DNA of 64,000 nt from Achromobacter xylosoxidans (GTDB lineage: Bacteria > Pseudomonadota > Gammaproteobacteria > Burkholderiales > Burkholderiaceae_B): the NCBI RefSeq assembly GCF_001457475.1, contig NZ_LN831029.1, positions 2,852,001 to 2,916,000 on the forward strand, written 5' to 3'. Below are positions 1-64,000 of the stretch, piece after piece (position 1 is the first letter of the stretch; every line of letters starts with the position of its first letter). The position numbers were made by a program, and so were the translations under genes. The notes beneath the pieces were generated by a model. The model was not told the DNA's origin. It searched no databases and saw only the letters and a list, made by a program, of their open reading frames with translations.

Positions 1-121
1 TGAAGTGATCATTACACTGCTGCTGATCGTCTCGTCGCCGGTGACGGCGATGCTGCTGATGCGCGCGGCGGTATACCGTAACCGTTTGACCAAGGCCGAC
101 GCCGATCTGGACGCGCGCTAG
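1..121 (+). CDS. phaG: Na+/H+ antiporter subunit G, 3' end only
   Basis: Only the last 39 codons are present; the gene begins before the window and stops with TAG at 119-121. The residues contain a hydrophobic helix followed by SSPVTAMLLMRAA and a basic/acidic tail, which matches the end of the MnhG/PhaG/MrpG family. In that family the subunit is a small membrane part of a multisubunit monovalent cation/proton antiporter encoded by the last gene of a six- or seven-gene operon. No downstream gene appears to be cotranscribed. The call rests on a short C-terminal motif, so the family is likely but not certain. Confidence 0.7.
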   Translation, partial: EVIITLLLIVSSPVTAMLLMRAAVYRNRLTKADADLDAR

Positions 122-352
122 GCGGGCGGGGGCGGAGCAGGGCACGCAAAGGGACGGAACGGAAAAATCCGGCGTCGGGTTGCGCGGGCGCAATGGATAT
201 TGCGTCGCAGCATCGGAAACTTCGGCTTACGATTGCACGTTGCTGGACATGTCCCCGTCGTCCCATCGTGGGATAGTTGTATCAAGCAGACGGCGCCGGC
301 CCACGAAGCCGCGTCGTCCCGGGTTCAATCCTCTTTCTCCAAGGAGCTGGCC

Positions 353-850
353 ATGAATGTACGTCCCATGCACACCAAACGCCTTGCGGCATCCCTTTGC
401 GCGGCAGGCCTGATGCTGGCCGCGGGAGCGGCGCAGGCGGCCGATCCGATCGGCCGCGCCGGCATCCAGGCGCAATACGAACAGGATGTGGCGGCTTGCA
501 AGAACGGCAGCACCGGGCAGGAACGCACCGCCTGCATGCGCGAGGCGGGCGCCGCCCGCCAGGAAGCCAATCGCCAGCACCTGAGCGATGGCAGCACCGA
601 CCAGCACCAGCAGAACATGGTGGAACGCTGCAACCGCCTGCCGGCCGACTCGCGCCAGGACTGCATCACGCAGATGACTTCGCCGACCCAGGTGCGCGGC
701 AGCGTGCAGGGCGGTGGCGTGCTGCGTGAAACCGTGATCCAGGTGCCGGCCGGCACCGCCGGCACGGTGCCGCCCGCGCCGCCGGCCGCGGCGCCCGGCA
801 TGGCGCCCGCCCCGGGCATGGCGCCGCCGCCGGCGCCGATGCGCCAGTAA
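353..850 (+). CDS. Small secreted protein, four Cys, Pro-rich tail
   Basis: This 165-residue protein is not one I recognise. It starts with a signal peptide (basic n-region, hydrophobic stretch at about 10-27, likely cleavage near AQA-A at 28-30). The mature part has four cysteines at 49, 61, 93 and 104 in two pairs, enough for two disulfides, and a polar Gln-rich middle. The last 35 residues are Pro/Ala-rich with a repeated APGM unit, typical of a flexible or wall-spanning tail. The ATG is chosen because AAGGAG lies 7 bases upstream at 341-346; the frame is open further 5' without a comparable start. It stands alone between the antiporter operon and a HAD gene. A periplasmic location is inferred. 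Confidence 0.8.
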   Translation: MNVRPMHTKRLAASLCAAGLMLAAGAAQAADPIGRAGIQAQYEQDVAACKNGSTGQERTACMREAGAARQEANRQHLSDGSTDQHQQNMVERCNRLPADSRQDCITQMTSPTQVRGSVQGGGVLRETVIQVPAGTAGTVPPAPPAAAPGMAPAPGMAPPPAPMRQ

Positions 851-962
851 CGGCGCTCGAAGGGCCAGGGGAGGGCGTCATGCCCTTTCCCCGCGCCCCC
901 GGGGCCCGGCCGCCGCCACAATCAGGCAAAATGGCGGCTGTCGCCCTTACTCACGCATATCC

Positions 963-3359
<2,397 letters not shown>

Positions 3360-3384
3360 GGCCCCGGCCCGCCTGGTTTTTCCG

Positions 3385-3410
3385 ACCGCCCGGCCCGCGC
3401 CGGGCGGTTT
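3385..3410 (+). terminator. Hairpin after the LD-carboxypeptidase gene
   Basis: A perfect 10-base-pair stem (ACCGCCCGGC against its complement) with a 4-base loop is followed by only three T. It is probably a weak intrinsic terminator that separates the upstream group from ybiT. Confidence 0.6.
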
Positions 3411-3503
3411 GCCATCCGGGCTTGGTACACTATCAGGTTTCGCCGCATGCCGGCGTTGTCGCGCCATCCTGGCGCCACATCCATTTCCCGCTGCTAAAAC
3501 ACT

Positions 3504-5108
3504 GTGATATCCACCGCCAATCTCACCATCCAGTTCGGTCCCAAGCCCCTTTTCGAGAACGTCAGCGTCAAGTTCGGGGAAGGCAACCGCTACGGGCTGA
3601 TCGGGGCCAACGGGTCCGGCAAGTCGACGTTCATGAAGATCATCGGCGGCGACCTGGAGTCGTCGGCCGGCAACGTCTCGCTGGAGCCGGGCGTGCGCCT
3701 GGGCAAGCTGCGCCAGGACCAGTTCGCCTTCGAGGACCTGCGCGTGCTGGACGTGGTGATGATGGGCCACACCGAGATGTGGGCCGCGATGTCCGAGCGC
3801 GACGCGATCTACGCCAACCCGGAAGCGTCGGAAGACGACTACATGCGCGCGGCCGACCTGGAGGCCAAGTTCGCCGAATATGACGGCTACACCGCCGAAG
3901 CCCGCGCTGGCGAGCTGCTGCTGGGCCTGGAAATCGCCGTGGACCAGCACAACCTGCCGATGCGCGAAGTGGCGCCGGGCTGGAAGCTGCGGGTGCTGCT
4001 GGCGCAGGCGCTGTTCTCGAATCCGGACGTGCTGCTGCTGGACGAGCCGACCAACAACCTGGACATCAACACCATCCGCTGGCTGGAAAACGTGCTCAAC
4101 AGCTACCAGAGCACGATGATCATCATCAGCCACGACCGCCACTTCCTGAACCAGGTCTGCACCCACATGGCCGACCTGGACTATGGCGAGATCCGCATCT
4201 ACCCGGGCAACTACGACGACTACATGCTGGCCTCGACGCAGGCGCGCGAGCGCCTGGTGGCCAACAACGCCAAGGCCAAGGAACGCGTGGCCGAACTGCA
4301 GGACTTCGTGCGCCGCTTCGCCGCCAACAAGTCCAAGTCGCGCCAGGCCACCTCGCGCCTCAAGCAGATCGACCGCATCAAGGCCGAGCAGGTCGTGGTC
4401 AAGCCGTCGTCGCGCCAGAACCCGTACATCCGCTTCGAGCAGAACAAGGTCATGCACCGCCTGGCGGTGACCGTCGAGAACCTGTCCAAGTCCTACGACG
4501 CGCCCGTGATCCGCAACTTCTCGGCCATGGTCGATGCCGGCGAGAAGATCGCCATCATCGGCGCCAACGGCGTCGGCAAGACCACCTTGCTGCGCCTGTT
4601 GGCCACGGACCTGGCGCCCGATGCCGGCACGGTCAAGTGGTCGGATAACGCGGACCTCGGCTACATGGCCCAGGACGTGTCGGATCAGTTCCTGCAGACC
4701 GATATCAACCTGCTCGACTGGATGGGCGACCATCGCCAGCCGGGCGACGACGACCAGTCGATCCGTTCGGTGCTGGGCCGCCTGCTGTTCTCGGCGGACG
4801 ACCTGCCCAAGGCGCCCAAGGTGCTGTCCGGCGGCGAAAAGAACCGCATGACCTTCGGCCGCCTGATGCTGGGCCGCCACAACGTCATGCTGCTCGACGA
4901 GCCGACCAACCACCTGGACATGGAATCGATCGAATCGCTGCAGTTCGCGCTGGAAAAGTACGAAGGCACGCTGGTGTTCGTGTCGCACGACCGCGAATTC
5001 GTGTCCGGCCTGGCCACGCGCGTGATCGAGATCCTGCCCTCGGGCGAGATCGTCGACTACCGCGGCGGCTACGAAGACTACCTGTCCTCGCGCGGCATCG
5101 AAGCCTGA
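3504..5108 (+). CDS. ybiT: ABC-F ATPase YbiT
   Basis: This 534-residue soluble protein has two ABC ATPase domains and no membrane segments, the ABC-F architecture. Walker A motifs are GANGSGKST near residue 34 and GANGVGKTT near 353; Walker B is [11 protein letters not shown] and [11 protein letters not shown]; the second domain has the signature LSGGEKNR. The linker (about 240-310) is charged. Sequence order and length match E. coli YbiT closely by eye. ABC-F proteins bind the ribosomal E site and act in translation; YbiT's own role is poorly defined. The start is GTG. A TACACT box at 3426-3431 could be the -10 of its promoter. Confidence 0.92.
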
Positions 5109-5281
5109 TACTCGGAGCCCGATGCCACGGGCCTGATATGCGGGCCTACGTCCAGGCCTGGTGGCGGGCCTGACTCCCGGGCCAGGGCGGCGGGCTGGAC
5201 GGCGTTCAGCCTGCCGCAATCCTGCTGGGCTATCATCCGGGTAAACCCTGGCCCGTTGCGCCAGGTTCCACCCAGTCTGCC

Positions 5282-6499
5282 ATGCCTCCCACTCCTCATA
5301 CCACGCCCGATGGCGCGCCCATCGGGACGTTCGCATTGACCGCGCGCATCGTCGCGATCGCCTTTTTCACCTTCATCTGTTATCTGGCCATCGGCCTGCC
5401 GCTGGCGGTGCTGCCGGGCTACGTGCATGACCAGCTCGGCTACGGCTCGGTGCTGGCCGGGCTGGCCATCAGCGTGCAGTATGTGGCCACGCTGCTGAGC
5501 CGGTCGCACGCGGGCCGCATGGCCGATACCGTGGGCCCCAAGCAGACCGTGGTGATCGGCATGGCCGCCTGTGCCGCCAGCGGCGTGTTCCTGCTGCTGG
5601 CCTACGCCTTCGAGCGCAGCGCCTGGCTCAGCCTGGGCGCCATCATCGTCAGCCGGCTGGCGCTGGGCTTCGGCGAAAGCTGGGTCGGCACTGGCTCGGC
5701 CACCTGGGCCATCGCCCGGGTCGGCCCGCTGCACACGGCGCGGGTGATTTCCTGGAACGGCATCTGCACCTACGGCGGATTGGCCTTGGGCGCGCCGCTG
5801 GGGGTCTACCTGGAGACCGAATGGAGCATGGGCGCGCTGGGCGGCGCCGTGCTGCTGCTGGGCCTGGCCGGCCTGGGGCTGGCGCTGGCGCGGGCCGCGG
5901 TGGCCATCGTCGGCGGCCACCGCATGGCCTTCAAGAGCGTGGTGCTGCGGGTGTTCCCGCATGGCATGGCGCTGGGACTGGGCTCGGTCGGCTTCGGCAC
6001 GCTGGCGGCCTTCGTGGCGCTGTACTACGCCAGCTTCTCGTGGGAGGGCGCGGCGCACGCGCTCAGCGCCTTCGGCTGCGCCTTCATCGGCGTGCGCCTG
6101 CTGTTCGCGGGCACCATCACGCGCTATGGCGGCTTCAGGGTGGCGCAGGTGTCGTTCCTGGTGGAGGCGGCCGGCCTGGCGCTGCTGTGGCTGGCGCCCA
6201 ATCCCGGCGCCGCGCTGGTGGGCGCGGCCCTGACCGGCTGTGGCTTCGCGCTGGTGTTCCCGGCCATCGGGGTCGAGGCGGTGGCGCGGGTGCCGGCGGG
6301 CAGCCGCGGCGCGGCGCTGGGGGCCTATTCGGCCTTCCTCGACCTGGCGCTGGGCGCGACCGGTCCGGTGGCGGGTTATATCTCCGGCGGTTTCGGCTAT
6401 CCGGCGATCTTCCTGTCCGCCGCGGTGGCGGTGCTGTTCGGCTTCCTGATCGCGGTCGGCCTGCAACGGCATGCGAGCCGGTCGGGGGCGGCCGCCTGA
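5282..6499 (+). CDS. yhhS: MFS transporter, YhhS family
   Basis: The 405-residue protein is predicted to have 12 membrane helices. It has the features of the YhhS/YfcJ group of major facilitator exporters: [15 protein letters not shown] in the first helix and [13 protein letters not shown] in the loop between helices 2 and 3, where MFS proteins carry motif A. Proton-driven export of small molecules is the family role; the substrate is not known. It stands alone, with a 173-base upstream spacer that contains several short GGGCCTG repeats and no clear gene. Name by similarity only. Confidence 0.85.
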
Positions 6500-6504
6500 A
6501 GTGG

Positions 6505-6580
6505 CTGTTTTATAACTCCAGGCATTAAGGACATGCGATATTTATCGTTTGGATTCATATAACGAATTGTTAGATTAGGC
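6505..6580 (+). promoter_or_regulatory. AT-rich promoter region of the ABC importer
   Basis: An abrupt AT-rich stretch lies directly upstream of the ATPase gene at 6612, unlike the GC-rich surroundings. It holds an imperfect dyad with CGTT at 6545-6548 and AACG at 6561-6564 (12 bases between), a layout often bound by LysR-type regulators such as CysB/Cbl. I cannot fix the -35 and -10 with confidence. Confidence 0.45.
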
Positions 6581-6611
6581 CCGTTCCCCACGCGCGCCCA
6601 CGATTCGTTCC

Positions 6612-7382
6612 ATGAACCTGACTTTCGACCACGTCCACAAGCAATTCGGCGACCTGCCGGTCGTCGACGGTTTCACCAGCGAATTCAAGACCGGCGAGCT
6701 GGTCGCGCTGGTGGGGCCGTCGGGCTGCGGCAAGTCGACCCTGCTGCACCTGGCGGCCGGCCTGGAAAAACCCACGCAAGGGCAGGTGCTGGCCGACGGC
6801 AAGGCCGTGAGCGGTCCGCATCCCAGCCGCACGCTGGTGTTCCAGGAGCACGCGCTGTATCCGTGGCTGACGCTGGAAGACAACGTGGCGCTGGCGCTGG
6901 AATTCCAGAAGACCCCCAAGAAGCGCGCCCGCGAGGCGGCGCGCCAGTGGCTGGCGCGCGTCAGCCTGGCCGGCTTCGAACACTATTACCCGCACCAGGT
7001 GTCCGGCGGCATGCGCCAGCGCGCCGCGCTGGCCCGCGCCTTCATCGCGCAGCCGCAGACGATGCTGATGGATGAACCTTTCGGCGCGCTCGATGCGCTG
7101 ACGCGCCTGGCGCTGCAGGACGTGCTGCGCCAGCTGATCGCGCAGGAAAAACCCACGGTGCTGCTGGTGACCCACGACGTCGACGAGGCGCTGTTCCTGG
7201 CCGACCGCATCGTGGTGTTCAGTCCGCGGCCGGCGCGGGTGCTGCGCGAATTCAACCTGGCCCATCGCGCCAAGAGCCACGACCTGTCCGACCTGGCCGC
7301 CGAGAAGCGCGAGATCCTGCGCCTGCTGGGCATCGCGGTCGACGGCGCGGCGGCGCATTCCGACCTGGCGCTGGCCGCCTGA
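6612..7382 (+). CDS. ABC importer ATPase, SsuB/TauB type
   Basis: The 256-residue ATPase energises an importer of the nitrate/sulfonate/taurine class at the inner face of the cytoplasmic membrane. It shows Walker A GPSGCGKST (about 36-44), the signature VSGGMRQR and Walker B MLMDEPFGALD, the last being typical of this class. It is the first gene of a set with a binding protein (7458), a permease (8453) and a second binding protein (9232), with spacers of 75, overlap and 5 bases. This order suggests one operon driven from the AT-rich region upstream. Confidence 0.88.
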   Translation: MNLTFDHVHKQFGDLPVVDGFTSEFKTGELVALVGPSGCGKSTLLHLAAGLEKPTQGQVLADGKAVSGPHPSRTLVFQEHALYPWLTLEDNVALALEFQKTPKKRAREAARQWLARVSLAGFEHYYPHQVSGGMRQRAALARAFIAQPQTMLMDEPFGALDALTRLALQDVLRQLIAQEKPTVLLVTHDVDEALFLADRIVVFSPRPARVLREFNLAHRAKSHDLSDLAAEKREILRLLGIAVDGAAAHSDLALAA

Positions 7383-7457
7383 CCCTTTCGATTTTCCGGT
7401 TCACGGGCGGCGCCAGTCAGTGGGCGCCGGCCATCCTCGATCCCCTGGAGCTTTCCC

Positions 7458-8456
7458 ATGAAATTCAAGCAATGGCTGTCCCTGCCGCTGGCCGCGGCGC
7501 TCCTGGCCGCGGCGCCCGCCATGGCCGCCGAGAAATTCCGCGTCGGCTATCTGCGCGTGATGGACGATGCGCAGGCCATCGTGGCGCAGGAAGGCGGCTA
7601 CTACAAGAAGGCCGGCCTGGATTCCGAGCTGATCGAGTTCAAGTCGGGCACCGACCTGATCAAGGCCATCGTCGGCGGCCAGCTGGACATCGGCGTGCTG
7701 GGCTTCACCAACGCCGTGGCCTGGGCCTCCAAGGGCGCGGACCTGAAGGTGGTGGGCGGCGCGCAGCAGGGCTACCACTCGCTGATCGTGCGCGACGACT
7801 CGGGCATCAAGGACATCGCCGGACTGAAGGGCAAGACGCTGGCCTCGCAGGCCGAAGGCAGCACCGCCGACGTGGTGCTCAAGGGCGTGGTGCTCAAGCA
7901 GGGCAACCTGGCCGCCGACGACGTCAACGTGATGGGCGTGAGCCCGGCGGTGGCGGTGCAGTCGCTGGTGGGCAAGCGCGTGGACGCGGCCTTCCTGTTC
8001 GAACCCTATGACCGCATCGCGCAACTGGTGGCGCCGGTCAAGCAGATCTACGAAGTGGGCCAGGCCTGGCCGTTCCCGTGCATGGTGGTGATCACCTCGG
8101 GCGAGACGCTGGCCAAGCGCAAGGACGACGTCTGGAAGGCGCTGGACGCGCAGAACCAGGCCATCGCGCTGCTGCAGAAGGAACCGGCCCAGGCCTCGAA
8201 GCTGATCGCCTCGTACTTCATCGCCGAGCCCACGCTCAAGACGCTGAACCGCGGCGAGCTGCCGCGCGAGACCGTGATCGCCGAAGCCATCAGCACGCAG
8301 GTGTTCACGCCCAAGCTGACCGAGAAGGACACCAAGCGCATGCAGGAGATCGCCGACATCCTGCAGGCCCAGGGGTCGCTCAAGACGCGCGACGGCAAGC
8401 CGTACGACGTCTCCAGCATCGTCGACCTGTCCTGGCAAGAGGCGCGCAAGCTTTGA
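7458..8456 (+). CDS. ABC substrate-binding protein, NMT1/SsuA family
   Basis: This 332-residue periplasmic protein begins with a Sec signal peptide (MKFKQW, then a hydrophobic core, cleavage after AMA near residue 23-24). The fold markers are the opening FRVGYLRVMDDAQ and the SGTDLIKAIVGGQLDIGVLG segment, typical of NMT1/SsuA-like binding proteins for sulfonates, nitrate, thiamin precursors and related organics. The ligand cannot be deduced. RBS-like GGAG at 7447-7450 supports this start. It lies between the ATPase and permease genes and overlaps the permease start. Confidence 0.88.
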   Translation: MKFKQWLSLPLAAALLAAAPAMAAEKFRVGYLRVMDDAQAIVAQEGGYYKKAGLDSELIEFKSGTDLIKAIVGGQLDIGVLGFTNAVAWASKGADLKVVGGAQQGYHSLIVRDDSGIKDIAGLKGKTLASQAEGSTADVVLKGVVLKQGNLAADDVNVMGVSPAVAVQSLVGKRVDAAFLFEPYDRIAQLVAPVKQIYEVGQAWPFPCMVVITSGETLAKRKDDVWKALDAQNQAIALLQKEPAQASKLIASYFIAEPTLKTLNRGELPRETVIAEAISTQVFTPKLTEKDTKRMQEIADILQAQGSLKTRDGKPYDVSSIVDLSWQEARKL

Positions 8457-9226
8457 GCGCATCGACCCGTGTGACCGGCGCCCGCAAGCATCTGGCGGGC
8501 GTGCTCGGTGTGCTGTTCATCCTGGCGCTATGGCAGGCGGCGGCGTTGGCCTTGCCCGACTTCCTGATGCCGGGCGTGCCCGCCGTGCTCGAACGCCTGT
8601 TCGAGGACCTGGGCAAGCAGTCGTTCCACCAGAGCCTGATGGGCACGCTGGGCCGCCTGGGCGCGGGCTACGGCCTGGCGCTGGCGGCGGGCATCGGCTT
8701 CGGGCTGGTGGCGGCCGTGCTGTTCTTCTTCCGTGAAGTGCTGCGCAGCGCCATCGTCATCCTGCAATCGATCCCGTCGATCGCCTGGGTGCCGCTGTTC
8801 CTGATCGTGATGGGTTTCGGCAGCACGCCGATCATCGTGGTGGTGGCGCTGTCGGCGTTCTTTCCGGCGGCGCTGAGCGTGATGAACGCCACCGAATCGG
8901 TGCAGCGCGTGCATGTTTCGGCCGCCCGCGTGATGGGCGCCACGCCCTGGGGCCTGGTCAAGCGCGTGTACCTGCCGGCCGTCATGCCCGAGCTGATCAC
9001 CGGCGCCCAGCTGGCGTTCGGCAATGCCTGGCGCGCGCTGATCTCGGCCGAAATGCTGATCGGCTTCGGCAAGGGCCTGGGCCGTTCGCTGGCCTATTCG
9101 GGCGAGATCGCCGACATGACCGGCGTCATGACCAACATCCTGGTCATCGCGGTGCTGGCCGCGCTGATCGACCAGTTCGTGCTCGAGAACCTCAAGCACC
9201 GGCTGCTGCGCTACCAGTACGTGTGA
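8453..9226 (+). CDS. ABC importer permease, SsuC type
   Basis: The product (257 residues from the TTG at 8453) is an inner-membrane permease with about six helices. The conserved cytoplasmic EAA loop that contacts the ATPase is seen in SAARVMGATPWGLVKRVYLPA. The TTG overlaps the stop of the binding-protein gene (TTGA); a GTG at 8471 is an alternative that would shorten the product by six residues. It completes the importer with the two preceding genes. Confidence 0.87.
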   Translation: MSASTRVTGARKHLAGVLGVLFILALWQAAALALPDFLMPGVPAVLERLFEDLGKQSFHQSLMGTLGRLGAGYGLALAAGIGFGLVAAVLFFFREVLRSAIVILQSIPSIAWVPLFLIVMGFGSTPIIVVVALSAFFPAALSVMNATESVQRVHVSAARVMGATPWGLVKRVYLPAVMPELITGAQLAFGNAWRALISAEMLIGFGKGLGRSLAYSGEIADMTGVMTNILVIAVLAALIDQFVLENLKHRLLRYQYV

Positions 9227-9231
9227 GGCCC

Positions 9232-10050
9232 ATGATGCGGCGCGGTCTGCGTTTCCTGGCCTGCCTGGCGGCCTTGCTGTCCGCCACCGGCGGCGTGGCG
9301 GCGGCCGACGGCCTGGCGGCCGCGCGCCAGCGCGGCGAGCTGGTGGTGGGCGTGCCGTACCTGGCGCCCGCGCCGGTGGCCGGCGCCAAGATCCGCACCC
9401 CGGAAGGCCTGGATATCGCCATGGCCGAGAAGCTGGCGCAGGATCTGGGCCTGCCGTTCAGCCTGCGGCAGGTGGCGGCGGCCGACGCGGCGCGGCTGCT
9501 TGCCGCGGGCGAGGTCGACGTGGTGCTGGCCGATCGGGTGCAGCCGGCCCAGGCGCTGCCCGGCGATCTGGCGGCGGTGGCCACCGGCTACGCCGCGCGT
9601 CCCAAGGCCGTGATCCGCAGCGATACCCGCATGCGCCAGGGCAGCGATGCCCGCGGCCGCAGCGTCTGCATGGCCGAGGCCGCCGTTGGCGCGCAGGCGC
9701 TGGCGCGGGGCTGGGGCGCGGTGGTGCGCACTTATCGGGTGCCGTCCGACGCGCTGGTCGCGGTGCGCGAGGGCAGCTGCGACGTCGGCCTGATCGACGA
9801 CGCGGTCTGGGAACCGCTGATGCGTTTTCCCGAATGGAAGAAATTCTCGGCCACGCTGCGCCCCGACGGCGCCCGCTCTGAGCGGGTCTGGCTGCTGCCG
9901 GCGGCCGATACGGCCACGCAGTCCTGGCTCGATGCGCGCATGCGCGAATGGGCGCGGGCCGACGCCTGGAAGGCCTTGACCGCCAAATGGGCCCGAGACG
10001 TGGCTTTCGACGTCTATCTGGACCAGGAAGTCGCCGACTGCCACAGCTGA
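9232..10050 (+). CDS. Second periplasmic binding protein, SBP_bac_3-like
   Basis: This 272-residue protein has a signal peptide (MMRRGLRFLACLAAL, cleavage near VAA-A) and an amino-acid-type binding protein layout: RGELVVGVPY..., EGLDIAMAEKLAQDLG, then GEVDVVLAD and a late SCDVGLIDDAVW. It belongs to a different family from the NMT1-like protein of the same operon. It resembles the binding proteins found beside periplasmic quinoprotein dehydrogenases, but no such dehydrogenase is in this window. Three cysteines (in SVCMAE, GSCDVG and the terminal DCHS) are unusual for the family. The ATG at 9232 is 5 bases after the permease stop. Confidence 0.75.
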   Translation: MMRRGLRFLACLAALLSATGGVAAADGLAAARQRGELVVGVPYLAPAPVAGAKIRTPEGLDIAMAEKLAQDLGLPFSLRQVAAADAARLLAAGEVDVVLADRVQPAQALPGDLAAVATGYAARPKAVIRSDTRMRQGSDARGRSVCMAEAAVGAQALARGWGAVVRTYRVPSDALVAVREGSCDVGLIDDAVWEPLMRFPEWKKFSATLRPDGARSERVWLLPAADTATQSWLDARMREWARADAWKALTAKWARDVAFDVYLDQEVADCHS

Positions 10051-10108
10051 GCCCGACGCGGCCCGGATCCGTCCGCAAGGGCCGGGCAGGCCGGTGGGGC
10101 GCGGCCCT

Positions 10109-10114
10109 TACAAT
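10109..10114 (+). promoter_or_regulatory. Putative -10 box of yigZ
   Basis: TACAAT lies eight bases before the ATG at 10123 and no good -35 or ribosome-binding site is visible. If this is the -10, transcription would start at or next to the start codon and the mRNA would be leaderless. Inference only. Confidence 0.35.
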
Positions 10115-10122
10115 GGCGGGCT

Positions 10123-10710
10123 ATGACCACCACCTTGACCGCCGTCTGCTCGCACGAGGAAGACGTCAAGAAAAGCCGCTTCATCGCCCATGCCGCGCCC
10201 GTCGCCACCGTCGACGAGGCCATGGCGTTCTTCGCGGCGCACAGCGAGCCCGAAGCCACCCACAACTGCTGGGCCTACCGCATCGGCCAGGAATACCGCT
10301 TCAATGACGACGGCGAGCCCGGCGGCACGGCAGGGCGTCCGATCCTGCAGGCGATCGAGGGGCAGGGCATGGACCGCGTGGCGGTGCTGGTGGTGCGTTG
10401 GTTCGGGGGCGTCAAGCTGGGCGCGGGCGGACTCGTGCGGGCCTATGGCGGCTGCGCCGCCAACTGCCTGCGCAACGGCCCGCGCACCGAGATCGTGGAC
10501 CTGGCCACGGTGGCGTGCGCCTGCGGCTTCGCCGAGCTGCCGCTGCTGAAGTCGCGGCTGGCGCAGGCCGGCGCGGTGATCGTGCAGGAGGATTTCAGCG
10601 CGGACGGGGTGGCGTTGCGCTTCACGGTGCCGCGCGGCGCCGTGGCCGACCTGGAGATGACGGCGGCGAACATCACGCGCGGCCGCTCGGCGTGGGAACA
10701 ATTGGCGTGA
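10123..10710 (+). CDS. yigZ: YigZ/IMPACT family protein
   Basis: The 195-residue protein contains the UPF0029/IMPACT N-terminal domain: KKSRFIAHAAPV near the start, HNCWAYRIG near residue 46, FNDDGEPGGTAG near 60 and VVRWFGGVKLGAGGL near 87-101. A second small domain follows. Members are widespread; the eukaryotic relative regulates eIF2 kinases, while the bacterial role is unclear. It is transcribed toward the thioredoxin gene and ends in a shared hairpin terminator. Confidence 0.9.
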   Translation: MTTTLTAVCSHEEDVKKSRFIAHAAPVATVDEAMAFFAAHSEPEATHNCWAYRIGQEYRFNDDGEPGGTAGRPILQAIEGQGMDRVAVLVVRWFGGVKLGAGGLVRAYGGCAANCLRNGPRTEIVDLATVACACGFAELPLLKSRLAQAGAVIVQEDFSADGVALRFTVPRGAVADLEMTAANITRGRSAWEQLA

Positions 10711-10716
10711 CATGCG

Positions 10717-10740
10717 ACAAGGGCCCCGAGGGGCCCTTGT
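10717..10740. terminator. Bidirectional terminator between yigZ and thioredoxin gene
   Basis: A ten-base-pair stem (ACAAGGGCCC paired with GGGCCCTTGT) with a CGAG loop lies exactly between two convergent genes. Confidence 0.7.
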
Positions 10741-10743
10741 GCA

Positions 10744-11118
10744 TCACGCGTCCTGGCTGTCCTGGGCCGCGGCGATTTCCTGGTGGACCTTTTCCATGTC
10801 GACTTCCTTGATCTTGGCGAGCAGCTCATTGAGCTGGCCGCCGGACAAGGCGCCGGGCTGGGAGAACAGCAGGACTTTCTCGCGGAACACCATCAGCGTG
10901 GGAATCGAGCGGATGCCCAGCGCGCCGGCCAGTTCCTGTTCCACGTCGGTGTTGACCTTGGCGAAGGTGACGTCGGGATGCTCGGTGGCGGCCTGCTCGA
11001 AAACCGGCGCGAAGCCACGGCACGGGCCGCACCAGGGGGCCCAGAAGTCCACGATCAAGGTGCCGTTCGGCGTGATGGCTTCCTGGAAGCTGTCTTTGGT
11101 GAGTTCAACAATACTCAT
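10744..11118 (-). CDS. Thioredoxin
   Basis: The 124-residue protein is a single thioredoxin domain with the redox motif WCGPC at about 29-33 and the cis-proline in IRSIPTLMVF. It reduces protein disulfides in the cytoplasm using thioredoxin reductase; no signal peptide or membrane anchor is present. It has about 15 extra residues at the C-terminus (EKVHQEIAAAQDSQDA) compared with E. coli TrxA. It is monocistronic, and convergent with yigZ. Whether it is the main TrxA or a second thioredoxin cannot be settled from the window. Confidence 0.92.
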   Translation of the reverse strand: MSIVELTKDSFQEAITPNGTLIVDFWAPWCGPCRGFAPVFEQAATEHPDVTFAKVNTDVEQELAGALGIRSIPTLMVFREKVLLFSQPGALSGGQLNELLAKIKEVDMEKVHQEIAAAQDSQDA

Positions 11119-11314
11119 TTTGGATCCTTGCCGCTGGCGCGGCGCAAAGTGTCGGTATCAGCGGCCCGGGGACGCCTGCCCGGACCGGATGCGGCGACGC
11201 GGTTGCCGGTCCTGCCGGTCCATAGTAGAGCGGGGACCGGTCGCGTCGCAATGGTTGGCGCTGTGGCGAGCGCGGTCTGCGGAGCTTGTGGGGCCGGCGG
11301 CGGGGCTGCCGGCC

Positions 11315-12337
11315 TCACGCCGCGGTTGTTGTGGGTACGCCGTCGCGCTGCTTGAGCGCGGCGACGATCTCGAAGGAACGCAGGCGATCGGCGATATCGT
11401 AGAAATCGGACACGATCATGACTTCGTCGGCTTCCGTCTCGGCGACCAGGGCTTCCAGCCGGCGCTTGACGGTTTCGGGGCCGCCGACGATGGCGGCGCC
11501 CAGTCTTTGATTGACCGCCTCGCGCTCCCATTCGTTCCAGAGCCCGTCCATGCTGTCGACCGGCGGCTGCAACTGCAGGCGGTTGCCGCGCACCAACGAC
11601 AGGAACTTGAGCTGCTGCGTGGTGGACAGGCGCCGGGCCTCTTCATCGGTGGGGGCGGCCACCACCGGCACCCCGATCATGGCGTAGGGTCGGGCCAGCG
11701 TCTCGGACGGCTTGAACAGGTGGCGGTACAGGCGCATCGCCGCCATGCCCTCGGGCGAGAAGTGGCCGGCGAACGAGAACGGCAGGCCCAGTTCGGCCGC
11801 CAGCCGGGCGCTGAAATCGCTCGAACCCAGCAGCCAGATGGGGATGTCCAGGCCTTCGCCAGGGATGGCGCGCACCGGCTGGCCCGGCCGCGAAGGCGCG
11901 AGAAAGCCGCGCAACTCCTCGACCAGCGCCGGGAATTCCAGGCCGCTGCGCGGGCCGCGGCGCAGCGCGTGCTGCGTGGCGCCATCGCTGCCGGGCGCCC
12001 GGCCCAGGCCCAGGTCGATGCGGCCAGGGTAGAGGGTTTCGAGCGTGCCGAACTGCTCGGCGATGATCAGCGGCGCATGGTTGGGCAGCATCACGCCGCC
12101 CGAGCCGACGCGCAGCGTCGAGGTGTGCCCGGCGATGTGGCCGATCAGCACCGCCGTGGCGCTGCTGGCCACGCCGTTGATGTTGTGGTGTTCGGCCAGC
12201 CAGAAACGCTTGTAGCCGAGCCGTTCGACGTGCTGGGCCACCGCCACGCTGTTGCGGAAGGCGTCGGCGGCGTCGCGGCCCTGCACGATCGGGGCCAGGT
12301 CCAGCACCGAGAAGGGGATGCGGGCCAGGGTGCTCAT
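11315..12337 (-). CDS. LLM-class flavin-dependent oxidoreductase
   Basis: The 340-residue product is a bacterial-luciferase-like monooxygenase of the YhbW-type subgroup. Family marks are FWLAEHHN near residue 45, the glycine-rich [20 protein letters not shown] and the [15 protein letters not shown] loop. Such enzymes use reduced FMN and oxygen; the substrate is unknown. No membrane segment is seen. It is followed on its own strand by a 196-base spacer and the thioredoxin gene, and cotranscription is not obvious. Confidence 0.88.
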
Positions 12338-12715
12338 GCGCGGCGCTCGCGTGGGCGGCGGGGACAGGACGAATGCGGGGTGTGGCGAGACAAGGTCGGC
12401 TCCATGGTCTTATATACATGGGGAGTGTATCGGCGAATTCAACCGCTCCCGCCAGCAACCATACGGGCCGGCGGGTTGATAGCCGGACTCAATGATGACG
12501 ATTTGCCGGGCGGCCCGCGACCCGGGCAGTCGTACCGGTATAGTGGTCACTTCGGCGCCGCAAGCATCGTTCCCGCGGCTCCAGGTCCGCCCCCCGATCG
12601 CGCCGCCGCGCCTGCGATTGCCAACATGATCGGCAGCGTCTGGCCGTTTCGTCCAAGACGGGGCCACTCGAATCGGCGATGATGCGGTTTTCTTCGATAT
12701 CCGCGGGAGACACGC
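12338..12715. other. Intergenic region between oxidoreductase and VOC gene
   Basis: This 378-base stretch separates two divergent genes. I see no coding sequence with a credible start. It should contain both promoters; an ATATAC/TATAC-rich patch around 12410-12432 on the oxidoreductase side is the most AT-rich part. Confidence 0.5.
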
Positions 12716-13072
12716 ATGGGCGCCACCGGCAATAACCACCAGATCGACAACATCGAATTCAACGTCGCCGACATCGCCCGCAGCAAGCGCTTCTATGGCG
12801 ACGCCTTCGGCTGGTCGTTCACCGACTACGGGCCGACCTACACCGAATTCACCGATGGCCGCCTCAAGGGCGGCTTCACCACCGGCGAGCCGGTGCGCCC
12901 GGGCGGGCCGCTGGTGATCCTGTACGCCGACGACCTGGTCGACGCGCAGCGCCGCGTGACGGCGGCGGGCGGCCGCATCAGCCGGGAGGCCTTCGATTTC
13001 CCCGGCGGCCGCCGCTTCCACTTCGCCGACCTCGATGGCTATGAACTCGCGGTCTGGACCGCCGTGGCCTAG
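12716..13072 (+). CDS. VOC-family (glyoxalase-like) protein
   Basis: The 118-residue protein is a single vicinal-oxygen-chelate module: HQIDNIEFNVADIARSKRFY at the start and FHFADLDGYELAVW at the end, each supplying beta strands and metal-site residues (His/Glu) of the fold. Proteins of this size include small glyoxalase-like and antibiotic-binding proteins; the substrate is unknown. It ends just before a terminator shared with the convergent permease gene. Confidence 0.88.
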   Translation: MGATGNNHQIDNIEFNVADIARSKRFYGDAFGWSFTDYGPTYTEFTDGRLKGGFTTGEPVRPGGPLVILYADDLVDAQRRVTAAGGRISREAFDFPGGRRFHFADLDGYELAVWTAVA

Positions 13073-13093
13073 CGGCGGGTGCGCGCCGGCATG

Positions 13094-13134
13094 AAAAAAC
13101 CGCCGCCTTCCGGACCGGAAGCGCGGCGGTTTTG
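13094..13134. terminator. Bidirectional terminator
   Basis: AAAACCGCCGC and its complement GCGGCGGTTTT flank a GC-rich loop, with A6 before and T4 after the stem. It lies between the convergent VOC and permease genes and works for both strands by its symmetry. Confidence 0.8.
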
Positions 13135-13156
13135 CATGGGGCGCGTCTGGCGGACG

Positions 13157-14449
13157 TTATTCCGGGAAGAACGCGTAGCGGATGACGAACAGGATCGCCA
13201 CCAGCCAGGTGGCCGGATGCACGTCGCGCACGCGGCCGGTAGCGGTCTTGAGCACCACGTAGCTGATGAAGCCGAAGGCGATGCCGTTGGCGATGGAGTA
13301 GGTGAACGGCATCACCAGTGCCGTCAGCGCGGCCGGGGTGGCTTCGCAGACGTCGTTCCAGTCGATGTCGATCAGCTCGCGCATCATCAGGCCGGCCACG
13401 TAGAGCAGGGCGGGGGCGGTGGCGTAGGCGGGCACGGCGCCGGCCAGCGGCGAGATGAACAGCGCGGCCAGGAACAGCAGGGCCACCACCAGCGCGGTCA
13501 GGCCGGTGCGGCCGCCGGCCTGCACGCCCGAGGCGCTTTCGACGTAGGCGGTGGTGCTGCTGGTGCCCAGCATCGAGCCGGCCACGATGGCGGTGCTGTC
13601 GGCGAACAGGGCGCGGCCCAGGCGGTTGGGGCGACCCTCCGGCATCAGGCCGGCGCGTTTGGCCACGCCCACCAGCGTGCCGGTGGCGTCGAACACCTCG
13701 ACCAGCACGAACACCAGGATGACGTGCACGAATCCGGTGTGCAGCGCGCCCAGGATGTCCATCTTGAACAGCGTCGGCGCCAGGCTCGGCGGCGCCGCGA
13801 ACACGCCCTTGAATTCGTTGTAGCCCAGCGCCATCGACAGCACCGTGACCACCAGGATGCCGATCAGGATGGCGCCGCGCACGCGCAGCGCGTCCAGCGA
13901 GGCGATGATGAAAAAGCCCAGGATGGCAAACAGCGGTCCCGGGGTGGTCAGGTCGCCCAGCGTCACCTTGGTGGCCGGATGCGCCACCACGATGCCGGCG
14001 CTGGACAGCGCGATAATGGCCAGGAACAGGCCGATACCGGCGGCGATGGCGCTGCGCAGCGAATGCGGGATGCCCTTGACCAGCCAGACCCGGATGCCCG
14101 AGATGGTCAGGACCAGGAAGATCACGCCCGAGATGAACACGGCGCCCAGCGCCTGCTCCCAGGTGTAGCCCATGGTCTTGACCACGGTGAAGGCGAAGAA
14201 GGCGTTCAGCCCCATGCCCGGCGCCATGCCGATCGGCCAGTTGGCGATCAGCGCCATCACCAGCGAGCCCAGCGCGGCGGCCAGGCAGGTGGCGACGAAC
14301 ACGGCGTTGCGGTCCATGCCGGTGGACGACAGGATGTCCGGGTTCACGAAGATGATGTACGACATCGTCAGGAATGTCGTCAGGCCGGCCACGATCTCGG
14401 TTCTCGCGGTCGTGCCGTGTTCACGCAGGTTGAATAGCTTCTCCAGCAT
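13157..14449 (-). CDS. NCS2/AzgA-type purine permease
   Basis: The product (430 residues) is a polytopic inner-membrane permease of the AzgA/PbuG branch of the NCS2 family, which imports hypoxanthine, guanine or adenine with protons. Family marks are the N-terminal [22 protein letters not shown] and [16 protein letters not shown], and the late [24 protein letters not shown]. The start is set at the ATG preceded by GGGGATAAG; the frame runs 21 codons further upstream but those residues are not family-like. It is divergent from tsaD. Confidence 0.88.
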
Positions 14450-14513
14450 TCTTATCCCCAGGGTGCTTGCAGGCTCGGTTTGTCGGAAGGGGGCTTGGCC
14501 GCCCTCGGTCATT

Positions 14514-14549
14514 TTGTAAACGGGCGTATTTTCGCATCAGTTGTAAACT
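14514..14549. promoter_or_regulatory. TTGTAAAC direct repeat in permease/tsaD promoter region
   Basis: The octamer TTGTAAAC occurs at 14514-14521 and again at 14541-14548, 27 bases apart, in the short spacer between two divergent genes. The second copy contains a TAAACT that could be the -10 of tsaD. The repeat could also be a regulator site for the permease. Confidence 0.35.
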
Positions 14550-14557
14550 CTGCCGCC

Positions 14558-15589
14558 ATGATTATTCTCGGCTTTGAAAGCTCCTGCGACGAAACGGGCG
14601 TCGCAGCCGTCTGTACGGAACGCGGCCTGCTCGCGCACGCGCTGCACACCCAGATCGCCATGCACCAGGAATACGGGGGCGTGGTGCCTGAACTCGCCTC
14701 GCGCGACCATATCCGCCGCGTGGTGCCGCTGACGCACCAGGTGCTGCAGGAGGCGGGCCTGGAAATGTCGGACATCGGGGCGGTGGCGTATACGGCCGGG
14801 CCCGGTCTGGCCGGCGCGCTGCTGGTGGGCGCCAGCGTGGCGCAGTCGTTCGCCTGGTCGCGTCACCTGCCGGCCATTGCCATCCATCACCTGGAAGGCC
14901 ACCTGTTGTCGCCGATGCTGGCCGACCCGCGGCCCGATTTCCCGTTCGTGGCGCTGCTGGTGTCCGGCGGCCATACGCAGTTGATGCGGGTCGACGGGGT
15001 GGGGCGCTACGAATTGCTGGGCGAAACGCTGGACGATGCCGCCGGCGAAGCCTTCGATAAGTCGGCCAAGCTGATGGGCCTGGGCTATCCGGGCGGACCG
15101 GCGCTGGCGCGCCTGGCGGACCAGGGCGATGCCGCGCGCTTCGACCTGCCGCGCCCCATGCTGCACAGCGGCGACCTGGATTTCAGCTTCAGCGGCCTGA
15201 AGACGGCCGTGCTGACTCGGGTCAAGGCGGCCGAGCAGGACGGCGGACTGGATGAGCAGACCCGCGCCGACCTGGCGGCGGCCACCCAGGCCGCCATTGT
15301 CGAGGTGCTGGCCGCCAAGTCGATCCGCGCCCTCAAGCAGACCGGCCTGCGCCGCCTGGTGGTGGCCGGCGGGGTGGGCGCCAACCAGCTGCTGCGCGCC
15401 AGGCTGGCCGCCGCGCTCAAGCCGCTCAAGGCACAGGCCTATTTCCCGCCGCTGTCGTTGTGCACCGACAACGGCGCCATGATCGCCTTCGCGGCGGCCG
15501 AACGGGTCAAGGCCGGGCTGGTGACCCTGGATCCCGATGCGCACGGATTTACCGTGCGGCCGCGCTGGGACCTGGCGGAGATCGGCTGA
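14558..15589 (+). CDS. tsaD: tRNA N6-threonylcarbamoyladenosine synthase TsaD
   Basis: TsaD transfers the threonylcarbamoyl group to A37 of ANN-decoding tRNAs together with TsaB and TsaE, and is essential in most bacteria. The 343-residue length is standard. It opens with [11 protein letters not shown], has the metal-binding HHLEGH near residue 108-113, LVSGGHTQL and late [10 protein letters not shown], all Kae1/TsaD marks. The start is the ATG at 14558; no clear ribosome-binding site precedes it, and a possible -10 lies only eight bases upstream. It is convergent with plsY across a strong terminator. Confidence 0.95.
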
Positions 15590-15596
15590 GCCGGGC

Positions 15597-15628
15597 AATG
15601 AAAAGGGGGCCGCGGCCCCCTTTTCATT
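15597..15628. terminator. Strong bidirectional terminator tsaD/plsY
   Basis: A perfect 14-base-pair stem, AATGAAAAGGGGGC with its complement, closes on CGCG. A and T runs inside both arms allow termination in either direction. Confidence 0.85.
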
Positions 15629-15658
15629 TGTGCCGCGACGCCCGTACCGGCGCGCGGA

Positions 15659-16300
15659 TCACTTTTTCTTGCCGCCGCCGATGCGGCTTTCGGTGCCTTG
15701 CACCAGGCGCGTGATGTTGGCGCGGTGGCGGTAGAACAGCAGCACGCCGATGATGGCCAGGGCAATGCCCATGGCCGGCTGGGCATACCAGGCCAGGCCG
15801 GAGCCGAACACGTAATAGACCGGCGCGAAGAACGCCGCCACCAGCGAGGCCAGCGAGGAATAGCGGAAGAACACCGCGATGATCAGCCAGGTGGCCGCCG
15901 TAGCGACCGCCAGCCAGGGCTGGATGGCGACCAGCACGCCCAGCGCGGTGGCCACGCCCTTGCCGCCCTTGAAACCCAGGAAAATCGGGTACAGATGGCC
16001 CAGGAAGGCGGCCACGGCGACCGCGGCCAGCGGCCCGGGGGTGATGCCGGGCGCCAGGCGCTGCGCCAGCCAGACGGCGAACCAGCCCTTGGCGGCGTCG
16101 CCCAGCAGGGTCAGCGCGGCGGCGGTCTTGTTGCCGGTGCGCAGCACGTTGGTGGCGCCGGGGTTCTTCGAGCCGTAGCTGCGGGGGTCCTGCAGTCCCA
16201 TCAGTTTGCTGACGACCACCGCGAACGGCACGGAGCCAATCAGGTAGGCCAGCAGGATGAGCGCAGCGGAGAACGCCAGGGAGGGTTCGGTGATCGCCAT
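15659..16300 (-). CDS. plsY: Glycerol-3-phosphate acyltransferase PlsY
   Basis: PlsY uses acyl-phosphate from PlsX to acylate glycerol-3-phosphate, the first step of phospholipid synthesis at the inner membrane. The 213-residue protein has about five helices and the three conserved PlsY loops: YLIGSVPFA near the start, [11 protein letters not shown], and [15 protein letters not shown]. The C-terminus ends with a basic GGGKKK tail. It is convergent with tsaD, an arrangement common in betaproteobacteria. Confidence 0.95.
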
Positions 16301-16488
16301 GGGTAAGGGGTCCGTTGTTGTCGTGCGTTGTCTCGATGGCTGCGGATTCTACCCCGGCGGCCCGGCGGGCCGGGTACGGGTAAGCGAGCGGCCGATCGGA
16401 ACCGGGTTCGCCGACGGACATGCCGAGGTCCTCCTTGGACGGTACAATCCAGCGCGTCACCCGCGTTTTATTTTCTTTCGGATGCACA

Positions 16489-17247
16489 ATGCGAATTCTG
16501 GTTTCGAACGATGATGGTTATTCCGCCCCTGGGCTCGAAGCGCTGGTCAAGGCGCTGCAAGGCCTGGGCGACCTGACCGTCGTCGCGCCCGAGACCAACC
16601 ACAGCGGCGCATCCAATTCCCTCACGTTGAACCGGCCGCTGTCGGTGCGCACCGCTTCCAACGGCTTCATCGCCGTCAACGGCACGCCGTCCGACTGCGT
16701 CCACGTGGCCCTGACCGGGCTGATGGACGCGCGCCCGGACCTGGTGGTGTCCGGCATCAACAACGGCGCCAACATGGGCGACGACACGCTCTATTCGGGC
16801 ACCGTGGCGGCCGCCAGCGAGGGCTACCTGTTCGGCATCCCGGCCATCGCCTTCTCGCTGGCCGAGAAAGGCTGGGAGCACATCGATTCCGCCGCCCGCG
16901 CGGCGCGCATGGTGGTCGAACGCCATCTGGCGCAGCCCTTGGCCGCGCCGGTGCTGCTGAACGTCAACATCCCCAGCCGCCGGTTCGAGGACATGCACGG
17001 CTTTCAGGTTACGCGCCTGGGCAAGCGCCATCCGTCGCAGCCGGTGGTGCGCACCACCACCCCTTATGGCGATCCGGTCTATTGGATCGGGCCGGTGGGG
17101 CAGGCGGCCGACGCCACGCCTGGCACCGATTTCCACGCGGTCGCGCAGGGCATGGTGTCTGTCACGCCGCTGCGGCTGGACCTGACCCAGCACAGCCAGC
17201 TCGACGAAATCCGGACCTGGGCGGAGCCGCTATGCGTCGACGCGTAA
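16489..17247 (+). CDS. surE: 5'/3'-nucleotidase SurE
   Basis: SurE is a metal-dependent survival phosphatase acting on nucleoside monophosphates and short polyphosphate. The 252-residue protein opens with [15 protein letters not shown], whose two Asp are metal ligands, and later has GASNSLT and [19 protein letters not shown]. The ATG at 16489 starts exactly at the family N-terminus. A TACAAT box at 16443-16448 may be the -10. It overlaps pcm by 16 bases, the first of three linked stationary-phase genes. Confidence 0.95.
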
Positions 17248-18056
17248 GCCAGCCGGACGTCTCCCAGGCGGTTCCCGGGCGGCCCAGCCCGGTGCGCTAC
17301 GACTCGGGCCGGCTCAGCCCCGGCGTCACGCCGGCCAACAGCAACACCCGGGTCTCGGCCGCGACCCTGCAAAGCCAGGCGAAGGCGCCGACGCCCGCGG
17401 CGGGCGGCAACCTGGGGCTCAATTCGGATCGCCTGCGCCAGGCCATGGTGCAGCGCCTGCGCGTCCAGGGCGTGACCGACGAACGCGTGCTCAACGCCAT
17501 GGCCGCGGTGCCGCGCCACCTGTTCGTCGACGAGGCCCTGGCCAGCCGCGCCTATGAAGACGCGGCCCTGCCGATCGGCCATTCGCAAACCATTTCGCAA
17601 CCCTGGGTGGTGGCGCGCATGATCGCCGCCATCTGCGAAGACCGCACCCCCACCCGCGTGCTCGAAGTGGGCGCCGGCTGCGGCTACCAGGCGGCGGTGC
17701 TGGCCCAGTTCGTGCGCGAGGTCCATTCGATCGAACGCATCCGCGGCCTGTACGAGCTGGCGCGCGAACACCTGCGCGCCTTGCGGCTCACCACCCGGAT
17801 CCGCTTGATCTACGGCGACGGCATGCTGGGCCTGCCCGGCGTGGCGCCGTTCGATGCTATCGTTGTGGCTGCCGCCGGCCTGACCATCCCGCAGGCGCTG
17901 CTGTCGCAGCTTGCGCCGGGCGGACGCCTGATCGCTCCCGAAGGGGGCTCCAATCAACGCCTGGTGCTGATCGAACGCACCGGCGCGGCCAGCTGGAAAC
18001 GTACTGAATTAGAGGCCGTGCGCTTTGTGCCGCTGCGTGCCGGAATACAATCTTGA
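17232..18056 (+). CDS. pcm: Protein-L-isoaspartate O-methyltransferase
   Basis: Pcm repairs isoaspartate residues in aged proteins with S-adenosylmethionine. The methyltransferase core begins near residue 60 and includes [19 protein letters not shown] and the SAM loop [14 protein letters not shown]. It is 274 residues long against about 210 for the usual enzyme; the extra 60 residues at the N-terminus are Pro/Ser/Ala-rich and look disordered. The start overlaps the surE end, which supports the long form, although a later start cannot be excluded. Confidence 0.92.
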
Positions 18057-18073
18057 GCAAACAGGAGAAACGT

Positions 18074-18934
18074 ATGCTCAACGGGCAGTTGCAACTGACC
18101 GATATGAACCTTGGCGTGTCCATGACGCGCCTGCGCCGTCCGGTTTTCGTGGCCGGCGTCCTCAGCCTGGCCATCCTGGCCGGCTGCGCATCCAAAGGCA
18201 CGCGCGCGCCGGTCGTCGACCTGGCCGGCGGCCAGCCGTCCGCAGCCGCCCAGCCGGGCGGCAGTTATGTCGTCAAGCCGGGCGATACGCTCTACAAGAT
18301 CGCGCGCGCCAACAACGTCGATATCGAGAACATCAAGCGCTGGAACAACCTCAGCGATCCCAATCAGATTTCGGTGGGGCAAGTGCTGAAGATGTCCGGT
18401 TCGTCGGGCGGTGTCGCGCAACCGGCGCCCATTGCCAGCAACAAGGCGCAGCCGCGCCCGCTGGACCAGCCGGCCGATACCTCGGGCACCGCCACGGCAT
18501 CACTGCCGCCGCCCGCGCCCGCTCCCACGCCCGCTGAAACCAAGCCCGCCACGCGCGCGGCCGACGCCGGCGTGATCAACTGGGCCTGGCCGGCCGGCGG
18601 GCAGATCATGCAGGGCTTCAACAACAACAGCAAGGGCATCGACATCGCCGGCGCGCTGGGCGATCCGGTCACCGCCGCGGCGGATGGCAAGGTCATGTAC
18701 AGCGGCAACGGCGTGCGCGGCCTGGGCAACCTGATCATCGTCAATCACCAGAACGGCTTCATCACGGCGTATGCGCACAACCGCACGCTGCTCGTGAAGA
18801 CCGGCCAGGACGTCAAGCGCGGCGCCAAGATCGCCGAGATCGGCCAGAGCGATACCACTTCGCCGCGCCTGCACTTCGAGATCCGCCGCCAGGGCACGCC
18901 CGTGGATCCGATGCAGTACCTGCCCGCCAAATGA
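18074..18934 (+). CDS. nlpD: Lipoprotein NlpD, LysM-M23 amidase activator
   Basis: The product has a lipoprotein signal ending in LAGC (modified Cys at residue 38), a LysM domain for peptidoglycan binding (YVVKPGDTLYKIARAN to VGQVLK) and a C-terminal M23/LytM domain. The zinc-site residues of active M23 peptidases are not conserved: KGIDIAG replaces HxGxD and LHFEIR replaces HxH. This is the degenerate pattern of NlpD, which activates the amidase AmiC at the division site. The ATG at 18074 has AGGAG six bases before it; TTG at 18053 and ATG at 18122 are alternatives. It overlaps the next gene by 4 bases. Confidence 0.92.
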   Translation: MLNGQLQLTDMNLGVSMTRLRRPVFVAGVLSLAILAGCASKGTRAPVVDLAGGQPSAAAQPGGSYVVKPGDTLYKIARANNVDIENIKRWNNLSDPNQISVGQVLKMSGSSGGVAQPAPIASNKAQPRPLDQPADTSGTATASLPPPAPAPTPAETKPATRAADAGVINWAWPAGGQIMQGFNNNSKGIDIAGALGDPVTAAADGKVMYSGNGVRGLGNLIIVNHQNGFITAYAHNRTLLVKTGQDVKRGAKIAEIGQSDTTSPRLHFEIRRQGTPVDPMQYLPAK

Positions 18935-19710
18935 CGCCCACCCTGGTATTCGACCTCGAGACCATTCCCGACGCGGATGGCCTGCGCAAGCTCAACGGCT
19001 GGAGCGCAGACGTTCCCGACGCCGAAGTGGTCGAGCGCGCGCTGACCGCGCGCCGCGAGGCCGTGGGGCACGACTTCCTGCCGCTGCACCTGCACAAGGT
19101 CGCGGTGGTGGGCTGCGTGTTCCGCGACGACCAGGGCTTTCGCGTCAAGACGCTGGGCCAGGCGGATGATCCGGAAGCCGCCTTGCTGGCCGGCTTCTTC
19201 AAGACCATCGAGCGCTACACGCCCAAGCTGGTCAGCTGGAACGGCTCGGGCTTCGACCTGCCGGTGCTGCACTACCGCAGCCTGATCCAGGGCGTGCCCG
19301 CGCCGCGCTACTGGGACATGGGCGAGGAAGACCGCGATTTCAAGTTCAACAACTACATCTCGCGCTATCACTCCCGCCACACCGACCTGATGGACCTGCT
19401 GGCCAAGTACAACGGCCGCGCCAACGCGCCGCTGGACGAGCTGGCCAAGCTGTGCGGCTTTCCGGGCAAGCTCGGCATGGACGGCAGCAAGGTCTGGGAG
19501 GCCTGGAGCCAGGGCCGCGCCGACGAGGTCCGCGCCTATTGCGAAACGGACGTGGTCAACACCTGGCTGGTGTATTGCCGCTTCCGCTTCCTGCGCGGTG
19601 AACTCGACCGCACCGCCTACGACGCCGAGATCGCGCTGGTGCGCGACACGCTGACGGCCAGCGAGGCGCCGCACTGGAAGGAATACATGGCGGCCTGGGA
19701 CGCCAGTTGA
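18931..19710 (+). CDS. 3'-5' exonuclease, PolB exonuclease-like (RNase H fold)
   Basis: This 259-residue protein is a stand-alone DnaQ/PolB-like exonuclease. Acidic residues of the active site are visible in FDLETIPD (ExoI), VSWNGSGFDLPVL (ExoII) and VRAYCETDVVNTWLVY (ExoIII), so it is probably active on nucleic acid. Annotation pipelines often call it a polysaccharide biosynthesis protein through WlaX. The ATG overlaps the nlpD stop, so it is translated with surE-pcm-nlpD. A terminator follows. Confidence 0.85.
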   Translation: MTPTLVFDLETIPDADGLRKLNGWSADVPDAEVVERALTARREAVGHDFLPLHLHKVAVVGCVFRDDQGFRVKTLGQADDPEAALLAGFFKTIERYTPKLVSWNGSGFDLPVLHYRSLIQGVPAPRYWDMGEEDRDFKFNNYISRYHSRHTDLMDLLAKYNGRANAPLDELAKLCGFPGKLGMDGSKVWEAWSQGRADEVRAYCETDVVNTWLVYCRFRFLRGELDRTAYDAEIALVRDTLTASEAPHWKEYMAAWDAS

Positions 19711-19744
19711 GTGGCGCGCGCGGTTGGCGCGACAGGCTCGACAG

Positions 19745-19769
19745 ACGGGGTCCGCTGGGCCCCGTTTTC
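19745..19769 (+). terminator. Intrinsic terminator of the surE group
   Basis: ACGGGGTCC pairs with GGGCCCCGT across a three-base loop (one G-U pair), followed by four T. Confidence 0.8.
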
Positions 19770-19879
19770 ACGTCCAGCACTGGCGCAATCGACTGAAACA
19801 TAGCTTGCGGGGGCGAAACCTGGATGAAACCGGGCCGATCGCACAATGGCCTCGCTTTCTTCACTTTCAGGAGACCTAC

Positions 19880-20488
19880 ATGTCCCGATTCGCACTCCGC
19901 TCCAACCTGGCCGCGCTTGCCATGGTCGCCGCCGCCGGCGGCTTGCTGGCCGCTCCCGTCATGGCGGCGGCGCCCGCCGACGGTGGTCCCGCCGCCATGC
20001 ACGAAGGCCATCGTGGCGGCGGCTTCCACAAGGGCATGCGCGACGGCCTGTGGATCCCGGGCCTGGGCCCCGTGTCCAAGGCGCAATTCGACCAGCTCAA
20101 GCTGGACGACAAGCAGCAGGCCCTGCTCAAGACCGCGCAGGACGGCCAGCGCAGCCTGCACGAAGCGATGCGCGCTTCCGGCGGCCAGCGCCACGATCTG
20201 CTCAAGGCGCAGCTGGACAGTGGCAAGCTGGACCCGCGCGCGCTGCTCGAGCAGTCCGATAAATCGCGTGACCAGTTCGGCACGCAGGCCAAGCAGGTGC
20301 GTGACCAATGGTTGGCCGTGTGGGACAGCTTGAACGACGCCCAGCGCACCCAGGTGACCCAGATGCTCAAGGAGCGCCAGGCCAAGATGCAGGAGCGCCA
20401 CGCCCGCATGGAAGGCCGCCATGGCAAGGGTCCGGGCAATGCCCCGGGGGCCGTGCCGCCGCCGCCGGCCGCGCCCGCCGCCAATTGA
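19880..20488 (+). CDS. Spy/CpxP-like periplasmic protein
   Basis: The 202-residue protein has a signal peptide (cleavage near VMA-A at 29-30) and a helical, charged mature part. Pairs of LKLDDKQQALL and SLNDAQRTQVTQML resemble the LTxxQ repeats of the Spy/CpxP chaperone family. His- and Gly-rich segments (HEGHRGGGFHKG) and a Pro/Ala tail (PPPPAAPAA) flank the helical part. A periplasmic chaperone or metal-sensing role is inferred. The start is the ATG following CAGGAG. Confidence 0.78.
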   Translation: MSRFALRSNLAALAMVAAAGGLLAAPVMAAAPADGGPAAMHEGHRGGGFHKGMRDGLWIPGLGPVSKAQFDQLKLDDKQQALLKTAQDGQRSLHEAMRASGGQRHDLLKAQLDSGKLDPRALLEQSDKSRDQFGTQAKQVRDQWLAVWDSLNDAQRTQVTQMLKERQAKMQERHARMEGRHGKGPGNAPGAVPPPPAAPAAN

Positions 20489-20560
20489 GGAGGATCCGGC
20501 CGGACGGCATGCCGTCCGCCGCCGCCCTTGCCGGCGCCCCAGGTGAGGCCGCGCCCGCCA

Positions 20561-20595
20561 ACCCCGTCCCGCCAGCCCGCGGGGCGGGGTTTTTC
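20561..20595 (+). terminator. Terminator of the Spy-like gene
   Basis: A 12-base-pair GC-rich stem (ACCCCGTCCCGC with its complement, one G-U pair) with a six-base loop is followed by TTTTTCTTT. Confidence 0.8.
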
Positions 20596-20656
20596 TTTGC
20601 GTGCCCCGGACCGCGGCGCGCAGGCCCCATTTTGAGGCGGCCCCGCCAGTGCACGT

Positions 20657-20687
20657 GGCGCTGCGCACCGCGATGGTGCGCAGCGCC
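20657..20687. repeat. Perfect 13-bp inverted repeat
   Basis: GGCGCTGCGCACC and its exact complement flank GCGAT. There is no T run, so it is not a standard terminator. It lies 161 bases upstream of the ATG at 20849 and could be an operator, an RNA element or part of a dispersed repeat. Confidence 0.6.
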
Positions 20688-20848
20688 GCGCGGATTCAGC
20701 GCGGCGCCAGTGTGCTGACACGCAGATGAAACCTGGCACGGACATTGCTTGAGGAAAGGTGAGCCGGTTACCTGCCGTTGCAAGACCGGCCTGACGGATG
20801 CGCCCATGGCCTTCCTCCTCTCGTCAAATCCGATCAGGACACCGCACC

Positions 20849-21601
20849 ATGAAGAAGACGTTGCTAGCCTTGCCCGTTGCGCTTGCCGCTTGTTTCGTTG
20901 CAACGGCCCAGGCCGAACCCACTGACCTGGGCGGCGGTTTCTCGCTCAGCGGCAATGCCACGATCGCCAGCGACTACCGCTTCCGCGGCTATTCGCAGAC
21001 CGACTTCCGGCCGGCCGCACAACTGGGCTTCGACCTGAACCACAGTTCCGGCTTCTACCTGGGCAACTGGAACTCCAACGTGTCCAGCTTCGTCTTCACC
21101 GACGGCAACCTTGAAATGGACTTCTACGGCGGCTGGAAGGGCGACGTGGGCGGTGGCTTCACGCTCGATGCCGGCGTGCTGCACTACTACTATCCGGGTT
21201 CCAGCTCGCCCAAGGGCGGCAACTACAACAACACCGACCTGTACCTGGCCGGGACCTACGGCAACTACACGCTGAAGTACTCCTACACGCCCAGCGACTT
21301 CTTCAGCACGCCCGACAGCAAGGGCACCTGGTACCTGGACGGCACCGCCAACTTCGACCTGGGCGACGGCTGGGGCCTGGTGGGGCACCTGGGTTACCAG
21401 AAGCTCAAGAACCAGGTCAACATGGACGGCGATTCCATCAGCCATTACGTCGACTACAAGCTCGGGGTGACCAAGGACCTGAAGGGCTGGGTGCTGGGCC
21501 TGGCGGCGGTGGGCGCCACCAAGGACAACTGGCTGCCGACCAAGTACGGCCATCCGTCGGGCCGCCTGGGCGCGGTGTTCTCGGTGTCGCGCTCGTTCTG
21601 A
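20849..21601 (+). CDS. TorF-family putative outer-membrane protein
   Basis: The 250-residue protein has a signal peptide (cleavage near AQA-E at 22-23) and a beta-barrel pattern of alternating aromatic and polar residues ending in the outer-membrane signature phenylalanine (SVSRSF). The family hallmark ASDYRFRGYSQTDFRPA is present near residue 44. The name TorF is from genome pipelines; no transport role is established. It has its own terminator and no obvious operon partner. Confidence 0.85.
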   Translation: MKKTLLALPVALAACFVATAQAEPTDLGGGFSLSGNATIASDYRFRGYSQTDFRPAAQLGFDLNHSSGFYLGNWNSNVSSFVFTDGNLEMDFYGGWKGDVGGGFTLDAGVLHYYYPGSSSPKGGNYNNTDLYLAGTYGNYTLKYSYTPSDFFSTPDSKGTWYLDGTANFDLGDGWGLVGHLGYQKLKNQVNMDGDSISHYVDYKLGVTKDLKGWVLGLAAVGATKDNWLPTKYGHPSGRLGAVFSVSRSF

Positions 21602-21651
21602 TTCCCATCCGTGGCGGCGCCCTGACCGGCGCCGGCTTTGGGGGGCTTGAT

Positions 21652-21694
21652 GGAGACTGCCCGGCGGGCCGTCTCCGGCAAGTCCCCCTTTTTT
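21652..21694 (+). terminator. Terminator after the outer-membrane protein gene
   Basis: GGAGAC-GCCC pairs with GGGC-GTCTCC at 21652-21676 with one mismatch, and a T-run CCCCCTTTTTT follows about 8 bases later. The gap makes it somewhat atypical. Confidence 0.6.
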
Positions 21695-21757
21695 CCGGGG
21701 GCGGGCGCGGCCTGGTAAATATACTGGGCGCTTCATCGCCAGACGCCAGATGCCCCA

Positions 21758-22660
21758 ATGATCGAAACCCGCCTGTTGCGGCAATTCATCGCCGTTGCCG
21801 AAGAGCTGCACTTCAACCGCGCCGCCGAGCGCTTGCACATGGCCCAGCCGCCCTTGAGCCAGGCGATACGCCGCCTCGAACAGGAGATCGGCTCGGCCCT
21901 GTTTGAGCGCAATAACCGCAGCGTGGCGTTGACGCCCGCGGGCGCCGCCTTTCTCGAGACGGCGCGCGGCACCTTGGCCGCGCTGGAGGAGGGCGTCGCG
22001 CACACGCGCCGGGTGGCGCAGGGCATGGCGGGGCACTTGACGCTCACCTTCCTCAATATCGCGCCCTATGCCGAACTGCTGCGTGCCTTGCGCGACTATC
22101 GCCGCGATACGCCGGCGGTCGCCTTCACGCTACGCGAGGCTTCGACGCGCGAGCAGGTGGCTGCGCTGGAAAGCGGCGCGGCCGATGTCGGCTTCCTGCG
22201 CACGCCCGGCACGACGACGCCGGATCTATGCCTGGAGCCCATCCTGCGCGAACCGATCGTCGTGGCGCTGCCCGCGGGCCATTCGCGGGCGGGGCAGGAC
22301 GCGGTTGCGCTGGCGTCCCTGGCGGACGAGGCGTTCGTGGCGTCGCCGCGGGCGTCGGGCCAGGGCTTTCACGACCAATTGGTGCAGTTGTGCCGGACCG
22401 CGGGCTTCGCGCCGCGGATCGTGCAACATGGCCGCCAGTTGCAGACGCTGGTGGCGCTGGTGGCGGCGGGCTTCGGCATCGCTATGCTGCCGGCGTCGTT
22501 GGCGCTGCCTGACCGGTCCGATATCGTGTTCCGGCCATTGCTGGCGGACGCGCCGGATAGCCTGCTGCAACTGGAGCTGCTGATGGCATGGAACCATGTC
22601 CGCGTCTCGCCGGTGAGGGATCGCTTCATTGACGCGATCCGGCGGGCCATGGTCGGCTGA
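21758..22660 (+). CDS. LysR-family regulator
   Basis: The 300-residue protein has an N-terminal winged helix (LHFNRAAERLHMAQPPLSQAI, about 18-40) and a co-inducer domain, like CatM/BenM-type regulators. It stands upstream of, and in the same direction as, an MFS gene that begins 108 bases later. The spacer is AT-rich and probably holds the target promoter. Most LysR regulators are divergent from their target; here the tandem arrangement is less common. Confidence 0.88.
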   Translation: MIETRLLRQFIAVAEELHFNRAAERLHMAQPPLSQAIRRLEQEIGSALFERNNRSVALTPAGAAFLETARGTLAALEEGVAHTRRVAQGMAGHLTLTFLNIAPYAELLRALRDYRRDTPAVAFTLREASTREQVAALESGAADVGFLRTPGTTTPDLCLEPILREPIVVALPAGHSRAGQDAVALASLADEAFVASPRASGQGFHDQLVQLCRTAGFAPRIVQHGRQLQTLVALVAAGFGIAMLPASLALPDRSDIVFRPLLADAPDSLLQLELLMAWNHVRVSPVRDRFIDAIRRAMVG

Positions 22661-22767
22661 GAAATAAGACAAAAAACGTCTCACTGGACCATAAACAAGA
22701 TATTTTACGAACCGCATCGCGATCCCTAAGCTCAGAGGCATCTTCCTTTTCCGAGTCCGGGGTCGCG

Positions 22768-23937
22768 ATGCCTGCCGCCGTCTACCTGTTTTCCCTTTGC
22801 ACGTTTGCCTTTGGCCTGTCCGAGTTCGTGGTGGCCGGGCTGGTGTCGGCCATGGCCCATGACCTGCTGGCGCCGGTCCAGGCCGTGGGCGGGGCGGTCG
22901 CCGCCTATGCTTTCGGCGCTGCCGTGGGCGCACCGTTCCTGACCGCATTGGCGGCGGGATGGCAGGACCGCCGCCAGCTGGCGCTGGCGATGGCGGCGCT
23001 GACGATCGGCAGCGCCGCCATCGGCCTGGCCTCGACGCTGAGCGGCGTTCTGGTCCTGCGCTTCGCCGTGGGCCTGGCGCATGGCGTCTTCATGGCGGTG
23101 GCGTCGGATGCCGCGACGCGCCTGGTCGGCCCGGCGCGCGCGGGCAGGGCGCTGTCGCTGGTGTGGCTGGGGCTGACACTGGCATTGGCCGTCGGGGTGC
23201 CGCTGGGCACCTATCTCGGCAGCGTCTGGTCGTGGCGTGCCGTGTTCCTGGCGATGGCGGCGCTCGGGCTGCTGGGCATGGGCGGCCTGCTGCTGCTGAT
23301 GCCGCCGCGTCCGCCTGCGGGCCAGGCCGCCGGCGCGGCTGCCGCGCTGCGTGCCCTGCGGCACCCGCAAATGCTCATGACGGCCGGCGTGGGCGCCCTG
23401 GTCAGCGTTGCCGTGTTCGCCTTTTTCACCTTCATTTCGCCTTATCTGCTGCAGGTGGCGTCGGCCGATGCGCGCTGGTTGAGCCTGGCGATGCTGCTGT
23501 TCGGCGCGTGCACGGTCGGCGGCAATCTGCTGGGAGGCTATCTGGCCGATGGGCCGGCGCCCGATCGCAATGCACAGAGGGCGTTGGCCGCGCTGGCCCT
23601 GAACCTCTGCGGCCTGTTCCTGCTGCGGCATTCGCCGGTCGCGGTGGCGGCGTTGGCGGGAGGGCTGGGGCTGTGCTTTTTTGCCATCGTCACGATGCTG
23701 ACGCTACGGCTGCTGGCGTTGGCGCGGCGCTACGTGCCGGCGTCCACGGCCGCCGCGGCCGGCTTGAACATCGCGTCGTTCAATCTGGGGACGGCCTTGG
23801 GCGGCGCGTTGGGCAGCTTGGTGATCGCGGCGGGAGGCCTCGCCGGCCTGCCGCTGGCGGGGGCGGCGGCGGCCGTGGTCGCGGCGGCGGCGCTGCGCTG
23901 GCAGGCGGCCAGGACCCCGCTGAGGCAGGCCGCCTGA
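22768..23937 (+). CDS. MFS drug/metabolite exporter, DHA1-like
   Basis: The 389-residue protein is predicted to have 12 helices. It shows [17 protein letters not shown] in helix 1-2, [17 protein letters not shown] and [19 protein letters not shown], features of the AraJ/YdhP group of DHA1 exporters. The substrate is unknown. An adjacent tandem LysR gene upstream suggests that it is inducible. The first codon is at 22768 (ATG), 27 bases after an AT-rich promoter-like patch. Confidence 0.87.
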
Positions 23938-23983
23938 TTCCTCTTACAATGCCGGGTTGCGTGAATTTTCTGGACTGCGTGAG

Positions 23984-25489
23984 ATGTCTGACGTTTTGAG
24001 TATCGAATCCCTGGACCTGGAAGCCCGGGGTATCGCCCGCCGCGATGGCAAGGTCGTGTTCGTGGAAGGCGCCTTGCCCGGCGAGCGGGTCACGGCGACC
24101 ACCGTGCGCCGCAAGCCGTCCTATGAAATCGCGCGGGTCGACCAGGTCATGCGCCCGTCGTCGCAGCGCGTCGCGCCGCGCTGCCCGCATTTCGGCGTCT
24201 GTGGCGGCTGTGCCATGCAGCATCTCGAACCGTCCACGCAGGTGGCGATCAAGCAGCGGTCGCTCGAAGACACCTTCTGGCACGTCGGCAAGCTGCGTCC
24301 GGCCCGCATCCTGGCGCCGCTGCATGGCCCGACCTGGGGCTACCGCTACCGCGCCCGCCTGTCGGTGCGCGTGGTGCCCAAGAAGGGCGGGGTGCTGGTG
24401 GGTTTTCACGAGCGCAAGAGCAGCTACGTGGCCGACATGCGCGAATGCCATGTGCTGCCGCGCCACGTCAGCGACCTGCTGATGCCGCTGCGCGCCATGA
24501 TCGCGTCGATGTCCGCGCCCGACCGCCTGCCGCAGGTGGAAGTGTCGCTGGGCGACGGCGTGACCGCGCTGGTGCTGCGCCACCTGCTGCCGCTGACCGA
24601 CCACGACATCGCCGTGCTGCGCGCCTTCGCCGACAAGCACGATGTGCAATGGTGGCTGCAGCCCAAGGGCCCGGACACGGTGCATCCGCTGGTGCCCGAG
24701 CATCGCGACGCGCTGACCTACACCATGCCCGAGTTCGGCCTGCGCATGCCGTACCGGCCGACCGACTTCACCCAGGTCAACCACGCCATCAACCGCGCGA
24801 TGGTGTCGCGCGCGCTGCAATTGCTGGAAGTGCAGCCGACCGACCGCGTCGCCGACCTGTTCTGTGGCCTGGGCAACTTCACGCTGCCGCTGGCCACCCA
24901 GGGCCGCGAGGCCGTGGGCGTGGAAGGCAGCAAGGCGCTGACCGACCGCGCCCATGAGGCCGCCGCGCGCCACGGGCTGGGCGAGCGCACCAGTTTCGCC
25001 ACCCTCAACCTGTTCGAGGTGGACGCCGAATGGCTGCGCGGCCTGGGCTTCTTCGACCGCATGCTGATCGATCCGCCGCGCGAAGGCGCGCAGGCCGTGG
25101 CGCAGGCGCTCTCGCAACTGAAGGCCGAGGAACGCCCGCGCCGCATCGTCTACGTGTCCTGTAATCCCGCCACGCTGGCGCGCGACGCCGCCATCATGGT
25201 GCACGAGGGCGGTTACCTGCTCAAGAGCGCCGGTGTCATCAACATGTTCCCGCACACCGGGCACGTGGAGTCCATTGCCGTGTTCGAATCGCTGGATGCC
25301 GAGGGCGTGCGCGAAGTGCAGGAGCGCGCCCGCCAGCGCGCCTTGCAGCAGGCTGCCGAGGCGGCGGCCGCCGAAGCGGAAAAGGAAGCAGCGGCTGCCG
25401 AGAAGGCCGCGTCCAAGCAGGCGGCCACCGAGGCCTACCACGCCCGCGTCGCGGCCGAAGGCGAGGCGCCGGCGCAAAGCCAGGCGTGA
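23984..25489 (+). CDS. rlmD: 23S rRNA (uracil-1939-C5)-methyltransferase RlmD
   Basis: RlmD methylates U1939 of 23S rRNA with SAM and carries a [4Fe-4S] cluster. The protein (501 residues) has an N-terminal TRAM domain, cluster cysteines in [11 protein letters not shown] near residue 66-75 and a further Cys about 75 residues later (RECHVL), the SAM motif [14 protein letters not shown], and the late DPPREGAQ and [12 protein letters not shown], whose Cys is the catalytic nucleophile. After residue 440 it has an Ala/Glu/Lys-rich tail predicted to be coiled coil, about 55 residues longer than usual. A TACAAT box at 23945-23950 may be its -10. Confidence 0.93.
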
Positions 25490-25524
25490 GACCCCGACCC
25501 GGCGTGGACCGGGCCGCATGCAAG

Positions 25525-25556
25525 AAGGGCAGGCCGGTTGGCTTGCCCTTTTTTCT
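25525..25556 (+). terminator. Terminator of rlmD
   Basis: AAGGGCA-GGCC pairs with GGCTTGCCCTT across GGTT, followed by TTTTTT. It reaches the end of the convergent cueR gene. Confidence 0.8.
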
Positions 25557-25948
25557 TAGTGGGAGCGCCCCAGGTCTTCCAGGATGGGGCAGTCGGGTCG
25601 ATCATCCCCGTGGCAGTTGTGCGCCAGGTGCTTGAGCGTGGCCGCCATGTCGCGCAGGGCGCAGGCCTTGCGTTCCAGTTCGGCCACGTGTTCGAGCGCG
25701 ATGCGCTTGACGTCGGCGCTGGCGCGGCTGCGGTCGCGCCACAACGCCAGCAGCTCGTTCATCTGCTCCACCGAGAAGCCCAGGTCGCGCGCGCGCCGCA
25801 CGAAGCGCAGCGTATGCAAGTCATGCTCGCTGTAGACGCGGTAGCCCGAATCCTTGCGCAACGCCGGGCCGATCAGGCCGATGCTTTCGTAGTAGCGGAT
25901 CATCTTGGCGGAGATGCCGGATTCCTGGGCGGCTTGTCCGATGTTCAT
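25556..25948 (-). CDS. cueR: Copper-responsive MerR-family activator CueR
   Basis: The 130-residue protein has the MerR winged helix (MNIGQAAQESGISAKMIRYYE) and a dimerisation helix. The metal-sensing residues of CueR are at the expected places: Cys112 and Cys120 in NCHGDDRPDC, and Ser77, which restricts the site to monovalent ions. It activates promoters with a 19-base spacer when Cu(I), Ag(I) or Au(I) binds. It lies 26 bases downstream of copA on the same strand, so it is probably cotranscribed with the gene it controls and is therefore autoregulated. Confidence 0.95.
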   Translation of the reverse strand: MNIGQAAQESGISAKMIRYYESIGLIGPALRKDSGYRVYSEHDLHTLRFVRRARDLGFSVEQMNELLALWRDRSRASADVKRIALEHVAELERKACALRDMAATLKHLAHNCHGDDRPDCPILEDLGRSH

Positions 25949-25974
25949 GTGAGGTCTCCTGGTTGGCTGGCGCG

Positions 25975-28248
25975 TCAGTGCGCGGCGCGCGGGCGGAAGG
26001 TCTTCAGGCGCAGCGCGTTGCCCAGCACGAACACGCTGGACAGCGCCATGGCGCCGGCCGCGAAGATCGGCGACAGCGACAGGCCATAGGCCGGATACAG
26101 GGCGCCCGCCGCCAGCGGGATCAGCGCGGCGTTGTAGGCGAAGGCCCAGAACAGGTTCTGGCGGATGTTGGCCAGCGTGGCGCGGCTGAGCGCGATGGCG
26201 TTCGGCACGCCGTGCAGGTCGTCGGCCATCAGCACCACGGATGCGGCCTCGATGGCGACGTCGGTGCCGGTGCCGATGGCGATGCCGGTATCGGCCGCGG
26301 CCAGCGCCGGCGCGTCGTTGATGCCGTCGCCGACGAAGGCCAGCTTGCGGCCGCCGGCGCGCAGCGCGGTGATGGCCTCGACCTTGCCGTCGGGCAGCAC
26401 TTCGGCGCGCACTTCGTCGATGCCCAGCTGGCGCGCCACGGCCTGCGCCGTGTGGCGGTTGTCGCCGGTGATCATGGCGGTCTTCAGGCCCTGCGCGTGC
26501 AGCGCCGCGATGGCGTCCACGGCCGACGGCTTGACCGGATCGGTCACCGCGATCATGGCGGCGGCCCGGCGGTCGATGGCGACGTAGATCGGCGTCTTGC
26601 CTTCGTTGCCCCACTGCTCGGCGCGCTGGCCGAAGGCGCTGACGTCCACGCCGCGCTCGGCCATCAGCCGGTCGGCGCCTGCCAGCACGCGCTTGCCGGC
26701 CACGCTGGCTTCGACCCCGGCGCCGGTGATGGCGGCGAAGCCTTCGGCCGGCAGCAGGTCGATCTTGCGGTCGGCGGCGGCCGCCACGATGGCCAGCGCG
26801 ATCGGGTGCTCGGAGCGCGCCTGCACCGACGCGACCCATTGCAGCACGTCCGCATCACGGAAGCCTGCGGCCGGCTCCAGTTCGGTCAGGGTCGGCTTGC
26901 CCAGCGTCAGCGTGCCCGTCTTGTCGAAGGCCACCACCTGCACGTCGCGCAGCGTCTGCAACGCGTCGCCCTGGCGGAACAGCACGCCCATTTCGGCGGC
27001 GCGGCCGGTCCCGACCATGATCGAGGTCGGCGTGGCCAGGCCCATGGCGCAAGGGCAGGCGATGATCAGCACCGCCACCGCGTTGACCAGCGCATGCGAC
27101 AACGCCGGCGCCGGCCCCAGGAAGAGCCAGGCCAGGAAGGTCAAGAGCGCCATGCCCATCACGGCCGGCACGAACCAGGCGGTGACCTGGTCGACCAGCG
27201 CCTGGATCGGCAGGCGCGCGCCCTGGGCGGCTTCAACCATGCGGATGATGCGCGCCAGCATGGTGTCGGCGCCGGTGTGGGTGACGCGCAGCGTGAAGCT
27301 GCCCGACGTATTGAGCGTGCCGCCGGTGGCCTGCATGCCCGGCTGCTTTTCCACCGGCACCGGTTCGCCGGTCAGCATCGACTCGTCGACGTACGAGCTG
27401 CCTTCGATGATCTCGCCGTCCAGCGGGATCTTCTCGCCGGGACGCACCACCACGATATCGCCCTTGCGCACCTGTTCGATGGCGATGTCCTGCGGCTGGC
27501 CGTCGCGCAGCACGCGCGCGGTGCGCGGCTGCAGGCCGATCAGGCGCTTGATGGCGGCGCCGGTCTTGCCCTTGGCGCGCGCTTCCAGCGTGCGGCCAAG
27601 CAGGATCAGCGTGACGATGACGGCGGCGGCTTCGTAATAGACGTTGCGGGCGCTTTCCGGCAGCCAGTCCGGCGCGAAGGTGGCGACCACCGAGTAGCCC
27701 CAGGCCGCGCCGGCGCCCAGCGCCACCAGCGAGTTCATCTCGGGGGCGCGGCGCCACAGCGCCACCAGGCCTTTGCTGAAGAAGTGGCGGCCGGGCCAGG
27801 CCAGCACGGCCGTGGTCAGCACGAACTGCAATAGCCAGCTGTTCTGCTGGCCGATGTTGGCCAGCACCCAGTGGTGCATGGCGGGGATCAGGTGCGAGCC
27901 CATTTCCAGGGCGAACACGGGCAGCGTCAGCACCAGCGCGGCGATGAAGGCGCGCTGCAGGCGCCGCGCCTCTGCGTCACGCGCCTCGGACTGGCGTTCG
28001 GCGTGGTCGTCCTGGGCGGCGATCGGGCGCGCCTCGTAGCCCATCTTGACCACGGCCTCGACCAGGGCGTCGGGCCGGGCCGCGGCCGGGTCATAGGCCA
28101 CCAGGGCGCGTTCGGTGGCCAGGTTGACCTGGGCCTGGGCGACACCCGGGACGCGGGTCAGGGCCTTTTCCACGCGCTTCACGCAGGACGCGCAGGTCAT
28201 GCCCTCGATGGCAAGTTCAAGCTCGACGGAAGGGTTGGCAACGCTCAT
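25975..28248 (-). CDS. copA: Cu(I)-exporting P-type ATPase CopA
   Basis: CopA exports Cu(I) from cytoplasm to periplasm. The 757-residue protein has one N-terminal metal-binding domain with GMTCASC (Cys19, Cys22), eight predicted helices, the ion-path motif CPC at 398-400, the phosphorylation site DKTGTLT, and [14 protein letters not shown] in the hinge. Most E. coli-type CopA proteins have two N-terminal domains, so this is the one-domain form. It is divergent from copZ and both face the CueR boxes at 28278-28353. Confidence 0.95.
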
Positions 28249-28277
28249 GGCAGTCTCGGTTGAGGTAGGAAGACCTC

Positions 28278-28308
28278 AGTTTCATCCTTCCAATGATGGG
28301 AAGGTCAA
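28278..28308 (-). promoter_or_regulatory. CueR box and promoter facing copA
   Basis: The CueR dyad CCTTCC-N7-GGAAGG lies at 28286-28304. On the minus strand it sits between TTGACC (28308-28303) and GAAACT (28283-28278) with the 19-base spacer characteristic of MerR-family promoters. It should drive copA-cueR. Confidence 0.8.
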
Positions 28309-28322
28309 GGATTATTCTACGC

Positions 28323-28353
28323 TTGACCTTCCTATAATGGGAAGGTCTAAGCT
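28323..28353 (+). promoter_or_regulatory. CueR box and promoter facing copZ
   Basis: GACCTTCC-N7-GGAAGGTC forms a perfect dyad at 28325-28347, between TTGACC (28323-28328) and TAAGCT (28348-28353), again with a 19-base spacer. It should drive copZ. Confidence 0.85.
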
Positions 28354-28410
28354 GGATTCCAGTTCGCACCGAAGGCGGCGCGACCATCCTTGATTCACAC
28401 GGAGAACACC

Positions 28411-28611
28411 ATGAGCATCCAATTCCAAGTCCTCGACATGACCTGCGGCCATTGCGTCAAGACCATCACTGGCGCGGTGACGGCAGCCGTGCCGGGGGCC
28501 AGCGTGGCGGTGGACCTGTCCACGCACCGCGTGACGGTCACCGGCAGCGACCAGGCCGACAAGGTCGAAGCCGCCATCCGCGACGCCGGCTACGAGCCGC
28601 AGCCGGTGTAA
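28411..28611 (+). CDS. copZ: Copper chaperone CopZ-like protein
   Basis: This 66-residue cytosolic protein is one heavy-metal-associated domain with the binding motif MTCGHC (Cys12, Cys15). It most likely delivers Cu(I) to CopA or sequesters it. The gene lies opposite copA behind its own CueR promoter, which supports a copper role over other metals. The ATG follows GGAG with an 8-base spacing. Confidence 0.92.
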   Translation: MSIQFQVLDMTCGHCVKTITGAVTAAVPGASVAVDLSTHRVTVTGSDQADKVEAAIRDAGYEPQPV

Positions 28612-28619
28612 GGGCGGGC

Positions 28620-28655
28620 CGCCGCCAGGCGTATGATAGATAACGTCTGGCGGCG
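28620..28655. repeat. Inverted repeat downstream of copZ
   Basis: CGCCGCCAG at 28620-28628 pairs with CTGGCGGCG at 28647-28655, extended inward by GCGT/ACGT with one G-U pair, leaving a 10-base loop. There is no following T run, so its role as a terminator of copZ is weak. Confidence 0.55.
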
Positions 28656-28664
28656 ATGAGTTTG

Positions 28665-28740
28665 TTATTGTCAAAAACTATCAATCAATTAAACTAATTA
28701 AATTTGATTAATTAATAGTTGGGATTTATCATTCTTTCCA
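28665..28740 (+). promoter_or_regulatory. AT-rich island upstream of peroxiredoxin gene
   Basis: A stretch of about 60 bases is nearly free of G and C, in strong contrast to its surroundings. It contains CTAT at 28678-28681 and ATAG at 28715-28718 and many AATTAA/TTAATT pieces. It is a candidate promoter and binding site for a peroxide regulator such as OxyR or a nucleoid protein, but I cannot assign the regulator. Confidence 0.5.
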
Positions 28741-28780
28741 TGGTGGTTGAACAGACCCCGCTACCCCAAGGAGAGATTGA

Positions 28781-29509
28781 ATGCTGCAAAACCGTGAAGG
28801 CCAACGTGTTCCCAACGTAACGTTCCCCGTCCGCGAGGGCAACACCTGGAAGAAGGTCACGACCGACGACCTGTTCAAGAACAAGACGGTCGTGGTCTTT
28901 TCGCTTCCCGGCGCTTTCACGCCGACCTGCTCGTCGACCCACTTGCCGCGCTACAACGAACTGGCTCCGGCCTTCTTCGCCGCCGGCGTCGACAGCATCG
29001 TCTGCGTGTCGGTCAACGACACCTTCGTCATGAACGAATGGGCCAAGGACCAGGAATCGGCCAACATCACGCTGCTGCCCGACGGCAACGGCGAATTCAC
29101 CGAAGGCATGGGCATGCTGGTCGACAAGAGCGACCTGGGCTTCGGCAAGCGCAGCTGGCGCTATTCCATGCTGGTCAAGGACGGCGTGGTGCAGAAGATG
29201 TTCATCGAGCCCGAAAAGGAAGGCGACCCGTTTGAAGTGTCGGATGCCGACACCATGCTGGCCCACTTCGCCCCGTCGGCCAAGAAGCCCGACCAGGTCG
29301 TGGTGTTCTCCAAGCCCGGCTGCCCGTTCTGCGTGGAAGCCAAGGCGCTGCTCGAAGACAAGGGCTATGCCCCGATCGAGATCCCGCTGGAGAACAAGGT
29401 GCGCGGCCGCGTGATCGGCGCCGTGTCCGGCAAGGGCACCGCTCCGCAGGTGTTCATCAACGGTTCGCTGATCGGCGGCCTGGAAGACCTGAAGGCGCAC
29501 TTCGCCTGA
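28781..29509 (+). CDS. Hybrid peroxiredoxin-5/glutaredoxin
   Basis: The 242-residue protein fuses an atypical 2-Cys peroxiredoxin (residues 1-165) with a C-terminal glutaredoxin (170-242). The peroxidatic Cys50 is in PGAFTPTC, and the glutaredoxin site is CPFC (Cys181, Cys184). Fusions of this kind, known from Haemophilus and Neisseria, reduce H2O2 and alkyl peroxides with glutathione. An upstream AT-rich region and the adjacent flavoprotein suggest oxidative-stress control. Cytoplasmic by lack of signal. Confidence 0.93.
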
Positions 29510-29713
29510 TGCTGGCCGGGAAGGGGACGCAGTCCCTTTCCCTTGCCGCGGCCGCTCCCGCAAGGAGCGGTCCGGCGCGCCGGTTTCCCTTTTTCCGCAT
29601 CTTCGCGCGGCCCCCAGGGGGTGCCGCGGGACGGCGTTCGTCCCGAGGGTGCGCAACAAGGCGGAATCCGCCTTTGACAACGTTTGCTCCACGCCACACC
29701 GGGGGATCCACTC

Positions 29714-31150
29714 ATGAAGACTTTGCACACCGATATCGCCGTCCTGGGCGCCGGCACCGCCGGCCTGGCCGCCTACCGCGCCGCCAAGGCCGCGGGCAAG
29801 CGCGCGCTGCTGATCGAAGGCGGCCCCTACGGCACCACCTGCGCCCGGGTCGGCTGCATGCCGTCCAAACTGCTGATCGCGGCCGCCGAGGCCGCGCACC
29901 AGGCGGCGCACACCGCGCCGTTCGGCGTGCACGTCGAGGGCGAGGTCACGGTCAATGGCGAAGAGGTGATGGACCGCGTCAAGCGCGAGCGCGACCGTTT
30001 CGTCGGCTTCGTGCTCGAGGGCGTGGAGAACATCCCGGCGGAAGACAAGATCCGCGGCTATGCCCGCTTCGAATCGGACACGGTGCTGCGGGTCGACGAC
30101 CACACCGAGATCCATGCGTCCCGCGTGGTGATCGCGACCGGCTCGCGGCCGTCGGTGCCGCCGCCGTTCCGCGGGCTGGGCGACCGCCTGGTGCTGAACG
30201 ACGACGTGTTCGCCTGGGATGACCTGCCGCGCCGCGTGGCGGTGTTCGGCCCCGGCGTGATCGGGCTGGAGCTGGGCCAGGCGCTGGCGCGGCTGGGCGT
30301 CGAGGTGCGCGTGTTCGGCGTCAGCGGCAGCCTGGGCGGCATCAGCGATCCGCAGGTGCGCCACAGCGCCCGCAAGATCTTCCAGCAGGAGTTCTACCTG
30401 GACCCGGATGCGCGCGTACTGGAAACCCAGCGCGTCGGCGACGAGGTCGAGGTGCGCTACGTGGCGCTGGACAACACCGAACGCACCGAGCGCTTCGACT
30501 ACGCGCTGGTGGCCACCGGCCGCCGCCCCAATGTGGATGGCCTGGGCCTGGAGAACACTTCGCTGCAGCTGAACGCGCAGGGCGTGCCGCTGTTCGACCG
30601 CGAGACCATGCAGGCGGGCGCTTCGGCCATCTTCATCGCCGGTGACGCCAATGCCGACGCGCCGCTGCTGCACGAGGCCGCCGACGAAGGCCGTATCGCC
30701 GGCGAGAACGCGGCGCGCTATCCCGAAGTGCGCCAGGGGTTGCGCCGCGCGCCGCTGGCGGTGGTGTTCTCGGACCCGCAGATCGCGCTGGCCGGGCAGG
30801 GCCACGCCCGCCTGACGCCGGGCACTTTCGTGACGGGCGAGGTCGATTTCGGCGACCAGGGCCGTTCGCGGGTGATGCTGAAGAACCGCGGCCTGCTGCA
30901 CGTGTACGCCGATATCGCCACCGGCCGTTTCCTGGGCGCGGAGATGGTCGGCCCCAGCGCCGAGCACATCGGCCACCTGCTGGCGTGGGCGGTGCAGCAG
31001 GAGCTGACCGTGGCGCGCATGCTGGAAATGCCGTTCTACCATCCGGTCATCGAGGAAGGCCTGCGCACCGCGCTGCGCGACGCGGCCGCCAAGCTGGCGC
31101 GGGCGCAGGAAGCGCTGCGCCAGGTGGAGGCGGAAGACGCCGCGGCCTGA
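29714..31150 (+). CDS. Dihydrolipoamide dehydrogenase-like flavoprotein
   Basis: The 478-residue protein is a class I pyridine-nucleotide-disulfide oxidoreductase. It has the FAD loop GAGTAG at 12-17, redox cysteines in CARVGC (43 and 48), an NAD(P) fold with GPGVIGLELGQALARLG near 180, the second FAD motif IFIAGDANAD, and a C-terminal HPVIEE that supplies the His-Glu pair of the active site. No lipoyl-complex genes (E1/E2) are nearby, so its partner is not a standard dehydrogenase complex. It follows the peroxiredoxin-glutaredoxin by 204 bases, and may serve as a reductase for disulfide stress. The ATG at 29714 is preceded by GGGGGAT. Confidence 0.85.
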   Translation: MKTLHTDIAVLGAGTAGLAAYRAAKAAGKRALLIEGGPYGTTCARVGCMPSKLLIAAAEAAHQAAHTAPFGVHVEGEVTVNGEEVMDRVKRERDRFVGFVLEGVENIPAEDKIRGYARFESDTVLRVDDHTEIHASRVVIATGSRPSVPPPFRGLGDRLVLNDDVFAWDDLPRRVAVFGPGVIGLELGQALARLGVEVRVFGVSGSLGGISDPQVRHSARKIFQQEFYLDPDARVLETQRVGDEVEVRYVALDNTERTERFDYALVATGRRPNVDGLGLENTSLQLNAQGVPLFDRETMQAGASAIFIAGDANADAPLLHEAADEGRIAGENAARYPEVRQGLRRAPLAVVFSDPQIALAGQGHARLTPGTFVTGEVDFGDQGRSRVMLKNRGLLHVYADIATGRFLGAEMVGPSAEHIGHLLAWAVQQELTVARMLEMPFYHPVIEEGLRTALRDAAAKLARAQEALRQVEAEDAAA

Positions 31151-31166
31151 ACGCCGTCTCCATGCA

Positions 31167-31197
31167 AAAGGGCTGCCCCGTGGGCAGCCCTTTTTTC
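31167..31197 (+). terminator. Terminator after the flavoprotein gene
   Basis: AAAGGGCTGCCC pairs with GGGCAGCCCTTT across a three-base loop, followed by a run of T. The convergent rlmJ gene ends just downstream, so it can serve both strands. Confidence 0.85.
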
Positions 31198-31211
31198 GTT
31201 CCGGCCTGGAA

Positions 31212-32102
31212 TCAGTCGTCGGACTGCTTCTTGGGCGCGGGGAACGGATTCTCGCGGAATTGCAGCGTGAAGCCGGCGCGTTCGTCCTGGCCCAGCTCAC
31301 GCGCCAGGTAGGGCATGGTCTGCTTGAGGGCGTCGTGCAGCGTCCACGGCGGGTTGATCAGGAACATGCCGCTGCCGTGCAGGCCGTAGCCGTCGATGGT
31401 GGCCTTCTTGACGGTGAGGGTGGCGTGCAGCCAGCTCTTGACCTTGAGGTTCTCGAAGTGACGCGCCATTTCGCTGGCCTCGCGCCGCTGCACCAGCGGA
31501 TACCAGACGGCGATGGTGCCGGTGGCGAAGCGTTTGACGCATTCCTTGACGGTGATCAGCGTGCGGCGGTAGTCGTTCTTGTCTTCATAGGACGGGTCGA
31601 TCAGCACCATGCCGCGGCGCGTCGGCGGCGGCAGCAGGGCCTTGACGCCCTCGAAGCCGTCGTCGCCGTAGATGGTGGTCTGGCGCTGCGCGGTGCGGTC
31701 CATGTGTTCGAGGTTGCCGACCAGCGTGTCGATCTCGGTCGGGTGCATTTCGAACAGGCGCAGGCGGTCGGACGGGCGCAGCGCGTCCAGCGTCAGCCAG
31801 GGCGAGCCGGGGTAGCGCTTGAGACGGCCGTTGGTGTTGAAGGCGCGGATGCGGGCGACGTAGTCGGCCAGCAGGGGCGGCAGGTCGTCGCGTTCCCACA
31901 GGCGGCCGATGCCATCGGCGAATTCCGAGGTCTTGGCGGCCCAGTCGCTGTCCAGGCTGTAGAGGCCGGCGCCGGCGTGGGTGTCGATGACCCAGTAGGG
32001 CGCGTCCTTGCGGTTGAAGTAGTCCAGGGCGTGGACCAGGATGGCGTGCTTGAGCACGTCGGCGTGGTTGCCGGCGTGGAAGGCGTGGCGATAGCTGAAC
32101 AC
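31212..32102 (-). CDS. rlmJ: 23S rRNA (adenine-2030-N6)-methyltransferase RlmJ
   Basis: RlmJ methylates A2030 of 23S rRNA with SAM. The 296-residue protein starts with the conserved MFSYRHAFHAGNHADVLKH and carries VIDTHAGAG (SAM site) and the catalytic DPSYE near residue 168. Length and order match the E. coli enzyme. It is followed on the same strand by ugpQ (upstream in transcription) with a 12-base spacer, so the two may be cotranscribed. Confidence 0.94.
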   Translation of the reverse strand: MFSYRHAFHAGNHADVLKHAILVHALDYFNRKDAPYWVIDTHAGAGLYSLDSDWAAKTSEFADGIGRLWERDDLPPLLADYVARIRAFNTNGRLKRYPGSPWLTLDALRPSDRLRLFEMHPTEIDTLVGNLEHMDRTAQRQTTIYGDDGFEGVKALLPPPTRRGMVLIDPSYEDKNDYRRTLITVKECVKRFATGTIAVWYPLVQRREASEMARHFENLKVKSWLHATLTVKKATIDGYGLHGSGMFLINPPWTLHDALKQTMPYLARELGQDERAGFTLQFRENPFPAPKKQSDD

Positions 32103-32114
32103 GGGGCGGGGGCC

Positions 32115-32864
32115 TCAGGCGGCCGGCCGGATGGCGGCCAGTTCGTCGGTGAAGATGCCGTCGATGCCCCAGTCGAGCAGCAGGCGCGCGCGCTCGGGGT
32201 CGTTGACGGTCCAGGCGGCGATGCGGTAGCCGGCGGCGTGCACGGCGTCGATCAGTTCGCGCGTGGCGTCCTTCTGGTTGATGTTCAGGGCAACACAGTC
32301 GTACTTGACCAGGCGGTCGAGCCAGTCGGCCGGCACCTTCTCGACCAGCAGGGCGCGCGGCAGTTCGGGCGCGGCGTCCTTGGCGGCCTGCAGGGCTTCC
32401 TCGGCGAAGGAGGACAGCAGCGGAGCCACGGCGGCGCCTTTCCAGAGTTCACGGGCTGCCAGGGCGACGGCGGCGCCGGTCTCGGCTTCGCGGCCGGGGC
32501 AGGGCTTGATCTCGACGTTGCTGGCGATGCCGTTGGCGACGGTGTAGCGGGCCACGGCGGCGAAGGTGGGCAGGGGCTCGCCGGCGTAGGCGGCGGAGTG
32601 CCAGCTGCCGAAGTCCAGTTGCGCCAGTTCGCTGAAGGTCTTGGCGGCGGCGGGACCGTGGCCGTTGGAGGTGCGGTCGACGTCGTCGTCGTGCATCAGG
32701 ACCAGGACGTTGTCACGGCTGAGCTTGACGTCGTATTCGAACATGGTGAAGCCGTGTTCGGCGCCGACGCGCATGGCGGCGAGGGTGTTCTCCGGGGCCA
32801 GGCGGCCGCCGCCGCGGTGGGCGATGTGGCGGGAATAGGGCCAGGTGGGGAGGGATGCGGTCAT
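32115..32864 (-). CDS. ugpQ: Glycerophosphodiester phosphodiesterase UgpQ
   Basis: This 249-residue cytoplasmic enzyme splits glycerophosphodiesters to glycerol-3-phosphate and an alcohol. The GDPD motif is complete: AHRGG with H16, ENTLAA, the EYDVKLS acidic pair (E43, D45) and HDD with H58. The start is chosen as the ATG at 32864, giving the normal UgpQ length. The frame stays open about 400 bases further upstream, but that part is the GC-rich intergenic repeat and does not look like protein. Confidence 0.92.
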   Translation of the reverse strand: MTASLPTWPYSRHIAHRGGGRLAPENTLAAMRVGAEHGFTMFEYDVKLSRDNVLVLMHDDDVDRTSNGHGPAAAKTFSELAQLDFGSWHSAAYAGEPLPTFAAVARYTVANGIASNVEIKPCPGREAETGAAVALAARELWKGAAVAPLLSSFAEEALQAAKDAAPELPRALLVEKVPADWLDRLVKYDCVALNINQKDATRELIDAVHAAGYRIAAWTVNDPERARLLLDWGIDGIFTDELAAIRPAA

Positions 32865-33317
32865 TTCTGTTGATGCTTTGGGGTTCTTTGGGACAGGGTG
32901 GAAGGATACTCTGTTCTGGGGGTTCCTTTCCTTTCGTGCGGGGGCGGGTTTTTGCTTCGTGCCTGTGTGGCGGCTTCGGTTCTTTTGGGCGCGGCTGCGG
33001 GGCCGTGGCGCGGGGCCGGGGCTACGAGGCTTGTCCGGCGCCTGCGCGCCGGACAGCGCGTCCTCATCCTCGTCGCCTGCGGCTCCTTCGGATTCCGTCG
33101 CGCGCGCCTCTACACGCCCCGGCCCCGCGCCACGGCCCCACAGCCGCTCGCGGTGGTGAAAGTTCGGGGCGTCGCTGGGGCGGGGGGTGTGCTTGGGCTT
33201 CGTGGGAAGGATTGCGGCGCTTGAAGGATTTGCTGGCGCCCGTCCGGCCAGGCCGCCCTGCGCGGCCCGGCCGGACATACGTGGGGGGTGCTTGCGGCGG
33301 GCGCATCTTCCTGGCTC
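32865..33317. other. Gene-free region with inverted-repeat element
   Basis: This 453-base gap between ugpQ and the M20 peptidase gene has no credible coding sequence. It is dominated by the element at 32991-33147 and by GC-rich flanks. Several ORFs cross it in different frames, with compositions of Arg, Ala and Pro that reflect base composition only. Confidence 0.65.
32991..33147. repeat. Long inverted-repeat intergenic element
   Basis: Two 32-base arms at 32991-33022 and 33116-33147 are complementary with one mismatch; their shared core is GGCGCGGGGCCGGGGC. The 93-base interior has an additional perfect 9-base-pair hairpin (GTCCGGCGC with its complement, 33033-33054) and a second pair of GAGGC/GCCTC segments next to the arms. 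As RNA it would fold into a large cloverleaf-like structure. It looks like a non-coding repeat family of this genus, but only one copy is in the window. Confidence 0.75.
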
Positions 33318-34610
33318 TTATTTCATCGGGGCCTTGTCCTGGGAGACGTCCATGATCATGCGGGCGGCCAGGTAGAGGCGGGGGACGATGGAGGGGATCT
33401 GGATGTACTCGGCGTCGTTGGAGTGGGCGCCGAAGCCGCTCAGGCCCATGCCTTCGATGACGGGGCCGCGGGCCTTGAGGGCGGCGAAGGCGGCGTCGGT
33501 GCCGCCGCCGCTGGCGCGGTCGATGACTTTCATGGGCAGGCCGAGTTCCTGGTAGATGGCGACGCCGTGGTTGGCGAGGGCGCGCGAGGCGGGGGTGGCT
33601 TCCAGCGGCGGGCGGCGCACTTCGAATTTGAGGCTGACCTTGGCGTCGGGCAGCAGCTTTTTCTGGATGCGTTCCTGCAAGGTGCGTTCCAGGGCGTCGA
33701 AGTCGGCGACCTTGAGGGCGCGGGCGTCGGCCTGGGCGGTGGCCTGGCCGGGGATGACATTGCGGTTGGTGCCGGCCTGGGCCACGGTCCAGTTCAGTTT
33801 CAGGCCTTCCTCGGGCTTGGAGAGGTCTTTCAGTTGCAGGATCTGGTGCGACAGCTCGGTGAGGGCGTTGACGCCGCCTTCGGGGCGGGCGCCGGCGTGC
33901 GAGGTCTTGCCCTGCACGGTCAGGTAGGCGGCGCCGATGCCGCTGGTGGCCAGGGTCAGGCGGGCCTCGGCGCCGCCGCCTTCGAAGGAAAACACCGCGT
34001 CCTGGTCGGCGCCCAGGCGGGTGATGGTGGCGCGGGCGCCGGGGGAACTGATTTCCTCGTCGCCGTTGATCAGCACGGTCAGGGTGCCGTAGTCCTTGAA
34101 ACCCAGTTTCTGCAACAGGGCCAGGGTGTGCAGGATGGTGGCCACGCCGTGCTTGTCGTCGGCGATGCCCAGGCCGTAGGCGCGGTCGCCATCGATGCGG
34201 AAGGGCTGGTCCTTGAGCATGCCGTTGCGGTAGACGGTGTCCATGTGCGCGATCAGCATGATCTTCTTCTGGCCGCTGCCCTTGAATTCGGCGTGCACCA
34301 TCGGGCCGACGCGCTCCGGCGTGTCATCCAGGCGGAAGATGTCGGCGGGTTGAATGATCTCGACCTTGCCGCCCAGGGCCTTGAAGCGTTCGCCGATGAG
34401 CGCGGCGATGCGTTCCACGCCCTCCACGTCCTTGCTGCCCGATTCGATGCCGACCAGGTCGCGCATGGTGTCCAGCATGGGCTGCTGCTGGGCCTTGGCG
34501 GCGTCGTGCACGGCGGCCAGCGGGGCGGCCTGGAGGGCGGATGCGCCGCCCAGGCAGGCCAGGGCGAGGAGGGTGCGAAGGACGAGCGGACGTGAGGACG
34601 GGAGCGGCAT
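33318..34610 (-). CDS. Secreted M20 peptidase, CPG2-like
   Basis: The 430-residue protein has a signal peptide (cleavage near LQA-A at 28-29) and the co-catalytic zinc site of family M20: IAHMDTV, GIADDKHG, GDEEISS and the late AHSNDAEYI. A dimerisation domain lies in the middle. Similar proteins are glutamate carboxypeptidases (CPG2) that split C-terminal glutamate from folates or peptides, which is a plausible but unproven activity here. It is exported to the periplasm. It is divergent from ppiD. Confidence 0.87.
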   Translation of the reverse strand: MPLPSSRPLVLRTLLALACLGGASALQAAPLAAVHDAAKAQQQPMLDTMRDLVGIESGSKDVEGVERIAALIGERFKALGGKVEIIQPADIFRLDDTPERVGPMVHAEFKGSGQKKIMLIAHMDTVYRNGMLKDQPFRIDGDRAYGLGIADDKHGVATILHTLALLQKLGFKDYGTLTVLINGDEEISSPGARATITRLGADQDAVFSFEGGGAEARLTLATSGIGAAYLTVQGKTSHAGARPEGGVNALTELSHQILQLKDLSKPEEGLKLNWTVAQAGTNRNVIPGQATAQADARALKVADFDALERTLQERIQKKLLPDAKVSLKFEVRRPPLEATPASRALANHGVAIYQELGLPMKVIDRASGGGTDAAFAALKARGPVIEGMGLSGFGAHSNDAEYIQIPSIVPRLYLAARMIMDVSQDKAPMK

Positions 34611-34822
34611 CGAAAGTCACCTCTGCATGAAAAGGGGAAGGAAGGCGCCGGCCACGGCGTGGCGGCCCGGGTTTCACGATACGAGTGGGGACGGAAGGCG
34701 AAAACCGGGGTTTCCCGGGTTGACCGGGACGGGCTTCCGTGGGGGTGGAAACCCCGTGCCGCGGGGGCGGGAGGGGCGCTGGGCGCACCGGTGTAAGCAG
34801 ACGCTGCGGGACGAATGAGAAA

Positions 34823-34831
34823 TGCTAAAAT
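34823..34831 (+). promoter_or_regulatory. Extended -10 promoter upstream of ppiD
   Basis: TGCTAAAAT is an extended -10 (TG-N-TAAAAT). Transcription would start near 34838, about 110 bases before the ppiD start codon. Confidence 0.5.
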
Positions 34832-34865
34832 CCGCCCGCTGACCCGGTTTGACCGGTATGGGAAT

Positions 34866-34891
34866 AGGGCGAATGAGATTCGCCTTTTTTT
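34866..34891 (+). terminator. Intrinsic terminator inside the ppiD leader
   Basis: GGCGAAT at 34868-34874 pairs with ATTCGCC at 34878-34884 (extended outward) with loop GAG, followed directly by seven T. It lies after the promoter and before the gene, so it would either end a short transcript of about 50 bases or act as an attenuator. Confidence 0.75.
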
Positions 34892-34949
34892 ATGCGTTTT
34901 CGTGCGGCCCGGGCGGAAGTCTCCTCCCGAGTGCGGCAACAGGGATTCC

Positions 34950-36920
34950 ATGTTCGAATTTATTCGCAGCCACCGGCGCTGGATGCAGTTCATCCTGCTG
35001 CTTCTGATTGTGCCGTCCTTCTTCCTCGTCGGGATCCAGGGCTATGAGAGCTTCATGCGCAAGGAGCCGGAATTGGCGACGGTCGCCGGCCAGCCGATTT
35101 CCCGCGCGGAGTTCGACCAGGCGCACCGCAACCAGCTGGAACAATACCGCCAGCGCCTGGGCGCGCAGTTCGACCCGGCCGTGATCGACACGCCGCAACT
35201 GCGCGAGGCGCTGCTGAACCAGCTGATCAACCAGCGCCTGCTGGCGAACGTGGCCGTGGACAACCGCTTCTCGGTGTCCGATGAAACGCTGCGCAACACC
35301 ATTGCCGCGATTCCGGAAGTGCAGGACAACGGCCGCTTCTCGCCCGAGCGCTACCGCCAGGTGCTGGCGGCCCAGGGCATGTCGCCGACCTCGTTCGAGG
35401 CCGGCCTGCGCCGTGACCTGGCCGTGGCCCGCGTGCTGGAACCGGTCGGGCAGTCGGCCCGCGCGCCCGCCGAAGTGGTGGCGTCGCTCGAAACCGCCCT
35501 GACGCAGCAGCGCACCGTGCAACTGCGCCGCTTCGCCGCCGCCGATTTCCGCTCGCAAGTGACTGTCACCCCGGCCGACATCCAGGCCTGGTACGACGCC
35601 AACAAGCAGCAATTGCAGGTTCCCGAGCAGGTCCAGGTGCAGTACCTGGTGCTGAACGAAGCCGCCGCCACCGAGGGCGTGCAGGTCAAGGACGAGGACC
35701 TGACGTCGTATTACGAACAGAACAAGAACCGCTTCGGCCAGCCCGAGCGCCGCCGCGCCAGCCACATCATGATCGAAGTGCCCGCGGGCGCTTCGGAAGA
35801 TGCGCGCAAGGCCGCCCGCGCCAAGGCCGAGGCCCTGGCTACGCAGGCCGCCGCCAACCCGGCGCAGTTCGCCGAGCTGGCCCGCAAGAATTCGCAGGAC
35901 GCCGGTTCGGCCGCCAATGGCGGCGACCTGGGCTGGCTGGCGCCGGGCATGCTGTCCGGCCCGCTGGAAAAGGCGATCTTCAGCCAGTCCAAGGACCAGG
36001 TGTCCGGCGTGGTCGAAAGCCCGTCGGGCTTCCACGTGGTCAAGGTCACCGAGATCCAGCCGGCCGCGATCAAGCCGCTGGCCGAGGTCAAGGACCAGAT
36101 CACCGCCGAAGTGCGCAAGCAACTGGCCGCCGTGCGTTTTTCGGAGATGGCCAGCCAGCTGAACAAGCAGGTCTACGACCAGCGCGACAGCCTGCAACCG
36201 GCCGCCGACGCGGTGGGCCTGAAGCTGCGCACCGCTTCGGGGGTGACGCGCGAGGGCCTGTTGCCCGCCGACCAGGCCGGCCCCGGTTCCGCCGTGGACA
36301 GCCCGGACGCCGCGCTGCTGGACAATCCGCGCGTGCGCCAGGTGCTGTTCTCGCCCGACGTGCTGCGTGAAAAGCAGAATTCCGGCGTGATCGAGCTGTC
36401 GCCCGACACCATGCTGGCGGTGCGCGTGGCCGCGGTGCAGCCGGCCCATGTGCCGCCGCTGGACAAGGTCAGCGATTCGATTCGCGCCAAGCTGCTGGAC
36501 GAGCGTTCGGCCGAAGCCGCCAAGAAGGCCGGCGAGGCCGCGCTGGCGGCCGACCAGGCCAACCCGGCCGCCGCGCCGGAAGGCTTCGGCGGTCCGCTGG
36601 TGGTGTCGCGCCAGGATCCGAAGAACCTGCCGCGCTCGGTGCTGGACGCCGTGATGCGCCTGCCGGCCGCCAAGTTGCCGGCCTACACCGGCGTGCAGTC
36701 GGGCGCCGATTACACGCTGGTGCGCCTGGAGAAGGTCGAGGCCGGCACGGTCGAGGCCGCCGACAAGGAACGCCTGGCGCAGCAATTGGCGGGCGCCTGG
36801 GGCCAGGCCGAGAACGAAGCGCTGGTGCGCATGCTGCGCGAGGAATACAAGGTGCAGGTGCTGCCGGCGGCCGCCGAGGCCATCCGCGGCGGCGACGCCT
36901 CGCAGCAGGCGGCGGGCTGA
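34950..36920 (+). CDS. ppiD: Periplasmic chaperone/PPIase PpiD
   Basis: PpiD is anchored in the inner membrane by one N-terminal helix (about 15-35) and works in the periplasm at the Sec translocon exit. The 656-residue protein has the SurA-N/PpiD N-terminal domain (MFEFIRSHRRWMQFI then helix), a parvulin domain at about 260-365 (RRASHIMIEV, NGGDLGWLAPGML) and a further PPIase-like C-terminal domain. The active-site-like residues of the parvulin domain are partly present; E. coli PpiD has little isomerase activity. The ATG at 34950 follows AGGGA. Confidence 0.92.
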   Translation: MFEFIRSHRRWMQFILLLLIVPSFFLVGIQGYESFMRKEPELATVAGQPISRAEFDQAHRNQLEQYRQRLGAQFDPAVIDTPQLREALLNQLINQRLLANVAVDNRFSVSDETLRNTIAAIPEVQDNGRFSPERYRQVLAAQGMSPTSFEAGLRRDLAVARVLEPVGQSARAPAEVVASLETALTQQRTVQLRRFAAADFRSQVTVTPADIQAWYDANKQQLQVPEQVQVQYLVLNEAAATEGVQVKDEDLTSYYEQNKNRFGQPERRRASHIMIEVPAGASEDARKAARAKAEALATQAAANPAQFAELARKNSQDAGSAANGGDLGWLAPGMLSGPLEKAIFSQSKDQVSGVVESPSGFHVVKVTEIQPAAIKPLAEVKDQITAEVRKQLAAVRFSEMASQLNKQVYDQRDSLQPAADAVGLKLRTASGVTREGLLPADQAGPGSAVDSPDAALLDNPRVRQVLFSPDVLREKQNSGVIELSPDTMLAVRVAAVQPAHVPPLDKVSDSIRAKLLDERSAEAAKKAGEAALAADQANPAAAPEGFGGPLVVSRQDPKNLPRSVLDAVMRLPAAKLPAYTGVQSGADYTLVRLEKVEAGTVEAADKERLAQQLAGAWGQAENEALVRMLREEYKVQVLPAAAEAIRGGDASQQAAG

Positions 36921-36966
36921 CCGGCCTGCCGCGTCGCGCGCGGGCCGCCCAGGCCCGCGTTATTCA

Positions 36967-37626
36967 TCATTGCAGCAAGGGCCGCAGCACCGGCCACACA
37001 TTGTCCAGCAACCTGGCCTGGGCATCCTCGTTGGGATGGATGCCATCGGCCTGGAACATCGCCCGGTCCGTTGCGATACCTTCCATCAGGAAGGGCACGA
37101 GCCGGGCGTTTTCGTCTTTGGCGACGGTCGGGAATACCTGCGAAAAGCGCTGGGTGTAGTCACGGCCATAGTTGGGCGGGATCTGCATGCCGACGATGAC
37201 CACCTTGGCCTCGGCCTTGCGCGCCGCCTGCGCCATGGTGCGCAGGTTCTGTTCGGTCATGTTCAGCGGCAGCCCGCGCAGGGCGTCGTTCGAACCCAGT
37301 TCCAGCACCACCACCGCCGGCTCGTGCTGGCGCAGCAGGGCCGGCAAGCGGGCGACGCCGCCGCTGGTGGTGTCGCCGCTGATGCTGGCGTTGACCACCT
37401 TGTACTTCGGGTATTGTTCGGAAAGCCGCGCGGACAGCAGCGGCACCCAGCCGGTGCCGCGCTTGATGCCGTATTCGGCGGCCAGGCTGTCGCCCACCAC
37501 CAGCACGGTGCGCTGCGCGGAACCCTGGGCCGCGGCGGCGGTCTGAGCGTGGGCGGGCGCCATCAGCGTGGCCGTGGCGAGCGTGGATATCAGTAGTGAA
37601 CGGCGAATCAGGGGAATCAGGCGCAT
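36967..37626 (-). CDS. tesA: Multifunctional esterase/lysophospholipase TesA
   Basis: The 219-residue GDSL-hydrolase has a signal peptide (MRLIPLIRRSLL..., cleavage near AHA-Q at 27-28) and the SGNH blocks: VVGDSLAAEYG (nucleophile Ser), the Gly in SISGDTTSGG, ELGSNDALRG (Asn) and DGIHPN with the Asp and His of the triad. It hydrolyses acyl-thioesters and lysophospholipids in the periplasm. The start codon overlaps that of ybbA on the other strand (CATG at 37624-37627), so its promoter must lie within ybbA. Confidence 0.92.
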   Translation of the reverse strand: MRLIPLIRRSLLISTLATATLMAPAHAQTAAAAQGSAQRTVLVVGDSLAAEYGIKRGTGWVPLLSARLSEQYPKYKVVNASISGDTTSGGVARLPALLRQHEPAVVVLELGSNDALRGLPLNMTEQNLRTMAQAARKAEAKVVIVGMQIPPNYGRDYTQRFSQVFPTVAKDENARLVPFLMEGIATDRAMFQADGIHPNEDAQARLLDNVWPVLRPLLQ

Positions 37627-38296
37627 GGATAGCAAGAATTCGATCGAGGTGAAAGGGCTGGGCAAGCGGGTGGCCGATGCCGGCGGGACGCTGTCTATCC
37701 TGGAAGACATCGATTTTACGGTGGCGTCGGGCAGCGCCGTGGCCATCACCGGCAGCTCCGGGTCGGGCAAGTCCACCTTGCTGGGACTGCTGGCCGGGCT
37801 GGATGTTCCCAGCAGCGGCAGCGTGCGGCTGGCCGGGCAGGACCTGTTCGCCCTGGACGAGGACGGCCGCGCGCGCCTGCGGGCCAATCACGTGGGGTTC
37901 GTGTTCCAGTCGTTCCAGCTCCTGCCGAACCTGACGGCGCTGGAAAACGTCATGCTGCCGCTGGAACTGGCGGGCCAGCCGGCGCGCGAGGCGGCCCAGG
38001 CCATGCTCGAGCGCGTCGGCCTGGGCGCGCGCCTGCATCACTATCCGCGCACCCTGTCCGGCGGCGAGCAGCAGCGTGTATCGCTGGCGCGCGCGTTCGT
38101 GGTGCGGCCCGACCTGCTGTTCGCCGATGAACCCACGGGCAGCCTGGACGCCGCCACCGGCGTCACCGTCATCGATCTGATGTTCGACCTGCACCGGGAG
38201 CACGGCACCACGCTGGTGCTGGTGACGCACGATCCCCAACTGGCGGCGCGTTGCGGCCGGCAGGTGGTGCTGGCGGCGGGACGCATGGCCGCGTAG
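37625..38296 (+). CDS. ybbA: ABC transporter ATPase YbbA-like
   Basis: The 223-residue ATPase is of the LolD/YbbA class: Walker A GSSGSGKST near 45-53, signature LSGGEQQR, Walker B LLFADEPTGSLD. In E. coli YbbA works with the large permease YbbP, which is expected next to it; none is present here, the next genes being a terminator and an unrelated importer. The partner may lie elsewhere. AGGGGA about 8 bases before the ATG supports this start. Confidence 0.88.
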   Translation: MDSKNSIEVKGLGKRVADAGGTLSILEDIDFTVASGSAVAITGSSGSGKSTLLGLLAGLDVPSSGSVRLAGQDLFALDEDGRARLRANHVGFVFQSFQLLPNLTALENVMLPLELAGQPAREAAQAMLERVGLGARLHHYPRTLSGGEQQRVSLARAFVVRPDLLFADEPTGSLDAATGVTVIDLMFDLHREHGTTLVLVTHDPQLAARCGRQVVLAAGRMAA

Positions 38297-38348
38297 GCGG
38301 GATGCGGCCGGCCCCTGCGGCCCGCGCCGGCGATACCAGCCTGAAACG

Positions 38349-38375
38349 AAAACGCCACCCGAAGGTGGCGTTTTT
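38349..38375. terminator. Bidirectional terminator ybbA / importer operon
   Basis: AAAACGCCACC pairs with GGTGGCGTTTT across CGAA, with A and T runs at the two ends, between two convergent transcription units. Confidence 0.85.
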
Positions 38376-38396
38376 GCTTGGCCTTTGGCGCGAGCC

Positions 38397-39380
38397 TTAC
38401 TTGGCCTTGGCCACGGCCTGGTTCCAGGCGGCGACGACGGCTTCGTACTCCTTGGCGGCGGCGTCCTGGCTGACCGGGAAGATCTTGATGCTGTTGAAGT
38501 CGGGCAGGGTGGTCAGGCTGGCCACCGCGATGTCGCTGCGGGTCGGGCGGCGGAAGTTCTTCACCAATTGCGCTTCCTGGGCCTCCTTGCTGAGCAGGCC
38601 GTCGTACAGCGCCTTGGCGGCGTCCAGGTTCTTGGCGCCCTTGATGATGAACATGCCTTCGGGCGCCAGGTAGCTGCCCTCGGTCGGGTAGACCAGCTTG
38701 ATTTCCTTCTGGCCGCCGGCCACGTATTCCTGGGCGGCGTATTCCAGCGTCATGCCGACCGCGTATTCGCCGGCCGCCACGCCCTTGTAGGTGGTGCCCG
38801 ACGAGGCCGTGACCACGGCGTTGGCGGCGATCTTGTCCAGGCCTTCCTGGCCGAACTGCTTGTACAGGCCGTAGACCAGCATGTAGGCGGTGCCGCTCTT
38901 GGACGGATCGGTGATGGCGAACTTGCCCTTCCATTGCGGCTGCATCAGGTCCGACCAGGTGGCCGGCGCCGCCAGGCCCTTCAACTGCCGCTCGTTGACC
39001 ATCAGCACCATGATGTGCACGTTGGTGCCGACCCACAGATCGTCCGGGCCGCGGAACTCGGCCGGGATCTTGTCGATATCGGCCGGGCGGTAGGGCTGCA
39101 AATGCTGGCGGTAGGCGCCCAGCGTGCCGAAGCCGCCGCTCCAGAACAGGTCGCCGCGCGGGTTCTGGGCTTCGGCTTCGATGCGCTTCATCATGGTGCC
39201 GGTGCCGCCGGTGACCGGCTGCACGTTCAGCTTGGGCGACTGCTTCTTGACGGCGTCCAGCGCGGTCTCGATGGTCTCGGTGTTGTTGGACGAGTACAGG
39301 ACCACGTTCTGCGCGTGCGCGGCGCCCGAAGCCATGACGGCGGCCAGCAGGCCGGTGTGCAGGAGGTATTTGAAGTGCAT
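38397..39380 (-). CDS. ABC importer binding protein, Fe3+/phosphonate type
   Basis: The 327-residue periplasmic protein has a signal peptide (cleavage near AHA-Q at 23-24) and an extracellular-solute-binding family 1 fold: VVLYSSNNTETIETALDAV, DLFWSGGFGTLGA, AITDPSKSGTAYM. This group includes ferric-iron (FbpA/AfuA) and 2-aminoethylphosphonate binding proteins. I see no paired tyrosines typical of FbpA, so the ligand is open. It is the last gene of a three-gene operon; the permease stop is 22 bases upstream. Confidence 0.8.
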   Translation of the reverse strand: MHFKYLLHTGLLAAVMASGAAHAQNVVLYSSNNTETIETALDAVKKQSPKLNVQPVTGGTGTMMKRIEAEAQNPRGDLFWSGGFGTLGAYRQHLQPYRPADIDKIPAEFRGPDDLWVGTNVHIMVLMVNERQLKGLAAPATWSDLMQPQWKGKFAITDPSKSGTAYMLVYGLYKQFGQEGLDKIAANAVVTASSGTTYKGVAAGEYAVGMTLEYAAQEYVAGGQKEIKLVYPTEGSYLAPEGMFIIKGAKNLDAAKALYDGLLSKEAQEAQLVKNFRRPTRSDIAVASLTTLPDFNSIKIFPVSQDAAAKEYEAVVAAWNQAVAKAK

Positions 39381-39402
39381 GGTTAGCCTTTGTGGATGCG
39401 GG

Positions 39403-41049
39403 TTATTTGCCGGAGAACAGCTTGATGCGGAATGCCTTGACCGACACGATGATGGGCAGCACGATCACCGTGACCAGCGCCGCGCCATAGGCCGAGGCCA
39501 TGCCCAGCCGGCCGCCGTCGACCTGGCGGAAGATGGCGATCGGCATGGTTTCGAGGCCGCCGCTGTAGGCCACGATCGAGGCTGACAGCTCGGAAATCGT
39601 GGTCAGCCACATCAGGATGGCGGCCGAGATGATCGAGGCCTTCATGGCCGGCAGGATGACCTTGAAGAAGGTCATCAGCGGGGACACGCCCAGGCTGATC
39701 GAGGCTTCCTCGATCGAGTCGGGAATGTTGAACAGCACCGACGAGGCGTTGCGCACCGCGAACGGCAGGCGCCGCACCGCGTAGCACAGCACCATGATCC
39801 CGGAGGTGCCGGCCAGCACCAGCCAGCCGGTGTTGAAGGTCTGCACCAGCGCGATGCCCAGCACCGTGCCGGAGATGGTCAGCGGCAGCACCACGATGTA
39901 GTCCAGCACCTGGGTGAAGGCGCTGCGCTTCTTGATGGTCAGGTAGCTCACCAGCACCGCGAATGCCACGCCCGTCACCGTGGCAAGCGAGGCGAACTTG
40001 AGCGAATTCAGGATCGGCTCAGGCGCGCCGTGCAGCGCGCGCTGCATGCTGGCCAGCGACCACGAGCCCCAGTGCATCACCGGCCCGCTGGTCTTGGTGA
40101 AGGCGGCGATGAACACCACGATCAGCGGCAGCAGCGACAGCAGGATCACCAGGCCGACGCCGCCGGTGTACAGCATTGCCTGCCACGAACGCACCCGGCG
40201 CGCCGCTGGCGCGCGGCCCTGGGTCATGGTGTACACCTTGCGCTCGACCACGCGCTTCTGCACGAACAGCACGATGGCGACGATGGCGATCGACACCACC
40301 GACATGGCGCTCTGCAGCGTCGGGCTGCCGCCCATTTCGCTGACGAAGGTGTTGTAGGTCATCACCGACAGCAGCGGCACGCGGCTGCCCAGCAGCATCG
40401 CCAGCGCGAAGTTGCCGACCACCAGCGTGAACACCACCAGCGCGTTAACCAGCACCGCCGGCAGCAGTACCGGCACCAGCACCCGCAGCTGCGTCATGAG
40501 CGGCGGCGTGCCCAGGCTCAGCCCGGCTTCTTCCAGCTGGCCGTCGAAGCCGCGCAACGCGGCCAGCACGCCCAGGTAGATATAGGTGTAATAGACCAGC
40601 GTCATTGAGAACACCATGCCGGTCCAGCCATAGAAAGACGGCAGCGAGATGCCCGCGTCGCCCAGCAGATTGGTCAGGATGCCGTTGTTGCCCAGCACCA
40701 GCAGCCACGACTGGCCGACGATGATCTCGGGAATGACGATGGTCAGCACCGGCAGGATCGCCACCAGGTTCTTGAGCGGGAAGTCGTAGCGCGCCACCAT
40801 GTAGGCGAACGGCACGCCCACCAAGATGGTGCAGGTGGTCACCACCAGCCCCAGCACCAGCGTGTTGCCGAAGGCCTCCAGGTATTGCGAGTCGGCCAGC
40901 AGCGCGCGGAAACCTTCCAGCGAGAAGCCGCCGTCCTGGCCGGTGACGCTGTTGCTGAACAGCACCGCCAGCGGATACAGCACGAAGAACAGCAGCAGCG
41001 CCAGGCTGATTGCCGTCAGGATGCCCCAGGGCCACCATTTGATTTTCAT
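39403..41049 (-). CDS. ABC importer permease with two fused domains
   Basis: The 548-residue protein contains two BPD-type permease halves, each of about six helices, in one chain, as in FbpB. The EAA loops are visible as LEEAGLSLGTPPLMTQLRVLVP and IEEASISLGVSPLMTFFKVILPA. It forms the whole membrane channel with one polypeptide and pairs with the ATPase gene 13 bases upstream. Substrate as for the binding protein. Confidence 0.88.
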   Translation of the reverse strand: MKIKWWPWGILTAISLALLLFFVLYPLAVLFSNSVTGQDGGFSLEGFRALLADSQYLEAFGNTLVLGLVVTTCTILVGVPFAYMVARYDFPLKNLVAILPVLTIVIPEIIVGQSWLLVLGNNGILTNLLGDAGISLPSFYGWTGMVFSMTLVYYTYIYLGVLAALRGFDGQLEEAGLSLGTPPLMTQLRVLVPVLLPAVLVNALVVFTLVVGNFALAMLLGSRVPLLSVMTYNTFVSEMGGSPTLQSAMSVVSIAIVAIVLFVQKRVVERKVYTMTQGRAPAARRVRSWQAMLYTGGVGLVILLSLLPLIVVFIAAFTKTSGPVMHWGSWSLASMQRALHGAPEPILNSLKFASLATVTGVAFAVLVSYLTIKKRSAFTQVLDYIVVLPLTISGTVLGIALVQTFNTGWLVLAGTSGIMVLCYAVRRLPFAVRNASSVLFNIPDSIEEASISLGVSPLMTFFKVILPAMKASIISAAILMWLTTISELSASIVAYSGGLETMPIAIFRQVDGGRLGMASAYGAALVTVIVLPIIVSVKAFRIKLFSGK

Positions 41050-41062
41050 GGCGTGGCGGTCC

Positions 41063-42139
41063 TCAGGCGTTGACGACGCGGCTGTCGGCGGGAATCAGCA
41101 CCTGCACGGCCTCGCCGGGCTGGAACTGCGCCACCATGTTGCCCGCGTGCAGCTCCACGCGGATCTCCGAGCCGTCCTGCAGCGCGATGCGGTAGGCGGT
41201 CTTGAAGCCCAGGTATTGGCGCCGCAGCACCTTGCCGGGCAGGGTGTTGGGCACGTAGGGCGAGGGCGCCATCAGCGCCAGTTCCTCGGGGCGGGCGATC
41301 AGCACCGCGCGCTCGGCCAGCGTGTCGCTGCCCAGGGTGCCGTCAAAGCCCAGCCCGCACAGCTCGTAGCGCACGTGGCCGGCGGGCGCGCCGGCCAGGC
41401 CGCCGCGGGCCGGCACCGGGATCACGTTGGCCGAGCCGATGAAGTCCGCCACATAGGCGTTGACCGGGGTGCCGTACAGGTCTTCCGGCGTGCCCAGCTG
41501 GGCGATGCTGCCGTGGTCCATGATGGCGATGCGGTCGGACATGGCCAGGGCTTCTTCCTGGTCGTGGGTGACGAACACGGTGGTGATGCCGGCCTCGCGC
41601 ACCAGGTCCAGGATGACGTCGCGCATCTGCAGGCGCATCTTGGCGTCCAGGTTCGACAGCGGCTCGTCCATCAGCAGCACGCGTGGCCGGATCACCAGGG
41701 CGCGGGCCAGGGCCACGCGCTGGCGCTGGCCGCCGCTCATCTGCGCCGGGTAGCGGTCGGCCAGGGCCGCCAGCCCGACCTTGTCCAGCGCCTCGTCGAC
41801 GCGGCGCTTGATTTCGGCCCGCGCCACGCCACGGGCCCGCAGGCCGTAGGCGACGTTGTCGAAGGCGGTCTTGTCGGGAAACAGCGCGTAGTCCTGGAAC
41901 ACCATGCCGATGTCGCGGCGGTGCGCCGATACGTGCGTGACGTCGTCCTGGTCGAACAGCAGGCGGCCGCCGTCGGGCGCGTAGAAGCCGGCGATGCAGC
42001 GCAGCAGGGTGGTCTTGCCGCAGCCGCTGGGGCCCAGCAGCGTGTAGAACGCGCCGTCGGGGATGTGCAGCGACAGGTCGCGCAGCACCTGCTGGCCGCC
42101 GAATGTCTTGATGATGCCGTCTACGGTGATCGATGCCAT
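41063..42139 (-). CDS. ABC importer ATPase, FbpC/PotA type
   Basis: The 358-residue ATPase has Walker A GPSGCGKTT, signature MSGGQRQR and Walker B LLMDEPLSNLDAK, and a C-terminal TOBE-like regulatory domain (about 270-350), which distinguishes the FbpC/PotA class. It leads the operon ATPase-permease-binding protein. The ATG at 42139 is preceded by AGGAAC; an upstream in-frame ATG at 42187 would add 16 non-family residues. Confidence 0.88.
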   Translation of the reverse strand: MASITVDGIIKTFGGQQVLRDLSLHIPDGAFYTLLGPSGCGKTTLLRCIAGFYAPDGGRLLFDQDDVTHVSAHRRDIGMVFQDYALFPDKTAFDNVAYGLRARGVARAEIKRRVDEALDKVGLAALADRYPAQMSGGQRQRVALARALVIRPRVLLMDEPLSNLDAKMRLQMRDVILDLVREAGITTVFVTHDQEEALAMSDRIAIMDHGSIAQLGTPEDLYGTPVNAYVADFIGSANVIPVPARGGLAGAPAGHVRYELCGLGFDGTLGSDTLAERAVLIARPEELALMAPSPYVPNTLPGKVLRRQYLGFKTAYRIALQDGSEIRVELHAGNMVAQFQPGEAVQVLIPADSRVVNA

Positions 42140-42381
42140 GAAGGGTTCCTGCCTGGGATTGAGCGCATCATAGGAATGCCGGGCCATGGCGACCAGCGGT
42201 GTTTTTTAAGGGCTGGCGTTAGTTTTTCTAAGAGGTCGGCGGCGCCGCAATCCCCTAGAATGCCGCTCATAGCAACGGTGCGGCCGCGAGCGGCATCGGA
42301 TAAAACAGATGACAAGGGAAATCGTGGGAAATCGCAGCAAAGCCTTGCGCCGGCCCGGCGCACGGGCGGGCATCGCCTGAG

Positions 42382-43290
42382 ATGGCGGGCCCGAGCCTGC
42401 CGCCGCTGAAAGCCTTGCGGGTGTTCGAGGCCGCGGCGCGCCTGCGCAGTTTCACCGCGGCGGCCGACGAACTGAGCATCACGCACAGCGCGGTCAGCCA
42501 GCAGATCCGCATCCTGGAGGATTACATCGGCCAGCCGCTGTTCGCGCGCGAGGCGCGCGGCGTCACGCTGCTGCCGTGCGCGCAGGCATATTTTCCCGAG
42601 GTCCAGGCCAGCCTGGAGCGCATCGCCGCGGCCACCGCCAAGCTGCGCTCGCCGGGCCATGGCGGGGTGCTGCGCGTCAGTGCCACGCCGTCGCTGACGA
42701 TGAAATGGCTGATTCCGCGCCTGTCGGCGTTCCAGTCGCTGCATCCCGGCATCGATGTGCAGCTCACCACCCAGGGGCGTTCGTTCCTGGACCGCGGCGA
42801 CGAGGGCGGCAGCGACGTGTTCATCCGCCACGGTTTCGTGACGCACGCGGAGATGAGCTGCGTGCACTGCCTGGACGACTTCCACGTGCCGGTGGCGTCG
42901 CCGCGCTTCATCGAGCGCAACCGGCTGGCCGCGCCGGCGGATTGCCTGGGGCACCCCTTGCTGAAGGTGGCCGGCGGCATGGACCACTGGCCGCGCTGGT
43001 TCGCGCTGGCCAGGGTGGATGTGCCGGCGCAGCTGCCCGGCCCGGTCTTCGATCATCAATTCCTATGCATGCAGGCCGCCATGAATGACCTGGGCATCGC
43101 CCTGGCGCCGTGGTGCCTGCTGCAGGACGACCTGCGCGCCGACCGGCTGCGGCCGCTGTTCCTGCAGCCGCGCCTGCCCAACGCCGGCGTCCATGCGCTG
43201 TTCCGCCCGGATGCGCCAGCGGCGGCCGCGGCGCGCCATTTCATCGACTGGCTGGGCCGCGAGGCCGGCCATCCGCTACCTGACCAATAG
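42382..43290 (+). CDS. LysR-family regulator, GcvA-like
   Basis: The 302-residue protein opens with PPLKALRVFEAAARLRSF and a winged helix (TAAADELSITHSAVSQQIR), the GcvA subgroup pattern. It is divergent from the ABC importer operon with a 242-base promoter region between, so it is the likely regulator of that operon. It is followed 13 bases later by serB, with which it may also be cotranscribed. Inducer unknown. Confidence 0.87.
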   Translation: MAGPSLPPLKALRVFEAAARLRSFTAAADELSITHSAVSQQIRILEDYIGQPLFAREARGVTLLPCAQAYFPEVQASLERIAAATAKLRSPGHGGVLRVSATPSLTMKWLIPRLSAFQSLHPGIDVQLTTQGRSFLDRGDEGGSDVFIRHGFVTHAEMSCVHCLDDFHVPVASPRFIERNRLAAPADCLGHPLLKVAGGMDHWPRWFALARVDVPAQLPGPVFDHQFLCMQAAMNDLGIALAPWCLLQDDLRADRLRPLFLQPRLPNAGVHALFRPDAPAAAAARHFIDWLGREAGHPLPDQ

Positions 43291-43303
43291 AGAAGGAATG
43301 CCC

Positions 43304-44026
43304 ATGCAAGATTTCCAGAGCGATGCCGGCCTGCACTGGCGCGGCATCCAGCCGCCGCTGGCGCTGTCGGACTACAAGGTCATCGCCTTCGACATGGACT
43401 CGACGCTGATCGCCATCGAGACGCTGGACGAGATGGCCGACCTGATGGGGAAAAAGGCGGAGGTGGCCGCGCTGACGGAAGCGGCCATGCGCGGCGAGAT
43501 CGTCGACTACAAGCAGAGCTTGCGGCAGCGCGTGGCGCTGCTGGCCGGCATGCCCGCGGCGGCGCTGGACGAGGTGTATGAACACCGCCTGGCGCTCAAC
43601 CCGGGCGTGGAAACGCTGATCGCGGCCTGCAAGGCCGCCGGCCTGTTCTGTCTGCTGGTGACGGGCGGCTTCACCTGCTTCACCGACCGGCTGCGGCTGC
43701 GCCTGGGGCTGGACGACGTGCGCGCCAACGTGCTGGAGGTCGTCGATGGGCGGTTGACGGGACGGCTGCTGCCGCAAGCGTGGGGCGACCTGTGCGATGG
43801 CGAGGAAAAGCGTCGCAAATTGCTGGAGGTGTGCGCGGCGCTCGGCGTTGGACCGGAGCGCGCTATCGCGGTGGGCGACGGCGCCAACGACCTGCCGATG
43901 CTGCGCACCGCCGGGCTCTCGGTGGCGTATCACGCCAAGCCGGCGGTGCGGCGCGAGGCCAAGGTGGCGATCGACCAGGGCGGGCTGGACCAGTTGCTGC
44001 GCCTGTTCAGCGCCGGCAAGGCGTAG
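43304..44026 (+). CDS. serB: Phosphoserine phosphatase SerB
   Basis: SerB makes serine from 3-phosphoserine in the cytoplasm. The 240-residue protein has the HAD nucleophile pair D30/D32 in FDMDSTLIAIE, the middle VTGGFTCFTDR, and the Mg motif VGDGANDLPML. The N-terminus lacks the ACT domain found in many SerB proteins. An ATG at 43298 abuts the AGAAGGA site with no spacing, so the ATG at 43304 with six bases spacing is preferred. Confidence 0.9.
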   Translation: MQDFQSDAGLHWRGIQPPLALSDYKVIAFDMDSTLIAIETLDEMADLMGKKAEVAALTEAAMRGEIVDYKQSLRQRVALLAGMPAAALDEVYEHRLALNPGVETLIAACKAAGLFCLLVTGGFTCFTDRLRLRLGLDDVRANVLEVVDGRLTGRLLPQAWGDLCDGEEKRRKLLEVCAALGVGPERAIAVGDGANDLPMLRTAGLSVAYHAKPAVRREAKVAIDQGGLDQLLRLFSAGKA

Positions 44027-44089
44027 GCGCGGCGCCGACGGGCCGCCACCGGCGGCGCGAACGAGGCCCTCGGTGGACCCGAACCCGCC

Positions 44090-45286
44090 TCAGGCGGTGA
44101 TCAGTCCGGGGATCTTCACATCCGGGTCGACATGGGCGTTGTAATCGACCCCATCGATCTCGAACCCGAACAGGCGCAGGAAATCGCGCTTGTAGCCGGC
44201 GAAATCGGTCAGTTCATACAGATTGGACTCGGTCACCTGGTGCCACAGCGCCTGCACTTGCGCCTGCACCGCTGGGTCCAGCTCCTTGCCGTCCGCGCGC
44301 AGGCGGCCTTCGGCGTCCAGGATCGGCGCCGCGCCGCACAGGCTGTCGCGGTACAACCCGTACACCTGCTCGATACAGCCCTCGTGCGTGCCCTGTTGCT
44401 TCATGACCTTGAACAGCAGCGACAGGTACAGCGGCATCATCGGAATGGCCGAACTGGCCTGCGTCACGACCGCCTTCAGCACCGAGACGCGGGCGTCGCC
44501 GCCGCGCGCGGCCAGCTTGGCGCGGATGTCGAGCACCTTCTGGTCCAGATCCTTCTTGGCCGCGCCGATCGAGCCGTTCCAGTAGATGTCGTGGGTGATC
44601 TTCTCGCCCAGGTAGGTGAAGGCGGTGGTGGTGGCGCCTTCGGCCAGCACGCCGGCCTCTAGCAGGGCATCGATCCACATCTGCCAGTCCTCGCCGCCCA
44701 TGACCGCCACGGTCGCGTCGATCTCCTCCTGGGTGGCCGGTTCCAGCACCGATTCCTTGATGATTTCCTTGTCGGTGTCCAGGCCGCGCAGCGTCACCGC
44801 CTGGCCGACCGGCTTGAGGGTCGAGTTGAACACCGTGCCGCTCACCGGATGGGTGCGGCGCGGCGCGGCCAGGCTGTAGATCACCTGGTCGACCTGGCCC
44901 AGGTCCTGCCTGATGGCGGCGATGGTCTGCGCCTTGATGGCGTCGGAGAAGGCGTCGCCGTTGATGCTCTTGGCGTACAGGCCCGCAGCGCTGGCGAACT
45001 TGTCGAAGGCGGCGCTGTTGTACCAGCCCGGCGTGCCGGCCTTGGACGCTTCGCCAGGGCGTTCGAAGAATACGCCCAGGGTCTGGGCGCCACAGCCGAA
45101 GGCGGCGCTGATGCGGGCGGCCAGCCCGTAGCCGGTGGAGGCGCCGATCACCAGCACGCGCTTGGGGCCCCCGCTGATCGGGCCCTGGGCGCGGACGTAG
45201 TCGATCTGGTTCTTGACGTTGGCCTCGCAGCCGACGGGATGGGTGGTCACGCAGATGAAGCCGCGCACGCGGGGTTTGATGATCAT
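44090..45286 (-). CDS. fabV: Enoyl-ACP/enoyl-CoA reductase FabV
   Basis: FabV reduces trans-2-enoyl thioesters with NADH in the last step of fatty-acid elongation and is insensitive to triclosan. The 398-residue protein has the NAD loop [11 protein letters not shown] near 48-58 and the FabV-specific active site Tyr235-x8-Lys244 (in [11 protein letters not shown]). Compared with FabI it is much longer, as expected. It stands alone on its strand. If no fabI exists elsewhere, this is the essential enoyl reductase. Confidence 0.95.
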
Positions 45287-45404
45287 GAAGACCTCGTTCT
45301 GGGAATGCCGGGACGGTGTCCCGCGCCAGAGGCGGGACCGCTCCGGATTGTACGGGAGCGGGGCGGCGCGCCGGGCGAGGGCGCCCGGGCCCGGATCGCC
45401 GCGC

Positions 45405-46358
45405 TCAGCGCGCGTCGGCGGCGGCCGCGGCCAACGCGCGGCCGCGCCGCCATTCCACCAGCCCGATGCCGATGCCGCTGGCGCAGATGATGGCGATGCC
45501 GAGCCAGGTCAGGGGATCCGGGAAGTGGTCCCATACCAGCCAGCCGACCGTGGTGGCGCTGATGATCTGCAGGTAGATGAAGGGCGCCAGGGTCGAGGCC
45601 GGCGCGCGGCGGTAGGCCGCGATCTGGAACAGGTGGCCCAGGCCGCCCGTGACGCCGGTGGAGATCAGCAGGGTCCAGTCCAGCGGCGTCAGCGCCTGCA
45701 GCACCGGCAGCGCCGGGGGCAGGATGAAGGGCAGGGCCAGCGTCAGACAGCCGGTGCCCACGGCGCCGCTCCAGATCAGCGAGGTGAACGGATCGTCGCC
45801 CGCGACGCGGCGCGTGGCGATGAACTGGGCCGCGAAGCAACAGGCCGTCAGCAGGCCGAAAATGGTGCCGACCGGATGCAGGCCGCCGCCCGGGCGGATG
45901 ACGATGATGACGCCGACGAAGGCGATGCCCGCGGCCACGAAGCGCGACATGCGCGCCGGCTCCTTCAGGATCCACGGCGCCAGCGACAGCACCAGCAAGG
46001 GCGCCAGGAAATTGATGGCGGTGGCCTCGGCCTGGGGAATGTAGCTGAGCGTGGTGAAGAACATCAGCGTGGCCAGGAACATCGAGCCGCCGCGCAGGAT
46101 CTGTTCGCGGGGCTTTTTGCTGCGCAGGATGCCGGTTCCGCGCGTGGGCAGCACCAGCGCCAGCACCAGCACCAGGTGCACCGCGTAGCGGAACCACGAC
46201 AGCACCAGTAGCGGCACCCCGGCGTTCATGACCCACTTGCCACTGGCGTCCAGGCACGACAGCGTCCACATCGACAGCACCAGCAGCAGGATCCCGACGA
46301 GCGGGCCGCTGGCGGCGGGCGCGCCGGGGCGCGGGCGACCGGTATCGGCCGGGGACAT
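45405..46358 (-). CDS. EamA/DMT-family exporter
   Basis: The 317-residue protein has two EamA repeats of five helices each. Marks are [23 protein letters not shown] in the first half and [18 protein letters not shown] in the second. Members export amino acids and other metabolites; the substrate is unknown. It is divergent from the LysR gene at 46446, with 87 bases between. Confidence 0.87.
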
Positions 46359-46445
46359 GGACGGACTCCTTGTGCGCGATCAATCCCGGGCGGGGGCCAC
46401 GGGGCGGCTGACATGATACGCTCATCGCGGCAGGGGGAAAGGTTC

Positions 46446-47354
46446 ATGATCGAACTACGCAACATAGAAACATTCTTTTGGGTCGCCACGCTGGGCAGCT
46501 TCCGCGCCGCGTCCGACAAGCTCAACACCACGCAGCCGGCGGTCTCGCAACGCATCGCCTCGCTCGAGGCCGATCTGGGCGTGCGACTGTTCGAGCGTGA
46601 CGCCCGCGGCGTCAAGCTGACCGCCAAGGGCCATGAACTGCTGTCGCACGCCGAACGCATGCTGCAGGTGCGGCGCGACATGTTCGAGGCCGCGCGCGAG
46701 CAGAACGTGATGACGGGCACGGTGCGCATCGGCGTGGCCGAGACCATCGTGCAGACCTGGCTGCCGACGCTGATCGAGCTGGTGCACGCCGCGTATCCGG
46801 CGCTGGTGCTGGAGATCGAGGTGGACACCACCCATGTGCTGCGCTCGCACCTGATGTCGCGCCAGATCGACCTGGCCTTCCTGATGGGGCCGGTGCTGGA
46901 AGCGCGGGTCGAGAACCTGCCGCTGTGCACTTATCCGCTGGCCTGGGTCGCCAGCCCGCTGCTGGAACTGGGCCCCGAGCCCTTGACGCTGGAGCGCATC
47001 GGCCGCCTGCCGATCGTCACCTATCCGTCCAACAGCGCGCCATACCGCGTGGTGCGCGACATGCTGACGCGCGCCGGCGTGGCGTCGCCGCGCATGTACG
47101 GCAGCGCCTCGATGTCGATGGTGGTGCGGATGACGCAGGACTGCATCGGGACTAGCGTGATCGCGCCGGTGTTCCTGGGCAAGGAACTGGCGCGCGGCGA
47201 ACTGCGCATCCTGCAAGTCGACGCCGATCCACTGCCCGAATTGAGTTTCACGGCCACCTGGGTGCAGGGGCCGGACAGCCACGCGGCGCGGCTGATCGCG
47301 CAGATGGCGCAGAAAGTGGCCGCGCAGGCGGGCGACGGCGTGGCGTCGTCCTAG
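46446..47354 (+). CDS. LysR-family regulator, paralog 1
   Basis: The 302-residue protein has the winged helix FRAASDKLNTTQPAVSQRI and a co-inducer domain ending GPDSHAARL. It is clearly a paralog of the product of 53097-54008: long blocks such as [11 protein letters not shown] and [10 protein letters not shown] are the same and overall identity is more than half by eye. It precedes a TRAP-transporter operon in the same direction, with a 436-base spacer containing the shared 23-base element at 47605. It is also divergent from the EamA exporter, a second possible target. The ATG follows AGGGGGAAAG. Confidence 0.88.
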   Translation: MIELRNIETFFWVATLGSFRAASDKLNTTQPAVSQRIASLEADLGVRLFERDARGVKLTAKGHELLSHAERMLQVRRDMFEAAREQNVMTGTVRIGVAETIVQTWLPTLIELVHAAYPALVLEIEVDTTHVLRSHLMSRQIDLAFLMGPVLEARVENLPLCTYPLAWVASPLLELGPEPLTLERIGRLPIVTYPSNSAPYRVVRDMLTRAGVASPRMYGSASMSMVVRMTQDCIGTSVIAPVFLGKELARGELRILQVDADPLPELSFTATWVQGPDSHAARLIAQMAQKVAAQAGDGVASS

Positions 47355-47790
47355 CGCCTGTTCGCGCGAAAGGAAGCCGCGCGCGGCCCCCCGGGCCGCG
47401 CCGGCAACGGCGCGCATCATGATCCGCCGCGGCGCGCGCGCCTAGGTGTTTTCCCCAGCGCCAGGCGCGCGGGCGGTCATGCGAAGCGCTCGCGGCGCGC
47501 CAGCGTCCGACCCCGCGATCCCGCGCCAGGCCGCATGGTTGCTGGCTCTGCGCCCGGCGCCGGGCGGCCGGCCGGCGAGACCAAAGAAATATTTATACCC
47601 CCACATCGCAACATACGATTGGACGCTCGGCGCCCCTGACGCTGCAATGGCGGCACATCAAGAAGATCGCCTGGAAAGACAGGCCCGGGGGAAAACCTTT
47701 GCTCCTCTGACGTTCCGATTTCTACCCGCGCGCTCAAGGTAACGGGGACCCGCGCGCGCCAGACCATCCCGCCAGCCAGGAGTTTCGTCC
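47355..47790 (+). other. Promoter region of the TRAP operon
   Basis: This 436-base region has no credible gene (short ORFs lack coding bias or a ribosome-binding site). It holds a GC-rich hairpin after the LysR stop, an AT-rich patch (about 47585-47600) and the shared 23-base element at 47605-47627. Confidence 0.6.
47605..47627 (+). promoter_or_regulatory. Shared 23-base element, copy 1 (putative LysR site)
   Basis: ATCGCAACAT, two variable bases, GATT, one purine and GACGCT match the copy at 54032 in 20 of 23 positions. The first 15 bases form a dyad ATCG-N7-CGAT with T-N11-A spacing, the classic LysR motif. It is preceded by an AT-rich stretch. Confidence 0.6.
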
Positions 47791-48837
47791 ATGAAGAAGT
47801 CGCTCGCTCTCGCCGCCGTCGCCGCCAGCCTGTTGGCCGGCGCCGCCCAGGCGCAAGACCTGCCCAAGACCCACCTCAAGGTGGTGGGCGGCCTGTCCAA
47901 CCTGACCGCCTACAACGATTACGAAAAGCCGTTCTGGACCAAGACCATTCCGGAAGCGTCCAAGGGCCAGGTCACCGCGGACATCAAGGGCTTCAACGAA
48001 ATGGGCCTGAAGGGCCCGGAACTGCTGCGCCTGATGTCGACCGGCGTGGTCGAGTTCGGCACCGCCACGCTGTCGTACTTCGCCAGCGACAACCCGATCA
48101 ACGAAGCCATCGACCTGGCCGGCCTGGCGCCGGACGTGAAGACGGCGCGCGAGGTGACCAACGCCTTCGAGCCGGTCTACGCGCGCCTGTACGGCGAGGG
48201 CAGCAACGTCAAGCTGCTGGGCATCTCCACCTATCCGGCGCAGGTGCTGTTCTGCAACGCCGAGATCAAGGGCCTGGCCGACATCAAGGGCAAGAAGGTC
48301 CGCACCAGCAGCCGCACCACCGCCGAATTCGTGGAAGCGCTGGGCGGCTCCAGCGTCACCATGGCGTTCGGCGAAGTGGTGCCGGCGCTGCAGAACAAGG
48401 TGGTCGATTGCGCCATCACCGGCTCGCTGTCGGGCTACTCGGCCAAGTGGTACGAAGTGTCGACCCACCTGGTGGCGCTGCCGATCAACTGGAACCAGCA
48501 GATCCACGCCGTTAACCAGAAGGCCTGGGACAAGCTCGACCCCAACGTGCGCACCTTCCTGCAGGCCAACGTCAAGACGCTGGTCGACAACATCTGGGAC
48601 GCCGCGGCGCGCCAGACCCAGGAAGGCTATGACTGCAACACCGGCGCGGCGGCGTGCCCGTTCCCGGTCAAGGGCAAGATGGTGCTGGTGCAGCCTTCGG
48701 ACGCCGACCGCGAACTGCTCAAGAAGGTGACGCAGGAAGCCGTGCTGCCCAAGTGGGCCGCGCGTTGCTCGGCGCAGTGCGTCAAGGACTTCAACGCCAC
48801 CGTCGGCAAGACGCTGGGCGTGACCGCCAGCAAGTAA
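47791..48837 (+). CDS. dctP: TRAP transporter periplasmic binding protein
   Basis: The 348-residue protein has a signal peptide (cleavage near AQA-Q at 22-23) and the DctP fold: LRLMSTGVVEFGTATLSYFASDNP, KGKKVRTSSRTTAEFVEALGGSSVTM and EVVPALQNKVVDCAI. It captures a (usually carboxylate) solute in the periplasm. A VKGK/CNTG...CPFPVK region near the C-terminus has a Cys pair, perhaps a disulfide. It is first in dctP-dctQ-dctM, 10 bases before dctQ. Confidence 0.9.
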   Translation: MKKSLALAAVAASLLAGAAQAQDLPKTHLKVVGGLSNLTAYNDYEKPFWTKTIPEASKGQVTADIKGFNEMGLKGPELLRLMSTGVVEFGTATLSYFASDNPINEAIDLAGLAPDVKTAREVTNAFEPVYARLYGEGSNVKLLGISTYPAQVLFCNAEIKGLADIKGKKVRTSSRTTAEFVEALGGSSVTMAFGEVVPALQNKVVDCAITGSLSGYSAKWYEVSTHLVALPINWNQQIHAVNQKAWDKLDPNVRTFLQANVKTLVDNIWDAAARQTQEGYDCNTGAAACPFPVKGKMVLVQPSDADRELLKKVTQEAVLPKWAARCSAQCVKDFNATVGKTLGVTASK

Positions 48838-48847
48838 GGCTGTCCCC

Positions 48848-49468
48848 ATGACCCGATCCGAACATTTCCGCCTGCTGGGCGGGTTGCTGCGGCGCGCCGA
48901 GACCTTCTCGCGCGTCGCGGTATGGGCGGGCGGCGCGCTGACCATCGCCAGCGTGCTGCTCATTTCCTTCGACGTGCTGGCCCGCAAGTTCCTCGGCTTT
49001 ACCACCGGCGGCGCCGACGAACTGTCCAGCTACGCCTTCGCCATCAGCACCTCCTGGGCGCTGGCCTTCGCCACGCTGCAGCGCGCCAACGTGCGGGTGG
49101 ACGTGCTGTACCAGAAGCTGCCGGTGCGCCTGTCGGCCGTGCTCGACTGGGTTTCCATGGTGGCGCTGGCCGTCTTCATGGTGTTCCTGACCTATTACGC
49201 CTATGAAGTGGTGCAGATGTCGTGGGCGCAGAAGTCCGCCGCCAACACGCCGCTGGCCACGCCGTTGTGGATTCCGCAGGGCCTGTGGCTGCTCGGCCTG
49301 GCGTGGATGTGCGTCACGGTGGCCTTGATGCTGGCGCGCGCCTCGGCCGCGCTGGTGACCGGCGACATCGAACTGGTCAAGGAAATCTGCGGCGTGCGTT
49401 CCGCGCAGGAAGAGGCCGACGAGGAAGCCGCCGCCGGCGAGCGCATGGTCAAGGGAGCCGCCGCATGA
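48848..49468 (+). CDS. dctQ: TRAP transporter small membrane subunit
   Basis: The 206-residue protein is a four-helix membrane protein of the DctQ class (about residues 20-45, 55-75, 95-120 and 140-165). The usual Arg-Lys residues of the second helix are seen in FDVLARKFLG. It forms the transport complex with DctM. It overlaps dctM by 4 bases (ATGA). Confidence 0.85.
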   Translation: MTRSEHFRLLGGLLRRAETFSRVAVWAGGALTIASVLLISFDVLARKFLGFTTGGADELSSYAFAISTSWALAFATLQRANVRVDVLYQKLPVRLSAVLDWVSMVALAVFMVFLTYYAYEVVQMSWAQKSAANTPLATPLWIPQGLWLLGLAWMCVTVALMLARASAALVTGDIELVKEICGVRSAQEEADEEAAAGERMVKGAAA

Positions 49469-50748
49469 TCGCCACCGCATTGACCCTGCTGCTGGTCCTG
49501 ATCGGCCTGTCGATCCCCGTGGGCGCGGCCCTCGGGGTGCTGGGCCTGATCCTGGACCCGATGTTCTCGATGCTGCCGCTGTCGCGCGCGATCGGCGAGA
49601 TCTCCTGGAGCACCAATAACGAGTTCCTCCTGGTCGCCATTCCGCTGTTCATCATGCTGGGCGAGGTGCTGCTGCGGGCCGGCTTCGCCGAGCGCATGTA
49701 CGGCGCCATGAGCCTGTGGCTGTCGTGGCTGCCGGGCGGCCTGATGCACGCCAACATCGGCGCCTCGACGCTGTTCTCGGCCACCTCCGGTTCCAGCGTC
49801 GCCACCGCCGCCACGGTTGGCACGGTGGCGATTCCGCAGATCCGCAAGTACGGCTACAACGAGCCGCTGTTCCTGGGCAGCCTGGCCGCCGGCGGCACGC
49901 TCGGCATCCTGATCCCGCCCTCGATCAACCTGGTCATCTACGGCGTGCTGACCAATTCGTCCGTGCCCAAGCTGTACCTGGCCGGCATCATCCCGGGCTT
50001 CGCCATGGCGGCGTTGTTCATGCTGACGGTGATGATCGCCTGCGTGGCCAAGCCGTCCTGGGGCGGCAAGAAGATCCAGGCCACCTGGGGCCAGCGTTTC
50101 GCCAGCCTGGTGCACCTGGCGCCGCCGATGGGCATCTTCCTGCTGGTGGTGGGTTCGATCTACGCCGGCCTGGCCACGCCGACCGAGGCCGCCGCGCTGG
50201 GCGTGCTGGGCGCGCTGATCCTGGCCGCCTGGTTCCGCCGCCTGACCTGGACCATGCTGCGCGAAGCCATGGAAGGCACCATGCGCTCGACCGCCATGAT
50301 CATGCTGATCGTGGTGGCCGCCAGCTTCCTGAACTTCGTCATGTCGGCCACCGGCCTGACCGACGCGCTGACCCAGTCCATCACCGGGTTGGGTCTGTCG
50401 CCGGGCTGGATGCTGCTGATCGTGATCGTGTTCTACCTGGTGCTGGGCTGCTTCATGGAGACCCTGTCGATGATGATCACGACCATCCCGATCGTCGCGC
50501 CGATCATGATCGCGCTGGGCTACGACCCGATCTGGCTGGGCATCATCATCATCATCCTGGTCGAGGCCGCGCTCATCACGCCGCCGGTCGGACTGAACCT
50601 GTTCGTGGTGCAGAGCCTGCGCAAGAGCGGCTCGATGAGCGCCGTGATCACCGGCAGCCTGCCGTTCGTGCTGGCGATGTTCGTGATGCTGGCGCTGCTG
50701 GCATGGTGGCCCGACCTGGCCTTGTGGCTGCCGCGGGTGTTCGGCTAG
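49465..50748 (+). CDS. dctM: TRAP transporter large membrane subunit
   Basis: The 427-residue protein has about 12 predicted helices. DctM marks are GASTLFSATSGSSVATAATVGTVAIPQI, GGTLGILIPPSINLVIYG and ALITPPVGLNLFVV. It uses the Na+ gradient to import the solute delivered by DctP. Its start lies inside the dctQ end. Together the three genes form a complete transporter. Confidence 0.92.
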   Translation: MIATALTLLLVLIGLSIPVGAALGVLGLILDPMFSMLPLSRAIGEISWSTNNEFLLVAIPLFIMLGEVLLRAGFAERMYGAMSLWLSWLPGGLMHANIGASTLFSATSGSSVATAATVGTVAIPQIRKYGYNEPLFLGSLAAGGTLGILIPPSINLVIYGVLTNSSVPKLYLAGIIPGFAMAALFMLTVMIACVAKPSWGGKKIQATWGQRFASLVHLAPPMGIFLLVVGSIYAGLATPTEAAALGVLGALILAAWFRRLTWTMLREAMEGTMRSTAMIMLIVVAASFLNFVMSATGLTDALTQSITGLGLSPGWMLLIVIVFYLVLGCFMETLSMMITTIPIVAPIMIALGYDPIWLGIIIIILVEAALITPPVGLNLFVVQSLRKSGSMSAVITGSLPFVLAMFVMLALLAWWPDLALWLPRVFG

Positions 50749-50763
50749 CCCCTGTATCCCTTC

Positions 50764-50787
50764 GGGCACGGCCGCGCGGCCGTGCCC
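50764..50787 (+). terminator. Perfect hairpin after dctM
   Basis: GGGCACGGCC and its complement flank GCGC, followed by ATTCTTTCCC. The T run is weak; it may reduce rather than stop transcription into the next gene 33 bases later. Confidence 0.5.
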
Positions 50788-50819
50788 ATTCTTTCCCGTT
50801 TACCTCCGCAGGACTTTTC

Positions 50820-51503
50820 ATGAAAGCCGTATTCCAGATCGAAGCCGATTCCCCCCGCCAGGTCGAGGTGGACTTCAATACCCTCATCGTGGCCGGCTGG
50901 GCCGGGCGCGACATCGCCGCCATCGAGCACCACATCGAGGAACTGGCCGCCATCGGCGTGCCGCGTCCCACCAGCGTGCCGCTGTACTACCGCATCGCCG
51001 ACAACCAGTTGACCCAGGCCGAACGGGTGCAGGCGGTGGGCGGCGATTCGTCCGGCGAGGTCGAGACCTTCGTGTTCGCGGCCGGCGGCGAAATGTTCGT
51101 AAGCATTGCCTCGGACCACACCGACCGCAAGCTGGAGACGGTCAGCGTGGCCATGTCCAAGCAGGTCTGCGTCAAGCCGGTGGCGACCACGGCCTGGCGC
51201 CTGGCCGACGTGGCCGACTACTGGGACGAGCTGGTGATCCGTTCGTACATCGTCGAGAACGGCGCCGAGGTGCTGTACCAGGAAGGCCCGCTGGCCTCGC
51301 TGCGCACGCCGCAGGACTTGATCGCCGGCTACACCGGCGGGGCCGCGACGCTGCCGGAAGGCGCGGGCATGACCTGCGGCACGGTCGGCGCCATCGGCGG
51401 CATCCGCCCGTCGGCCGGATTCGCCATGGAGCTGTACGATCCGCGCCGCCAACGCAGCCTGCGCCACCGGTATCATGTCGAGATCCTGCCGGTGGTGGCC
51501 TGA
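50820..51503 (+). CDS. DUF2848 family protein
   Basis: The 227-residue cytoplasmic protein belongs to the DUF2848 family, whose members are found in catabolic operons. Its fold resembles the fumarylacetoacetate-hydrolase group in pattern (GYTGGAATLPEGAGMTCGTVG and FAMELYDP near the C-terminus), so hydrolysis or decarboxylation of a short acid is a reasonable guess. A TAxxVQAVG-like segment and SKQVCVKPVAT are conserved-looking. AGGA precedes the ATG. It follows the TRAP genes and leads to the amidase. Confidence 0.75.
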   Translation: MKAVFQIEADSPRQVEVDFNTLIVAGWAGRDIAAIEHHIEELAAIGVPRPTSVPLYYRIADNQLTQAERVQAVGGDSSGEVETFVFAAGGEMFVSIASDHTDRKLETVSVAMSKQVCVKPVATTAWRLADVADYWDELVIRSYIVENGAEVLYQEGPLASLRTPQDLIAGYTGGAATLPEGAGMTCGTVGAIGGIRPSAGFAMELYDPRRQRSLRHRYHVEILPVVA

Positions 51504-51594
51504 GGCCCGGCTGGCGTCCTGATTTGTCATGACGCGCCCCGTTGGGGCGCGCCGGTCCAACACTTTCATGCCGTGACGCGGCACCTGGAATCGT

Positions 51595-52941
51595 ATGTAT
51601 CCGACCTTGAACGACCTGACCGCCGCCTTGAACGACGGTCGCAGCACCTCCGTTGAACTGACCGAAGCCGCGCTGGCCCGCGCCGGCGATCCGGCCGGCG
51701 AGGGCGCCCGCGCCTTCACCCGGCTGTATGCCGAATCGGCCATGGCCCAGGCCCGCGCCTCGGACACGCTGCGCGCCGCCGGCATCGTGCGCTCGGCCAT
51801 CGAGGGCCTGCCGATCAGCATCAAGGACCTGTTCGACATCGAGGGCGAGACCACCATGGCCGGCTCGGTGGCGCGCGAGGGCGAACCCGCCGCCGACGCC
51901 AACGCCGAAGTGGTGCAGCGCCTGATCGCCGCCGGCGCGGTCATCATCGGCCGCACCAACATGACCGAATTCGCCTATTCGGGCCTGGGCATCAATCCCC
52001 ATTACGGCACGCCGCTGAATCCCTGGGATCGCGCCACCGGCCGCATTCCCGGCGGCTCGTCCTCCGGCGCGGCGGTGTCGGTGGCCGACGGCATGGCCGT
52101 GGCCGGCATCGGCTCGGACACCGGCGGCTCGGTGCGCATTCCCGCCGCGCTGTGCGGCCTGACCGGCTTCAAACCCAGCGCCTGGCGCGTCTCGATGGAA
52201 GGCGTGCTGCCGCTGTCGGCCAACCTGGACTCCATCGGCCCGATCGCCGCCAGCGTGCGCTGCTGCGCCGAACTGGACGCGATCCTGTCGGGCGAGGGCG
52301 GCCCGGTGCCCGAGGCGCTGCCGCTGCGCGGCCTGCGCCTGGCGGTGCCCAGGACGCTGGCGCTGGACGGCATGGACAAGCACGTGTCCGACACCTTCGC
52401 CCGCGCCGTGGCGCGCCTGAAGGAAGCCGGCGCCCTGGTCGACGAGATCGCCATTCCGGAATTCGCCGAACTGGCCAACATCAATGCCAAGGGCGGCTTC
52501 ACCGCAGCCGAGGCCTGGGCCTGGCACCGCGACCTGATCGCGCGCGCCGGCAAGCGCTACGATCCGCGCGTGGTGTCGCGCATTCTGCGCGGCAAGGACA
52601 TGAGCGCCGCCGACTATCTGGACCTGCTGGATGCGCGCGAAGCCTGGGTGGCCGCGGTCGACCGCCGCATCGCCGGCTACGACGCCCTGATCATGCCGAC
52701 GACGCCGATCGTGGCGCCGGCGGTGGCGGATCTGCAAGCCTCGGACGAAGCCTATTACGCCGCCAACGGCCTGATCCTGCGCAATCCCACCCTGATCAAT
52801 TTCCTGGATGGCTGCGCGCTGTCGCTGCCGTGCCATGCCGCGGGCACCGCGCCGGTCGGCCTGATGATCGCCGCCAGCAATGGCGCCGACCGCCGCGTGC
52901 TGGCGATCGGCCTGGCGGTCGAGGAATTGCTCGCCGCTTGA
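51595..52941 (+). CDS. Amidase-signature amidohydrolase
   Basis: The 448-residue enzyme has the amidase-signature triad: Lys77 in ISIKDLFD, cis-Ser155 in PGGSSSG and nucleophile Ser179 in DTGGSVRIPA. It hydrolyses an amide to acid and ammonia in the cytoplasm; the substrate is unknown. Its place after a TRAP importer and a DUF2848 protein suggests that the imported compound carries an amide bond. The start is the ATG at 51595 with a short leader after the preceding gene. Confidence 0.9.
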   Translation: MYPTLNDLTAALNDGRSTSVELTEAALARAGDPAGEGARAFTRLYAESAMAQARASDTLRAAGIVRSAIEGLPISIKDLFDIEGETTMAGSVAREGEPAADANAEVVQRLIAAGAVIIGRTNMTEFAYSGLGINPHYGTPLNPWDRATGRIPGGSSSGAAVSVADGMAVAGIGSDTGGSVRIPAALCGLTGFKPSAWRVSMEGVLPLSANLDSIGPIAASVRCCAELDAILSGEGGPVPEALPLRGLRLAVPRTLALDGMDKHVSDTFARAVARLKEAGALVDEIAIPEFAELANINAKGGFTAAEAWAWHRDLIARAGKRYDPRVVSRILRGKDMSAADYLDLLDAREAWVAAVDRRIAGYDALIMPTTPIVAPAVADLQASDEAYYAANGLILRNPTLINFLDGCALSLPCHAAGTAPVGLMIAASNGADRRVLAIGLAVEELLAA

Positions 52942-53096
52942 ACCGGCGCCGGGGCCGCGTTGCGTCGCGGCCCACGCTTTCCCGCCGTCCCACGGTGCGG
53001 GCGGGCAGGGCGGTGTTTTCCGCCATATCGGCATTGTCCTTCCGACGCTAACATGGCGACGGGACAGGCCGCGCAACGGGGCAGGATTTGGGCGCC

Positions 53097-54008
53097 ATGA
53101 TAGATCTGCGCAATATCGAGACGTTTTTCTGGGTGGCCACGCTGGGCGGCTTTCGCGCCGCGGCCGAAAAACTCAACGCTACCCAGCCGGCGATTTCCCA
53201 GCGCATCGCGTCGCTGGAGTCCGACCTGGGCATCCGCCTGTTCGACCGCGACGTGCGCGGCATCAAGCTGACCGGCAAGGGCCGCGAGCTGCTGTCGCAT
53301 GCCGAGCGCATGCTGCAGCTGCGGCGCGACATGCAGGAGGCGGCCCGCGCCAAGAGCGTGATGAGCGGCACCCTGCGGCTGGGCGTGTCCGAGACCATCG
53401 TCCACACCTGGCTGCCGACGCTGATGGAGTACCTGCACGACGCCTACCCGGCGCTGATGGTCGAGATCCAGGTCGACACCACCACCATGCTCAAGACCCA
53501 GCTGGCCTCGCGCCAGATCGACCTGGCGTTCCTGCTGGGGCCGATGGAAGAGCCGCGCATCGAAAACCTGTACCTGTGCAATTACCCGCTCAGCTGGGTC
53601 GCCAGCCCCAAGCTCAAGGTGGGGCGCCAGCCCATCAGCCTGAAGCGGCTGGGGCAATGGCCGGTGATCACCTATTCGTCCACCACCGATCCGCACCGCG
53701 CGGTGCGGCAGGTGCTGCAGCAGGCCGGCGTCGACGCGCCGCGCATGTACGGCAGTTCGGCGCTGAGCGTGATCGTGCGGATGGCGCTGGACGGCATCGG
53801 CACGGCGGTGATCGCGCCCGTCATCCTGCATAAGGAGCTGGCGCAGGGCGAATTGCGGCTGCTCGACGTGAAGGCGCCGCCGCTGCCGCCGCTGCACTAC
53901 ACCGCCTGCTGGATGCAGGGGCCGGACAGCCAGGTGCCGCGCACCGTGGCCGAGGCCGCGCAGCAGATTGCGCGCGAAGAAGCGCTGCGCCATCCGGCAA
54001 AACCCTGA
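53097..54008 (+). CDS. LysR-family regulator, paralog 2
   Basis: The 303-residue protein is highly similar to the LysR at 46446: [26 protein letters not shown] and [10 protein letters not shown] are near-identical, as is TWLPTL and DLAFLLGP in the effector domain. It is followed 101 bases later by the DUF1445 gene in the same direction; the spacer has the second copy of the 23-base element. A local duplication from its paralog, or the reverse, is the simplest origin. It may control its own neighbour and perhaps both operons. Confidence 0.88.
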
Positions 54009-54031
54009 TAAGGAATTCTGATCGGGGTCTA

Positions 54032-54054
54032 TCGCAACATGTGATTAGACGCTG
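54032..54054 (+). promoter_or_regulatory. Shared 23-base element, copy 2 (putative LysR site)
   Basis: It matches the element at 47605 in 20 of 23 positions and lies 55 bases before the start of the DUF1445 gene. Here the dyad is ATCG-N7-TGAT, one base short of perfect, with the same T-N11-A spacing. Confidence 0.6.
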
Positions 54055-54109
54055 CGGCCGAGTTCCTGTGCAATGTCCCCATACCAACATCGATGCAAGG
54101 GGAATTGAC

Positions 54110-54916
54110 ATGGCACTGGATTCGGCGGTCCGCAGCAGCGTGGAACTGGCGCGCCGCGCGCGGCTCGATGCCCGCAGCGGCAAGCTGGCCGGCCCCACCG
54201 CCAACCTGGCCCCGGGCCATGTGCAGGCCAACCTGGCGATCCTGCCGCGCGCCCTGGCGGCCGATTTCCTGCATTTCTGCCAGCGCAATCCCAAGCCGTG
54301 CCCCTTGCTGGCCATGTCCGAGCCGGGCGATCCGGCGTTGCCCGAGCTGGGCCACGATATCGACATCCGCAGCGACATCCCGCGTTATCGCGTCTGGCAG
54401 AACGGCGAGCTGGTGGCCGAACCCACCGACGTGCGCGACTGGTGGCGCGACGACCTGGTGTCGTTCCTGATCGGCTGCTCGTTCTCGTTCGAGGAAGCAA
54501 TGCTCGACAACGGCCTGCCGGTGCGCCACATCGAACAGGGCTGCAACGTGCCGATGTACCGCACCAGCATCCCGACCCATGCCGCCGGCGTGTTCGGCGG
54601 TCCGCTGGTGGTGTCGATGCGGCCGCTGAAGGCCGCCGACGCCATCCGCGCCATCCAGGTGACTTCGCGTTTTCCCTCGGTCCATGGCGCGCCGGTGCAC
54701 CTGGGCGACCCGGCATTGATCGGGATTGCCGACATCAACCGGCCGGATTATGGTGATCCCGTGGAGATCCGTCCGGGCGAAATGCCGGTGTTCTGGGCCT
54801 GCGGCGTCACGCCGCAGTCGGTGGTGGCCGCGGTGCGCCCCGACTTCTGCATCACGCACGCGCCCGGCCACATGCTGGTCACGGATCTCGTCAACAGCCG
54901 CATGGCGATCCTGTAG
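54110..54916 (+). CDS. DUF1445 hydro-lyase / D-glutamate cyclase-like
   Basis: The 268-residue protein is of the DUF1445 (UPF0317, YcsI) family. Characteristic blocks are [41 protein letters not shown] and FWACGVTPQ with [11 protein letters not shown] at the end. A eukaryotic relative converts D-glutamate to 5-oxo-D-proline, and bacterial genes often lie near 5-oxoprolinase; here the neighbour is an amidase group. Its start follows AGGGGAAT. It is probably monocistronic. Confidence 0.85.
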
Positions 54917-55289
54917 TCGCCATCGGTAGTCGCCACCGGCCATTCTCAGTCAACCGTCAGCGGAAAACCGCTAGAAACAGGAATCGCATCGATCAGGAAT
55001 CAGCCGTACCTGGCGTCCTTGTGACGTCCCCATGACGCGCTCGCGGTGTCCTCGTGGCACCCTCATGGCACCCTCATGGCGCCTGTCATGGCGTATCCGC
55101 AGCTTTGGTTTTGCCTCCAGAAAGATCCATGAAAGGACAAGGGGAAAAGGCGACAGAAGTTTCAGGCCCAGCGCCTGCCGGCATGCCGGCGGGACGGGGC
55201 CGCCGCAGGCCCGGATCCGCCGGGCCCGGGGCCGCGCGCCCCGTGGATTGCATTGCTTTCACAGTGGGATTTTTTCCAGGAGTCAGGTA
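54917..55289 (+). other. Upstream region of the Liv operon with tandem repeats
   Basis: This 373-base gap has no gene I can support. It contains an 11-base tandem repeat at 55050-55093 and a GC-rich part before the binding-protein gene. Confidence 0.55.
55050..55093 (+). repeat. 11-base tandem repeats
   Basis: CCTCGTGGCAC, CCTCATGGCAC and CCTCATGGCG follow one another, with a fourth, longer unit CCTGTCATGGCG. One repeat per helical turn could place a regulator on one face of the DNA, or it may be a replication-slippage product. Confidence 0.6.
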
Positions 55290-56540
55290 ATGAAGATGAA
55301 GCTCATTGCGGGTGTCGCCGCGAGTCTGGCGCTGTTGGCCGCCGCGCCGACGCAGGCGCAGGTCAAGACCGTGAAGATCGGCGCGATCTATCCCCTGTCC
55401 GGCGCGCTGGCGTCCACCGGCGCCGAGATCAAGGCCGCGGTGGAATTGGCCGTGGACATCGTCAATAACCCGCATCCCGAACTCGAAGGGATCCCGCTGG
55501 CCGCGGGCGCCGGCCTGCCGGCGCTGGGCGGGGCCAAGATCGAAGTGGTGTTCGGCGATTCGCAGGGCAAGCCCGAAGTGGGCCTGGCCGACGCGCAGCG
55601 CCTGATCGACCAGGAGAAAGTGGTGGCCCTGACCGGCGCCTACCAATCGGCCGTCACCAAGACCGCCAGCCGCATCGCCGAGCAGCGCGGCATTCCCTAC
55701 CTGAATGGCGAGTCCAGCAGCCCGGACCTGACCGAGCGCGGCTACAAGTGGTTCTTCCGCACCTCGCCCAACGACGACACCTTCGTCGAGAACATGATGC
55801 AGTTCCTGGACGGCGTGAAGGGCACGCCGACCGCCAAGATCGCGGTGGTCTACGAGAACACCGACTTTGGCGTCAACACCTACAAGGCGGTCGAGAAGTT
55901 CGCCAAGCAGTACAAGCGCCAGGTGGTGGCCAACATCGCCTACAGCGCCGGCTCGGCCTCGGTGACGGCCGAAGTGCAGAAGCTGGCCGCCGCCAAGCCG
56001 GACGTGGCGATCTTCGCCAGCTACACCTCGGACGCCATGCTGTTCGTGCGCACCATGCGCGAAAGCAAGTACGCCCCGCCGGTGCTGCTGGCCAATGACG
56101 CCGGCTTCATCGACTCGCGCTTCGTGCAGGAAGTGGGCCCGCAGGTGCAGGGCGTGCTGACGCGCGACGTCTGGGGCAACGACGTGGCCGCCGCCAAGGC
56201 CGGCCTGAAGAAGATCAACGACATGTACAAGGCCAAGACCGGCAAGGACCTGAACGGCAATAACGCCCGTTCGATGCAGGGCGTGCTGGTGCTGGCCGAC
56301 GCCATCAACCGCGCCGGCTCCACCGATCCGGAAGCGATCCGCAAGGCGCTGGCGGCCACCGACCTGGGCGAGGCGCAAGTGGCCATGCCCTGGGCCGGCG
56401 TGAAGTTCGACGACAAGGGCCAGAACACCAAGGGTTCCGGCCTGATCCTGGAACTGAAGGGTTCGTCCTACCAGACGGTATGGCCGGAAAAGTACCGCAC
56501 CGACAAGACGCTGCCCACGCTGCCGTTCTCCTGGAAGTAA
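55290..56540 (+). CDS. Branched-chain amino acid-type ABC binding protein
   Basis: The 416-residue periplasmic protein has a signal peptide (cleavage near AQA-Q at 23-24) and the LivK-like fold: VKIGAIYPLSGALASTGAEIKAAVELAVD, LTGAYQSAVTKTASRIAEQRGIPYLNGES and FVRTMRESKYAPPVLLANDAGF. These proteins bind amino acids, amides or aromatic acids; Achromobacter-type genomes carry many copies. AGGAGTCAGG precedes the ATG. Four Liv genes follow. Confidence 0.88.
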   Translation: MKMKLIAGVAASLALLAAAPTQAQVKTVKIGAIYPLSGALASTGAEIKAAVELAVDIVNNPHPELEGIPLAAGAGLPALGGAKIEVVFGDSQGKPEVGLADAQRLIDQEKVVALTGAYQSAVTKTASRIAEQRGIPYLNGESSSPDLTERGYKWFFRTSPNDDTFVENMMQFLDGVKGTPTAKIAVVYENTDFGVNTYKAVEKFAKQYKRQVVANIAYSAGSASVTAEVQKLAAAKPDVAIFASYTSDAMLFVRTMRESKYAPPVLLANDAGFIDSRFVQEVGPQVQGVLTRDVWGNDVAAAKAGLKKINDMYKAKTGKDLNGNNARSMQGVLVLADAINRAGSTDPEAIRKALAATDLGEAQVAMPWAGVKFDDKGQNTKGSGLILELKGSSYQTVWPEKYRTDKTLPTLPFSWK

Positions 56541-56585
56541 TCATCAGCCGTGGCGGGCCGCGGGGGCCCGCCACAGGAGCACTCC

Positions 56586-57437
56586 ATGTTCGAAGCTCTC
56601 TCGGCAGGCCTGTTCAACGGCCTGATCTATGCCGCGGTGGCGGTGGGGCTGGCGCTGATCTGGGGCATCACCGACGTCATCAATTTCGCCCATGGCGAAT
56701 TCCTGATGCTCGGCATGTATGCCGCCTATTGGCTCTACACCCTGGGTCATATCGACCCCACGCTGTCGGCGCCCTTGGTCGCCATCGTGCTGGCCTTCGT
56801 CGGTTTCCTCACCTATGCGCTGATCATCAAGCGCCTGCAGAAGGGACCCGCGATGGCGGTGATCCTGGCCACCTTCGGCCTGGGCCTGGTGCTGCGCCAG
56901 CTGGCGTTCATCGCCTTCAGCCCGGACTACCGCAGCCTGCCCGATACCCTGGTGTCCGGCAGCGTCACGCTGGCCGGCGTTTCGCTGGGTCGCCCGCAAG
57001 TGGTGACCGGGCTGGTGGCATTGGTGGTGGTGGCCGCGCTGTTCGTGCTGGTGTACCGCACGCGCTGGGGGCACGCCCTGCAAGCGGTGGCCGAAGACCG
57101 CCAGGTGGCCGCGCTGGTCGGTATTTCGCCGGACCGCGTCAACGCCCAGGTCTGGATGCTGGGCAGCGCCGCGGTCGGCCTGGCCGGCGCGCTGCTGACC
57201 ACGTTCTTCTATGTGTTTCCCTCGGTGGGCACGGTGTTTGGCCTGCTGGCCTTCGTGGCGGTCTGCATGGGCGGCTTCGGCTCGCTGCCGGGCGCCTTCA
57301 TCGCCGGCATCCTGATCGGCATCATCGAGGCCATGACGGGCTACTTCGTGGCGCCCGCGCTGAAGACGGTCAGCGTCTTCATCCTCTTCATCCTGGTTCT
57401 CTGGTATCGGCCGCGCGGCCTGTTCGGGCGGTGGTGA
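56586..57437 (+). CDS. livH: Liv-type ABC permease LivH
   Basis: The 283-residue permease has about eight helices. LivH marks are ALIWGITDVINFAHGEFLMLGMYAA and the loop RTRWGHALQAVAEDRQVAALVGI, which contacts the ATPase. The frame is open upstream, but the ATG at 56586 after CAGGAGCACTCC is the family start. The stop is one base before livM. Confidence 0.9.
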   Translation: MFEALSAGLFNGLIYAAVAVGLALIWGITDVINFAHGEFLMLGMYAAYWLYTLGHIDPTLSAPLVAIVLAFVGFLTYALIIKRLQKGPAMAVILATFGLGLVLRQLAFIAFSPDYRSLPDTLVSGSVTLAGVSLGRPQVVTGLVALVVVAALFVLVYRTRWGHALQAVAEDRQVAALVGISPDRVNAQVWMLGSAAVGLAGALLTTFFYVFPSVGTVFGLLAFVAVCMGGFGSLPGAFIAGILIGIIEAMTGYFVAPALKTVSVFILFILVLWYRPRGLFGRW

Positions 57438-57438
57438 C

Positions 57439-58428
57439 ATGACGACGACACAGAAAAAGGACGGCGCCGGCTCGGGCGTGCCGAAATGGCCGGTGGCCGT
57501 GGCGCTGGCGGCGGCGGTGCTGCTGGCGCTGGTGCCGCTGGTGGTGACCGACTCGTTCACCTTGCAGGTGCTGCTGCTGGCCATCATGTTCGGCGCGCTG
57601 GGCGCGTGCTGGAACCTGGTGGGCGGCTTTCTCGGGCGCATTTCCTTCGGCCACGCCGTGTTCGTGGGCGTGGGCGGCTACACCACCTTGCTGCTGCTGC
57701 ATCACCTGAAGCTGACGCCGCTGCTGGGCATCCCGCTGGGCGGCCTGATCAGCGCGGCGCTGGCCTGGCTGGTGGGCGGGCCGACGCTGCGCCTGTCCGG
57801 CCATTACTTCGCCATGGCCACCATCGCGCTGCTGCAGATCGGGCTGCTGCTGATGATCAACTGGGACTGGGCCGGCGGCGCCGTCGGGCTGGAAGCGCCG
57901 ATCGGCGACGCCGCCTGGATGCTGCTGTTCCGCAGCAAGGTGCCGTACTACTGGATCGCGGTGGGACTGGCGTTCCTGACGTTCTGCGCCACGTACTTCC
58001 TGGTGCACTCCAAGACCGGCTTCTACTGGCGCGCCATCAACGGCGACGAAGCAGCCTCGCGCAGCCTGGGCGTGCCGGCGGACCGCTACAAGATGCTGGC
58101 GTTCGTGCTGTCCGCCGGCATGACCGGGGTGTGGGGCGGCTTTTTCGCCATGTACGTGGGCTTCATCGATCCCGAATCGATGTTCAGCCTGACGATGTCG
58201 GTGCAGGTGGTGCTGGTGGCCATCCTGGGCGGCGTCGGCACGCTGGTCGGCCCGTGGCTGGGCGCGGCCGTGCTGTTGCCGCTGTCGGAAGGCACGCGGG
58301 TGCTGTGGGGCAGTTCGGGCCTGGGCCTGGATCTGCTGATTTTCGGGTTGGCGATCCTGCTCGTCACCCTGTTCCTGCCAGGCGGTCTGGTGACATTGAG
58401 GAGGCGCCGTGGCTCTGCTCGACGTTAA
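57439..58428 (+). CDS. livM: Liv-type ABC permease LivM
   Basis: The 329-residue permease pairs with LivH. It has a short N-terminal extension, then MFGALGACWNLVGGFLGRISFGHAVFVGVGGY and the loop FYWRAINGDEAASRSLGVP. The end overlaps livG by 20 bases. Confidence 0.9.
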   Translation: MTTTQKKDGAGSGVPKWPVAVALAAAVLLALVPLVVTDSFTLQVLLLAIMFGALGACWNLVGGFLGRISFGHAVFVGVGGYTTLLLLHHLKLTPLLGIPLGGLISAALAWLVGGPTLRLSGHYFAMATIALLQIGLLLMINWDWAGGAVGLEAPIGDAAWMLLFRSKVPYYWIAVGLAFLTFCATYFLVHSKTGFYWRAINGDEAASRSLGVPADRYKMLAFVLSAGMTGVWGGFFAMYVGFIDPESMFSLTMSVQVVLVAILGGVGTLVGPWLGAAVLLPLSEGTRVLWGSSGLGLDLLIFGLAILLVTLFLPGGLVTLRRRRGSARR

Positions 58429-59131
58429 GAACCTGACCAAGCGCTTCGGCGGCCTGGTCGCCAACAAGGACATCTCGCTGTCGGTCGAGGCGGGCGAGAT
58501 CGTCGCCATCATCGGCCCCAATGGCGCCGGCAAGAGCACGCTGTTCAACGGCCTGGTCGGCCATCACGAGCCGACCTCCGGCACGGTGGCGTTCGCCGGC
58601 GAGTCCATGATCGGCCGGCGGCCGGAGCAGGTCGCGGCGATGGGGCTGGTGCGCACCTACCAGATCCCGCGCAGCTTCGGCCAGATGACGGTGCTGGAAA
58701 ACGCCATGGTCGGCGCGCTGCTGCGCCATCCGCGCCTGCCCGACGCGCGCCGCGCCTCGGCGCGGGTGCTGGAACTGGTGGGGTTGGCCGACCGCGCCGA
58801 CACGCTGGCGGCGGAACTGAACGTGGCGGGGCAGAAGCGGGTGGAGCTGGCGCGCGCGCTGGCGACCGAGCCGCGCATGCTGCTGCTGGACGAAGTGGCC
58901 GGCGGCCTGAATCCGGCCGAAGCCATCGCGCTGGCCGAGATCCTGCGCGGCATCCACGCTGCCGGGGTCACGCTGATCATCGTCGAGCACGTGCTGGAGG
59001 TGGTCATGCGGCTGGCGCAGCGGGTGCTGGTGCTGAACTTCGGCCAGATGATCGCCGAAGGCGCGCCGCAGGACATCGTGCGCAATCCCGCCGTGATCGA
59101 AGCCTATCTGGGGAGGAAGCACCGTGCCTGA
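58409..59131 (+). CDS. livG: Liv-type ABC ATPase LivG
   Basis: The 240-residue ATPase has Walker A GPNGAGKST and Walker B LLLDEVAGGLN. The signature is NVAGQKRVELARAL, with AGQ in place of the usual SGG. It starts with GTG at 58409, after GAGGAGG. It overlaps livM and, at its end, livF. Confidence 0.9.
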   Translation: MALLDVKNLTKRFGGLVANKDISLSVEAGEIVAIIGPNGAGKSTLFNGLVGHHEPTSGTVAFAGESMIGRRPEQVAAMGLVRTYQIPRSFGQMTVLENAMVGALLRHPRLPDARRASARVLELVGLADRADTLAAELNVAGQKRVELARALATEPRMLLLDEVAGGLNPAEAIALAEILRGIHAAGVTLIIVEHVLEVVMRLAQRVLVLNFGQMIAEGAPQDIVRNPAVIEAYLGRKHRA

Positions 59132-59843
59132 CGTGATGTTGAAGGTCGACAACCTGAGCGTGGCCTATGGCGGCGTGCAGGCCGTGCGCGACGTGTCGCT
59201 GCAAGTGCGCCCGGGCGAAATCGCGGCGCTGCTGGGTGCCAACGGCGCCGGCAAGTCCAGCACCCTGCTGGCCATCATCGGTTCGGTCAAACCCAAGGAA
59301 GGCCGGGTCGTCTTCGAAGGGCGCGACATCACGGGAACGCCGCCGGACCAGTTGGTCAAGCAGGGCATTGCCATGATTCCGGAGGGCGCGCGGGTGTTCG
59401 CGCGCCAGCCGGTCGAGCAAAACCTGCGCCTGGGGGCCTACACGGTGCGCGACGAGCGCGTCTATCGCGAACGGCTTGACAAGGTCTACGCGCTGTTCCC
59501 GCGCCTCAAAGAGCGCCGCGAACAGCTGGCGGGCACCATGTCCGGCGGAGAGCGGCAGATGCTGGCGATCGGCCGCGCCCTGATGAGCGGGCCACGGCTG
59601 CTGCTGATCGACGAACCCAGCCTGGGCCTGTCGCCGCTGCTGGTCGAGCAGGTGTTCGACGCGCTGGCCGCGCTCAACCGCGACGACGGCCTGTCCGTGC
59701 TGCTGGTCGAGCAGAACATGGCGCAGGCGCTGGAAGTCGCGGCGCGCGCCTATGTGATGCAGAGCGGGCGCGTCGCGCTGTCCGGCAATGCGGCCGAACT
59801 GGCGGCGTCGGACGAGGTGCGGCAGGCGTATCTCGGCATGTAG
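59124..59843 (+). CDS. livF: Liv-type ABC ATPase LivF
   Basis: The 239-residue ATPase has Walker A GANGAGKSS, signature MSGGERQM and Walker B LLIDEPSLGLSP. GTG at 59124 overlaps the livG end by 8 bases, and GGGGAGGAAG lies just before it. It closes the operon, which ends in a strong terminator. Confidence 0.9.
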   Translation: MPDVMLKVDNLSVAYGGVQAVRDVSLQVRPGEIAALLGANGAGKSSTLLAIIGSVKPKEGRVVFEGRDITGTPPDQLVKQGIAMIPEGARVFARQPVEQNLRLGAYTVRDERVYRERLDKVYALFPRLKERREQLAGTMSGGERQMLAIGRALMSGPRLLLIDEPSLGLSPLLVEQVFDALAALNRDDGLSVLLVEQNMAQALEVAARAYVMQSGRVALSGNAAELAASDEVRQAYLGM

Positions 59844-59865
59844 CGCGGGCAAGGCGCTGGACGAA

Positions 59866-59899
59866 AAAAAAGCCCGTCGCGCGAGGCGACGGGCTTTTT
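59866..59899. terminator. Bidirectional terminator livF/porin
   Basis: GCCCGTCGC and its complement flank a five-base loop, with A8 before and T5 after the stem, between convergent genes. Confidence 0.9.
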
Positions 59900-59937
59900 G
59901 ACATGCGGCCGGGGGCGGGCCGTAAGTCGCGAAGGAC

Positions 59938-61008
59938 TTAGAAAATGTGGCGGATGCCCACGCCGGCGCCCAGCTGGCTGGTGCGGCCGGCGATTTCGCC
60001 GGTGGCGGCGTCGCGGACCTTGTTGTAGTCCACGGTGCCGTATACCTGGGTGCGCTTGGACAGCGCGTATTCGGCCACGGCCACCAGGGCGTAGCGCTTG
60101 CCCTTGTCGCCGTCTTCGACCACGTTCTTGCTCTGGTCGTAGTAGGCGGCGCCGGTGATGGCCCAGCGCGGGGTGGCCTGCCAGGTCACGCCGGCGAAGT
60201 AGCCGTTGTCCTTGCGGTCGAGCTGGGCGGTGGTGGTGCCGCCCATGACGGCGTTGACCCAGCCGGTCTGGTCGCGGCCGTTGAAGTAGCCGGCGAAGAC
60301 CTTGGCGCTTTCGAACTGGTACGAAGCGCTGAAGTTCCACACTTGCTGGCGCAGTTCGGAGTCGTTGCCTTCGTAGGTGCGCATGAAGGCGCCGCCCAGG
60401 CCCAGCTGGCCAACGGTATAGCGCAGGCTCACGCCCATCTGCTGGCCGGCCTTGCGGTCCGACCACTTGTCGCCGTTGGCCCACGACGCGATCACGTTCA
60501 GGTCGCCCAGCGTGTTCGAGTAGCGGAAGGTGTTGTTGTTGCGCACGCGGCCCATGGCGGCGGGCAGCCACGAGTTTTCGTTGTAGTTACCGACGGTCAG
60601 CGGATCGAAGTAGTCCGCCATCAGGTCCTGGATCACCGTGTTCTGCAGACCCAGCGTCAACGCGCCGATGCTGCCGCCGTCCAGGCCGACGTAGGCCAGG
60701 CGGTTGAAGGTCTTGCCCGAGCTGGACGAGTTGCCGTTCTGCACGTTGAAGCCTTGCTCCAGGCGGAAGAAGGCGCGGTTGCCGTCGCCCAGGTCTTCCG
60801 AGCCGCGCAGGCCCCAGCGGCTGTTGGAGATGGCGCCGTTTTCCATCGAAAGGCGGCTGCCGTCCTCGCCGGACGCGCCGGAGCCGGTATTGACGTAGCG
60901 CATGCTGACGTCGGCGATACCGTAGAGGGTGACGCTGGTTTCAGCGGAAGCGGCGCCTGCGGCCAGGCCGAGGCCGGCGGCGGCGAGCGTAAGAGTGATG
61001 CGTTTCAC
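59938..61008 (-). CDS. General porin, Gram-negative type
   Basis: The 356-residue outer-membrane protein has a signal peptide (cleavage near ASA-E at 22-23), the porin opening VTLYGIADVSMRYVN and the terminal phenylalanine (GVGIRHIF). It forms trimeric channels with 16 strands. It starts with GTG (61008) after TTAGGAGAAG, an unusual start for a highly expressed gene. Its place beside importers suggests a supply channel. Confidence 0.92.
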   Translation of the reverse strand: MKRITLTLAAAGLGLAAGAASAETSVTLYGIADVSMRYVNTGSGASGEDGSRLSMENGAISNSRWGLRGSEDLGDGNRAFFRLEQGFNVQNGNSSSSGKTFNRLAYVGLDGGSIGALTLGLQNTVIQDLMADYFDPLTVGNYNENSWLPAAMGRVRNNNTFRYSNTLGDLNVIASWANGDKWSDRKAGQQMGVSLRYTVGQLGLGGAFMRTYEGNDSELRQQVWNFSASYQFESAKVFAGYFNGRDQTGWVNAVMGGTTTAQLDRKDNGYFAGVTWQATPRWAITGAAYYDQSKNVVEDGDKGKRYALVAVAEYALSKRTQVYGTVDYNKVRDAATGEIAGRTSQLGAGVGIRHIF

Positions 61009-61275
61009 TGAGGCTTCTCCTAATGTTTCTGTTCTTAGCGTGGGCCGGGCTTTTGGCTCGGCTGGACGCGCCTGGCGGTTCGCCTGGAGCTGGGCCGTTG
61101 CACCGACGCCAGGGGTTGGCGCGGGTCCGGAGCATGGGCCCTCTGTACGTTCCGTGCGCCATAGTGGTGCCAATCCAGAACGCCACGAGGATTCTAGAAA
61201 AGTTACGGCTTGTGTAGTGCGTTTATCTTTTTCGCGTTTTCCCTGGGTTTACAGAAATGCAAAAAAGGCGATGAC

Positions 61276-61299
61276 TGGAACAATCCTGGCATTGTTCCA
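61276..61299. repeat. Perfect 9-bp palindrome upstream of porin
   Basis: TGGAACAAT and its complement ATTGTTCCA flank CCTGGC. It is separate from the adjacent terminator and has the shape of a dimeric-repressor operator about 270 bases upstream of the porin start. Confidence 0.6.
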
Positions 61300-61302
61300 A
61301 AA

Positions 61303-61328
61303 AAAACCCCGTTGCAGGAACGGGGTTT
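61303..61328 (-). terminator. Terminator of the second TRAP operon
   Basis: AAAACCCCGTT pairs with AACGGGGTTTT across GCAGG or a close variant; on the minus strand the stem is followed by eight T, matching the end of dctM at 61348. Confidence 0.85.
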
Positions 61329-61347
61329 TGGGCGGGTGGTGTGCGGA

Positions 61348-62649
61348 TCAGAGCGTCATGTGCAGCGGCAACCACGTCGCGATGCCCGGCACCAGGTACA
61401 GCAGCAGCACCGCCAGGATCATCAGGAAGAACATCGGCAGCGAGGCGCGGGCGATATAGGGCAGCTCGCGCCCGCTCATGCCCGACAGCACGAACAGGTT
61501 GAAGCCCACCGGCGGCGTGATCTGTGCCATTTCCACAACGAAAACGATGAAGATGCCGAACCAGATCAGGTCGATGCCGGCCGCCTGCACCGTCGGCAGC
61601 AGCACGCCCATGGTCAGCACGACGATGGAAATGCCGTCCAGGAAGCAGCCCAGCACGATGAAGAACACCATCAGCGCCATGATCAGCCAGAACTGCGACA
61701 GGCCCAGTCCGCCAATCCACTCGGCCAGCGCCCGCGGCAGGCCGATGTAGCCCATCGCCAGCGTCAGGAACTGCGCGCCCGCCAGGATCAGGGCGATCAT
61801 GCAATACAACCGGGTGGCCCCCAGCAGCGATTGCATGAAGGTGGCGCGCGACAGCGACCCTTGCAGGCCCGACAGGATCAGCGCCCCGACCACGCCCACC
61901 GCCGCGGCCTCGGTGGCCGTGGCCAGGCCGGTGTAGATCGAGCCCAGCACCGCGCCGATCAGCAGCATCACCGGAATCAGGTGGCGCGAACGCGACAGTT
62001 TTTCCTTGAACGTCAGGCCCGGATCGGCGGCGGGCACTTCGTCCGGATTGCGGATGGCCCACCACGCGATGTAGCCCATGAACAACAGCGCCAGCAGGAT
62101 GCCCGGCACGATACCGGCGATGAACAGCTTGGCGATCGACACGTCCGCCGCCACCCCGTAGACGATCATGATGATCGACGGCGGGATCAGCAGGCCCAGG
62201 GTGCCCGCGCCCGACAGCGTGCCCAGGATCTTCGATTCGGGGTAGCCGCGGCGCGTCAGCTCGGGGATGGTCATCTTGCCGACCGTGGCGCAGGTGGCCG
62301 CGGACGAGCCCGACACCGCCGCGAAGATGGCGCAGCCGATCACGTTGGTGTGCAGCAGCCGGCCCGGCAGGCGGTTGAGCCAGGGGGCCAGGCCCTTGAA
62401 CAGGTCTTCCGACAGGCGGGTGCGGAACAGGATTTCACCCATCCACAGGAACAGGGGCAGGGCGGTCAGCGTCCAGCTGGACGAGGCGCCCCAGATGGTG
62501 ACGGCCATGGCATCGCCGGCCGGGCGGCTGGAGAACATCTCCATGCCGATCCAGGCGGTGCCCGCCAGCGTCAGGCCGACCCAGACGCCGCATCCCAGGA
62601 ATGCGAAGATCGAGACGACCAGCAGGGTAATGACGAGAAGTTCATTCAT
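61348..62649 (-). CDS. dctM: TRAP transporter large membrane subunit (second system)
   Basis: The 433-residue protein has about 12 helices and the DctM marks FAAVSGSSAATCATVGKMTIPEL, GAGTLGLLIPPSIIMIVYG and QITPPVGFNLFVL. The ATG at 62649 lies within the end of dctQ (8-base overlap). It is different in sequence from the DctM at 49465, so the two systems are not recent copies. Confidence 0.9.
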   Translation of the reverse strand: MNELLVITLLVVSIFAFLGCGVWVGLTLAGTAWIGMEMFSSRPAGDAMAVTIWGASSSWTLTALPLFLWMGEILFRTRLSEDLFKGLAPWLNRLPGRLLHTNVIGCAIFAAVSGSSAATCATVGKMTIPELTRRGYPESKILGTLSGAGTLGLLIPPSIIMIVYGVAADVSIAKLFIAGIVPGILLALLFMGYIAWWAIRNPDEVPAADPGLTFKEKLSRSRHLIPVMLLIGAVLGSIYTGLATATEAAAVGVVGALILSGLQGSLSRATFMQSLLGATRLYCMIALILAGAQFLTLAMGYIGLPRALAEWIGGLGLSQFWLIMALMVFFIVLGCFLDGISIVVLTMGVLLPTVQAAGIDLIWFGIFIVFVVEMAQITPPVGFNLFVLSGMSGRELPYIARASLPMFFLMILAVLLLYLVPGIATWLPLHMTL

Positions 62650-63142
62650 GGGTTTGCTGCGAGGTGGCGGCGGCCAGGCCGCGTGAACGACGTACCAGCT
62701 CATCGAGCAGGGCGATCAGGAACAGGACCGTGCCCACGGCCATGCTGAGCTGCGGAATCCACAGCGGCGTGGCGTCGTTGGACGTGGAGATGTCGTTGAA
62801 CTGCCAGGAGTCGTAAGTGAGCTTGACGCTGAAGAAGGCGAAGGCGGCGGCCATCAGGGTGCCCGCCGCCAGCGCGAAGATATCCAGGCGGCGGCTGCCG
62901 GCCGGCGACAGCGCGTTCAGCAGCAGCGTCACGCGGATGTGTTCGCCATGCTTGAAGGTGCTGGCCAGCGCCAGGAACCCGGCGGCGGCCATGAAATACC
63001 CGGCATAGGCGTCCGTGCCGGGAATGTTCAGGCCAAGCTGGCGCGCGACGATCGCGGCCAGCACCGCAACCAATACACCGATCGTGCACAGGCCGGCCAG
63101 CAGGCCGGCCGCGCCGTAAAGTCCATCCAGAAAGCGGCGCAT
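62642..63142 (-). CDS. dctQ: TRAP transporter small membrane subunit (second system)
   Basis: The 166-residue protein has four predicted helices and the DctQ arrangement, with FKHGEHIRVTLLLNAL after the second helix. It lies between dctP and dctM in an operon read leftward; the dctP stop is 7 bases upstream. Confidence 0.85.
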   Translation of the reverse strand: MRRFLDGLYGAAGLLAGLCTIGVLVAVLAAIVARQLGLNIPGTDAYAGYFMAAAGFLALASTFKHGEHIRVTLLLNALSPAGSRRLDIFALAAGTLMAAAFAFFSVKLTYDSWQFNDISTSNDATPLWIPQLSMAVGTVLFLIALLDELVRRSRGLAAATSQQTHE

Positions 63143-63149
63143 GGTCGTA

Positions 63150-64000
63150 TCACTGCTTCCGGTAGGCGTCGATCATGGCCTGGCCGTCGGCGCCGGCCTT
63201 CTTGAGCCAGTCATCCAGCATGCGCTTGCCGATCACCGACAGGCCTTCCTTCAGTTCGACCGTGGGCTTGACGGTTTCCATGCCGTTCTTGGCCAGTTCT
63301 TCCTGGTACCACTTGTTCTTTTCCTGCGACAGCTTCCAGCCGCGTTCCTCGGCCTGCGCGCCGGCCTTCTTCAAGGCTTCCTGTGTGGCCGGATCAAGCG
63401 CGTCGAACGCCTTCTTGTTGACGATCACGGCGTTCTTGGGCAGCCAGGCCTGGGTGTCGTAGAACTTCTTGATGTACTCGTAGGTCTTGGTGTCGTAGCC
63501 GGTGGAGGCCGACGACATGTACGAGTCGATCACGCCGGTGGCCAGCGCCTGCGACAGTTCGGCCTGCTGCACCGTCACCGGCTGGGCGCCGACCAGTTCG
63601 GCGATCTTGGCCGTCACCGGGCTGTAGGCGCGCCACTTCAGGCCCTTCATGTCGCTGATCTGCTTGATGTCCTTGTTGGCGAAGATGCCCTGGGGCGGCC
63701 AGGCCACCGCGTACAGCAGCGTCATGCCCTGCGAATTCAGCTTCTTTTCCAGGAACGGCTTCTGCGCCTGGTACAGCTTGAACGAGGCGTCGTAGCCGGT
63801 GGCCAGGAAGGGCAGGCCGTCCAGTTCGTAGATCGGGTCCTCGTTGGCGAAGTTGGTCAGCAGGATCTCGCCGATCTGGGCCTGGTTGCCTTGCACCGCG
63901 CGCTTGATCTCGGGCGCCTTGTACAGCGAGGCGTTGTTGTGCAGCGTGATCTTGAGCTTGCCTTCCGACAGTGTGTCGACGTCCTTGATGAAGGTCGTCA
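63150..64000 (-). CDS. dctP: TRAP transporter binding protein (second system), 5' end missing
   Basis: Only the C-terminal 283 codons are present; the frame is open to the window edge at 64000 and the start lies beyond it. DctP marks are LPFLATGYDASFKLY, MKGLKWRAYSPVTAKIAELVGAQPVTVQQAELSQALATGVIDSYMSS (here the usual ALQ-x-GVVDG is ALATGVIDS). The ligand is unknown. It leads dctQ and dctM. Confidence 0.88.
   Translation of the reverse strand, partial: TTFIKDVDTLSEGKLKITLHNNASLYKAPEIKRAVQGNQAQIGEILLTNFANEDPIYELDGLPFLATGYDASFKLYQAQKPFLEKKLNSQGMTLLYAVAWPPQGIFANKDIKQISDMKGLKWRAYSPVTAKIAELVGAQPVTVQQAELSQALATGVIDSYMSSASTGYDTKTYEYIKKFYDTQAWLPKNAVIVNKKAFDALDPATQEALKKAGAQAEERGWKLSQEKNKWYQEELAKNGMETVKPTVELKEGLSVIGKRMLDDWLKKAGADGQAMIDAYRKQ

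Follow-up and report, generated by a model that had tools for sequence, protein, structure and literature searches.

Two genes for LysR-type transcriptional regulators (LTTRs) lie in the window, i.e. the whole stretch of 64,000 nucleotides of Achromobacter xylosoxidans DNA that was analyzed, and each is followed by almost the same 23-base element, raising the question of whether one signal opens both sets of downstream genes or whether each regulator serves its own promoter. The features of the locus are consistent with two orthodox LTTR-activated promoters of the sigma-70 type arranged head to tail, the main regulator of each being the paralog encoded adjacent and upstream, and we would assign this reading a probability of about 0.8.

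Layout of the locus and its regulators

46446-47354, + strand: LTTR1, LysR-type regulator with HTH_1 and LysR_substrate domains
47791-48837, + strand: dctP, TRAP solute-binding protein
48848-49468, + strand: dctQ
49465-50748, + strand: dctM
50764-50787, + strand: terminator-like hairpin in the dctM/DUF2848 gap, a 10-bp stem and then ATTCTTTCCC
50820-51503, + strand: DUF2848 protein, with a predicted start and a frame open further upstream
51595-52941, + strand: amidase (Amidase family, NF005460)
52952-52973, + strand: G+C-rich hairpin directly 3′ of the amidase stop, 8-bp stem, no strong T run
53097-54008, + strand: LTTR2, LysR-type regulator and paralog of LTTR1 (the domain scan began at the 4th residue)
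54110-54916, + strand: DUF1445 / D-Glu_cyclase family, putative hydro-lyase
55290-56540, + strand: Liv-type ABC substrate-binding protein
up to 59843: permease and ATPase ORFs after the ABC binding protein, named by eye

The two LysR genes had been called clear paralogs, which alignment bears out: 193 of 292 residues (66%) are identical, and the next-best match in the genome by E-value has 34% identity (150 matches scored). Both proteins exceed the Pfam cut-offs for an N-terminal HTH_1 and a C-terminal LysR_substrate domain. Identity is 52 of 65 residues in the DNA-binding part, with a near-identical recognition helix, and 122 of 202 in the effector domains, and of the 18 clade-diagnostic residues 14 are outside the DNA-binding part (among them 103, 197, 200, 221, 222, 225, and 226). 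Both genes share the orientation of their targets, with no divergent arrangement around a shared regulatory region; a divergent LTTR-target arrangement is common, not obligatory, so assignment to the LTTR family is unaffected. The DUF1445 family has a single match in the whole genome; for DUF2848, the query used in searches spanned 50841-51500.

A terminator scan of the region gave 6 terminator-like sites vs 4.0 expected by chance, with 50764-50787 among them; the hairpin at 52952-52973 was not among the results. Transcription of unit 1, downstream of LTTR1, may be thinned or stopped at the hairpin after dctM, which makes it questionable that the DUF2848 and amidase genes share the dctPQM transcript, and the hairpin 3′ of the amidase is a possible end of this unit.

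The element as part of a promoter

47581-47597, + strand: unit 1 upstream (recognition-type) LTTR subsite, AAA-N7-TTA, predicted centre about -66
47605-47627, + strand: element of unit 1, proximal subsite (activation-type) extending into the -35 box
47619-47624, + strand: unit 1 -35-like TTGGAC, identical in 54 of 54 LTTR1-type sites
47643-47648, + strand: unit 1 -10-like TGCAAT, 18 bp after TTGGAC, predicted +1 near 47655
54007-54023, + strand: unit 2 upstream LTTR subsite, GATAA-N7-TGATC, T-N11-A at 54009/54021, predicted centre about -66
54031-54053, + strand: element of unit 2, promoter-proximal subsite running into the -35 box
54045-54050, + strand: unit 2 -35-like TTAGAC
54069-54074, + strand: unit 2 -10-like TGCAAT, 18 bp after TTAGAC, predicted +1 near 54081

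The original prediction of a near-identical pair of elements holds at 20 of 23 bases, with the second copy, earlier placed one base off at 54032-54054, now set at 54031-54053; the T-N11-A dyad was recovered in both copies (T47606/A47618 and T54032/A54044), and each copy does lie 3′ of its LysR gene and 5′ of dctP and of DUF1445, respectively. No other pair of 23-mers from the two intergenic regions agrees better, and the best pair in 60 first-order Markov resamples reached at most 17 of 23 (mean 14.4). An IUPAC 22-mer, built from both copies and hence fitted to them, matched twice within the window at ≤3 mismatches vs 0.01 expected. The same threshold in the whole genome yielded three matches rather than many unrelated loci, comprising the two known copies at 0 mismatches and a third, at 3 mismatches, preceding a kynureninase-like ORF (named by eye). 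Upstream of either LTTR gene there was no copy at ≤3 mismatches.

Judged from its bases and their spacing, the element belongs to a larger conserved operator-promoter, in which it would form the proximal LTTR subsite merging into the -35 box. The upstream subsite is 23 bp away and the -10-like TGCAAT 18 bp beyond the -35 box; outside the element this hexamer, at fixed distance, is identical between units (6/6), and the flanks agree at 21/70 and 9/30 upstream and 4/15 and 21/57 downstream (27-37%; no formal test). The proximal subsite has the consensus ATCG.AACaT.YGATTRGAC and a predicted centre about -41, and its T-N11-A core merges into TTRGAC, i.e. an activation subsite overlapping -35. For predicted starts, a T-N11-A recognition subsite near -65 is present in unit 2, where 2 nt of the subsite fall within the LTTR2 stop codon; the window's unit 1 has A-N11-A, its left half lacking the T, and most relatives have CAA/TAA-N7-TTA there. 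A generic promoter scan of 46250-55400 found no promoter because the -10 is poor, and a poor -10 would in turn make an activator necessary.

This looks like a familiar type of LTTR promoter switch. Canonical LTTR promoters, e.g. of AccR (PMC11602165) and YhaJ (PMC11739112), have in the excerpts available a recognition site near -65 and an activation site near -35, and the geometry here, with two subsites centred at about -66 and -41, agrees with the -65/-35 rule as quoted in PMC11602165. The excerpt of PMC11739112 gives the recognition site as the high-affinity one; in contrast to that canonical form, here the proximal subsite is the more conserved and there is no divergent pair. If known LTTRs are a guide, both subsites would be occupied by a tetramer, which together with its co-inducer would help polymerase.

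Conservation and specificity across genomes

Searching with LTTR1 as query gave 63 loci, of which 58 had the core at ≤2 mismatches, for 77 sites, or 79 including the window's two; many come from close species, so that counts are not independent. The layout of subsites, -35, and -10 extends from Achromobacter and Bordetella as far as Bosea and its relatives. TGNAAT followed the core by 18, 19, or 20 nt in 60, 17, and 1 of the 79 sites, and YAA-N7-TNA stood at one register (-22/-21) in 71, 48 of those with T, and failed in 8; in the register control, 18 other 8-nt bins held 0-2 and one bin inside the core held 11. Conservation peaks coincide with the upstream subsite, proximal core/-35, and -10 blocks, the most conserved bases overlapping the -35 box, although conservation of the core is partly due to its selection at ≤2 mismatches, which did not apply to the upstream subsite and -10. 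Among the five core-less loci, three (L049, L050, and L065) have a variant at the same position, by eye, and the Hahella locus L081, a divergent pair, had no core at ≤2 mismatches; its AT-rich dyads are not interpretable. Two differences follow the paralogs: element base 12 is C in 54/54 LTTR1-type sites and T in 25/25 LTTR2 sites, and the upstream subsites differ between the two types of unit.

LTTR1 was present in 42 of 43 Achromobacter genomes with a linked site in all 42, and the second site occurred at constant spacing in all 25 with LTTR2, starting 25 nt past the end of the aligned LTTR2 match in 25/25 (this match runs over a TAA near its end in 13 of them). All 64 exact matches in the 43 genomes were the one or two LTTR-linked sites. 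Allowing ≤1 mismatch, a 20-base pattern gave 82 matches in these genomes, 67 LTTR-linked and 15 elsewhere, the latter all with 1 mismatch and 9 of them one recurring sequence, vs 2 matches for the reversed pattern. The element thus behaves, as far as such searches support it, as a putative site tied to the LTTR1/LTTR2 family. A large regulon was rejected, since the exact 15-base core occurs only 0 to 2 times per genome in 61 genomes; two single matches among these fell in other genera of the order (G048 and G050). A weaker 18-base pattern at ≤3 mismatches had 17 matches in the genome, including the two real ones, vs 2 for its reversed control; since the dinucleotide make-up of that control is different, we do not take the excess for enrichment. 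Two weak 18-base matches are near other LysR genes (703298 and 5570490). No match in plasmids was obtained with the region upstream of dctP.

Origin of the two modules

It had been proposed that a regulator-plus-operator module was duplicated. Regulator and site do travel together, but the duplication was neither local nor recent. Each regulator with its promoter also occurs alone in other species, and the LTTR2 (25 rows, SH-aLRT 99) and LTTR1 (55 rows, SH-aLRT 98) clades are separate; the duplication is old. These were quick trees with SH-aLRT support only, long outgroup branches, and a weak root, and they exclude LTTR matches shorter than about 750 bp and DUF1445 matches shorter than about 600 bp, such as the L082 fragment and a partial LTTR2 match (89%) with which L048 ends. 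The split between the paralogs predates the Achromobacter species, and regulator plus promoter form an old module. A third paralog is found in B. petrii. LTTR2 is inherited with the downstream ABC transporter: the ABC binding protein was in 24 of 25 Achromobacter genomes with LTTR2 and in 0 of 18 without, two of these 18 being incomplete. At LTTR2-less loci DUF1445 is closely 3′ of the amidase, and in the window the two are separated by LTTR2 and its promoter. Finding similar genes and elements twice within 6.4 kb might suggest that the stretch was copied recently, by local duplication or gene conversion, but flanks only 27-37% identical and separate clades with single-module relatives led us to reject this as highly improbable.

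Proposed regulation and alternatives

LTTR1 would drive dctPQM, and probably also DUF2848-amidase, while DUF1445 and the ABC transporter would be under LTTR2. The chief alternative is a single regulon, in which either regulator binds either site freely and a common co-inducer turns on both units, a tentative possibility that we think falls short of probable. The shared 20 of 23 bases and the near-identical recognition helices fit it, as does the precedent of BenM and CatM in Acinetobacter baylyi, LTTR paralogs with overlapping targets and an effector-driven shift onto the activation subsite (PMC6628147, in excerpt). As there, similar multi-subsite operators hold T-N11-A, but target overlap and effector shift are only an analogy for LTTR1 and LTTR2; moreover, the regulators here are codirectional with their targets, which comprise transport and amide/D-Glu_cyclase-family genes, and the operator is 3′ of the regulator gene, in contrast to the excerpted system. 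Site similarity and paralog-specific bases point opposite ways on whether this is such a cross-regulating pair: the paralog-fixed base 12, the differing upstream subsites, the concentration of clade-diagnostic residues beyond the DNA-binding part, and the different transporter types, TRAP and ABC, all weigh against free sharing. Cross-binding, at least in part, and a shared co-inducer are plausible hypotheses. A more elaborate scenario, in which the single-copy DUF1445 of LTTR2-bearing Achromobacter passed from the regulator of the TRAP operon to the paralogous one via the interposed module, the modules are partly cross-wired, one metabolite family opens both TRAP and ABC uptake, and residue 28 (T/A) matched by element base 12 (C/T) sets the insulation, strikes us as unlikely in full.

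Read-through from unit 1 into DUF1445 could occur, and one might then suppose a relay in which the LTTR1 promoter, by transcription past the amidase, raises LTTR2 and so turns on DUF1445 and the ABC transporter. Everything is on the same strand, the amidase-LTTR2 gap is only 47-48 nt in L029, L033, and L043, and the terminator scan gives none in the window's own gap; a relay is nevertheless held less likely because of the hairpin after dctM, and the G+C-rich hairpin 3′ of the amidase and a -10-like TAA[GC]AT 33-54 nt before LTTR2 in 15 of 18 two-gene loci, hinting at a promoter of its own, also make it quite improbable. That the element is just a core promoter under conservation, or is bound by some other regulator, with no tie to the LysR proteins, would suit the overlap of its most conserved bases with the -35 box, but is very improbable given that from Achromobacter to Bosea it is linked to LTTRs of this family, that it is rare elsewhere in the searched genomes, that the upstream subsite is conserved, and that base 12 tracks the paralog. 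An RNA leader or attenuator, suggested by intergenic position on the sense strand, was rejected as having next to no likelihood: nothing in 46000-56000 reached the gathering score of an Rfam family, and the blocks fit promoter spacing and lie upstream of the predicted start.

The locus belongs to a natural series within one regulator family, LTTR1 alone, LTTR2 alone, the third paralog of B. petrii, and the adjoined pair, with operators traced from Achromobacter to Bosea, in which one can test how LTTRs diverge in DNA specificity and how promoters are shared. The uncharacterized DUF2848, amidase, and DUF1445 genes gain a proposed regulon and a starting point for a substrate hunt. A literature search turned up no paper on DUF2848, DUF1445 was absent from the DUF1445/TRAP/LysR literature among the matches listed, and a search linking D-glutamate cyclase, bacteria, and 5-oxoproline found no paper. 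The co-inducer may perhaps be 5-oxoproline or a related amide. Among PDB sequence matches to DctP, the second and third best were 2pfz and 2pfy, which are distant (E about 1e-17 and 5e-15) and which we take to be the two pyroglutamate-binding TRAP receptors of Bordetella pertussis. Such B. pertussis receptors are described in excerpted text of PMC5812351 and mentioned also in that of PMC13274462.

Results

The prediction that the two LysR genes are paralogs was borne out by alignment of their products, which share 66% identity across 292 residues, the next best match in the genome by E-value, among 150 scored, having 34%. The near-duplicate 23-base element noted after each gene was likewise confirmed, with 20 of 23 bases identical, compared with at most 17 in resampled intergenic pairs (60 resamples); sequence flanking the two copies shows 27–37% identity. 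Features in window positions are as follows.

46446-47354, LysR-type regulator (LTTR1)
47605-47627, element, unit 1 copy
50764-50787, terminator-like hairpin between dctM and the DUF2848 gene
53097-54008, LysR-type regulator (LTTR2)
54031-54053, element, unit 2 copy

LTTR1, which is 100% identical (rounded) to its Achromobacter dolens counterpart, is followed by dctP, dctQ, dctM, a DUF2848 protein gene and an amidase gene, and LTTR2 by a DUF1445/D-Glu_cyclase protein gene, the single match to that family in the whole genome, and then a Liv-type ABC binding protein gene.

At equal distance from both element copies is TGCAAT, identical at 6/6 bases. With this -10 hexamer set at -12 to -7 by convention, the putative upstream subsite is centered at about -66 and the proximal dyad at about -41; PMC11602165 gives LTTR geometry as -65 and -35, and the predicted spacing of both subsites is of this classic type. 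Because the centers fit, the element appears to be the proximal subsite plus the -35 box, so that the original prediction identified a real feature whereas the upstream subsite and the -10 were overlooked. The unit 2 upstream subsite in the window shares two bases with the LTTR2 stop codon.

The predicted association of the element with LTTR units held in searches of the genome (6.8 Mb, one contig) and its relatives. At up to 3 mismatches, a 22-base pattern had one genomic match beyond the two copies, itself with 3 mismatches. This lies at G000:C1:5574329-5574350 in the window's own genome, upstream of a kynureninase-like ORF. The exact 15-base core occurred 0–2 times per genome across 61 genomes, 36 of which had a match, and a reversed-core control gave none in the 61. 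LTTR1 with its linked site was present in 42/43 Achromobacter genomes, and all 25 LTTR2-bearing Achromobacter genomes had a second site, spaced 25 nt beyond where the LTTR2 match ends. In nine Achromobacter genomes (e.g. G004:C9:4971-4990) the sequence ATACCAATCTTTGATTRGAC, which is related to the element with one mismatch, recurs away from LTTR units.

Searching genome contigs with LTTR1 yielded 63 loci, 58 with the core at ≤2 mismatches; variants were seen by eye at the same place in L049, L050 and L065, and at that threshold the core was not found in L081 (a divergent Hahella pair) or L082 (a fragment). Among 79 sites compared (those of the 58 loci plus the window's two), the core-to-TGNAAT distance was 18 nt in 60, 19 nt in 17 and 20 nt in one, with L058 lacking TGNAAT after the core. 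YAA-N7-TNA occurred at register -22/-21 in 71 of the 79, the window's unit 1 being among the eight that failed.

Synteny comparison gave three main states. State (a), LTTR1-dctPQM-DUF2848-amidase-DUF1445, was found in Bordetella, Bosea and other Rhizobiales, Schauerella, A. aestuarii (L050) and ten more Achromobacter loci; exceptions were some Rhizobiales loci without an amidase or DUF2848 match and some Bordetella loci without a DUF1445 match, and L042 and L068 are short contigs. State (b), LTTR2-DUF1445-ABC alone, comprised L072-L078 (B. hinzii and relatives, A. aloeverae, others). State (c), both units head to tail, was seen in 17 Achromobacter loci besides the window, with no ABC match in one of the 17 (L032). 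A looser pairing of the two regulators exists in Bordetella genomosp. 13 (L048), where the retrieved sequence ends in a partial LTTR2 match (89%, 18636-18882), several kb past the amidase of the LTTR1 unit. Two B. petrii loci (L051:6023-8900 and L059:6041-8900) have a third LTTR paralog (62–63%) adjoining the LTTR1 unit, with its own element site, DUF1445 gene and dctP-like gene.

Discussion

The regulatory feature is true, well conserved and of known type; its main value is as a natural series for studying LTTR specificity, and uncharacterized genes gain a proposed regulon. Most likely a tetramer of each LTTR occupies the two subsites of the promoter that follows its own gene and, when bound by co-inducer, would aid polymerase at the weak -10, a mechanism proposed from sequence. 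How far the unit 1 transcript reaches is unsure because hairpins follow both dctM and the amidase gene, the latter one G+C-rich. Were it to read through the amidase gene into LTTR2, LTTR2 could in turn switch on the DUF1445 and ABC genes, but such a relay is improbable, and we lowered our estimate of it slightly further because of the hairpin after dctM. LTTR2 may possess its own promoter, TAA[GC]AT, which lies 33–54 nt upstream of it in 15/18 loci holding both genes (window copy 53049-53054).

The favored reading is that the two regulators overlap in the DNA they bind and respond in part to different effectors, because they have 52/65 residues in common in the DNA-binding part vs. 122/202 in the effector part; we propose a likeness to BenM/CatM, for which such behavior is described in PMC6628147. 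All 54 LTTR1-type sites, among them both sites of the B. petrii paralog, had C at element base 12, and all 25 LTTR2 sites had T. LTTR residue 28 was A in LTTR2 but T in LTTR1 and in the B. petrii paralog, each state exceeding 90% within its main clade. This residue is two ahead of QP, which we take to open the recognition helix. The covariation may bear on DNA specificity, as a lead and not proof, because it reflects one or two evolutionary events.

In a quick tree with long outgroup branches and a weak root, LTTR2 (25 rows, SH-aLRT 99) and LTTR1 (55 rows, SH-aLRT 98) formed separate clades, neither including the B. petrii paralog. The DUF1445 tree placed proteins of the main Achromobacter group together, whether or not LTTR2 is present, in one group (29 rows, weak support of 85). 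In LTTR2-less loci the amidase-DUF1445 gap was 10–58 nt across the ten Achromobacter loci; L049 and L050 each had 20 nt, and the remaining measured loci 26–120 nt (28 rows in total, one locus counted twice). LTTR2 is linked to the ABC binding protein, found in 24/25 genomes with LTTR2 (G066 being the sole exception) vs. 0/18 without. The distribution of LTTR2 in Achromobacter may reflect either gain or repeated loss.

A weak hint of substrate comes from the Pfam name of the DUF1445 family, D-Glu_cyclase, and from the best PDB sequence matches of DctP, which include 2pfz and 2pfy, presumably pyroglutamate receptors. Receptors of this kind are described in PMC5812351.

At G018:C1:1297270-1300552 only about 2.3 kb separates the LTTR1 site from the LTTR2 gene, suggesting that part of dctPQM-DUF2848-amidase is absent there, with both regulators and sites retained. 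The amidase tail and DUF1445 occur twice at L040:15480-17500, the DUF1445 copies identical with N between them, probably an assembly artefact. Between the operator and dctP, a Bosea locus (L061:10086-11280) has an open reading frame about 399 codons long, peptidase-like by eye.
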